Positions 1-31,664 of a stretch of DNA of 31,664 bases are shown here, one piece after another. This DNA comes from a virus. Positions within the stretch are counted from its first letter, which is position 1; each line of letters opens with the position of its first letter. Below the pieces are notes generated by a model that saw only the letters and a list, made by a program, of their open reading frames with translations, did no database searches and had not been told where the DNA came from. A program made the position numbers and the translations under genes. The DNA lies in the IMG/VR virus record IMGVR_UViG_3300049450_000043, positions 1-31,664 of that record. The stretch is one strand, 5' to 3'.

Positions 1-153
1 TTTCAAGACGCTCTACTTGCAGCCGGGCGCCGACGCTACGGTGATCGGCTCCAACCTCGCCGAGCTCGACCTGACCTCGATCACCTCCCATGGTGAAACG
101 CGAGTCTCCTACCTTTCGCGCGTGCCAGCAGTCATTCTCGGGATCGCGGCCGG
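1..153. repeat. Left copy of terminal direct repeat (circular-assembly overlap)
   Basis: These 153 bases are repeated at 31512-31664 with one mismatch, A at 127 against G at 31638. The mismatch is the third base of a proline codon (CCA/CCG) of the portal gene, so it is silent. The portal reading frame is continuous through both copies. The simplest reading is that a circular or circularly permuted genome was linearised inside the portal gene. A true terminal redundancy lying within a coding frame is less likely. Confidence 0.95.
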
Positions 154-913
154 ACTCAAGGGCTCGAGCCTCAACGCTGGCAACTATGGTGAGGCGAGGC
201 GCAACTTCGCTGACTCCTGGTTCTACTCGGAGCTCATGGACGCATGTGCGGCGCTTGAGTCAATCCAGCCGGCCCCCGGTGGCGCACAACTCTGGTATGA
301 CGTCGCGGACGTACCTCTGTTGCGCGAGGATTCGCTCGACGCGGCGAATATCGAGAAGGTCAAAGAGGAGACCATCGTCGCCTACGTCAACGGCGGGTTC
401 ACCCCCGATTCAGCGGTCCAGGCGGTGCTCGCTCAGGACGTCAACCTACTCAAGCACACCGGACTGGTGAGCGTGCAGTTGCAGCCGCCCGGAACCATGG
501 CGCCGAAGCCAGAATCACCTCAACCGAACGGGAATGGTGCGATGCCCGATATGCCCAAGCCAAAGGAGCCGGCAAAGGCGAGTCGCGACGAACTGCCATT
601 CGCGCTCACTGTCAACAACCATTTCCCGGATGGATTCGTTCAGGTCCGTTCAGAGACCGCGAGTCCGGACGTTTACGTCACCGTTCAGCCTGCCCAAGTC
701 ACCCTCGAGCAGCCCATCACAGTCGAAGCATCCGTTCCAGCACAGATCACCAACCATTTCGATGCCCCCGCCTTAACGCTCGAGGCACCCATAACCGTCG
801 AACAACCAGAGATCACCGTCAATGTTCCAGAACCTTCCACTCGCGCCAAGAAGGTCACGGTGAAGCGCAACAAGGACGGATCGTCGACCGCGACGATCCA
901 CGAGGAGGGCTAG
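1..913 (+). CDS. Portal protein, C-terminal part (continues from 30646-31664)
   Basis: This is the downstream part of the portal gene that starts at 30646. Joining 30646-31511 to 1-913 gives about 592 residues. The portal is the dodecameric head vertex through which DNA is packaged and to which the tail connects. The segment begins in the conserved HK97-type core (the LPG-like stretch QPGADATVIG and the AVILGIAAG region), then leaves the core. The last roughly 100 residues form an extension rich in Val, Thr and Pro, with repeated phrases such as QPITVEA, APITVEQP and EITVNVPEP, and end in a basic/acidic tail (KKVTVKRNKDGSS). Such low-complexity tails are common on actinophage-like portals. 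An ATG at 17 is internal to the gene and is not its start. The gene ends with TAG immediately before the GTG of the next gene. Confidence 0.9.
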   Translation, partial: FKTLYLQPGADATVIGSNLAELDLTSITSHGETRVSYLSRVPAVILGIAAGLKGSSLNAGNYGEARRNFADSWFYSELMDACAALESIQPAPGGAQLWYDVADVPLLREDSLDAANIEKVKEETIVAYVNGGFTPDSAVQAVLAQDVNLLKHTGLVSVQLQPPGTMAPKPESPQPNGNGAMPDMPKPKEPAKASRDELPFALTVNNHFPDGFVQVRSETASPDVYVTVQPAQVTLEQPITVEASVPAQITNHFDAPALTLEAPITVEQPEITVNVPEPSTRAKKVTVKRNKDGSSTATIHEEG

Positions 914-1345
914 GTGGCCGGACCAACCGCCTGGGCCTTCACCAACACCGGACGCACCAAGCTACTCGACAACACGGGCTTTGACATCGATACCGGCTCC
1001 TACAAGATGGCTCTCTTCCTGAGCACATCGAACCTAGGTGCGGCGTCAACGACCTATGCGGGGGTTACGAACGAGGTTGCGAATGCCAACGGCTACACAA
1101 CGGGCGGGGTCGCGGTTACGTTCACGCTCTCGGGCACCACGACCGTGACGGCCACCCTCGCCGGTTCTGCCGTCTGGACTGCCTCGGGCGGATCCATCAC
1201 CGCGCGCTTTGCGGCAATCTATGAGGTCGCCGGAAACATCCTGTGCTTCTGCACGCTCGACTCCACGCCGGCCGATGTGACCGCCACAGATGGCAACACT
1301 TTTACGGTAGCCGCGTCTGGCTCGGGGATATTTTCCCTTGCATAG
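914..1345 (+). CDS. Probable virion accessory protein, beta-rich (143 aa)
   Basis: It starts with GTG directly after the portal TAG, so the two genes are translationally coupled. The protein is rich in Gly, Ala, Thr and Ser and has the alternating pattern of a beta-sandwich (TTVTATLAGSAVWTASGG). The opening GPTAWAFTNTGRTKLLD and the middle phrase YKMALFLSTSN resemble a family of uncharacterised proteins often found beside capsid genes of environmental phages. I cannot name a fold with certainty. Position between portal and protease suggests a head decoration or connector accessory protein; this is inference. There is no signal peptide or membrane segment. Confidence 0.75.
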   Translation: MAGPTAWAFTNTGRTKLLDNTGFDIDTGSYKMALFLSTSNLGAASTTYAGVTNEVANANGYTTGGVAVTFTLSGTTTVTATLAGSAVWTASGGSITARFAAIYEVAGNILCFCTLDSTPADVTATDGNTFTVAASGSGIFSLA

Positions 1346-2051
1346 GGAAGGCTTCATCGATGGTCACCGGGTCTTCATCCCGCGCTTTGTCGAAGCGATG
1401 GACAAGCATGAACGGAAGCGCTGGATAGCCGAGCGGCGGATCACGGACGTTCATCAGCCGCACTGGGATGGCCCTGGAACCGTCTACAGTGGCGCCGAGA
1501 CTTTGGCTTCCAGCTCGGCCAACGGCGCCATTACAGGTCCGACTGTGGCGCCCGGCGTATCGCTGCTGACTCGCGAATGCCTTGAGCCCATTGCGGCTGC
1601 CTATTTCCGACAGGCTGGTAACCGCTTCTGGATCCGCGCCTTTGGGACCACGCTGTCGACCGCAGTCATCACGACGCAACAGATCGTGCTAGTCATCGGG
1701 CCGACACTCGCGAACCCTCTGACCGGCGGCATCACCCTGGCCTCAAACGCAGCCTGGACGCCGGGCGCAGCCGTGACGGGGAACTGGTGGCTCGATTACC
1801 ACTTCTCCGTTCGCACCACCGGCTCGTCGGGGACAATCATCGGAAGCGGGTTCATTCATAACGATGTCGTCACGGCCGGAACGGTAATTGATACGCCATT
1901 CAGAAACGCCAATCCGCCGACCGCAGTCACCGTCTCGACCGGCGGCGGCCTCCTGGTTCCGCTCTACATCGACCTCAACAGCGTGCAGGGCGCGGCCACC
2001 GCCGGTAACTCCGCGATCTGCTTGGACTATTCACTGGTCAGCCTGAACTAG
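1338..2051 (+). CDS. Probable virion accessory protein (237 aa)
   Basis: A TTG at 1338 overlaps the end of the previous gene by 8 bases, and the frame is open to TAG at 2049-2051. The first 35 residues are charged and probably helical (HREGFIDGHR to ERKRWIAERR). From about residue 40 the protein becomes a beta-rich, Thr/Gly/Ala-rich domain (VSLLTRECLEPIAAAYFRQ, RFWIRAFGTTLST). That pattern resembles capsid-neighbouring beta-sandwich proteins in which an xRVRAxGxxST stretch marks the first strands. The function is unknown, and a surface decoration or fibre role is inferred from position. The start is uncertain: an in-frame ATG at 1398 would give a protein 20 residues shorter. Confidence 0.7.
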   Translation: MHREGFIDGHRVFIPRFVEAMDKHERKRWIAERRITDVHQPHWDGPGTVYSGAETLASSSANGAITGPTVAPGVSLLTRECLEPIAAAYFRQAGNRFWIRAFGTTLSTAVITTQQIVLVIGPTLANPLTGGITLASNAAWTPGAAVTGNWWLDYHFSVRTTGSSGTIIGSGFIHNDVVTAGTVIDTPFRNANPPTAVTVSTGGGLLVPLYIDLNSVQGAATAGNSAICLDYSLVSLN

Positions 2052-2055
2052 CTCC

Positions 2056-2757
2056 ATGCCCCGCATTCGAAAGGGCAAGAACCTCCCTCGTCGCGACCGG
2101 CCATTCCAGTCTCGCCAGAATCAGGTCTCGCGCGCCGCGGTCGACAACCAGATATTCCCGGCTTCCGTCAGCCTCACTCTTGCCACCTTTGCCCCCAGCG
2201 TGGCGACGCCGAGACTTGTAACACCGGCGGTCGCCACCCTGACCCTCAGCGAGTTCGCTCCGACCGTCGCAACCCCCAGGCTCCTCACGCCGGCCAAGGC
2301 AAGCCTTGCCCTGGCAACCTTCGCCCCGACCATTCGGACCCCAGCGCTTCTTCGCCCAGCCACTTTGGCGCTCACCCTCGCATCCTTCGCGCCAACCGTA
2401 ACGATCACAGCGAACGTCCAGATCGCCCCTGGCGCCGTATCCCTGGTTCTGACGGGCTTCGCGCCCACGATCACCGGCGCGGTCAGCATTGTCGTCATCC
2501 CGCCCGAGATCCCCACTCCCCAGACTGGCGGATTCGGGCACGTCATCTCAGACACCGGCCGCCGCCTGCGCTTCCCGTTCGCGTCCGAACTCCAGCCAGT
2601 CCTCGTCAAACCCCCAACCGCCAACTTGAGACTCGCGACCTTCGCGCCAATCGTGGCCATCGCTGAGGCTCCCGTCGACATTCAAGAGGCGTACATCGCG
2701 CTCTATGCCAGCGGGGCCCTCAGCGATGAGGAGTACGTCGCACTAATCGCAGCCTAG
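2056..2757 (+). CDS. FAP-repeat virion-region protein with SHOCT-like C-terminus (233 aa)
   Basis: ATG at 2056 lies five bases after the previous stop. Residues 1-30 are strongly basic (RIRKGKNLPRRDRPFQSR). Residues about 36-140 consist of near-tandem 22-residue units of the form L-x-L-A-x-F-A-P-T-x-x-T-P-x-L-x-x-P-A. The FAP tripeptides are at 45, 67, 89, 111 and 135, with a sixth at 196 after a linker. The final 25 residues (AYIALYASGALSDEEYVALI) look like a short SHOCT-type helical hairpin, a motif usually found at protein C-termini. Similar FAP-like repeats occur in uncharacterised capsid-region proteins of other phages. A structural role is inferred only from position between portal and protease. 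Confidence 0.75.
   Translation: MPRIRKGKNLPRRDRPFQSRQNQVSRAAVDNQIFPASVSLTLATFAPSVATPRLVTPAVATLTLSEFAPTVATPRLLTPAKASLALATFAPTIRTPALLRPATLALTLASFAPTVTITANVQIAPGAVSLVLTGFAPTITGAVSIVVIPPEIPTPQTGGFGHVISDTGRRLRFPFASELQPVLVKPPTANLRLATFAPIVAIAEAPVDIQEAYIALYASGALSDEEYVALIAA
2161..2475 (+). repeat. Degenerate 66-bp tandem repeats inside the FAP-repeat gene
   Basis: Four to five copies of a roughly 66-bp unit encode the 22-residue FAP repeats. The period is exactly 66 bp for the first four FAP codon triplets (nucleotide starts 2188, 2254, 2320, 2386) and 72 bp to the fifth. Synonymous sites have diverged, which indicates an old duplication kept for its protein product. Confidence 0.75.
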
Positions 2758-2765
2758 GAGGTTCT

Positions 2766-3524
2766 ATGGAACCCAAGCGCCCACCTCGCGATTACCTGAT
2801 TCGCGCCCTTCGCCCTGGCATAGAACTCCGCTCGGGCGGGGACGGCCAGATGCCGACCATGACCGGGCATTTCGCCGTCTTCAACCAGTGGACGCGAATT
2901 GACTCGATCTGGGAGGGCGAGTTCATGGAGCGCATCGCGCCCGGATCCTTCGCCAAGACCTTCAAAGAGAACCGCAGCAATATGCGCGTCACCCTGAACC
3001 ATGGGTCTGATCCGGTAGCAGGTGACAAGCCACTCGGCCCGATCACCGAACTTCGCGAGGACTCCACGGGCGGCTATTACGAGGTTCCACTTCTCGACAC
3101 CTCATACAACCGCGACATCCTGCCCGGCCTCGAGGCTGGACTGTACGGCGCGTCCTTTCGCTTCCGCGTCATGAAGGAGGAATTCGTCGACAAGCCCTCG
3201 CGCAGCGACGACAACCCCGACCGCCTGCCCGAGCGAACGATCAAGGAGGCCTCGGTCGAGGAATTCGGCCCGGTCACCTTCCCCGCCTATCCAGGCGCCA
3301 CCGCAGGCGTCCGCTCGCTCACCGATGACTACATCGTCCGCCAGTTGATGGGCGAACCGGACAAACTCGCCCAGCTTATGGCACACTACAGACCGAACAG
3401 CACTCCCTTGGAGCCGCGTCAACCACGCACTCCAGATGGCGGGAGCCGCACATCGGCGGTCATCCCTGTCCACCGTTTCCAGTCTCAAGGAGATTTTTTA
3501 GCGTGGTTGAAAGACAGAGCCTAG
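2766..3524 (+). CDS. HK97-family prohead maturation protease (252 aa)
   Basis: This serine protease (peptidase family S78) cleaves the scaffold-like N-terminal domain of the capsid protein during head maturation. A strong AGGAGG at 2756-2761 sets the ATG at 2766. Visible family motifs are the opening MTGHFAVFNQWTRIDS (about 32-47), then EGEFMERIAPGSFAKTF, His79 in TLNHGSD, Ser130 in LYGASFRFRV, and Glu166 in VEEFGPVTFPAYPG. These match the usual His/Ser/Glu active-site arrangement. Core length is typical of the family. The C-terminal 70 residues are a polar tail. The gene overlaps the start of the capsid gene by 22 bases, the usual protease-capsid arrangement. Confidence 0.95.
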   Translation: MEPKRPPRDYLIRALRPGIELRSGGDGQMPTMTGHFAVFNQWTRIDSIWEGEFMERIAPGSFAKTFKENRSNMRVTLNHGSDPVAGDKPLGPITELREDSTGGYYEVPLLDTSYNRDILPGLEAGLYGASFRFRVMKEEFVDKPSRSDDNPDRLPERTIKEASVEEFGPVTFPAYPGATAGVRSLTDDYIVRQLMGEPDKLAQLMAHYRPNSTPLEPRQPRTPDGGSRTSAVIPVHRFQSQGDFLAWLKDRA

Positions 3525-5017
3525 ACGACTTCCGGTCGTCTGAAGAGCTCGCAAGTTACCGCCAGGTGGTCAAGTCGAAGATCACCGAGCTTAACGAGGC
3601 GTTCGATGGAAAGCCGTTCGACAAAGAAGCTCGCGAGGATTTCGCCTACCTTGTCGAGACCGACCAAGAGATCGAGAACCGAATCGCCGAGTTCTCCGAG
3701 CGCAAGCGCATCGTTGCCTCAATGGCCCAGGATCCCCAGCGCACTGAGCGCGCCTTCTCCCAGGCCTCTCGCCAGTTCGTCGACGAGGACCGCTCCAAGG
3801 CTGCCAAGGAAGCCGACATTTACGACCTCCGAACGCTGCGAAGCGACCCTTCCGATCCCCAGAAGCACCGCAGCGAGCTCCGCGATCGCGCCATGCGCGC
3901 GGTCGAACTCGCTCGCTTCCCGACCGTGGGAGATGAGAGCAGGGCGCGCGCCCACGTCGAGAAACTGCTCGAGCGCACCTACGAGGCACAGCCGGGCGAC
4001 ACCGCTCGGTATCTGCTCGCGACCGGCAGCCCGGTCTACCGCCGAGCCTTCTGGAAGTGGGTCGCCAACGGCAACACGGCTGCCCATGACCGCGAGGAGC
4101 AGCGGGCCCTGTCCACAGCCGGTTCAGGAGGTGGCTTTGCCATCCCCTTCGCGCTCGATCCTTCGATCATCCCAACCTCCAACTCGGTGGTCAACCCAGC
4201 TCGCGCCATAGCGCGACTTGTGACCATCTCAGGAGCCAACACCTGGCAGGGCGTGACCTCACCGGCTGTCGTCGCCGCCTATGCCGCAGAAGGCCAGGAG
4301 GCCACGGACAACTCGACGACTCTCGTTCAGCCCCAGGTCACCGTTCAGAAGGCGCACGCCGCCGTCCCGTTCACGATGGAGGTCGACCAGGACTGGCCGA
4401 TTCTCGAGAGTGAGTTTGGGCGACTGCTGCAAGATGCCAAGGACGACCTTGAGGGCGCGCAGTTCGTCAACGGCGTCGGTACGACCGTCTTCCCTCAGGG
4501 ATTCATGGTCGGCGCGACTACGACCTTCGCATTCGCCGGCGGCTCGCTTGTCACCTTCCACGCGGCGGACATCTACGGACTCGAGGCGGCTCTTCCGCCG
4601 CGCTTCCGCCCCCGCGCTTCATTCGTCGCCAACCGTTCGGCCTACAACGCGATCCGCACGGTCGACACGGCCGGTGGCGCAGCCCTGTGGCTCTACATGG
4701 CTCAGGGACTCAACACCCAGGCTCCGACACCCGGCAACACCGGTGCCACGTTGCTCGGCAAGGGTGCTTGGGAAGCATCGGCCATGAAGGCCCAGGCTTC
4801 CGGCACCTTCACCAACGCCGACAAGGTGATGATAATCGGAGACTTCAGCTACTTCCTGATCGTCGACCGCATCGGCATGACGGTCGAACTGATCCAGAAC
4901 CTCGTTGGTGCAGCTAACCGCCTCCCCACCGGTATGCGCGCCCTGTACGCCTACTGGAGGAACTCGAGCAAGGTGCTCGCCAACTCAGCGTTCGTCATCG
5001 GAACGGCGGCAACCTAA
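3503..5017 (+). CDS. Major capsid protein, HK97 fold with N-terminal delta domain (504 aa)
   Basis: The main shell protein. GTG at 3503 is preceded by AAGGAG at 3487-3492. Residues 1 to about 200 are highly charged and helical (for example QEIENRIAEFSERKRIV and RSELRDRAMRAVELARF), as expected for the internal delta/scaffold domain removed by the protease encoded just upstream. The HK97 core starts near residue 202 (ALSTAGSGGGFAIPFALD), with later strands VTVQKAHAAVPFTMEVDQDWP and EGAQFVNGVGTT, and ends with a conserved-looking RALYAYWRNSSKVL. A stable GCAA-capped hairpin follows the stop. The product should be the most abundant virion protein. Confidence 0.95.
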   Translation: MVERQSLDDFRSSEELASYRQVVKSKITELNEAFDGKPFDKEAREDFAYLVETDQEIENRIAEFSERKRIVASMAQDPQRTERAFSQASRQFVDEDRSKAAKEADIYDLRTLRSDPSDPQKHRSELRDRAMRAVELARFPTVGDESRARAHVEKLLERTYEAQPGDTARYLLATGSPVYRRAFWKWVANGNTAAHDREEQRALSTAGSGGGFAIPFALDPSIIPTSNSVVNPARAIARLVTISGANTWQGVTSPAVVAAYAAEGQEATDNSTTLVQPQVTVQKAHAAVPFTMEVDQDWPILESEFGRLLQDAKDDLEGAQFVNGVGTTVFPQGFMVGATTTFAFAGGSLVTFHAADIYGLEAALPPRFRPRASFVANRSAYNAIRTVDTAGGAALWLYMAQGLNTQAPTPGNTGATLLGKGAWEASAMKAQASGTFTNADKVMIIGDFSYFLIVDRIGMTVELIQNLVGAANRLPTGMRALYAYWRNSSKVLANSAFVIGTAAT

Positions 5018-5027
5018 CAGTTCGACA

Positions 5028-5053
5028 GGGGTGGGGGCGCAAGCCCTCACCCC
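5028..5053 (+). terminator. Stable GCAA-tetraloop hairpin after the capsid gene
   Basis: The arms 5028-5038 and 5043-5053 form an 11-bp stem with one G-U pair, closed by C-G and capped by GCAA (GNRA type). It lies 10 bases after the capsid stop. No U-run follows, so a fully intrinsic terminator is doubtful. Partial attenuation or 3'-end protection of the capsid transcript is a reasonable inference. Confidence 0.6.
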
Positions 5054-5072
5054 ATCCCTTCAAGGAGGAACG

Positions 5073-5351
5073 ATGACCACAGTCCCAACCCCGGACACGC
5101 CGGCACCGGCAGACAACTCCCACACGATGCTGCTTTCCAGCGATTCAAACCTCTATGTCCGGCCGACAGCCGGCGGAAACGCAGGGGCCGCCCCGGCCGC
5201 GATTCCCACGCAGGGACAAATCAACCGCCCCGGCAACTCACCGAGCGAGGGCGGAACTCAGGCCGGCCCCGACATGGGCCACGGCGCCACCCAGATCCTC
5301 AGCGGGATCTCAGGTGGTGGCGATACCGACAACGATGGGGACACGCTATGA
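5073..5351 (+). CDS. Small Pro/Gly-rich protein after the capsid gene (92 aa)
   Basis: ATG at 5073 has a very strong AAGGAGG site at 5062-5068. The frame is open further upstream, but that part overlaps the capsid gene and the hairpin. The sequence is low-complexity and disordered, rich in Pro, Gly, Ala, Thr and Asp. Short phrases such as SDSNLYVRPTAGG and MGHGATQILSGISGGG are the only recognisable features. The C-terminus is acidic (GGDTDNDGDT). No fold or family is recognised. The strong ribosome site next to the capsid gene suggests an abundant virion-associated or decoration protein, which is inference. Confidence 0.65.
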   Translation: MTTVPTPDTPAPADNSHTMLLSSDSNLYVRPTAGGNAGAAPAAIPTQGQINRPGNSPSEGGTQAGPDMGHGATQILSGISGGGDTDNDGDTL

Positions 5352-5539
5352 GCACAGTCCCCAAGGGTGGCTCGGGGCAGCTCCCGCAGCCTCCAACGAC
5401 CGATAAGTTCAACCCTCAGACCGGACTTGGACAGGTCAGTCTGAACCCTCCCAAGATCGGCGATTCGCCTCCGGGTTCCTACCAGGCCGAACCGACGACC
5501 GGGAAGGGCAAGGGGAACCCCGGCGGCAAGGGGATGTAG
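5348..5539 (+). CDS. Small Pro/Gly/Lys-rich protein (63 aa)
   Basis: The start overlaps the previous stop (ATGA), so translation is probably coupled. The protein is Pro/Gly-rich, with a basic C-terminus (GKGKGNPGGKGM), and looks disordered. Nothing in it identifies a function. It belongs to a run of three small proline-rich genes between capsid and connector genes. Confidence 0.6.
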   Translation: MSTVPKGGSGQLPQPPTTDKFNPQTGLGQVSLNPPKIGDSPPGSYQAEPTTGKGKGNPGGKGM

Positions 5540-5541
5540 GA

Positions 5542-5628
5542 ATGTCCAAGCCCACACCCAAACCACCACCACCCAAACCGCCCAAATCCGTGGCCGACGA
5601 TTACGTCAGCCACCAGCAACAGAAATAG
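5542..5628 (+). CDS. Proline-rich micro-protein (28 aa)
   Basis: A short ATG-to-TAG frame lies two bases after the previous gene. The first half alternates Lys and Pro (PTPKPPPPKPPK) and the second half is VADDYVSHQQQK. It ends 9 bases before the next ATG, and its last bases carry that gene's AGGAG. The very short frame could be chance, but the tight packing and the compositional kinship with its two upstream neighbours support a real gene. Confidence 0.45.
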   Translation: MSKPTPKPPPPKPPKSVADDYVSHQQQK

Positions 5629-5637
5629 GAGTACTCA

Positions 5638-6225
5638 ATGCCGTACAACACAGCACAGCACGCGTATGACTTTGCGACCGCGATGGAGGCGGGCACGCTT
5701 CAAAGCTCGGGCGCCTTTTATGCTCAGAACTTCGCCCGCTCGCTGATCTCGACCGACAATGCGATCGGCACGACCGGCCTGATGACCTGCATGTCAATCC
5801 CGCTCCACGCGGGGGACACCGTGAGCAAGGCCTCGGTCATCGTCGGCGCCACCGCGGGTGCGACGCTGACTCACAAATACTTCGCCCTCTACTCGAACGC
5901 GACGGTTCCGCTCCTCCTCGGCCAGGAGACGGACGACACAGGCGCGGCAATGGCCGCGAATACTGTCTATACCGGCACCTTTGCGACCCCAGTCGTGATT
6001 CCCTCGGACGGCCTCTACTGGGTCGCTCTCTGCATCACCGGGACCACGATCCCGACCCTGCTCGGCAAACTCGAGGGGACTGTGGCGGCGCAGAACATCG
6101 CGCTCAACACGCTCTTCGGCAACCAGGGCCATTGCGCAACCTCAACCGGTGCGGCCTCGACCGCCCCGGCGACCATGGCCTCATTGACGAACCTGATCGT
6201 TCAGCCGTGGGTTCTTCTCCAGTAA
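5638..6225 (+). CDS. Probable virion accessory protein, beta-sandwich-like (195 aa)
   Basis: ATG at 5638 is preceded by AGGAG at 5627-5631. The protein shows a run of beta-like segments typical of capsid-neighbouring proteins of environmental and actino-phages: MSIPLHAGDTVSKASVIVGATAGATLTHKYFALYS, then GLYWVALCITGTT. The phrase LHAGDxVxxxxxxxGxTAGxxxTHxxFALYS is a recognisable signature of that uncharacterised family. It has no signal peptide or membrane segment. A decoration or fibre-like role on the capsid is inferred from position and composition. Confidence 0.75.
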   Translation: MPYNTAQHAYDFATAMEAGTLQSSGAFYAQNFARSLISTDNAIGTTGLMTCMSIPLHAGDTVSKASVIVGATAGATLTHKYFALYSNATVPLLLGQETDDTGAAMAANTVYTGTFATPVVIPSDGLYWVALCITGTTIPTLLGKLEGTVAAQNIALNTLFGNQGHCATSTGAASTAPATMASLTNLIVQPWVLLQ

Positions 6226-6419
6226 TGCGCGCTCGAATGCTCGTCGACGCGCGACGCGCAGACCTCGATATCGAATACAAGGCCGGCCAGGAACTCGAAG
6301 GCGCCGACGCCGAATACCAGGTCGCACTTGGACAGGCCGAGGCGCTCGAGCCGACTCCCGAAGAGGCCAAGGCTGACGCCAAGGCGGCCGCGAAATCGGC
6401 GAAGGGCGATGGTGCCTAG
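6225..6419 (+). CDS. Small charged helical protein (64 aa)
   Basis: The start is taken as ATG 6225, overlapping the upstream TAA by one base (TAATG). The longer frame upstream lies inside the previous gene. The sequence is strongly helical and charged (MLVDARRADLDIEYKAGQELEG), with an Ala/Lys-rich tail (EEAKADAKAAAKSAKGD). No family is recognised. It sits in the head-completion region. Confidence 0.6.
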   Translation: MRARMLVDARRADLDIEYKAGQELEGADAEYQVALGQAEALEPTPEEAKADAKAAAKSAKGDGA

Positions 6420-6636
6420 GGGCATCTATGACCGCGCTCGCGGCCGCGTGGTCGATCTCTACATCTGTCTCGAGGACTTCGTCGATCTGAAGTCCCATGA
6501 AGTCGTGAGAAAGGGTGACCTGGTGAGAGCCGGTCACCCTCTCGTCTCGGCCAATCCGCGCAACTTCGCCCGCGTTGAAGATCACGTTCGCTTCGATATA
6601 GAACAAGCCACCGCCGCTCCAGGGGAGAGGCGCTAG
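6409..6636 (+). CDS. Conserved head-region small protein (75 aa)
   Basis: ATG 6409 overlaps the end of the previous gene by 11 bases; a GTG at 6412 is an alternative start. The core is VVDLYICLEDFVDL, then VVRKGDLVRAGHPLVSANPRNFARV. The GDxVRAxHPLVxxNPxxF pattern is seen in short uncharacterised phage proteins encoded between capsid and head-tail connector genes. The role is unknown. The fold is probably a small beta-barrel, by pattern only. Confidence 0.6.
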   Translation: MVPRGIYDRARGRVVDLYICLEDFVDLKSHEVVRKGDLVRAGHPLVSANPRNFARVEDHVRFDIEQATAAPGERR

Positions 6637-6644
6637 GAGATGTC

Positions 6645-7163
6645 ATGCCAGTAGGTTCTAGCGGCGCCCATCTCGTCGAGATCGCCGGCACGGGCGGCAC
6701 GGGCGGAACAGCACCGACGATCCCTGCGCGCCGCGGCGTCGGAGTCATCATTCCCGGGTCAGTTCAGGCCGGAGTGGCCGGCCAAGGCACCGCCGCGCTC
6801 ACTTTCACGGCGATGGCCACCGTCTATACAACCGGCGACATCACGGTCGACACGTTGCTTGAGTTGGCACTGGATGTGAGCTCTGGGACCACGACCACCA
6901 GTTGGAAATACGTGGTCAACCGCAAGGGAGCCGACGGGGTTTATTACGCAGTGGCCTCGAGCGCCACTCACACCGATTCCAGCCAGACCAATTCGTGCTC
7001 GATTGGGTCGGGGACGGCTCAGGGTTCAGGCGGTGTCGGTATTGCTGACGCCACGACCGGAACCACGAAATGGTCAGCTCCCTTCGCTTTCGGTGACATC
7101 ATCCAGATCGTTTTCACGGCGGTCGGAGCCTTCACGGGAACCCTGTCACTCAAGGGTAAATAA
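6645..7163 (+). CDS. Probable virion accessory protein (172 aa)
   Basis: AGGAG at 6635-6639 sets the ATG at 6645. The protein is rich in Gly, Thr, Ser and Val with alternating beta-strand pattern, including a Gly-rich N-terminal linker (GTGGTGGTAPTIPARRGVG) and the strand-like DTLLELALDVSSGTTTTSWKYVVNRKG. It is compositionally like the products of 914-1345, 1338-2051 and 5638-6225. No specific family can be named. It is probably a surface component of the head. Confidence 0.65.
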   Translation: MPVGSSGAHLVEIAGTGGTGGTAPTIPARRGVGVIIPGSVQAGVAGQGTAALTFTAMATVYTTGDITVDTLLELALDVSSGTTTTSWKYVVNRKGADGVYYAVASSATHTDSSQTNSCSIGSGTAQGSGGVGIADATTGTTKWSAPFAFGDIIQIVFTAVGAFTGTLSLKGK

Positions 7164-7787
7164 GTGGCGCTCGGCGATCCCTATGCCACTCTGGCGCTGC
7201 TCAAAACGCGCCTTGGCATTACGAACACCAACGATGATACGGCGCTGACCAATGCGCTCAGTGCCGCATCGAGGGCGATCGAGGGATGTTGCGGACGACA
7301 GTTCAACGACGCCGGCTCAGCGACAGCGCGTGTCTACTATCCCGACGACCTTGCGAACATCATCGTCGACGACTTTTCGACCGCAAGCAACCTGGTTGTG
7401 GCGGCCGACTACTCAAACGGCACCGTCTATGGAACCACGATCGCCTCGACCAATTACCAACTCGAGCCGCTCAATGGGGTTGTGGATGGGACGACTGGTT
7501 GGCCGTTTTATCGGATCCGGGCGATCCAGACCTGGTATCCGCTCTGGCTGACCACACTTGGTTACCCGCGAGCTTCAGTTCAGATCACAGCCCAGTGGGG
7601 CTGGGCAGCCGTTCCGACCCCAGTTGTCGAGGCTTGTTTGATGCTTGCAGAGGAAACCTTTGAGATGCGGAAGGCCCCCTATGGCGTGGCCGGCTTCGAT
7701 CAGTACGGATCGGTGCGCGTGCGCGAGAACCCGAAGATTTACGCGATGCTCGCCCGCTACATTCGCACCCCAATCCTGATCGCCTGA
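7164..7787 (+). CDS. Head-tail connector protein, gp6/gp15-like (207 aa)
   Basis: GTG follows the previous TAA directly. The N-terminus (YATLALLKTRLGITNTNDDTALTNALSAASRAIEGCCGRQF) is the characteristic helical start of the Phage_connect/gp6-like adaptor family, where a short helix pair is followed by DDxxLxxxLxxASxxIExxxGRxF. A second conserved block, ASVQITAQWGWAAVPTPVVEACLMLAEETFEMR, is also typical. Such adaptors form a ring under the portal. The length agrees with actinophage-type homologues, which carry an extra beta insertion between the two blocks. The stop overlaps the next start (TGATG). Confidence 0.88.
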   Translation: MALGDPYATLALLKTRLGITNTNDDTALTNALSAASRAIEGCCGRQFNDAGSATARVYYPDDLANIIVDDFSTASNLVVAADYSNGTVYGTTIASTNYQLEPLNGVVDGTTGWPFYRIRAIQTWYPLWLTTLGYPRASVQITAQWGWAAVPTPVVEACLMLAEETFEMRKAPYGVAGFDQYGSVRVRENPKIYAMLARYIRTPILIA

Positions 7788-8284
7788 TGCCTTTCGGGGG
7801 AATCGAGTCTCAGTTCCAGACCACCATCGGCGGTCCTCTCACCACCTACATCAAGACGACTGGCCTGCGCGAGGTTCAGTTGAAGGCCGATCTCGCCGCA
7901 GTGCGGATCCTCGCCGTGAATCGGGAACTCGTTACGGCGATGCTGCTTGAGATCAAACCGATCGTCGAGGCCGAGACTCCAATCGGTCCCGGGCACTGGG
8001 GTTTTCATCTTCGCTACACCTATGCGATTGATGTTCAAGTCCATGGGCTTCAGACGCGCGGGTATCTTAAGTCCCCGCCGCAAGGCTACTGGCGGGAGTT
8101 TGGAACGATGGCGCGCTATCGCAAGGGTTCCAGATCCTCGCGCTCCATGGCGATCGCTGCTTATCGTTCCGTTTTCAGTTCAGGTGGCGAGAAGGCAGGC
8201 ATGTATGCCCATCACGCCGTAGGTGCGGTCAAGCGCTTTATTACCGCGTACTACGGTGGAATGGCTGCTTGGTGGAGGCTCTAG
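7787..8284 (+). CDS. HK97 gp10-like head-tail joining / tail completion protein (165 aa)
   Basis: The start overlaps the connector stop by one base (TGATG). The order connector, gp10-like, tail terminator, major tail protein is the standard siphovirus order. The protein has a helical N-terminal half (LREVQLKADLAAVRILAVNRELVTAMLLEIKPIVEAETPIG). It then has the family's hallmark H-x-x-x-x-Y pattern followed by GYWREFGTMARYRKGSRS, equivalent to the VEFGTxxxxxxPF signature of HK97-gp10 proteins. The assignment rests on this signature and on order. Confidence 0.75.
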   Translation: MPFGGIESQFQTTIGGPLTTYIKTTGLREVQLKADLAAVRILAVNRELVTAMLLEIKPIVEAETPIGPGHWGFHLRYTYAIDVQVHGLQTRGYLKSPPQGYWREFGTMARYRKGSRSSRSMAIAAYRSVFSSGGEKAGMYAHHAVGAVKRFITAYYGGMAAWWRL

Positions 8285-8758
8285 ATGGCAGGCTTCCAGA
8301 CTGATGTGCTTGACCATGTCGCTCAGGTCATCGGCGGAACGGCCAATGCCGGGATCTCCGGCTTCTTTGACGGCACCCCCCTCACGGGATTGAACGGATG
8401 CTGGTCGATCGATCCGGGGGCCATCTTTCAGACCCCGACCGCAGTCGTACTTCCGGGCTCCTTCGTTGATTCGCTGCTCGGCGGCCAGGGCAAAGAAGAG
8501 GTCGAGGACGAGGTGAAGATCCTTCTTCTCCTGACCAAGTACAGCACAGCAGCGCAGTTCAGCGTCCTGACTCCATTTCGCGACACGGTGCCGGCCGCTT
8601 TCCGAGCTCACATGCAAGCCTTCTCAATGCCTGACGTGATCGACTGCTTCATCACCAAAGGCACTTCTGGAATTCACAACTGGAGCGGCGTCGAATACCT
8701 CGCCTGGGACTTCACCTGCCGCGTGCGCCGTCTGCTCTCAGTCTCATATGCGGCATAA
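8285..8758 (+). CDS. Probable tail terminator / head-tail joining protein (157 aa)
   Basis: ATG starts directly after the previous TAG. It lies one small gene before the major tail protein, the usual position of the tail terminator that caps the tail tube. The sequence alternates helices and strands (TDVLDHVAQVIGGTANAGISGF; DEVKILLLLTKYSTAAQFSVLTPFRDTVP). It ends in strand-rich VEYLAWDFTCRVRRLLSVSY, compatible with the terminator fold. No residue-level signature settles it, so the call is positional. Confidence 0.55.
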   Translation: MAGFQTDVLDHVAQVIGGTANAGISGFFDGTPLTGLNGCWSIDPGAIFQTPTAVVLPGSFVDSLLGGQGKEEVEDEVKILLLLTKYSTAAQFSVLTPFRDTVPAAFRAHMQAFSMPDVIDCFITKGTSGIHNWSGVEYLAWDFTCRVRRLLSVSYAA

Positions 8759-8767
8759 GGAGAACCA

Positions 8768-8938
8768 ATGACGAAGCGCTGGAAGTACGACGACCCGAAC
8801 CCCGCCAACCTGCCCGAGCTCGGCCTAAGCCTCGAGCCCGGCCAGGAGTTCGACGCGCCCGACGAATGGTTGCCAGAGCCGAATCCACACCCGGTCTTCA
8901 AGCCTGCCGACAAAGCCCCCAAGGCCCCAAAGGAGTGA
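8768..8938 (+). CDS. Small acidic/proline-rich tail-region protein (56 aa)
   Basis: AAGGAG at 8757-8762 sets the ATG at 8768. The product is short and polar (MTKRWKYDDPNPANLPELGL, then EPGQEFDAPDEWLPEPNPHPVF) and ends with a Lys/Ala/Pro tail. The Trp-containing phrases and the EPGQEFxxPDE pattern recall short proteins encoded just upstream of major tail genes in other siphoviruses. No function is known. Confidence 0.65.
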   Translation: MTKRWKYDDPNPANLPELGLSLEPGQEFDAPDEWLPEPNPHPVFKPADKAPKAPKE

Positions 8939-8943
8939 TCTAG

Positions 8944-9891
8944 ATGCCGACACCGCCCCTCCCGTCATTTCTGCGCCAGGTTGGCCTTGCCAAAGAGCCG
9001 AGCTGGGCTACGGTGACGGCGCCCACGACCGCAGATCAGTTCGTGCCGATCATGAACGCCAAGTATGAGGACGTGATCGAGTCGGTCCTCATCCAGCCCT
9101 TCGTCTCGCGCGCTTCGCTCGATCAGAACTTCGCGCAGGGCTTTCGCTATGGGAAGTACTCGTTCGAGACGTTCGCCTATCCAGACGTTGCCGGGAACCT
9201 GCTGATGGGGATTATGGGCTCGGACGGGTGGGCCTCAGCTTCCACGCATCCCCTCACCGTGCTCAACACCGCACTCCCACCGAGCTATTCGATTCAGGAT
9301 TTCTACGGACTCTCAGGCACCCACACGCGCTCGTTCAACGGATCGTATTGCGAGTCGATCCAGCTAAGCGCGGCGACGGCCGGCCCGGTCAAGATGACCT
9401 GCTCTTATCTCGGAAAGTTCGGGGCTTTGGTTGCCAAGCCGACCGGAACATATACCACGCTTCAACCGGTCATCCCCTGGCAAGGTGCGTTGACGCTCAA
9501 CTCTGCGCTGAGCACGACCCTCATTCAGTTCGACCTGACTCTCAAGCGTTCGGTCGAAGGAATCCAGGCGATGGGAGTGCAGGACATTTCCGCAGCCTTC
9601 TCAGGCTCACTCGAGGTCACCGGCAAGATGGTGTTCGTTCCGACCGACGACACCGAGTATCTGCTCTACTCCAACACCGGACAGGCTCAGTTCCCGCTCT
9701 CGCTGGTCTTCACCTCCGGGTCCAATACGATCACGATTAGCTGCACCAAGACCAACTTCGAGACTCCCACGACCTTAGACATGGGCCCATATCTCAAAAC
9801 GGCGGTCTCATTCCGCGCCATAGACAACGCGACCGACGCCGGCGCGACCAAGATCACCATCGTGGGCGGCAAGGCGGGTTCTGCATATTGA
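8944..9891 (+). CDS. Major tail (tube) protein (315 aa)
   Basis: AAGGAG at 8929-8934 precedes ATG 8944. Position after the connector/terminator genes and before the frameshifted chaperone gene identifies the tail tube subunit. The sequence agrees: an N-terminal xVGLAKEPSWATVTAPTTADQFVPI block, a long beta-rich middle (GKYSFETFAYPDVAGNLLMG), and later paired strands EVTGKMVFVPTDDTEYLLY and QFPLSLVFTSGSNTITISCTKTNFETP typical of tube-forming proteins. The C-terminus has no separate Ig-like domain. It should be the dominant tail band in a virion gel. Confidence 0.88.
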   Translation: MPTPPLPSFLRQVGLAKEPSWATVTAPTTADQFVPIMNAKYEDVIESVLIQPFVSRASLDQNFAQGFRYGKYSFETFAYPDVAGNLLMGIMGSDGWASASTHPLTVLNTALPPSYSIQDFYGLSGTHTRSFNGSYCESIQLSAATAGPVKMTCSYLGKFGALVAKPTGTYTTLQPVIPWQGALTLNSALSTTLIQFDLTLKRSVEGIQAMGVQDISAAFSGSLEVTGKMVFVPTDDTEYLLYSNTGQAQFPLSLVFTSGSNTITISCTKTNFETPTTLDMGPYLKTAVSFRAIDNATDAGATKITIVGGKAGSAY

Positions 9892-9899
9892 TAGCGGCA

Positions 9900-10493
9900 C
9901 TATAACCTTTTAAGAGCCCGGGCACGTCGCATTTCCTCTCGGCTGCAGGTCCGACATCGCCGCTCACCATCCGGTTTGATGTGGAGGTTTGCGCCACTCA
10001 GCGGGTGACCGTGCTTGCAGTGAGTCTTCCTAGCATTGTGGGCGCCGGTCTCGCCGCGACGAATGTTCTCAAGATGGCTGACCGGTTCAAGGTGCTCAGG
10101 GTTCACGCAGGCTCGGTTGCGACACAAATGATCTAGCTCAAGCCCTTCAGGAATGGGCCCGTTAGTTCGTTCCCACATCCACCGATGCGCCTCCATTAGT
10201 TTGCCGTGAATCGCGACACGTCCGTAGCCGCCCCGGTTACCAGCCGTCCATTCCCAGCAGCCGTTCTCGCGCTGTCGAATATGACGCTCCGGCAATGCGA
10301 GCTGTAGGTGCTCGACATTGATGCAATTCCGAACTCCGCAGATCTGAAGAACCTGTACGCGATCAGGGATCGGCCCCCTCGCCATCGTCCATGCGTAGCG
10401 ATGGGCGTACCAGAACTTGCCCTTCACCATCCGCTGTCCGTATCCATCGCCGTTGACGCCCGGCCACAGCTCGCATGGACTGTTGGCGGCCAC
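9900..10493 (-). CDS. HNH homing-type endonuclease with duplicated domain, antisense in tail operon (197 aa)
   Basis: A minus-strand gene (GTG start at 10493, TAG at 9902-9900) sits between the major tail gene and the tail chaperone gene, against the direction of both. Two related units are visible: residues 7-66 and 79-139. Both follow the plan CxxW, GYG, AHRxxW, GPIP, CxxxxCxNxEHL. Unit 2 is canonical HNH_3, with His122 in ELDHLC, Asn131 and His134. Unit 1 has lost the first His (Gln50 in VLQICG), so it is probably catalytically dead. The C-terminus has a zinc-like His/Cys set (Cys159, His163, Cys180, Cys183). The placement is typical of an intergenic homing endonuclease. No Shine-Dalgarno sequence is clear. 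Confidence 0.85.
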   Translation of the reverse strand: MAANSPCELWPGVNGDGYGQRMVKGKFWYAHRYAWTMARGPIPDRVQVLQICGVRNCINVEHLQLALPERHIRQRENGCWEWTAGNRGGYGRVAIHGKLMEAHRWMWERTNGPIPEGLELDHLCRNRACVNPEHLEPVSHLENIRRGETGAHNARKTHCKHGHPLSGANLHIKPDGERRCRTCSREEMRRARALKRL

Positions 10494-10521
10494 GTGTCAA
10501 TTTTACTAGAGAGAGGGATAA

Positions 10522-10815
10522 ATGTCCGACTTCAAACTCCCGTCGGGCCGCATCGTCAGGACTGAGGACACGATCCTCTGGGGTCAGGAACTTCACATCA
10601 TCTCGGTGGGTCTCCAGAACCCTGAGGAGTACCACTACGCGAAGTGCGCGGCGATCGTGCCCGGCCTGAAGCGCGAGGAGATCTTCGGTCTCAGTCGCGA
10701 AGACGGCCGCGCGCTGTCTAAGGAAATCAACCGCATCTATGACGGCGGAACAGTGAGGTCGGTAGAAGCCGAGCGCCCTTTCGCGAATGGATCGCGGCGG
10801 AAGTCTCGGGCCTAA
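10522..10815 (+). CDS. Tail assembly chaperone, G-like short product (97 aa)
   Basis: ATG 10522 is preceded by the purine-rich GAGAGGG at 10511-10517. The gene lies between major tail and tape measure genes, the invariable position of the tail assembly chaperones that coat the tape measure before tube polymerisation. The N-terminus (KLPSGRIVRTEDTILWGQEL) and the helical NPEEYHYAKCAAIVPGLKREEI fit small chaperones. The zero-frame product ends at TAA 10813-10815. A slippery heptamer lies 31 bases before that stop. Confidence 0.8.
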   Translation: MSDFKLPSGRIVRTEDTILWGQELHIISVGLQNPEEYHYAKCAAIVPGLKREEIFGLSREDGRALSKEINRIYDGGTVRSVEAERPFANGSRRKSRA

Positions 10816-11042
10816 CTGCAGGCTATCCAGACACCGAAGCACAGCAGCGCTACTTCGAATGGCGCTTGTGCCAGCGCTTCCCAGGACTCTCCTATCAAGA
10901 GGTCGTTTCCACGCCGACCGATCTGCTTGTGATTCGCGAACGCCTGGGATGGAGTGACGCCATGTTGAAAGCCACTCCCGCCCGAGTCGTTCGCGATTTC
11001 GCCGTAATTGCGGAGTATGAGGACAAACTTGCCAACAGATAG
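10522..11042 (+). CDS. Tail assembly chaperone, GT-like fusion by -1 frameshift (173 aa)
   Basis: Reading join(10522..10782, 10782..11042) fuses the G-like protein to an 86-residue extension (starting REWIAAEVSGLTAGYPDTEA). The -1 frame is blocked by TGA at 10740-10742 and is open from 10743 to TAG 11040-11042. No ATG, GTG or TTG is seen in the first part of the extension, so independent initiation there is unlikely. The extension is rich in aromatic and charged residues (QRYFEWRLCQRFPGLSYQEV), as in T-domains of lambda-like chaperones, which recruit the tube protein. The slip happens at C CCT TTC. The ratio of products cannot be told from sequence. Confidence 0.78.
10776..10782 (+). other. 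Programmed -1 ribosomal frameshift site CCCTTTC
   Basis: The heptamer obeys X XXY YYZ in the zero frame (cgC CCT TTC gcg). Both tRNAs can re-pair after slipping one base back, on CCC and TTT. It falls inside the 73-base overlap between the zero-frame and -1-frame open readings. Its position just before the short product's stop is the standard one for siphovirus tail chaperones. Confidence 0.8.
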
Positions 11043-12249
11043 AGTCCTCATAGAGATCGTGACCGCCGCCAACATGGCTGGGGTTGAACAGGCCAAGGGC
11101 GGTCTGGCAGGTCTGGGAATCGCCGGCCTGGCCGCTGGCGCGGCGCTAGTCGGTCTTGGCATCGCAGCCAAGTCTGCAATCAACATTGCTGAGGATCACG
11201 CCAAAGCAGAACTCGATCTTGCTCAGGCTGTCGCCACTACGAAGCTGAATCTCGGGCAGCAACAGACCTTGCTGACCAACTTCATGCAGACCAATCGAGA
11301 CTACATCTCTAACCAATCGGACGTCATCAACAGTTACGCCCAACTCCTTCGCACTGGGCTCGATCAGGTGCAGGTGCAGCGCGTAATGAACGATGCGCTC
11401 GACCTCGCAGCCCTTAAAGGAATCTCTTACACCGATGCCGTTCAGGCCCTGAGCAACGCTGAGTTTGGGCGCATGAGGGGGCTCATCGATCTCGGGATCA
11501 CCACGGCCAAGTACACCGATGCCAACGGCAACCTCGTGCTTGCTCAGCACAGCGTTGCGCAATCGATGGCAGAGGTCGACGCCAAGCTTTCCAAGGGTCG
11601 CGACACCCTCACGCCATTGACGCGTGCCACCAATGATCTCTCGAACGACTGGCAGGATCTGGCGATCAAGGCAGGAACGCCTTTGATCGAGGTTCTGGGA
11701 AAGGTCGCTGGTGGTCTCGATGATGTGCTGACGAGTCTTCAGGGCGCATCGAACAATGCGTTCTGGGGCGGTCTGAGCAAGAAGCTGGTCGATTCGGGGA
11801 TTGACTTCGAGCGCTGGATGCTCTCGATGGGTGCAACAGGTCCGGTCGCTGACCAGTGGCGGAAAAATGTTGCCGCTTACGACGCGGCTAACGCCCCCAA
11901 GGGTGCGGCCGCTCCATATGCAGGTCCGTCAGCCGGTCCGGGCGGTTACGAGGCGGCGAAGAATGAGGAGGCACTGGCGGTCAAGATCGGGCTCGGCGAT
12001 ACAACCGAAGCCGTGCGAACGATCGGTACGACGGCCATTCCCCGCCAGGTTCAGGCGCAGGTCGATGCTGCCAACGCAGCCAGAGCCGACGCCAAGCGTT
12101 TGCAGGATCAGAACGACCGCATTATCGGGCACCTGAACACGATCGAGGCGAACACCGGTCAGGGCCAGCGCCTCACCTTCAACGTGCAGGGTCTCTCGGC
12201 CGGCGATGCTCAGACAGCGCGCATCTTGCGTAAGGCGATGCAGGTCTAG
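11017..12249 (+). CDS. Tape measure protein, short (410 aa)
   Basis: It sets tail length and probably helps DNA entry. It directly follows the chaperone pair. The N-terminus VLIEIVTAANMAGVEQAKGGL resembles other tape measures. It is followed by a Gly/Ala-rich hydrophobic stretch (about residues 30-52) that could span a membrane, and by a long helical region with many Gln/Asp/Asn residues. At 410 residues it is short for the family, so a short tail is expected. Start choice: ATG 11017 overlaps the chaperone fusion by 26 bases. TTG 11029, with GAGGA 6 bases upstream, is a good alternative, and TTG 11008 is less likely. No lytic transglycosylase or peptidase domain is visible. Confidence 0.82.
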   Translation: MRTNLPTDRVLIEIVTAANMAGVEQAKGGLAGLGIAGLAAGAALVGLGIAAKSAINIAEDHAKAELDLAQAVATTKLNLGQQQTLLTNFMQTNRDYISNQSDVINSYAQLLRTGLDQVQVQRVMNDALDLAALKGISYTDAVQALSNAEFGRMRGLIDLGITTAKYTDANGNLVLAQHSVAQSMAEVDAKLSKGRDTLTPLTRATNDLSNDWQDLAIKAGTPLIEVLGKVAGGLDDVLTSLQGASNNAFWGGLSKKLVDSGIDFERWMLSMGATGPVADQWRKNVAAYDAANAPKGAAAPYAGPSAGPGGYEAAKNEEALAVKIGLGDTTEAVRTIGTTAIPRQVQAQVDAANAARADAKRLQDQNDRIIGHLNTIEANTGQGQRLTFNVQGLSAGDAQTARILRKAMQV

Positions 12250-14768
12250 TGCTGGTCAATTCGCTCGACCTCGGTGGCGCTCATCCGTTCGCCCTGCCGA
12301 TCGTGGGGCAGACGGTTGGCCTGCAAATCATCGAAGGCGCGGAGCAGGCTGTCTGGGCTCGAGGCTCGGTCGCTCGCAAGCAGACGGTGACCTTCTGGAT
12401 CCAGGCATGGCAGGGCATCGGCGGCGCGGCCGCAGGTTCCAGCGCTTCGCTGAAGTACCTGCTCAAGCAGGTCGAAGAGCTCGCCAGCAACGCCCAACTG
12501 CAGCCCTGCTACATCCAGTGGACAGCCACCGCTCAGACCGGCGCCCTCCTCAACGCTTCCGAGCTCCACGACGGCTGGTACGTCATCGACGACTTCGAGC
12601 CGAACTACCAGAAGAACGTCGTCATGGGGATCTGCCAGGCACGCATGACCGTCACCCAGGTCGCCCCCGGCGCACCTCGTCGCGTGTCGATGGCCTACTC
12701 GGGCGGTGCGCTCTCCTCGAACTTCTCAGGCGGCGCGCTGAATCTCCTTGCGTTGCCGGTCGGCTCGACCGCCCAGGAAGCGAACTTCAACCGTACAGGC
12801 GGTGAGGGCGCGATCCCTTGCATCCTCTCGCCAGTCGCCTCGCCCGAACCCTTCGTCTTGTCGGCGACGATCGCCAACATCTTCAAGGGGGGTGTGCATG
12901 TCTACGACACGATCAACACCGGATCGAATGCTGTCCCCACGGCCGCGTCAGGACTCTTCGTCAACGCCAACTGGGTCGAGGTGTTCTACACAGATCACAA
13001 CTTCGTCGGCGATTGCGTGATTACGAACGGGCTCCAACTGCTCCTGTTCCAGACCGGGCAAGCGGTCACCTCTACCAATTACCTTTGGAACACCGCAGCG
13101 GCAAACGTCGGCTGGCAGCAATATGGGACATTTCTCTATGAGGACAACGCGAGCGCGATCGGAACTCTGCGCGCCTACACACTTGCCCGCGTCGGCATGG
13201 AGGAATGCTCACTTGTCGCAGTCGATTCAAGCGCGACGCCGCAAATGGCCACGAAGTCGATTCGCCTTCAGCGAGGGCGCTACGAATACCGCTCAGACTT
13301 TCGCCCACTGAGCCAGGCGGCGACCGGGTCTCTGTCAAACGCCCTCGCGCTTCCGGCCACGCCCAAGATCATCTACAACAGCACGCTCGTTGCGGACGTG
13401 GTGCTAAGCGAGACCTCGCCGGCATTCGCCACCGACTATGGCTTCGGAGCTGCGATCATCGCCTCTACCGCACAGCCCTTCATTGCGGGGTTTCTCTACC
13501 AGAACGAGCCGGTCAAGCAGCCCTTCAACGCCGGTAACAGTGCCACCATCGGACTCGGGGATTCAACCTCGCTGGCGATCAACGCCCAGCGGAGCTATGG
13601 GGTGTTCGCCGTTCCCTATGGGACTTCGGGGGTCTTCTCGCCGGCCAACCTCCAGGCTGAGGCTGAGGGCGGCACGCTCGATGCAGGCTGGACTTCAGTC
13701 GCCAATGCTGCGATGTCGGCCGGCAATGAGGCTAAGTGTGCTGCGACCACTGTCGCAACACACGCTGATGTATTCGGAACAGCGTTCGTGCCAGCAGTCG
13801 GCGCCTATGATGCTTGGTTTCGTTATCGCGTCACCAGCAACGTCGGCAACGCGACCGAAATGCAGATGGGCCTTTGGGACTCGACCTCATCCGCGTTCGT
13901 TGCCTCGACCATCTACGCAGCCAATCAAGGGCAGTACTCGTCGGTCATCAGGCCAGACTCCCCCGCCGCCTATTGGCGATTGGATGACGCAGCCACACCC
14001 GCCGTTGACATCGCCAACGCCCACAACGGAGTAGTCACGGCTGGCACCTTTGGGGTGACGCCCTCCGCGACCGCCGACGGTGACACGGCCATGACCTTCA
14101 ACGGCACGACCAGCGTCATCACCGTACCGACCGCAGCGAGCCTGCATCCTGGGGACACGTTCAGCATTGAAGCGTGGTTCAAGACCACCGCCATAGCGGG
14201 CGCTGAACTCGTTGACTCGGGCGCAGCCAACGACTATCAGCTAGGTATAACAGGCGCTGGAAAGCTCTTCGCCCAAAAGCGCGGAGTTGCGACCATCATG
14301 ACCTCGACTGGGGCCTACAACGATGGCGTATGGCATCATGTCGTCTGGACTAAGGCGACCACCACGAATCATCTCTACGTCGATGGGGTAGACGTGACCC
14401 CAGCGGTCACCAATGCCGCGATCGTTGGCGGAGCGACCTCAATCACCATTGGCAATGGCGCCGATGGGTTCTTTGCAGGCTCACTCGATGAGGTCGCGTT
14501 CTATGGCGTGGCGCTCAGCCCCGTCCAGGTTGCAGCTCATTATGCCGCTCGCCTCCTCAATGCCCCTGTCTGGCTGCGCGCGGCTACGAACGTCACTCCG
14601 ACTGCCGCTCACAACATGCGCTTCCGCTGCGTGACGACCGCCACGCTCGGAACCGATTGGTTCATCGATGAGGCGGTGATGGTGCCCAAGACGCTTGTCA
14701 ATAACGGTCCGCAGGAAATCGCGCAGCAGTTCGCATACGACCGCGGCGTGAAGATGGTCAGACCTTAG
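12249..14768 (+). CDS. Dit-like minor tail protein with nested LamG-type lectin domain (839 aa)
   Basis: GTG overlaps the previous TAG by one base. Residues 1 to about 140 look like a distal-tail protein, with QPCYIQWTATAQTG and HDGWYVIDDFEPNYQKNVVMG as marks seen in actinophage minor tail proteins. Residues about 150-460 are a long beta-rich stretch. Residues about 470-562 begin a jelly-roll (TLDAGWTSV to FRYRVTSN). A LamG/concanavalin-type domain starts near 566 (DSPAAYWRLDDAATP), continues with FSIEAWFKTT and GVWHHVVWTK, and closes near 769 (LDEVAFYGVALSPVQVAAHY). The jelly-roll then resumes (FRCVTTATLGTDWFIDEAVMVP). The lectin thus appears inserted within another beta-sandwich, and a host-glycan binding role is inferred. 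Confidence 0.8.
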   Translation: MLVNSLDLGGAHPFALPIVGQTVGLQIIEGAEQAVWARGSVARKQTVTFWIQAWQGIGGAAAGSSASLKYLLKQVEELASNAQLQPCYIQWTATAQTGALLNASELHDGWYVIDDFEPNYQKNVVMGICQARMTVTQVAPGAPRRVSMAYSGGALSSNFSGGALNLLALPVGSTAQEANFNRTGGEGAIPCILSPVASPEPFVLSATIANIFKGGVHVYDTINTGSNAVPTAASGLFVNANWVEVFYTDHNFVGDCVITNGLQLLLFQTGQAVTSTNYLWNTAAANVGWQQYGTFLYEDNASAIGTLRAYTLARVGMEECSLVAVDSSATPQMATKSIRLQRGRYEYRSDFRPLSQAATGSLSNALALPATPKIIYNSTLVADVVLSETSPAFATDYGFGAAIIASTAQPFIAGFLYQNEPVKQPFNAGNSATIGLGDSTSLAINAQRSYGVFAVPYGTSGVFSPANLQAEAEGGTLDAGWTSVANAAMSAGNEAKCAATTVATHADVFGTAFVPAVGAYDAWFRYRVTSNVGNATEMQMGLWDSTSSAFVASTIYAANQGQYSSVIRPDSPAAYWRLDDAATPAVDIANAHNGVVTAGTFGVTPSATADGDTAMTFNGTTSVITVPTAASLHPGDTFSIEAWFKTTAIAGAELVDSGAANDYQLGITGAGKLFAQKRGVATIMTSTGAYNDGVWHHVVWTKATTTNHLYVDGVDVTPAVTNAAIVGGATSITIGNGADGFFAGSLDEVAFYGVALSPVQVAAHYAARLLNAPVWLRAATNVTPTAAHNMRFRCVTTATLGTDWFIDEAVMVPKTLVNNGPQEIAQQFAYDRGVKMVRP

Positions 14769-16634
14769 ATGCCAGAGCCCGTCATCACCTACTTTCGCAT
14801 CCGAGTCGTGGCGACCTTCAACGCAGGAAACAAGGAGATCACCAATGATCTTCCCACGCTCCATCAGGCCCATTACGAGGTGGTCGCATTCCAGCCAGGA
14901 AACCCCGGCTCGAGCGCTCTGGGATCGTTCACGATCAAACTCCACCCACCGGGCTCTGAGGGCTACGCAGCAGCCAAGCCGATCTATGACGCTCTCGATT
15001 ACTTCCAGCGCGTGGAGCTCTACGGCTCGGCTGACGGAGCCTCTCTGGGGAAGCTCTATTACGCAGGCATTATCACCGCGATTCGCAAGTCCTACGGGCC
15101 GACCTCGGTCTTTGAACTGACCGGACATTCAGACATCGTGCTGGCGAATCTGTCGAAGCCGTTTCCAAGCGAGTCAATCTCCAACGCCCTGCTTGATTGT
15201 GTGAGCCAGGCCGAAAGTTATTTCGGAACCAATGAACTGGGAGCAGCCGACACATTTAATCCATTCACGGCAGGCAACTACACCTCGTCCAATCTACCTG
15301 CACTCACTGCGGGAACCTGGAGCAGCACGACCGACGACGGACTCAATGTAGTTTCCTGCGCGACTGGAACCGCCGCAGCTCTTATCGCTAAGACTGGCGC
15401 GGTCAGGCAGGATGGGGCTCTGCAAACTCACTTCGCAGAAATCTCGGGCAGATTGAACCCCAGCGCAGACGCCACAAATGCCGGGAAGTTTGGAATCGGG
15501 CTCACCAAATCTAATGCCAATTGCGCCGATTGCGTGGTGGCTTACGTCACAGCCAGAAAGAGTGGGTCTAACTGGAATCTAGATGTGACGGCGACGACGT
15601 ATGCCGCGTCGGCCATCGCCGCTACCCAGACAGTCACGAGCGCCCTGACTGTGGTGCAAGACACCGAGAACTTGCTTCCCCTCACCATTTCGGTGTTTAC
15701 AACAACGGGGCAGAACGCGCAGGTGGTCGTAAATGGGCATCCTGTGTTTGGGTTCAATCCGGGGTGGGCGACGGGGGGCCTAGGGACAGGGACCATTTTT
15801 CCATTCCTCTTCTATGGCATCCCCGCAACTGGCACGGCTACGGCATTTGAAACCAACCTCGTTCAGGCAGTTCGCTGCGCATGGGATCCAGCTTTCCAAA
15901 CGGCGAGCGTGTTTATTCCGGGCTCGGTTGATTCGACCACACAGGGGCTGTCAACGATGATTGACGCTGGCCCTACCTTCCTGGAGGTTTGGGCTCGCGC
16001 GATGACCCGCGTGAATTTCTATATGCGCTATACCCCGCAACCTTATGTAATCGGGTCGCGGATCCTGGGGAAGGTAGACCTTAAGGCCGAGCCTGGAACC
16101 GATCGCGGTACAAACAAATCCGTTGTGTTCAGCCGCACGGATGGCACTTTGGTGGATCTCCAGTTAACCGCAAATGCCGATTCCTTTGTCTCGGGGAGTC
16201 AGGTTGCCGGGCCGCCTAGCAGTTCAACTGGTGGCCTCGCCTATTGGCGGGACATCGGAACCATGCAGAAGTACGGCATGATCGAGGATCAACTGTTGAT
16301 TGCAACCGCAACCGACTTCACTGAGCAACGTCGCTTCGGTCGCCAGGCAACCTCCAATCGAGTCAACATCAGTGCTCTCGGCTCAAAGACCGTTACCGTG
16401 CTGCGTGACCCCCAGACAGCTGATGTCTGGCGCGAACTGGATCGCATCATGATCCATGACCCAGAGATGGGCCTTAATTACATGATCGCGCGAGTGGTTG
16501 GGTACACGTTTGACGAGGGCCAATCAACCCAAACTCTGACGCTCGATCAATTCAGCACGGACGATCTGAACCTACTGTCAAAGCGAATGCAGACCAGCCT
16601 ATGGCAGGTTGCCGGGAAGTTCAATACGCGATAA
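14769..16634 (+). CDS. Tail hub / baseplate-like minor tail protein with inserted beta-sandwich (621 aa)
   Basis: ATG follows the previous stop directly. The position after the Dit-like gene suggests the hub that closes the tail tip. The N-terminal 155 residues (YEVVAFQPGNPGSSALGSFT; RVELYGSADGASLGKLYYAG; VFELTGHSDIVLANLS) resemble the first domain of Gp37-like actinophage hubs. Residues about 160-370 form a Thr/Ala/Gly-rich beta-sandwich, perhaps concanavalin-like. The hub pattern then returns (GLSTMIDAGPTFLEVWARAM) and ends with TLTLDQFSTDDLNLLSKRMQ. No enzymatic motif is seen. A receptor-facing insertion is inferred. Confidence 0.7.
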   Translation: MPEPVITYFRIRVVATFNAGNKEITNDLPTLHQAHYEVVAFQPGNPGSSALGSFTIKLHPPGSEGYAAAKPIYDALDYFQRVELYGSADGASLGKLYYAGIITAIRKSYGPTSVFELTGHSDIVLANLSKPFPSESISNALLDCVSQAESYFGTNELGAADTFNPFTAGNYTSSNLPALTAGTWSSTTDDGLNVVSCATGTAAALIAKTGAVRQDGALQTHFAEISGRLNPSADATNAGKFGIGLTKSNANCADCVVAYVTARKSGSNWNLDVTATTYAASAIAATQTVTSALTVVQDTENLLPLTISVFTTTGQNAQVVVNGHPVFGFNPGWATGGLGTGTIFPFLFYGIPATGTATAFETNLVQAVRCAWDPAFQTASVFIPGSVDSTTQGLSTMIDAGPTFLEVWARAMTRVNFYMRYTPQPYVIGSRILGKVDLKAEPGTDRGTNKSVVFSRTDGTLVDLQLTANADSFVSGSQVAGPPSSSTGGLAYWRDIGTMQKYGMIEDQLLIATATDFTEQRRFGRQATSNRVNISALGSKTVTVLRDPQTADVWRELDRIMIHDPEMGLNYMIARVVGYTFDEGQSTQTLTLDQFSTDDLNLLSKRMQTSLWQVAGKFNTR

Positions 16635-16728
16635 AAGGAACCGCTCGCGACCCTGATTGGAGTCAGTACCATGCAGGACGGGGTTGAACTTCGGAAATAA
16701 CTTCCAGGACGCGCGGGCCCTGCTGATT

Positions 16729-16749
16729 CCCCGGCGAGTGGTTCCGGGG
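16729..16749 (-). terminator. GC-rich hairpin after the antisense membrane gene
   Basis: CCCCGG at 16729-16734 and CCGGGG at 16744-16749 pair around a 9-base loop. The hairpin lies 5 bases past the stop of the minus-strand gene and about 95 bases past the hub gene, so it could end either transcript. No U-run is present in either direction, so it is a weak candidate. Confidence 0.35.
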
Positions 16750-16753
16750 GCGA

Positions 16754-16957
16754 TTATGGCAGGTAACAGATACCCGACGTCGGCGTGATCGTTTCATAGA
16801 TCGTCCCCAGCGTTCGATTGGGAGAACATGTGAAGCGATCCGCATTAGCCGAGAACCCAACAGTCAGGGCGAAGAGCGTGATTAGCCCAGCGATCAGCCC
16901 CAAGACCAAGGCCTGAGCCTTGCGGCCAGTGTTGGCGTAGTTCACGCCTGTATTCAT
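16754..16957 (-). CDS. Putative single-pass membrane protein, antisense (67 aa)
   Basis: A minus-strand ATG frame fills most of the gap between tail and lysis genes. Residues 1-13 are polar with basic residues (NTGVNYANTGRKAQ). About residues 15-36 form a hydrophobic helix (LVLGLIAGLITLFALTVGF), and the rest is polar with two cysteines (TCSPNRT, SGICYLP). The topology fits a signal-anchor or secreted small protein. It diverges from the endolysin gene, with a 14-bp palindrome between the two starts. A holin-like, superinfection or host-interaction role is possible, but nothing proves it. The plus strand has no convincing gene in this gap. Confidence 0.5.
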   Translation of the reverse strand: MNTGVNYANTGRKAQALVLGLIAGLITLFALTVGFSANADRFTCSPNRTLGTIYETITPTSGICYLP

Positions 16958-16977
16958 ACCACCCTGCGCCCCAAATC

Positions 16978-16991
16978 AGTGATATATCACT
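16978..16991. promoter_or_regulatory. Perfect 14-bp palindrome in divergent intergenic region (candidate operator)
   Basis: AGTGATATATCACT is its own reverse complement. With flanks it extends to 20 bases having one mismatched pair. It lies between the divergent starts at 16957 (minus) and 17009 (plus) in a locally AT-rich patch. The TATATC core could also serve as a -10 in either direction, but no good -35 is seen. Confidence 0.5.
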
Positions 16992-17008
16992 AATCGGGAG
17001 GTCTGCCC

Positions 17009-17740
17009 ATGCTCTCAAACGTCTGGGCAGGCGATCCAGCAGTCACCCAGCCCTTCGGCTGTACCGACCTGATCGTCGAGCCGTGGTGGAACATCGCAGA
17101 TTGCCATTGGCACTGTGGGGTCGACATTGGGCTGAACATCGGTACTCCGCTCTATGCCGCTCGAGCCGGCAGGGTGAGCGCACTGAGTTACGGCATCCTG
17201 GGGATCCAGGTCACAGGACGCACGGAGACGGACTACTACGTGCACATTGACAGTTCGGCCGTCCCGTTCGGCGCCATGGTCGCTCAGGGCGCTCTGGTGG
17301 CCTACAGCGGCGCCAAGGTGCCTGCAGGGGGCTATCTGACCGGTCCCCACCTCCACTTCGAGGTCAATACCGGAGCGCTCAACACCCCAGCGAGCTCGAT
17401 CGACCCCATCCCAGTTCTTCAGCAGACATTCAGCGGAGGCTCAGGAAGCCTAGGAGGGCCAGAAGTGCTCGACGCAACCGATCCGATCGTTCAGGAGATC
17501 ATCAACGCGCTCTACAAGAACAACCAGGCCATGCTCCCAGACCTCCATGACTTCTGGAATGCAGGGGCGGCCGGCATGACCTGGCAAGTCTTCTTCACCA
17601 AACTTCTCGCTGCCCAGGCTGGAGGGGCAACCGATCTGACGCCAGTCCTTAATGCGATCGCCGCCCAGAAGGTCGAGCTCGATGCGCTCGCGGCCGCCGT
17701 CGACGCGCTGGGCAAGCATCTCGGCGAGGGAACGGCCTGA
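17009..17740 (+). CDS. M23-family peptidase endolysin (243 aa)
   Basis: GGGAGG at 16996-17001 sets the ATG at 17009. The lysostaphin-type zinc peptidase domain fills about residues 10-135. The HxxxD motif is His35 and Asp39 in WHCGVDIG, followed by GTPLYAARAGRVSAL. His79 is in YYVHIDS, and the HxH motif is His114/His116 in GPHLHFEV. These provide zinc ligands and catalytic base, so an active endopeptidase cutting peptidoglycan cross-bridges is likely. Residues 150-243 form a helical C-terminal region (QEIINALYKNNQAMLPDLHDFW; VELDALAAAVDALGKHLGE) of unknown role, perhaps wall binding. There is no signal peptide, so export would need a holin. Confidence 0.88.
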   Translation: MLSNVWAGDPAVTQPFGCTDLIVEPWWNIADCHWHCGVDIGLNIGTPLYAARAGRVSALSYGILGIQVTGRTETDYYVHIDSSAVPFGAMVAQGALVAYSGAKVPAGGYLTGPHLHFEVNTGALNTPASSIDPIPVLQQTFSGGSGSLGGPEVLDATDPIVQEIINALYKNNQAMLPDLHDFWNAGAAGMTWQVFFTKLLAAQAGGATDLTPVLNAIAAQKVELDALAAAVDALGKHLGEGTA

Positions 17741-17935
17741 GTGGTTGACACTGAGCAAGAAGCCCTTTTCCGGTCGATGGTGGACGAGAGGATCCTTCTG
17801 CTCGAGCGCCTGAAGGCTCACCAAGACCGTTGGGACAATGCGCTCAGACTCGCCAAGGTTGCGACCGGTAACCCTCTGAAGAACGAGGCGCTATTGGCGA
17901 TCGCGGCCATCGCTGAGGAAGCGCTGGCGCTGTGA
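17741..17935 (+). CDS. Small helical lysis-region protein (64 aa)
   Basis: GTG follows the endolysin TGA directly. The whole product is predicted helical by eye (EQEALFRSMVDERILLLERL; EALLAIAAIAEEALAL) and has no membrane segment. It precedes a perfect 13-bp hairpin. Its position inside the lysis cassette suggests a lysis accessory role, but no family is recognised. Confidence 0.6.
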   Translation: MVDTEQEALFRSMVDERILLLERLKAHQDRWDNALRLAKVATGNPLKNEALLAIAAIAEEALAL

Positions 17936-17938
17936 AAT

Positions 17939-17974
17939 GGGACGGCAACCCAGGAACTCAGGGGTTGCCGTCCC
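17939..17974 (+). terminator. Perfect 13-bp hairpin between lysis genes
   Basis: The arms 17939-17951 and 17962-17974 are exact complements around a 10-base loop. It lies 3 bases after the stop at 17935. It is too stable to be chance, but no U-run follows, so it may attenuate transcription, stabilise the upstream mRNA or act as a Rho-dependent end. Confidence 0.6.
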
Positions 17975-18029
17975 GGCAAGGTTCCCCTCGCACTCTGACC
18001 TGTTCATCGTAATCCAAAGGAGGCTCTCA

Positions 18030-18275
18030 ATGATCGCCAATCTCTCACCTTCTCAGGAACCGGTAGCTTGGGGAGCGCTGGCAACAGCAATCCTCGGACT
18101 GCTGGTGGTGTTCGCTCCGCGCTTCGGGATCCACGTCAGTCAAGACGAACAGGCTGCGGTCGGCGCCGTCCTGGCAATCGTCATCCCAATCGTGGTCGGC
18201 TACTTCGTCCGCAAGAACGTAACCCCAACCGCGCCTGCCCCAGTTGTCACGCCGGCAGTTCCCCCGGCGGCGTAA
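18030..18275 (+). CDS. Holin-like two-TM protein (81 aa)
   Basis: A very strong AAAGGAGG at 18016-18023 sets ATG 18030; the open frame upstream crosses the 13-bp hairpin and is discarded. Two membrane helices are visible: about 12-35 (WGALATAILGLLVVFAPRFG) and about 41-62 (AAVGAVLAIVIPIVVGYFVR). A positive RK follows, then a Pro/Ala/Val-rich tail (PTAPAPVVTPAVPPAA). This layout, with a D-E-Q-A-A turn between helices, is typical of actinophage small holins. It would form the lesion that lets the signal-less endolysin reach the wall. Confidence 0.75.
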   Translation: MIANLSPSQEPVAWGALATAILGLLVVFAPRFGIHVSQDEQAAVGAVLAIVIPIVVGYFVRKNVTPTAPAPVVTPAVPPAA

Positions 18276-18599
18276 ATGAGCCAGGAACCGTCTGGGGATA
18301 GGCGCGGCGCGGATATTGCCAATGTTCTCAGTGACCTTCGTGTCAGCGTGGCGCGCATTGAGGCTGTGCAGTTTGCCAATGCGGACACCATGAAGCGCTT
18401 GGAGAGCAAGCTCGACCTTGGAGTCTTCCGAGAGGAATATGAGCGCCGCCACAAGGAGCTTGCCGGGGTGGTGACGACGGTCGCTGATGACTATCAGAGG
18501 CGCGTTGGGCGCGATCAGGTCTGGAGAATCGTGTACGGCATCGGCATCGTCCTCCTGTCGGCTGGCGTTACCGCGCTGGCGCTGCACTGGATCAAATAG
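18276..18599 (+). CDS. One-TM lysis-region protein with coiled-coil N-terminus (107 aa)
   Basis: ATG follows the holin-like stop directly. Residues 12-75 are helical and charged (ANVLSDLRVSVARIEAVQFAN; MKRLESKLDLGVFREEYERRHKEL). Residues about 84-104 form one membrane helix (VYGIGIVLLSAGVTALALHW) near the C-terminus. The architecture recalls XhlA-type or second-holin proteins found beside holins in Gram-positive phages. It is the last gene before a strong terminator. Confidence 0.65.
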   Translation: MSQEPSGDRRGADIANVLSDLRVSVARIEAVQFANADTMKRLESKLDLGVFREEYERRHKELAGVVTTVADDYQRRVGRDQVWRIVYGIGIVLLSAGVTALALHWIK

Positions 18600-18618
18600 A
18601 CCCTACTTCCTTCTCCCG

Positions 18619-18650
18619 GACGCCTGGCTCAGTGGAGCTGGGCGTCTTTT
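18619..18650 (+). terminator. Intrinsic terminator at the end of the lysis cassette
   Basis: A 12-bp stem (18619-18630 with 18635-18646, including two G-U pairs) has an AGTG loop and is followed directly by TTTT. It is the best Rho-independent terminator of the window. It ends the late transcription unit 20 bases past the last lysis gene. Confidence 0.85.
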
Positions 18651-18664
18651 CTGTGTCTAGAGGC

Positions 18665-18692
18665 TTGACAAGCGGGGGCAGAGGTGTATGGT
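18665..18692 (+). promoter_or_regulatory. Strong sigma70-type promoter
   Basis: TTGACA at 18665-18670 is a perfect -35. TATGGT at 18687-18692 is a good -10, with a 16-base spacer; it is preceded directly by TG. The expected transcription start is near 18699-18702. The promoter begins 14 bases after the terminator and reads into the early/replication block. Confidence 0.75.
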
Positions 18693-18704
18693 TCGTCTTG
18701 TGTC

Positions 18705-18808
18705 TGCGGAAAGTCGTTCCATTACAAGCCCAGCCGCAAGGCTAGACTCTGGCGTGGGGAGGCCGACGCAGACACGCTTATCGGTCTCCCCTCTCCAGGG
18801 TCTCCGCA
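18705..18808 (+). ncRNA. Structured RNA leader (candidate cis-regulatory or small RNA)
   Basis: A multi-helix fold can be drawn by eye. The closing helix is TGCGGA 18705-18710 with TCCGCA 18803-18808. A small AGCC-GCAA-GGCT hairpin lies at 18732-18743. An 11-bp helix, 18756-18766 with 18781-18791 (one G-U), has a 14-base loop. It begins a few bases after the expected transcription start, and its closing helix ends on the A of the ATG at 18808. It does not match any riboswitch class I recognise and is not a tRNA. Confidence 0.5.
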
Positions 18809-18948
18809 TGGGGCCGAAAATGGTCCTTATCAGCACCATCGAGAAACATGACCCGTCTGCGCGCGCTCACATGCGCGAGGAACCCCTTCCCACCGAGCGG
18901 CTGGCAGTCACCCCTGCCGGCCGCCACTTCCTTCAGAGCGCGGGATAG
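18808..18948 (+). CDS. Small early protein (46 aa)
   Basis: The frame is open from an ATG at 18688, but that codon lies in the -10 box, so it cannot be in the promoter's own transcript. ATG 18808, with AGGG at 18797-18800, is the first good start after the leader; ATG 18820 is an alternative. The product (GPKMVLISTIEKHDPSARAH, then PLPTERLAVTPAGRHFLQ) is basic and has no recognisable motif. The downstream gene starts two bases past its stop. Confidence 0.4.
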   Translation: MGPKMVLISTIEKHDPSARAHMREEPLPTERLAVTPAGRHFLQSAG

Positions 18949-18950
18949 AA

Positions 18951-19151
18951 ATGGCAAGAGCTGATGGTGAAGTGGAGATCACGCTCAGGCTCACCACCGA
19001 GACGGAACGGCTTCGGGATCTCCTGAGAGCTTGGGAACCTAGGGTGCGCTGTCCGCAGTGTGGCGGGAGATATGTCGATGCGGCTTGTGGGCCAACCCAC
19101 GTTGAGGTTCTATGCCTCGTCTGGCCCTATGGAAAAGTCGATGCGCGTTAG
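18951..19151 (+). CDS. Small zinc-ribbon-like protein (66 aa)
   Basis: ATG 18951 follows the previous stop by two bases. The first half is helical (EVEITLRLTTETERLRDLLRAW). The second half has CPQCGG (Cys34, Cys37) and a later Cys46 and Cys55, which could bind zinc with the intervening His. An overlapping frame at 19060-19338 lacks such features and is regarded as a shadow, apart from its last 24 codons. Confidence 0.55.
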   Translation: MARADGEVEITLRLTTETERLRDLLRAWEPRVRCPQCGGRYVDAACGPTHVEVLCLVWPYGKVDAR

Positions 19152-19171
19152 CAGCACCCGCCACTCTCTGA

Positions 19172-19230
19172 GGAGGAAACAAGGCCCCATTGACTTGCGA
19201 GTCAGCCTTAGACCGGCACCTATTTCCTCC
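19172..19230 (+). promoter_or_regulatory. Nested hairpin RNA element with anti-Shine-Dalgarno arm
   Basis: Three nested helices pair perfectly: GGAGGAAA 19172-19179 with TTTCCTCC 19223-19230, AAGGC 19181-19185 with GCCTT 19205-19209, and TGACT 19191-19195 with AGTCA 19200-19204 around a TGCG loop. The 3' arm can instead pair with the ribosome site AAAGGAGG at 19246-19253. The element lies in a non-coding gap upstream of 19264. Confidence 0.5.
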
Positions 19231-19263
19231 CTAGAGGGCAAGGCGAAAGGAGGGGGTCAGGGC

Positions 19264-19338
19264 GTGAGTATCGGCTCAGGCGGGCAACCGGCCCTCTCCT
19301 CTCGCGTTGCGCTCGTTGGGTCCGAGGCTAGGCGATGA
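19264..19338 (+). CDS. Possible leader peptide / micro-protein (24 aa)
   Basis: GTG 19264 has a strong AAAGGAGG at 19246-19253 and reads to TGA 19336-19338, which overlaps the next ATG (ATGA). The product (SIGSGGQPALSSRVALVGSE) has no motif. Its main support is the very good ribosome site, which has no other gene to serve, and the coupling overlap with the downstream membrane gene. Confidence 0.4.
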   Translation: MSIGSGGQPALSSRVALVGSEARR

Positions 19339-19445
19339 GAGTCATCGCCTACCTCTTCGTTGGTCTCTTGCTCGCGGCTCTGGGGCTTGCCTTCGCGTTG
19401 CCTCACCTCGTGCGCAGGCAATGGACGGTGACTCGTGGCTTCTAG
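19335..19445 (+). CDS. Small single-pass membrane protein (36 aa)
   Basis: ATG overlaps the previous TGA (ATGA). Residues 3-23 are hydrophobic (VIAYLFVGLLLAALGLAFAL) and are followed by a basic tail (HLVRRQWTVTRGF), so an N-out/C-in or signal-anchor topology is likely. The function is unknown. Such micro-membrane proteins are common in early regions of phages and often act on host membranes. Confidence 0.55.
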   Translation: MRVIAYLFVGLLLAALGLAFALPHLVRRQWTVTRGF

Positions 19446-19641
19446 CAGCTATCCCGTGACGACCAATCCAACTGGAACGGTGGAAGAATTTATGCGGCTT
19501 TGGGTCGCGCGCCTACCCGAGCACATTCGAAACAGCCCGGTTGCCCGGTGGAACGAGCGGGACCAGTTGAATGGATTCACGTTGACGGTCTGTTGGCCGG
19601 CCAAGCGCGAACCGGCCGTGGAGGCTCGCCGTGTCCGTTAA
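19435..19641 (+). CDS. Small hypothetical protein (68 aa)
   Basis: GTG 19435 overlaps the end of the membrane protein gene by 11 bases. The sequence (TGTVEEFMRLWVARLPEHI, then GFTLTVCWPAKREPAVEAR) mixes a helix and a strand. No family is recognised. The N-terminus MASSSY is shared with the unrelated product of 25605-25805. Confidence 0.5.
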   Translation: MASSSYPVTTNPTGTVEEFMRLWVARLPEHIRNSPVARWNERDQLNGFTLTVCWPAKREPAVEARRVR

Positions 19642-19652
19642 CAGGTCATATC

Positions 19653-19976
19653 GTGGCTGAGACCCTCCAGATGGATCTCCTTGAGTCCATGCGACAGCGC
19701 AACATCGGCATGGAGTTAGTCCTCGAGCGCCAGAGCGATTATCGGCAGAAGATTGAGGCAGCCATTCGCTGGTTCGCTGAGGACGGCCAGGAGTTTACCG
19801 CTGATGACGTGAGGGCGCTGATTGGCGATCCTCCCCGCGGTGTCTCGAGCAATCTGACTGGGGCCCTCTTCAATGCCGCTTCCAAGGCTGGCGTGATTCG
19901 GATGGTGGGCTATGGAATCTCGGCCCGTGTCCAGGGCCACGGCAACCTCCAGAGAAGGTGGGTTGGGAATGGCTGA
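19653..19976 (+). CDS. Winged-helix-like phage protein of replication region (107 aa)
   Basis: The start is taken as GTG 19653 (MAETLQMDLLES); the frame is open upstream but only over the previous gene, and ATG 19671 is an alternative. The centre, AAIRWFAEDGQEFTADDVRALIG followed by PPRGVSSNLTGALFNAASKAGVIRMV, matches a short winged-helix pattern common in actinophage early regions (xEFTxDDVxxx, GAxxxxAxxxGxI). DNA binding is plausible. It overlaps the annealing-protein gene by 8 bases. Confidence 0.7.
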   Translation: MAETLQMDLLESMRQRNIGMELVLERQSDYRQKIEAAIRWFAEDGQEFTADDVRALIGDPPRGVSSNLTGALFNAASKAGVIRMVGYGISARVQGHGNLQRRWVGNG

Positions 19977-20748
19977 GATTCCGACTGGCTGGCAACTGCT
20001 CCACTCGAAGTTGCCGGCTGCGGCCATCAAATCATTGCCGAAGGATGTCTATGGCGTCGCGGGCCTAAGTGATGTCAACGAAGGCTTTCTGATCCAGCGC
20101 CTCTTTGCGTCCGGCCTGTCTTGGGAATGGCGGATCGTTCGCCAGGACTACCTCGGAGCTGAGGATCGCGCGGTGCGAGACAAGGATTACACACAGCGCT
20201 ATTACCTGTTCTCCGTTCAGGGCGATCTGACCATCGAGGGACGCATGTTCCACGGATCAGGGGCAAGCGATAACCGCAAGGTCGACGCTGCAGCAAAGGG
20301 GGCCGCCACCGTTGCGTTCAAAAATGCCTGCAAACTCGCCGGTCTGACTATCGAGCTTTACAAGGACGGCAAGGCCATGGATCACATCTATGAGGCTCGC
20401 CAGATGTCCAAAGCGGAGACGGTTGACGAAGCATTGAAGGAAATCACAGACACATTCGGCGATCCGGCTCAACCGGCGCAGAGCACAGCACCCCTTGCGG
20501 CCGTAGACCCCGCTGACGGGGCGAATATCGCCTCTGTTGTGCCTGCGTCTGATGAGGCGGATGACGAACGCCAAGACCTCTACGTCCTTGCTCGCACCTT
20601 AAAGATTCCGCGGACTGTACTCGAGGTCAATAACAAAATTGCGAAACAGAGTCTGACCGCTGTGCGTCGCGAGTTGATTCTCGCTCATGCCAGGGACCAT
20701 GGCCCTGCTTGCTTGCATGTGGCGGAACTCGCGGGACTTAAGAACTGA
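19969..20748 (+). CDS. Single-strand annealing protein, Rad52/Sak-like (259 aa)
   Basis: It probably binds and anneals single-stranded DNA during phage recombination. The start is set at ATG 19969 (MAEIPTGWQLL), with AAGGTGG upstream. The domain fills about 10-150: VYGVAGLSDVNEGFLIQRL, then GLSWEWRIVRQDY, then YYLFSVQGDLTIEGRMFHGSG. It ends with RKVDAAAKGAATVAFKNACKLAGL, the Lys/Ala helix found in Rad52-type annealers. Residues 150-210 are an acidic Ala/Pro linker, as in many phage annealing proteins. A C-terminal helical piece (residues 210-259: QDLYVLARTLKIPRTVLEV) may be a partner-binding module. No exonuclease partner is seen nearby. Confidence 0.7.
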   Translation: MAEIPTGWQLLHSKLPAAAIKSLPKDVYGVAGLSDVNEGFLIQRLFASGLSWEWRIVRQDYLGAEDRAVRDKDYTQRYYLFSVQGDLTIEGRMFHGSGASDNRKVDAAAKGAATVAFKNACKLAGLTIELYKDGKAMDHIYEARQMSKAETVDEALKEITDTFGDPAQPAQSTAPLAAVDPADGANIASVVPASDEADDERQDLYVLARTLKIPRTVLEVNNKIAKQSLTAVRRELILAHARDHGPACLHVAELAGLKN

Positions 20749-20749
20749 C

Positions 20750-21277
20750 ATGCCCTTCACTAAGGAGAACGCCCGCGCAGCCGCCCTCTTGGTTCACCAT
20801 GACCCTCCCGAGCTGCGGTTCCCGAGCTTCTTTGAGAAGCGGGAAGCCATAGACGAATGTTGGCTTTGGACTGGCTTCAAAGAGTGCCATGGGTATGGAC
20901 GTTTTTGGATAGGACCAAAGGAACGATTCGTTCGTGCTCACGTCTATGCGTATGAGGCGCTGAATGGCCCGCTGCCGCAGGGCCAAGTCTTGCATCACAT
21001 CTGCCATGTGAAGCATTGCGTTCGGCCAGACCATCTAATGCCTCTCACACCGGGCAATCATCAGCGCATTCACAAATGGGAAAATCGCGCAACTCACTGC
21101 CCGCAGGGTCATCCCTACACTCCCGAGAACACTCTGATTCGGAAGAGTGGCAAAGGGAAGGGTGACCGAATGTGCCGGGAATGCGTGCGCATTCGGAATG
21201 CTGCGGCACGCGCTAAGAGATCCGTTCACGTCGCAAAGCTAGCCGGCCTCCTCGCGACAGCAGAGGCCCAGAGATGA
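20750..21277 (+). CDS. HNH endonuclease with C-terminal zinc motif (175 aa)
   Basis: ATG 20750 follows the previous stop by one base; the open frame further upstream is discarded. It has CWLWTGFKECHGYGRFWIG and AHVYAYEALNGPLPQG, then the HNH core VLHHICHVKHCVRPDHLMPL with the expected His and Cys pairs. The C-terminus has HCPQGHP and CREC, a zinc-like set shared with the endonuclease at 9900-10493, so the two are paralogs. The canonical Asn of the second HNH position is Arg here (CVRPDHL), so activity is uncertain. Confidence 0.8.
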   Translation: MPFTKENARAAALLVHHDPPELRFPSFFEKREAIDECWLWTGFKECHGYGRFWIGPKERFVRAHVYAYEALNGPLPQGQVLHHICHVKHCVRPDHLMPLTPGNHQRIHKWENRATHCPQGHPYTPENTLIRKSGKGKGDRMCRECVRIRNAAARAKRSVHVAKLAGLLATAEAQR

Positions 21278-21573
21278 GAAGCGGCTCTGCCGACGAAGTT
21301 GCCGCCATCAAGCGCGAGGGTCTTGAACGGGCTGAACTCTCGCTCGAGCTTTGGGATGAGCAGGCGGACGCCTACGACAATCCCACGCGCCCTGCCGATC
21401 GCGACCTCCTCCCCTCTCGCCACTTCCATGCGCGCTGCCAGCATTTCTGCAACTCAGGCGGCTGTCGTTTCTTCGCCGGTCTCAGCGATGTCTGTGAGAA
21501 CTGTCTACTCACTGAGAAGGATGACGGAGATCATAGGTATCAACCATTGAGGAAGGCGGTCAGGCAGCAGTGA
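21274..21573 (+). CDS. Cys/His-rich small protein (99 aa)
   Basis: ATGA overlap with the previous gene. Residues 50-80 hold RCQHFCNSGGCRFFAGLSDV and CENC, a Cys/His cluster that probably binds one or two zinc ions. The N-terminal half is acidic and helical (AELSLELWDEQADAYDNP). No family is recognised. Confidence 0.6.
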   Translation: MRSGSADEVAAIKREGLERAELSLELWDEQADAYDNPTRPADRDLLPSRHFHARCQHFCNSGGCRFFAGLSDVCENCLLTEKDDGDHRYQPLRKAVRQQ

Positions 21574-21782
21574 TTAAACTCAATCTTCTTCGCCTGCGGT
21601 GCCGACTCTGGCATCATCGCCGGTCATTTCGGCGAGGTCCCCTGTCTGTTGAGTGGGGCTCATCGGGTATGTGTGAGGGCAGGGGTGGCTCGGGGCTCTG
21701 CTGGACTTGCTGCGAGACGTATCGGGAATTCTCTTGTGAGCAATTCAACAAGCTATATCCAATTTCTGACGAGCGTTCCTGA
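21570..21782 (+). CDS. Cys-rich small protein (70 aa)
   Basis: GTGA overlap with the previous stop. Basic N-terminus (LLRLRCRLWHHRRSFRRG), then a GLCWTCCETYREFSCEQF cysteine cluster in the C-terminal half. Translational coupling at both ends (the next start is TGATG) supports it. The function is unknown. Confidence 0.5.
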   Translation: MIKLNLLRLRCRLWHHRRSFRRGPLSVEWGSSGMCEGRGGSGLCWTCCETYREFSCEQFNKLYPISDERS

Positions 21783-22006
21783 TGGAAAGAGATCGCTGGC
21801 CGAAGCCTCTGCGTGGTGGCTTCCGCCTAGACCTCAACCGAGCAACCGAGAAGGCAGCGAAGACTGCCGCTCGCGCTGCAGATCGACCGCTGATGAGTCA
21901 CCGCCTTAAGATCGGATCTCAGACCTACACAGCGTTTGACGCGCATCGAATCATCGAGCAGGCGAGCGATGAGGAGCGGGCAAGGCCCGGCCATCCATGC
22001 GGTTGA
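21782..22006 (+). CDS. Small basic hypothetical protein (74 aa)
   Basis: ATG 21782 overlaps the previous stop by one base. The N-terminal half is basic and helical (LNRATEKAAKTAARAADRP) and the second half is SHRLKIGSQTYTAFDAHRII. No known motif. It overlaps the following HNH gene by 10 bases. Confidence 0.5.
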   Translation: MERDRWPKPLRGGFRLDLNRATEKAAKTAARAADRPLMSHRLKIGSQTYTAFDAHRIIEQASDEERARPGHPCG

Positions 22007-22446
22007 GATCCCCGATCAAGCAGCGTGGAGCAATAGCAGAGCGCTGGGAGCGCTGGCATCAGCGCAGCCGCATGGCGGTCATGCATCGAGCGCAATTCAG
22101 TTGCGAGGCGTGCGGGCAGCGCATGAGACCTCTTGAGTGGCATCACCTCGTCGGACGCAACAACAAGGGTGTGGGGGAACCATTTTGCTCAACGCCCGAG
22201 CTCACCGTGGGCCTCTGCTCAAGCGGGTATGGGCAAATTGGTTGCCATCAGGGCATTGAGAACGGCGTCTACAACGGCCTGCGTGATTCCCTACGCATCG
22301 ATGGTCTGGCGCGTCTGTGCGCGTCCTACGGCCTCGAGATCCCCGTGCTGGAGGATCCGCTCGACGGGATCAGAGAGGCCGTTCGCAGGCTGGAAGACGT
22401 GTACGGCTATGACTCGGCCACCAACTCAATTGTGCGAATGGAATGA
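21997..22446 (+). CDS. HNH-type nuclease-like protein (149 aa)
   Basis: ATG 21997. The sequence has a basic N-terminus (MRLRSPIKQRGAIAERW), then CEACGQ (zinc pair 1), EWHHLVGRN (the HNH His-His-Asn pattern), and TVGLCSSGYGQIGCHQGIE (zinc pair 2). This is a phage HNH nuclease layout. The position among replication and recombination genes would suit a junction-processing or repair nuclease, but homing-type activity is equally possible. The C-terminal 50 residues are helical. Confidence 0.7.
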   Translation: MRLRSPIKQRGAIAERWERWHQRSRMAVMHRAQFSCEACGQRMRPLEWHHLVGRNNKGVGEPFCSTPELTVGLCSSGYGQIGCHQGIENGVYNGLRDSLRIDGLARLCASYGLEIPVLEDPLDGIREAVRRLEDVYGYDSATNSIVRME

Positions 22447-22697
22447 GCAACTTGGACCACAAGGCAACTGGTTCGGGGATGCGAGTCAGTGAGCGAAATG
22501 GCCCTCCTCTCCGGCCATTCTCTGTGCTCATTTCGGGACAATGGGCGATCACCGAGGAACGCCTAGCCGAGATCATCGATGGGGCGCTTCATGATGTCCA
22601 TCTTTGTGCATGTGCTGACCCGCGCCAGTTTTACGCACTGACGGTTCGCGAGATACCCGAAGCGCGAACGTCTGCGGGGCAACCTGACAACACATGA
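22443..22697 (+). CDS. Small hypothetical protein (84 aa)
   Basis: ATGA overlaps at both ends (with 22446 and with 22694) indicate coupled translation. The product has a disordered N-terminus and a core ISGQWAITEERLAEIIDGAL followed by LCACADPRQFYALTVREIP. No known family is recognised. Confidence 0.5.
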   Translation: MSNLDHKATGSGMRVSERNGPPLRPFSVLISGQWAITEERLAEIIDGALHDVHLCACADPRQFYALTVREIPEARTSAGQPDNT

Positions 22698-23245
22698 CCT
22701 GGACGCGCCTAGAGCCTGGCTTTCCTGAGCACCCGAAGATCCTTGCTGCCGGCGAGCGTGCGGAACTCCTGCACATCCACGGGTTGATCTACTGCAACAA
22801 GTACCTGACTGACGGGTTCATTCCTACACTCGCGGTGCGAGGACTTCTGCATTCTCATCGTCGGCCCGTAGAGCGCCTCGTAGAACTCGGAATCTGGGTG
22901 AAAGTGGAGAACGGCTACCAAGTCCATGACTTCCTTGACTTCCAGATGTCAAAGGCCGAAGTCGTGGCGCTCAAGGAGGAGCGCGCTGTCTCCGGTCGCC
23001 TTGGGGGGCTAGCAAAAGCTAGAGCACTTGCTAAGCAAAAGTCTAGCAAACCCCCTAGCGAACAGCCTAGCAAAGCGCAAGCAAATGGGCTAGCCGTTCC
23101 GTTCCGTTCCGTTCCGTCAGGGTCTTTAGACCCCGTTAGAGACAATGCATTGTCGGTTGGAACGGGGCTTAAAAGCCCAACGAACGGGGAGATGCAGCCT
23201 CTCTCAGTTTCCCTAGCCAAGATGGCGAAGGTGGTGCATCAGTGA
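22694..23245 (+). CDS. Replisome organizer-like protein with internal origin (183 aa)
   Basis: The N-terminal 90 residues follow the pattern of phage replisome organizers with a winged-helix domain: MTWTRLEPGFPEHPKILAAG, ELLHIHGLIYCNKYLTDGFI, PVERLVELGIWVKVENGYQV, HDFLDFQMSKAEV. Residues about 90-115 are basic and helical (KEERAVSGRLGGLAKARALA). The segment 105-160 is low-complexity because its DNA contains evenly spaced CTAGCAAA-like repeats, pentamers and dyads. The last residues (SVSLAKMAKVVHQ) form a helix that could contact a helicase loader. An initiator gene holding its own origin would match the lambda O/ori arrangement; that role is inferred. Confidence 0.68.
   Translation: MTWTRLEPGFPEHPKILAAGERAELLHIHGLIYCNKYLTDGFIPTLAVRGLLHSHRRPVERLVELGIWVKVENGYQVHDFLDFQMSKAEVVALKEERAVSGRLGGLAKARALAKQKSSKPPSEQPSKAQANGLAVPFRSVPSGSLDPVRDNALSVGTGLKSPTNGEMQPLSVSLAKMAKVVHQ
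23009..23098 (+). repeat. Iteron-like CTAGCAAA repeats (candidate replication origin)
   Basis: About eight copies of CTAGCAAA or near variants lie at 23009, 23019, 23032, 23043, 23055, 23067, 23078 and 23090. Seven of the eight have a GC-containing core, spaced mostly 11-12 bases apart, close to one helical turn. The copies fall in different codon phases (CTA GCA AAA, then tCT AGC AAA), so the repetition is kept at DNA level and not by a repeated peptide. Confidence 0.65.
23096..23115 (+). repeat. Four tandem GTTCC pentamers
   Basis: GTTCC occurs four times without spacers, immediately after the last iteron-like repeat. A five-base period cannot reflect a codon repeat, so it is a DNA-level feature of the presumed origin. 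Confidence 0.7.
23117..23178. repeat. Cluster of inverted repeats beside the iterons
   Basis: Three dyads follow the pentamers. A GGTCT/AGACC pair lies at about 23121-23132. GACAATGCATTGTC is a perfect 14-bp palindrome at 23141-23154, enclosed by CCCCGTT 23131-23137 and AACGGGG 23161-23167. GGGCTT-AA-AAGCCC is at 23165-23178. All lie within the 3' part of the initiator-like gene. Confidence 0.65.
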
Positions 23246-23526
23246 GCAACAACGCACCTACCTCGCCCATCGACCTCGACGCGCTGATCCCGGAGCTCAT
23301 TTGGGAACTCGGTTTGGACATGCCCGAATGGGCTTCGAGCTTCGACGATATCCGCGCTCTCATTGAGCGCCTACGAGAAGCGGAGGGTGAGGTCGGGCGA
23401 CTGGGCAACAGAGTCATCCGGTTTGAAATGGCTCTACGTCAAATTGGGAGTACGGCAGGTGATCGCAATGCCCCATTAATGCGCGGAGTTGCTCGCGCTG
23501 CCCTTGCTGCCGTGGACGCGTCGTGA
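23242..23526 (+). CDS. Small helical protein, paralog A (94 aa)
   Basis: GTGA overlap with the previous gene. It begins with SPIDLDALIPELIWEL and contains DIRALIERLREAEGEVGRLG, a probable coiled coil, then ends with RAALAAVDAS. The next gene shares the LDAL start, the ALIxRLREAE coiled coil and the RAALAAV end, so the two arose by tandem duplication. The function is unknown. Confidence 0.6.
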   Translation: MSNNAPTSPIDLDALIPELIWELGLDMPEWASSFDDIRALIERLREAEGEVGRLGNRVIRFEMALRQIGSTAGDRNAPLMRGVARAALAAVDAS

Positions 23527-23840
23527 GCGACATCAACCTCGACGCGCTGGAGCGGCGAATTGCCGACGAGAACGAAGTTGGCAACAGCTTTGCGCTTGAC
23601 AATGGCGAAGCGGACGCCCTCATCCAGCGTCTACGAGAAGCGGAAGCCGAGTTGGCGCACCGCACGCTTGGCTGGCACGCTGATACCGAGACGATCAAGC
23701 GTCAGGCGTCGCGCATCGCCCAACTGCAGCAGGTGTGTGTGGCGGCGCAGGTCATCCTCGCCTATTTGGGCGACGTGGATGACCCAGCTCCGCCACTTGT
23801 CGCTCTGCGCGCTGCCCTTGCTGCCGTGGAACAGAAGTGA
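23523..23840 (+). CDS. Small helical protein, paralog B (105 aa)
   Basis: GTGA overlap with paralog A. It starts with SDINLDALERRIADENEVG, has ADALIQRLREAEAELAHRTL and a second helix (IKRQASRIAQLQQVCVAAQV), and ends RAALAAVEQK. An identical 22-bp stretch at its 3' end (23809-23830) also occurs at the 3' end of paralog A (23495-23516). It is longer than A by a central helical insertion. Confidence 0.6.
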   Translation: MSDINLDALERRIADENEVGNSFALDNGEADALIQRLREAEAELAHRTLGWHADTETIKRQASRIAQLQQVCVAAQVILAYLGDVDDPAPPLVALRAALAAVEQK

Positions 23841-23854
23841 GGCGCCTACCGCCG

Positions 23855-23986
23855 ATGCACAAGCGTCAGCTCGATGCAGAACCCCGCACGGTGTTCGAGT
23901 ACTTCGTGATCGGAACCTGCATTTTGATGTGGGCGTTCTTCATCTGGTGGGCTCTTGGTGGCAGTGTGCCGGCTGGTGGACTGTGA
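23855..23986 (+). CDS. Small single-pass membrane protein (43 aa)
   Basis: An ATG frame fills the gap between paralog B and the methyltransferase. Residues 14-34 are hydrophobic and Trp/Phe-rich (FEYFVIGTCILMWAFFIWWA), following a short polar N-terminus and leaving a Gly-rich end. No obvious Shine-Dalgarno sequence. It is one of several micro-membrane proteins in this region. Confidence 0.5.
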   Translation: MHKRQLDAEPRTVFEYFVIGTCILMWAFFIWWALGGSVPAGGL

Positions 23987-23988
23987 TA

Positions 23989-24033
23989 GCGCAAGGCGTG
24001 GGTGGTTATGGAGTAGCGGCCCACGCCCTGCGC
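23989..24033 (+). terminator. Long hairpin directly upstream of the methyltransferase ribosome site
   Basis: The arms 23989-24002 and 24020-24033 pair over 14 positions with one A-C mismatch, around a 17-base loop. The Shine-Dalgarno GGGAGG of the next gene begins at 24034, immediately after the stem. No U-run follows. It may act as attenuator, RNA stabiliser or translational control. Confidence 0.5.
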
Positions 24034-24046
24034 GGGAGGCAGCACA

Positions 24047-24736
24047 ATGGCGCCTAAACCGGTTCTCCTGGATGTCTACTGCGGCGCCGGTGGGGCAGCG
24101 AAGGGCTACCAGAATGCCGGCTGGTACGTCATCGGCGTGGACAATAAGCCGCAACCGCACTATTGCGGCGATGAGTTCTATCAAGAGGACGCCCTTGAAT
24201 TCCTGGAGAAGGTGCAGAACAGCGACGACACGCCGTTCGATGGCATACATGCTTCACCGCCATGTCAGGCATACAGCCGCCTACGAACGCTGCCATGGCT
24301 GCGGGACAAGGTGTATTGGGACTCCCTACCGCCCACGCGGGCACTCCTGAGGGCTACAGGGCTGCCCTACGTCATCGAGAACGTGGAGAACGCGCCCATG
24401 GACGGCGTGGTGCTCTGCGGCACCATGTTTGGCCTTGGATGGCCTGACGGAACGCCTCTTTATCGTCACCGGCGCTTCGAGACGAACAGCCCCGACCTCT
24501 GGTTGGCGCCCGGACACCCGAAGCACCACCGGACGCTCGTACCTGGTCGGCTACTGAAGGGGCGGGCGCGGCTGAATAACGGCTATGTGATCGGTGGCCA
24601 TCAGAACGGCTTGCGCGCCATGGCCGCCATGGGCATTGACTGGATGACCGGCGCCGAACTCTCGCAGGCGATTCCGCCGGCGTACACAGAGTGGATCGGC
24701 AAGCAGCTCATGGAGGCATTGAAAGTTGCAGCCTAA
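24047..24736 (+). CDS. DNA (cytosine-5)-methyltransferase, phage orphan (229 aa)
   Basis: Transfers methyl from S-adenosylmethionine to cytosine C5 in a specific DNA site. Motif I is LLDVYCGAGGAAKGY (8-21). Motif IV is ASPPCQAYS, with the nucleophile Cys73. Motif VI is VIENV (109-113). Motif VIII is YRHRRFE (139-145). Motif IX/X is LSQAIPPAYTEWIG near the end. The target-recognition part is very short, as expected at 229 residues against about 330-450 for most bacterial enzymes. GGGAGG at 24034-24039 supports ATG 24047. No cognate restriction enzyme is seen, so self-protection against host restriction is the likely purpose. Confidence 0.9.
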   Translation: MAPKPVLLDVYCGAGGAAKGYQNAGWYVIGVDNKPQPHYCGDEFYQEDALEFLEKVQNSDDTPFDGIHASPPCQAYSRLRTLPWLRDKVYWDSLPPTRALLRATGLPYVIENVENAPMDGVVLCGTMFGLGWPDGTPLYRHRRFETNSPDLWLAPGHPKHHRTLVPGRLLKGRARLNNGYVIGGHQNGLRAMAAMGIDWMTGAELSQAIPPAYTEWIGKQLMEALKVAA

Positions 24737-24923
24737 TCAGACCTATCCTGCGAAATTGAAGTCAGCAATCGAGACGTTCACAACCCCACTGCCAATAAGC
24801 GAAGAGAACATGCAAGCCATAGCGCTCTCGGGACAGATTCCCGTTGAGAAGGTCAGGTTGATCGTGCGCCTGACCGTGATGGCAATGCAGGGGCTTCTCC
24901 TTGAACCCGAGAGGGAGTTGTGA
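24726..24923 (+). CDS. Small hypothetical protein (65 aa)
   Basis: TTG 24726 overlaps the methyltransferase end by 11 bases; ATG 24810 would give a 37-residue product. The sequence (AKLKSAIETFTTPLPISEEN; KVRLIVRLTVMAMQGLLLEP) is mostly helical. The stop overlaps the next ATG (TGATG). No family is recognised. Confidence 0.45.
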   Translation: MQPNQTYPAKLKSAIETFTTPLPISEENMQAIALSGQIPVEKVRLIVRLTVMAMQGLLLEPEREL

Positions 24924-25171
24924 TGACTGAGCATATCCACGCGTATGCCAAAGATACCTTGCCAGCAGATGACGATCCCCGCTGGGAATGGTGGGCTAAG
25001 AGGCCGGCCATTGTGCGAATGATGCCCCTGCGCGGTCCATGCCGCATTGTGACGGTGGACGCGCCCACGGACCTCCCAGAGGGCTGGGAGGGCTGGCTCG
25101 CCATCGACGCTGCTGGGCATCCCTATCCGCTCCACAAAGACGTACAGAAGAAGATGTATGACCGAACCTAA
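24923..25171 (+). CDS. Small Trp-rich acidic protein (82 aa)
   Basis: ATG 24923 overlaps the previous stop by one base and has GAGGGAG at 24911-24917. Features are DDDPRWEWWAKRPAIVRMMP and DLPEGWEGWLAIDAAGHPYP. These recall small phage proteins with beta-hairpin and Trp-rich loops, but no family is certain. Confidence 0.55.
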   Translation: MTEHIHAYAKDTLPADDDPRWEWWAKRPAIVRMMPLRGPCRIVTVDAPTDLPEGWEGWLAIDAAGHPYPLHKDVQKKMYDRT

Positions 25172-25373
25172 CGCGGCTTACCATCCGGCCTTTAAAGAAG
25201 CTGCCTATCGAGAATTGGCGCAGGGGCGGTACAAGGACAACGAGTCACTGTGGTTCGCGGACATCCCGGACTACCTCATGGCCGAATCGTTGTGGGCGTG
25301 GGAGGCGGGCTGGAAGGCCGCGATGAATCAAGTCAACGTGCCGGAAGCAACGACACGCCATAACGAGGTTTAA
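25158..25373 (+). CDS. Small hypothetical protein (71 aa)
   Basis: ATG 25158 overlaps the previous gene by 14 bases. The product (YHPAFKEAAYRELAQGRYKD, then YLMAESLWAWEAGWKAAMNQ) is helical and aromatic-rich. The AWEAGWKAA-like segment is frequent in small phage early proteins of unknown function. Confidence 0.5.
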   Translation: MTEPNAAYHPAFKEAAYRELAQGRYKDNESLWFADIPDYLMAESLWAWEAGWKAAMNQVNVPEATTRHNEV

Positions 25374-25378
25374 GGAAA

Positions 25379-25612
25379 ATGGACACTCACATTCCCGAGG
25401 AAAACATCCATCGCGCTACCCACCGTGGAGACCTAATGGCGGGTCTTGCAATGGACGCGCTTGACGTCATGTCGAAGGTACTGAACGTCGCCGCAGAGGA
25501 CGGCGAGTTTGCGGGGCTTGAGTACCTTGCCAACTGGATGAACGGGCACGACACGGTGCGGGACGAGGACATCTCTAATTTCGAGATCATCAAGGCGCGC
25601 CACCGTGGCTAG
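25379..25612 (+). CDS. Small acidic helical protein (77 aa)
   Basis: ATG 25379 has AAGGAA just upstream. The sequence is helical and acidic (LAMDALDVMSKVLNVAAEDG; LEYLANWMNGHDTVRDEDI). Its end overlaps the next gene by 8 bases. No motif is recognised. Confidence 0.5.
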   Translation: MDTHIPEENIHRATHRGDLMAGLAMDALDVMSKVLNVAAEDGEFAGLEYLANWMNGHDTVRDEDISNFEIIKARHRG

Positions 25613-25805
25613 TAGCAGTTATCGCGGATTGGCCGAGGGGCTGAAGGTGGGCGACCACGTTCATATGGCCGGCTTCCCTGGTGTCAGCGGACGGGTGACG
25701 CGCATCGCTCGCGATAAGGAATGGTGCGACGTGGCCTGGGAAGGCTGGGCGAAACGGGTTCGCAATCCCGAGCTGCTGATCGTCGAGGACGGTTCACGTG
25801 TCTAA
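25605..25805 (+). CDS. Small SH3/KOW-like protein (66 aa)
   Basis: GTG 25605. The segment GLKVGDHVHMAGFPGVSGRV and TRIARDKEWCDVAWEGWAKR has the alternating pattern of a small SH3-like barrel (x-VGDxVxx...GxVxxI..D...xVxW). This suits nucleic-acid or protein binding. The fold call is from pattern only. Confidence 0.55.
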   Translation: MASSSYRGLAEGLKVGDHVHMAGFPGVSGRVTRIARDKEWCDVAWEGWAKRVRNPELLIVEDGSRV

Positions 25806-26016
25806 CAGGTCTAAGGCTGTGTCGGACAAGACCTCGATTCGGGAGGAGGCCGCGATCATCGCGCTAGAGAAGGTCGCTAGCCGCTGGCCGCGCTCGTTGC
25901 GGCTGTTCTCGCGGAGCGGAACCTTGGAAGTCCAGCGCAACGACGGCAGCCCTCCCAATGATGCTGAGGCCATCGTGACGATCATTGGTATCCCGAACGA
26001 TGGCGGCGACACATGA
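25798..26016 (+). CDS. Small hypothetical protein (72 aa)
   Basis: GTG 25798 overlaps the previous gene by 8 bases. The sequence has a helical start (SIREEAAIIALEKVASRW) and a strand-like remainder (LRLFSRSGTLEVQRNDGS; AIVTIIGIP). No family is recognised. Confidence 0.5.
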   Translation: MSNRSKAVSDKTSIREEAAIIALEKVASRWPRSLRLFSRSGTLEVQRNDGSPPNDAEAIVTIIGIPNDGGDT

Positions 26017-26033
26017 GCCATAAGGGGAAGTAA

Positions 26034-26135
26034 GTGAGATCGCTATGGCGCAGATGGAAGGCATGGTGGGCGAAGCCGTGGACATTCACGGTCAGAGTGA
26101 CCACGATCACCAACTACAAGAGGGAAAGTAAATGA
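26034..26135 (+). CDS. Trp/Arg-rich micro-protein (33 aa)
   Basis: GTG 26034 has AAGGGG upstream, and the TGA overlaps the next ATG (ATGA). The first half, RSLWRRWKAWWAKPW, is an amphipathic basic/tryptophan stretch resembling membrane-active peptides. A related stretch (RPWWARLWLSVRHP) occurs in the gene at 26277. The function is unknown. Confidence 0.45.
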   Translation: MRSLWRRWKAWWAKPWTFTVRVTTITNYKRESK

Positions 26136-26284
26136 CCACAACCATCCATCCCGATTGCCCCAACTGCTGGTGTCGTGATGGGGAGCCGTGCTCCTGTCGA
26201 TGCCACAACCATGACGAGGAGGGCGACGAGTCGCCGCGTGGCTGGGATACCGACAATGACTCTAAGGCGGGTAGTAATGGCTGA
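26132..26284 (+). CDS. Cys-rich zinc-binding-like mini-protein (50 aa)
   Basis: ATGA overlap with the previous gene. The N-terminal half has CPNCWC and CSCRCH within 22 residues, enough for one or two zinc sites. The C-terminal half is acidic and disordered. It overlaps the following gene by 8 bases. Confidence 0.5.
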   Translation: MTTTIHPDCPNCWCRDGEPCSCRCHNHDEEGDESPRGWDTDNDSKAGSNG

Positions 26285-26483
26285 GCTCGAATCTCTGGTT
26301 ATCAAGATCACTGCCGACACAACGGAGTTCGTCAAGGCGATGGATGAGGCGACGAAGGCTGTAGTCCGGCTTGGCGACGCTCTATTCGCCATTCGGCCCT
26401 GGTGGGCTCGCCTTTGGCTTTCAGTGCGACACCCGATCCAAGCCCACGCTCGGTGGAAGCGCGTCCACCACAAGGGCGGTTAG
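26277..26483 (+). CDS. Small protein with amphipathic Trp-rich tail (68 aa)
   Basis: The start is placed at ATG 26277; the longer frame lies in the previous gene. The N-terminal half (ELESLVIKITADTTEFVKAM) resembles the start of tape-measure-like or Phi13-type domains. The C-terminal half (RPWWARLWLSVRHPIQAHAR) is basic and Trp-rich. No certain role. Confidence 0.5.
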   Translation: MAELESLVIKITADTTEFVKAMDEATKAVVRLGDALFAIRPWWARLWLSVRHPIQAHARWKRVHHKGG

Positions 26484-26485
26484 GC

Positions 26486-26680
26486 GTGAGACGCCATCTT
26501 GAGGAGATGCGCCAGCTCGAATCGAAGGCCGTGGGTCGCCAGCTAACTGAGGAGGAGTTCCGGCAGCACTGGAAGGGCAGTCTTGCTTACGTTGGCGCCG
26601 AGATAGCTGACGATTGGGACGAGGTATTCGCGGCTTTGCCAGCATGGATTCGCCGATGGTTCACGCGTAAGGATGCTTAA
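26486..26680 (+). CDS. Small hypothetical protein (64 aa)
   Basis: GTG 26486 begins two bases after the previous stop; the longer frame upstream is discarded. The product is helical (RRHLEEMRQLESKAVGRQLT; DDWDEVFAALPAWIRRWFTR), with an aromatic C-terminus. No family is recognised. Confidence 0.5.
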   Translation: MRRHLEEMRQLESKAVGRQLTEEEFRQHWKGSLAYVGAEIADDWDEVFAALPAWIRRWFTRKDA

Positions 26681-26689
26681 GGTGGATCG

Positions 26690-27019
26690 GTGAGCAACAA
26701 AGCTGCCTGCCCAATCTGCGATTCGTACACGAGCGGGATCTACGACACCGGGATTTGCCCGAATGGTTGCACTGGCCGCCACGCCTTCGAGGATGGCTAT
26801 ATGGGCGAGTTCTGTGCGCGCTGCCATGCCCACCGGGACGCGATCGTTCACCGGAGCGAGGTAGACCTCAGAAACCTTCGTGAGCTCCATGAAAAGGCCC
26901 GTGCCCTGTTGATGGAGCTTGAGGACTTGGATGGGCAAATCGAGGCCGCTCTAGCCGAGGGCGAACGACGGGGCTCTTCAGAGTTAATCGAACGGGCCAA
27001 GCGGACCCATAAGCCATGA
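26690..27019 (+). CDS. Zinc-ribbon plus coiled-coil protein (109 aa)
   Basis: GTG 26690. CPIC and CPNGC at the N-terminus and CARCH around residue 42 form two Cys pairs and a spare, a likely zinc ribbon. Residues 55-100 are a charged helix (EVDLRNLRELHEKARALLME) with coiled-coil character. Its stop overlaps a tiny 11-codon frame (27016-27051) that overlaps the next ATG. Confidence 0.55.
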   Translation: MSNKAACPICDSYTSGIYDTGICPNGCTGRHAFEDGYMGEFCARCHAHRDAIVHRSEVDLRNLRELHEKARALLMELEDLDGQIEAALAEGERRGSSELIERAKRTHKP

Positions 27020-27047
27020 GCGCGCTTAACTACCGCTGGACTCAGTC

Positions 27048-27506
27048 ATGACCAAACGGCGCCATCGCCAACTCGCCGCGGTCTTCGCCCCCAAGCGCCT
27101 TCACGCCGATAACAGGTACGGCGTCGATCAACTTGACAACGTGCGCCTCGAAGTGCTGCCTCGTTATCACAGGGAGGCAAGCGCAGATGACCCCTGGTTG
27201 GCGCCGGCCAAGTCAGAGGCTGTGCGAGCGCTGCTGATCCACATCGGAGCTGCCCAGAACAGCGGAACGGCCACGAACTATCCGGTGGAGTTCGACCTGG
27301 AGCTCCTCTGCCAGGATGCCGGCCTGACTGACTGTCAGACCGAGGTTGTGCTCATGTGCGGTGAGGGATTCGGAGTGGTTGCGATCGCTCGAATGCTCGA
27401 GATCAGCCATCAGGCTGTCTCCCTTCGATTGCACAACGGGCGGCGCAAGATCCTGCGCCAGATACCACCCCTTGACGCCCTCAGGGCAATTCAGGCTGCC
27501 CAATAG
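27048..27506 (+). CDS. HTH regulator, sigma70 region-4-like (152 aa)
   Basis: ATG 27048. Residues 92-136 (LTDCQTEVVLMCGEGFGVVA, then IARMLEISHQAVSLRLHNGR, RKIL) have the form of a sigma70 region-4 helix-turn-helix, with the conserved IAxxLxISxxxVxxRLxxxRRKL arrangement. The N-terminal 60 residues are basic and unassigned. It is the last gene before the packaging operon and could switch on late transcription. A distant small-terminase HTH is the alternative. No other regulator is seen in this block. Confidence 0.65.
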   Translation: MTKRRHRQLAAVFAPKRLHADNRYGVDQLDNVRLEVLPRYHREASADDPWLAPAKSEAVRALLIHIGAAQNSGTATNYPVEFDLELLCQDAGLTDCQTEVVLMCGEGFGVVAIARMLEISHQAVSLRLHNGRRKILRQIPPLDALRAIQAAQ

Positions 27507-27612
27507 CTTGCGGATTGGTGTATTCTCGCCGTGTCGAACTATGCCCGCCTGACGTTCTTGGCAGGGCAAGGAGGCGCAGGTTGAGTCTGGACTACCTCAC
27601 TGCGAACTATTC
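27507..27612 (+). promoter_or_regulatory. Intergenic gap with weak extended -10-like sequence
   Basis: The 106-base gap contains GGTGTATTCT (27517-27526), similar to GGTGTATGGT of the strong promoter at 18665-18692, but no -35 is convincing. A small imperfect GCCCGCC/GGCAGGGC hairpin follows at about 27543-27567. It may be a promoter for the packaging genes driven by the nearby HTH protein; support is weak. Confidence 0.25.
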
Positions 27613-27828
27613 ATGGCCTCAAAACTCCAATGCCCACACAACCGGGTCGAGTTCGTCATTCACCGTTTGGGCGAGCATCGATGGATCTACTCAACGTGCC
27701 AGGAATGCGGATCCGAATGGACTGTTGAAGAGGTTGTGGTCGATCTGGCGGACATTGTCTCGGCGGACGAAATCGTGGAAGTCCACCAGCAGCTAGAAAC
27801 CGGCAAGCCTTTGAAGGAGTTGATCTGA
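27613..27828 (+). CDS. Small zinc-binding-like protein (71 aa)
   Basis: ATG 27613. CPHN and CQECG make a plausible split zinc site (Cys7, His9, Cys29, Cys32). The C-terminal half is acidic and helical (VDLADIVSADEIVEVHQQLE). The fold resembles a minimal zinc ribbon. The next gene starts one base after its stop. Confidence 0.55.
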   Translation: MASKLQCPHNRVEFVIHRLGEHRWIYSTCQECGSEWTVEEVVVDLADIVSADEIVEVHQQLETGKPLKELI

Positions 27829-27948
27829 ATGGGTTGGATACCGCGTTGGCTGGTCGTTCTCATCGTCATTGCCATCATCGTGTTTGTTGCCAATGCACTT
27901 GGCATCATCCACATTCATGGCAGCGTGCAGGGCAGCGTAGGACTGTAA
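27829..27948 (+). CDS. Small single-pass membrane protein (39 aa)
   Basis: AAGGAG at 27813-27818 serves ATG 27829. After a short WIPRW start, residues 7-27 are strongly hydrophobic (LVVLIVIAIIVFVANALGII), followed by a Gly/His/Ser tail. An overlapping frame at 27834 is discarded for this stretch. The function is unknown. Confidence 0.5.
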   Translation: MGWIPRWLVVLIVIAIIVFVANALGIIHIHGSVQGSVGL

Positions 27949-27956
27949 CCTGCCTG

Positions 27957-28253
27957 GTGCTTAAAGTCTGTACTGAGCCCAACACAGCAACCCATCTCTT
28001 TGAGGGGCCAGGGTCACGCTGCAGATTCCACCTTCGGGGCAAGGGGCTCAGGACAGCAGCGTGGGCTAAGCAGCGTGCATCACAACTAGCGGCATACCCC
28101 TACTGTGCAGATTGCACCACACAGGGCAAGACAACCATAGCCACAGAGGCACACCACATCAATAAGCGTGCAAGGGGTGGACCGCTACTGACCGATGCAC
28201 TGCTATCACTATGCCCCCCCCACCACGCACAACGTACTGCGCGTGGTGAGTGA
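27957..28253 (+). CDS. Small HNH endonuclease (98 aa)
   Basis: The start is taken as GTG 27957 (MLKVCTEPNTATHL), since the frame upstream covers another gene. It contains YCADC, then the HNH core TEAHHINKRARGG, then LCPPHHAQRTARGE, the usual small HNH order. Standalone HNH proteins next to the large terminase are needed for cos cleavage in several phages, so a packaging role is possible. Codon choice (many ACA, CTA, GCA and AGG) is unlike the neighbours and suggests recent acquisition. A run of eight C at 28214-28221 is a possible frameshift or sequencing-error site. Confidence 0.7.
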   Translation: MLKVCTEPNTATHLFEGPGSRCRFHLRGKGLRTAAWAKQRASQLAAYPYCADCTTQGKTTIATEAHHINKRARGGPLLTDALLSLCPPHHAQRTARGE

Positions 28254-28373
28254 TGTGCATGAGGCGTAGGGGGGCCATAAGATCACCGTTTTGCTGCACC
28301 ACGCCTCGTACCGTGACCGCTCTCGGCGAGATTTTTTTCTCGAGCGGGCTGAAGCTAGTAAAATTTACCTGAG
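28254..28373. other. AT-contrasting intergenic region before packaging genes
   Basis: 120 bases without a gene. It contains a G-run (28270-28275), a CCGCTC/GAGCGG pair enclosing a T7 run (28332-28338), and a TAAAAT -10-like hexamer (28359-28364) with no clear -35. It could hold a promoter or terminator, or a packaging start, but nothing here proves any of them. Confidence 0.35.
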
Positions 28374-29222
28374 ATGACGAGCGCGGAACGTCAGCGCGCT
28401 TGGCACGAGGGGCATCCAGGGAAAAGGGCTGAGTACATGGTCCGCTATCGGGAAAAGCATCCCGAGCAGCGCCAGATATACAACGAGTTGCGGCGACAAC
28501 GCCCCGATATCAGAATGTGCGCCGAGTGCGGCCAGCAATTCCCACGGACTCGCTCAGATCGAATCTTCTGTAGCAGGAAATGCCTGACCAAAGCCAAGGG
28601 ACGGCGACGCCCTAGGGACAATCGAGACCGCCGCGGATACTTCAAAGTCTGGCGGGAGACGAACCATGAGAAGAGGGTTCGATATGGACTTAGGCGGCAG
28701 GCGAAAGGCGCGTCTGACCGCTTCGCAAAGAAGCGGCTGATCTTAGAACTGCGCCTCTTGCGCAGGCTCTGGAAGTTAAGCCAAGCTCCCAAACCGCACG
28801 GCAACAGGAAACTGGACGGTCTAAATAAGGCTGATCGCAGTCTGCTCAAGAAGACCGGCGGACAGACGGTCATCGCCTATGGGAACTGCGCTTACTGCGG
28901 GCGATTCTTCGTTCACCGGGCAGCTGTTCCCACTAAGTTTTGCTGTGCGAGTCACGGTCACCGCATGAACAGAGGCTCGCGACATCTTGGGGCGCGTAAG
29001 CGGCGGCGGATCGCTGACCGGGACGGGTGGAAATGTCATATCTGCGGCCGCAAGGTTCCAGATCGCCCTTACCGGGCCCTTCCAGACGACCCAACTATTG
29101 ACCATCTGATCCCAGTTGCTTTTGGAGGGCGGGACGCATTATCAAATCTCGCGCTCGCCCACAACAAGTGCAACACCGATCGCGGAACGGGAGGAAACGC
29201 CCAGCTCCGGCTGATCGCCTAG
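28374..29222 (+). CDS. HNH endonuclease with two zinc ribbons (282 aa)
   Basis: ATG 28374. Residues 45-75 form a first ribbon (CAECGQQF, FCSRKC). A second ribbon-like pair lies at about 170-200 (NCAYCGRFF, FCCASHGHR). The C-terminal 75 residues are an HNH domain (KCHICGRKVPDR, TIDHLIPVAFGGRDALSNLA, HNKCNTDRG). The long middle is strongly basic. It overlaps the terminase by 55 bases and stands where a small terminase is often encoded. A homing or packaging-linked endonuclease is likely. Confidence 0.8.
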   Translation: MTSAERQRAWHEGHPGKRAEYMVRYREKHPEQRQIYNELRRQRPDIRMCAECGQQFPRTRSDRIFCSRKCLTKAKGRRRPRDNRDRRGYFKVWRETNHEKRVRYGLRRQAKGASDRFAKKRLILELRLLRRLWKLSQAPKPHGNRKLDGLNKADRSLLKKTGGQTVIAYGNCAYCGRFFVHRAAVPTKFCCASHGHRMNRGSRHLGARKRRRIADRDGWKCHICGRKVPDRPYRALPDDPTIDHLIPVAFGGRDALSNLALAHNKCNTDRGTGGNAQLRLIA

Positions 29223-30649
29223 AACCCTTCACTCTCCCCCACTTCGTCGCATGGGCGCGAGAACTGACTCTCGATACCGAGCAGCCGTGGCAAATCGAGG
29301 ACTTCCAGGCTTGGTTCGTCGAGGATCTGTTCCGCGGAACTCAGGCCAACTGGCTGATCGTCCCTGAGGGCAACGCCAAGACAACCCTCACCGCCGGCAT
29401 TGCCGTCTACCACGCTGAATTCAGAACGGCGGCGTTCGTGCCGATCGGCGCCTCCAGCCGGGAGCAGGCTGAGACCCTGTTTCGACAGGCTGAGGGGTTT
29501 ATCGATCGATCCAAGAGACTGCAGAAGGTCTTTGAAGCACTTCCTGGCTACCGCCAGATCCGCGGCCTGAAGCCGAACACGAGTCGCATCCAGGTTTACG
29601 CCGCTGACGAGAAGACTGGCGACGGTGTGATTCCGACGCTCGCCATCATCGACGAGCCCCACCGGCAGAAGAACATGGGGTTGTATCGGACCTGGCGCGG
29701 CAAGTTGACCAAGCGTCAGGGTCAGATCGTAGCGATCTCCACCTCAGGCGAACCGGGCTCGGAATTCGAGGTGACTCGCGACAAGATCCGCCAGTCGGTC
29801 GACGTGATTACCCGGACGGAAACCTTCCTGCGCGGTCGCAGTCCCAGCCTTGTCTTCCATGAATGGGCAGTCCCCGAGAAGGGCGATGTCGAAGACCTCG
29901 AGTTGGTCAAACGATCGAACCCACTCAAGGCTATGACTCGCGAGGAGATCCGCCTCAAGCGGGAATCCCCCGACTGGAATCTGGCCCACTGGCGCCGGAT
30001 GGTCTGCAATCTGCCAACGCGAGATGAGAGCTCGGCGATCACCGAGGCGGAATGGTTCGCAGCTCAAACTAAGGAATCAATTCCGCTCGGTGAGCGCGTG
30101 TGGCTCGGTCTGGACGTCGGCTGGAAATGGGACACCACCGCGGCAGTTCCCTTCTGGCCGAGAGATCCCAAATTCCTCCTTTTCGGGCCGGCCGAGGTGG
30201 TCGTTCCGCCTCGCAACGGCGATTCGACCCATCCGGACACGATCAAGGCCGCTCTGCTTCGGATCCATGAGCGCAACCCGATCCATACCGTGGTCATGGA
30301 CATGACCGACGCCGAGGATATCGCGCACTGGATCGAGGACACGCTCCATGCGCGGGTGGTCGACAGAACCCAGAACAACCCAAACGCCATTCAGGACTAC
30401 GACCGCACCATGGAGGCACTTCGCAACGGATGGTTGAAACACACAGGTGATCCGGTCTTGAAATCTCACGCCCTGAACGCGGTTACTCGGCTACTTCCGA
30501 GCGGTACGCGATTCGAGCGCTCATCTAGCTCGCGGGCCGCGGTCAAGCAAGACCTCCGCGTGATCGATGCCTTGACCGCGGGGTCGATGGCGCTCTCTGT
30601 CGCGGTCAGTCTGGTGCCCGAGCCAGAACTCATGGGCGCTTGGGCTTGA
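29168..30649 (+). CDS. Terminase large subunit (493 aa)
   Basis: The ATP-driven packaging motor and headful/cos nuclease. GTG 29168 lies inside the HNH gene; no ATG is closer. Walker A is VPEGNAKTT (65-73). Walker B is TLAIIDE (157-163). Then come ATPase coupling motif candidates around VAISTSGEPGS. The C-terminal RNase-H-like nuclease has Asp316 (GLDVGWKWD), Asp378 (VVMDMTDAEDI) and Asp467 (VIDALTAGSMA). Length is normal for the family. Its TGA overlaps the portal TTG. No small subunit was recognised beside it. Confidence 0.93.
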   Translation: MQHRSRNGRKRPAPADRLEPFTLPHFVAWARELTLDTEQPWQIEDFQAWFVEDLFRGTQANWLIVPEGNAKTTLTAGIAVYHAEFRTAAFVPIGASSREQAETLFRQAEGFIDRSKRLQKVFEALPGYRQIRGLKPNTSRIQVYAADEKTGDGVIPTLAIIDEPHRQKNMGLYRTWRGKLTKRQGQIVAISTSGEPGSEFEVTRDKIRQSVDVITRTETFLRGRSPSLVFHEWAVPEKGDVEDLELVKRSNPLKAMTREEIRLKRESPDWNLAHWRRMVCNLPTRDESSAITEAEWFAAQTKESIPLGERVWLGLDVGWKWDTTAAVPFWPRDPKFLLFGPAEVVVPPRNGDSTHPDTIKAALLRIHERNPIHTVVMDMTDAEDIAHWIEDTLHARVVDRTQNNPNAIQDYDRTMEALRNGWLKHTGDPVLKSHALNAVTRLLPSGTRFERSSSSRAAVKQDLRVIDALTAGSMALSVAVSLVPEPELMGAWA

Positions 30650-31664
30650 GGGTCATCCTTCCTGGCGGTCGCGCGATTGAGTTCTCTCGGCGCGGGGTGA
30701 ACTTCAACGCTGAGCAGCGCTTCAACCTAGGGCAACTGCCGCAGTTCCTCAACGACTACTACAGCTATTTCGGCTACGGGGGCGCCGTTTATCCGCTCGG
30801 TCTGAATCAGTCCGCGCTGTCCTGGTCGAAGACGGAGGAAATCTCCTCAAGCCTGCCGAACTATATGCAGGCGATCAAGCGCTCACCGCCGGCCTTCGCC
30901 GCCCAGATGGTCAGGGCCTCGGTGATGTCCCAGGCGCGACTGATCTGGCGCAATCGAGCCGATCGCCACACCTTCCGCGATGCCGGTCTGCGAGTCTTCG
31001 AGAAGCCCTGGACGAACGGAACGCAGGGTGAGTTGCTGGGGCGCATGGAATGGCACGCCGGCCTTGCTGGTAATGCCTACGTCTATCGCCAGCCAGGGCG
31101 GCTGAGGGTGCTGCGCCCGGATTGGGTCGCAATCGTCTATGGATCGCAGTCCGAACCGGACGATCCCAAGGGCGCACTCGACGGCGAGGTGGTCGGGTAT
31201 CTCTACCAGAACGGCGGCTTCACTCAGAACAACCGCAACAAGCCGACGGTGATCCTGCCTGAGGAGCTGGCGCACTGGACCCCGCTTCCCGATCCTATGT
31301 CACCCGGGCTAGGGATGTCCTGGCTGACGCCGGCCTTGCGCGATGTACAGGCCGACACTGCAGCGCTTGAGCACAAGCTGGCCTACTTCTCCAACGGCGC
31401 CACTCCCAACCTCGTCATCAAGGCGTCGTCGCTGGTTCCCAATGTGACGCCGACTCAGTTCGCTGAATGGGTCGATACGATGGAGTCGAAGCACAAGGGC
31501 AGCGCCAATGCTTTCAAGACGCTCTACTTGCAGCCGGGCGCCGACGCTACGGTGATCGGCTCCAACCTCGCCGAGCTCGACCTGACCTCGATCACCTCCC
31601 ATGGTGAAACGCGAGTCTCCTACCTTTCGCGCGTGCCGGCAGTCATTCTCGGGATCGCGGCCGG
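30646..31664 (+). CDS. Portal protein, N-terminal and central part (continues at 1-913)
   Basis: The frame opens at TTG 30646, overlapping the terminase TGA (TTGA), and runs without stop to the window end and on into 1-913. The TTG start is preferred because of this overlap; GTG 30697 is an alternative. The sequence has the HK97-type portal plan: a short basic start (RVILPGGRAIEFSRRG), QLPQFLNDYYSYFGYGG, RSPPAFAAQMVRASVMSQ-like helix, LLGRMEWHAGLAGNAYVYRQ, LRVLRPDWVAIVYGS, then the stem region GLGMSWLTPALRDVQADTAA and AYFSNGATPNLVIKAS. Joined length is about 592 residues. Confidence 0.92.
   Translation, partial: MRVILPGGRAIEFSRRGVNFNAEQRFNLGQLPQFLNDYYSYFGYGGAVYPLGLNQSALSWSKTEEISSSLPNYMQAIKRSPPAFAAQMVRASVMSQARLIWRNRADRHTFRDAGLRVFEKPWTNGTQGELLGRMEWHAGLAGNAYVYRQPGRLRVLRPDWVAIVYGSQSEPDDPKGALDGEVVGYLYQNGGFTQNNRNKPTVILPEELAHWTPLPDPMSPGLGMSWLTPALRDVQADTAALEHKLAYFSNGATPNLVIKASSLVPNVTPTQFAEWVDTMESKHKGSANAFKTLYLQPGADATVIGSNLAELDLTSITSHGETRVSYLSRVPAVILGIAA
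31512..31664. repeat. Right copy of terminal direct repeat
   Basis: It matches 1-153 except at 31638 (G here, A at 127). Together with continuous portal reading frame it shows that the contig ends overlap. Confidence 0.95.

Follow-up and report, generated by a model that had tools for sequence, protein, structure and literature searches.

The repeats that crowd the 3′ half of a small gene in this DNA of an actinobacterial-type phage raise the question of where the phage begins to replicate. The window, by which we mean the whole analysed stretch of 31,664 bp, overlaps itself at its ends by 153 bp with one mismatch (1-153 and 31512-31664), and we take it as probable that this phage genome is circular, at ~31.5 kb, with the portal gene spanning the record ends. 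HNH-like genes lie at 9900-10493, 20687-21277, 21997-22446 and 28374-29222. The first of them, recognised as HNH-like by eye, is encoded by the minus strand within the tail module, which would fit a homing endonuclease. To our knowledge, the origins of temperate actinobacterial phages and prophages are mostly unmapped. The preliminary description had proposed an iteron origin inside the initiator gene, and this is still the best reading. We consider 23009-23180 a putative replication origin that the phage carries within the 3′ half of the gene for its initiator, together with a specificity cassette that may be exchanged (probability about 0.82). The evidence is the match of the protein to initiator profiles, a module kept both inside and outside the reading frame, and the co-variation of a protein helix with the iterons, from which we infer the function.

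Judged by its sequence, the 183-aa gene is a member of an actinophage replication initiation protein family. Its product matches phrog_3926 (1.1e-25, residues 1-143) and phrog_2447 (1.2e-20, residues 1-102), both annotated as 'replication initiation protein', and a tblastn search with it matched 118 actinophage records. In the AlphaFold model (mean pLDDT 79.8, residues 1-110 mostly >85) a winged-helix-like domain is followed by a long helix and a low-confidence tail (Table 1). No Pfam family matches the protein at E up to 0.1, and a PDB fold search returned generic winged helices only (best E 0.21, none <= 0.001); neither search places it among Rep-type initiators (Rep_3 and similar).

Table 1. 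Positions of the initiator gene and of the elements of the putative origin in the window
Feature	Position	Strand	Remarks
Initiator gene, 183 aa	22694..23245	+	winged-helix domain 1-86, basic helix 87-118, low-confidence tail
Codons of residues 97-105 (RAVSGRLGG)	22982..23008	+	stretch of the basic helix from which iteron class can be predicted across the family
Iteron 1, CTAGCAAA	23009..23016	+	
Iteron 2, in-register unit around CTAGAGCA	23020..23027	+	weak
Iteron 3, TAAGCAAA	23032..23039	+	
Iteron 4, CTAGCAAA	23043..23050	+	
Iteron 5, CTAGCGAA	23055..23062	+	
Iteron 6, CTAGCAAA	23067..23074	+	
Iteron 7, CAAGCAAA	23078..23085	+	starts 16 bp before the tandem array
Iteron 8, CTAGCCGT	23090..23097	+	weak
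Short tandem array (CCGTT)4CCGT	23094..23117	+	TRF 100% match, period 5
Dyad 1, GGGTC-TTTA-GACCC	23120..23133	.	position of the family hairpin (C-TNNN-G loop)
Dyad 2, GACAATGCATTGTC	23141..23154	.	perfect palindrome
Dyad 3, GGGCTTAAAAGCCC	23165..23178	.	

The eight or so repeats first described at a spacing of 11-12 bp are real, their start-to-start distances being 11-12-11-12-12-11-12, and the codon phase does change along the gene as had been claimed (0,2,2,1,1,1,0,0 for the eight units). Exact TAGCAAA occurs in 3 copies in the 31,664 bp, all of them within these iterons. Compared with 20,000 synonymous recodings that use the phage's own codon usage, the region contains 47 6-mer repeat pairs against a mean of 4.3, and none of the 20,000 recodings reaches 47. 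CTAG is found 6 times (0.27 in the recodings) and AGCAAA 5 times (0.31). The densest short-repeat spot of the genome is likewise here, in the 100-bp windows 23021-23031 with a score of 37, the best elsewhere being 17. The repeat sequence, first described as apparently different from those of lambda O and related systems, is not peculiar to this phage: TAGCAAA/AAGCAAA-type iterons are also present in the relatives L045, L251, L252, L281, L170 and L458.

The run of four GTTCC pentamers noted earlier is present at 23096-23115 as part of the tandem array, and it is one form of a period 4-6 array found throughout the family, occupying the same place as the CCCGN/ACGN/CCCGNN arrays of the relatives. 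In L001, the nearest relative, the unit is CCGTA instead of the window's CCGTT. Of the extent originally given, 23009-23115, the repeats stood and the end did not, as the module reaches ~23180. Three 14-bp dyads, overlooked before, fall within 59 bp of this added part, out of 10 in the whole genome (Poisson P about 1e-6, calculated only after the clustering was noticed). The first is shorter than the family hairpin. As single-stranded DNA, 23116-23182 has an unusually strong fold (z = -3.5 for the plus strand and -3.1 for the minus strand). The AT excess downstream of the array is mild in the window (0.50 vs 0.40 for the genome). Cumulative GC skew, proposed earlier as a check on the origin, makes no turn at 23 kb; its minimum lies near 17-18 kb and tracks gene blocks, so that it lends the origin no support.

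The arrangement of the repeats proved to be conserved. Among ~175 non-redundant relatives, comprising phages, viral contigs and prophages of ~45 actinobacterial genera, nearly all have the same plan ~425 bp into the gene. Bacterial genomes contributed 68 of the loci, from ~45 named genera of actinobacteria; the two records with other labels are metagenome bins. The shared order runs from iterons at 11/12/13 bp through a period 4-6 array (mostly CCCGN) to 40 bp enriched in AT, often with a perfect hairpin. When the strongest period 4-6 array was sought in each locus, 93 of 114 relatives and 62 of 68 prophages had it at this position within the gene or behind it, with a median distance of 425 bp from the gene start and a median length of 23 bp. 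CCCGA and CCCGT dominate among the units, and ACGN tetramers characterise a mycobacteriophage-type group. A minority of relatives have no clear array or hairpin. Two loci (L023, L027) show the inverted order, with the array ahead of the iterons. When the 110 bp preceding the array were searched in 86 non-redundant loci, repeated 6-mers were spaced 11/12/13, 22-26 and 34-37 bp apart; control windows showed codon rhythm only. The distance from the last iteron to the array is almost fixed within each iteron class: GCAAA of iteron 7 in the window is at -13 from the array, and in relatives of the same class it is at -12/-13.

The repeats might be considered purely coding, the DNA of a low-complexity linker rich in Pro, Lys and Ala having no function of its own, given that most relatives have the array within the reading frame. 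However, the repeats exceed the synonymous expectation, iteron spacings of 11 and 13 are not divisible by 3, and the array occurs in all three frames across the relatives and outside the open reading frame in ~20 loci (15 tetramer relatives and a few others). In the mycobacteriophage-type group, whose protein has ~113-125 aa, it is found past the stop codon. The annotations of Guo1, Ardmore and Doucette leave a gap where it lies, and those of Liefie and Piper2020 place small hypothetical genes across it. Since these short-protein relatives keep the array outside the initiator frame, selection acts on DNA and not on the peptide. The probability of a coding explanation is therefore negligible; the recoding, spacing and frame results refute it as far as sequence can.

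When only the array sequence was used for scanning, 46 of 84 (CCCGW)4CC arrays had an initiator domain upstream on the same strand, at a median of 434 bp. The other 38 had no initiator gene upstream, so such arrays also serve other uses. Ten loci with (CCCGA)n arrays and no recognised initiator gene upstream (L116, L142, L145, L154, L156, L180, L184, L185, L189 and L193) often have a GGGCGACCCGAAGGCCGCCC-type palindrome adjoining. In six Streptomyces-like contigs (L077, L083, L086, L088, L173 and L178), GATCTGGATCC-type repeats are found beside (CGGGA)n or (CCCGW)n; possibly these contigs represent a further origin subtype with a reversed array.

The DNA downstream of the array has its own features in the relatives. 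In the family mean, the AT content of the 40 bp 3′ of the array exceeds the locus average by 12 points, and 28% of loci have their weakest 40-bp segment between -50 and +150 relative to the end of the array. Hairpins with perfect stems of at least 8 bp follow the array in 31% of cases, compared with 0.7% of control windows. The stems are free to vary in sequence; of 67 closing pairs 63 are C-G, and the loops are mostly TAAC, TAAA, TGAC or TAC. Array and hairpin could in principle act at the RNA level, by attenuating, terminating or processing the transcript: the array is co-transcribed with the gene, the hairpin is downstream, and the commonest loops TAAC/TGAC/TTAC would read UNAC in RNA. Yet among 75 hairpins a single T-G pair was found inside a stem, all else being strictly Watson-Crick, though RNA tolerates G-U; such strictness favours a role of the DNA rather than of RNA. 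In addition, no T run is present downstream of the hairpin and the array/hairpin region has no match in Rfam. A function in the transcript is thus very improbable. G-quadruplex formation, considered from sequence only as the common function of the array, is possible for (GGGTC)n and impossible for ACGN, so it was rejected as not general.

The closest link between the protein and the repeats comes from co-variation. On training loci we defined the iteron classes GCAAA, GTCAC, GTTCG, TAACG, GATCG, GGGAC and GCATG. Mutual information with the class is highest at residues 101 and 105 (z = 21 at both), followed by 100 (z = 16) and 97 (z = 13). All the class-predicting columns are within residues 97-105 of the basic helix, and none is in the winged helix. 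The pairing is simple: R-M goes with GTTCG, R-K with GGGAC, GxxGG with GCAAA, GNHxRW with GATCG, R-Q plus a small residue with GTCAC, and R-Q/V plus an aromatic residue with TAACG. In pairs of relatives whose winged helices are at least 70% identical, the iteron class is shared by none of the 17 with helix identity <0.3 and by all 29 with helix identity of at least 0.5, these pairs being non-independent and the relatives phylogenetically linked. SGRLGGLAKA in the window goes with CTAGCAAA, and the otherwise distant L458 has SGRRGGLAKA with CTAGCAAA/TTAGCAAA. Among 39 fresh non-redundant loci, 33 were predictable and 23 of these were predicted correctly, against 4.4 by permutation (maximum 13 in 5,000 permutations), in a test that was not fully blind, two class patterns having been corrected after the first scoring (13 of 14 callable right). 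In four loci (L321, L324, L325 and L331) the helix reads AGIKSG instead of AGxxGG and the iterons are GAACAAA instead of GAAGCAAA, a pairing that may be a one-step specificity change.

The helix codons end at 23008 and iteron 1 begins at 23009, so linkage adds to the association. It could even account for all of it, if block-swapped DNA carried both and another protein read the iterons. Three observations argue against this. First, at winged-helix identity <0.35 and helix identity 0.5-0.7, 75% of 12 pairs still share the iteron class. Second, prediction also works for fresh loci that have few 12-mers in common with the training set. Third, residue 101 is Met in 12 of 12 GTTCG representatives, and its codon is usually upstream of the first motif. 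Linkage as the whole explanation is accordingly quite unlikely. The basic helix and the repeats rather appear to change together, like lock and key, on one short piece of DNA.

The array follows a different part of the protein. Its type tracks the winged helix and not the basic helix: pairs whose winged-helix identity is at least 0.7 have the same array period in 98% of cases, those below 0.35 in 39%, and tetramer arrays are confined to one winged-helix group regardless of iteron class. This suggests that the winged helix reads the array.

These observations can be combined into a possible course of initiation at the putative origin. Initiator molecules would bind next to one another on the iterons, using the basic helix behind the winged helix, and the complex would spread from there onto the array. 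The conserved winged helix may contact the array, because array type follows that domain. The weaker, hairpin-forming DNA beside the array would then open and the replicative helicase would be loaded. This helicase may come from the host, since no DnaB was recognised among the window proteins scanned. As the helix codons adjoin their cognate iterons, recombination could swap both as one cassette with the winged helix conserved.

The same sites might instead be an operator or a copy-control (incompatibility) site through which the same protein controls expression of its gene, with replication starting elsewhere. Iteron-plasmid initiators that bind iterons often autoregulate, and a match of protein and iterons indicates recognition, not initiation. 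On the other hand, the sites are ~315 bp inside the gene or beyond it, away from the promoter, and an operator leaves the fixed neighbours, the array and the AT-rich hairpin, unexplained. We regard this alternative as unlikely.

The origin reading may extend to the family as a whole. We give an even chance to a widespread, two-key type of actinophage origin, in which the winged helix reads a CCCGN/ACGN/CCGTN array, the iterons are recognised by the variable basic helix through a simple residue code, and helix and iterons are swapped as a cassette of 100-200 bp. If so, one recombination would change the identity of an origin and make phages independent of each other's initiators. Likely origins could also be recognised from a sequence signature in a large part of the temperate phages and prophages of actinobacteria, and there would be a readable protein-DNA code for picking compatible phage-based plasmid vectors. 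This would also be a natural case of DNA-binding specificity physically fused to its target sites and evolving with them as one cassette. Searches of the open-access literature gave no earlier description of the module or of the helix-iteron code.

Among the closest known systems are the actinophage 'RepA-like' proteins of phrog_3926/phrog_2447, of which the window protein is a member by sequence and whose genes carry the same module. It differs from them in its length (183 aa vs usually 250-300 aa), in a divergent winged helix (at most ~41% identity) and in having CCGTT, not CCCGN. In the extrachromosomal mycobacteriophage prophages Miko, Rachaly and Jeeves, repA and its flanks suffice for replication and the origin is presumed to be inside or beside repA (PMC7157519). 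The initiator is phage-coded there as in the window, but these RepA proteins are of the plasmid type and have 320-350 aa against 183 aa. The BUS of bacterial oriC (DnaA boxes and DnaA-trio; PMC6669920) also has double-strand sites beside a short tandem array and an opening region. In contrast to its trinucleotide repeats, the array has period 5 in the window and 4-6 in the relatives and is GC-rich, and the window family is without an AAA+ initiator.

The preliminary description drew an analogy with lambda O. In lambdoid phages the origin lies in the middle of gene O, where the iterons bound by the initiator are part of its own gene and a duplex-opening region comes next (PMC7466680). The window likewise has tandem iterons inside the initiator ORF (23009-23097 within 22694-23245). 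However, its initiator shows no homology to lambda O, as it has no Pfam match at E up to 0.1 and lambda O is absent from its PHROG matches, and no gene-P-like partner was recognised. In the window family, moreover, the units are 11-13 bp apart, their sequence varies widely with the basic helix, and a GC-rich array of period 4-6 stands between the iterons and the putative opening region. The putative origin is therefore best read as lambda-like in plan and different in its parts.
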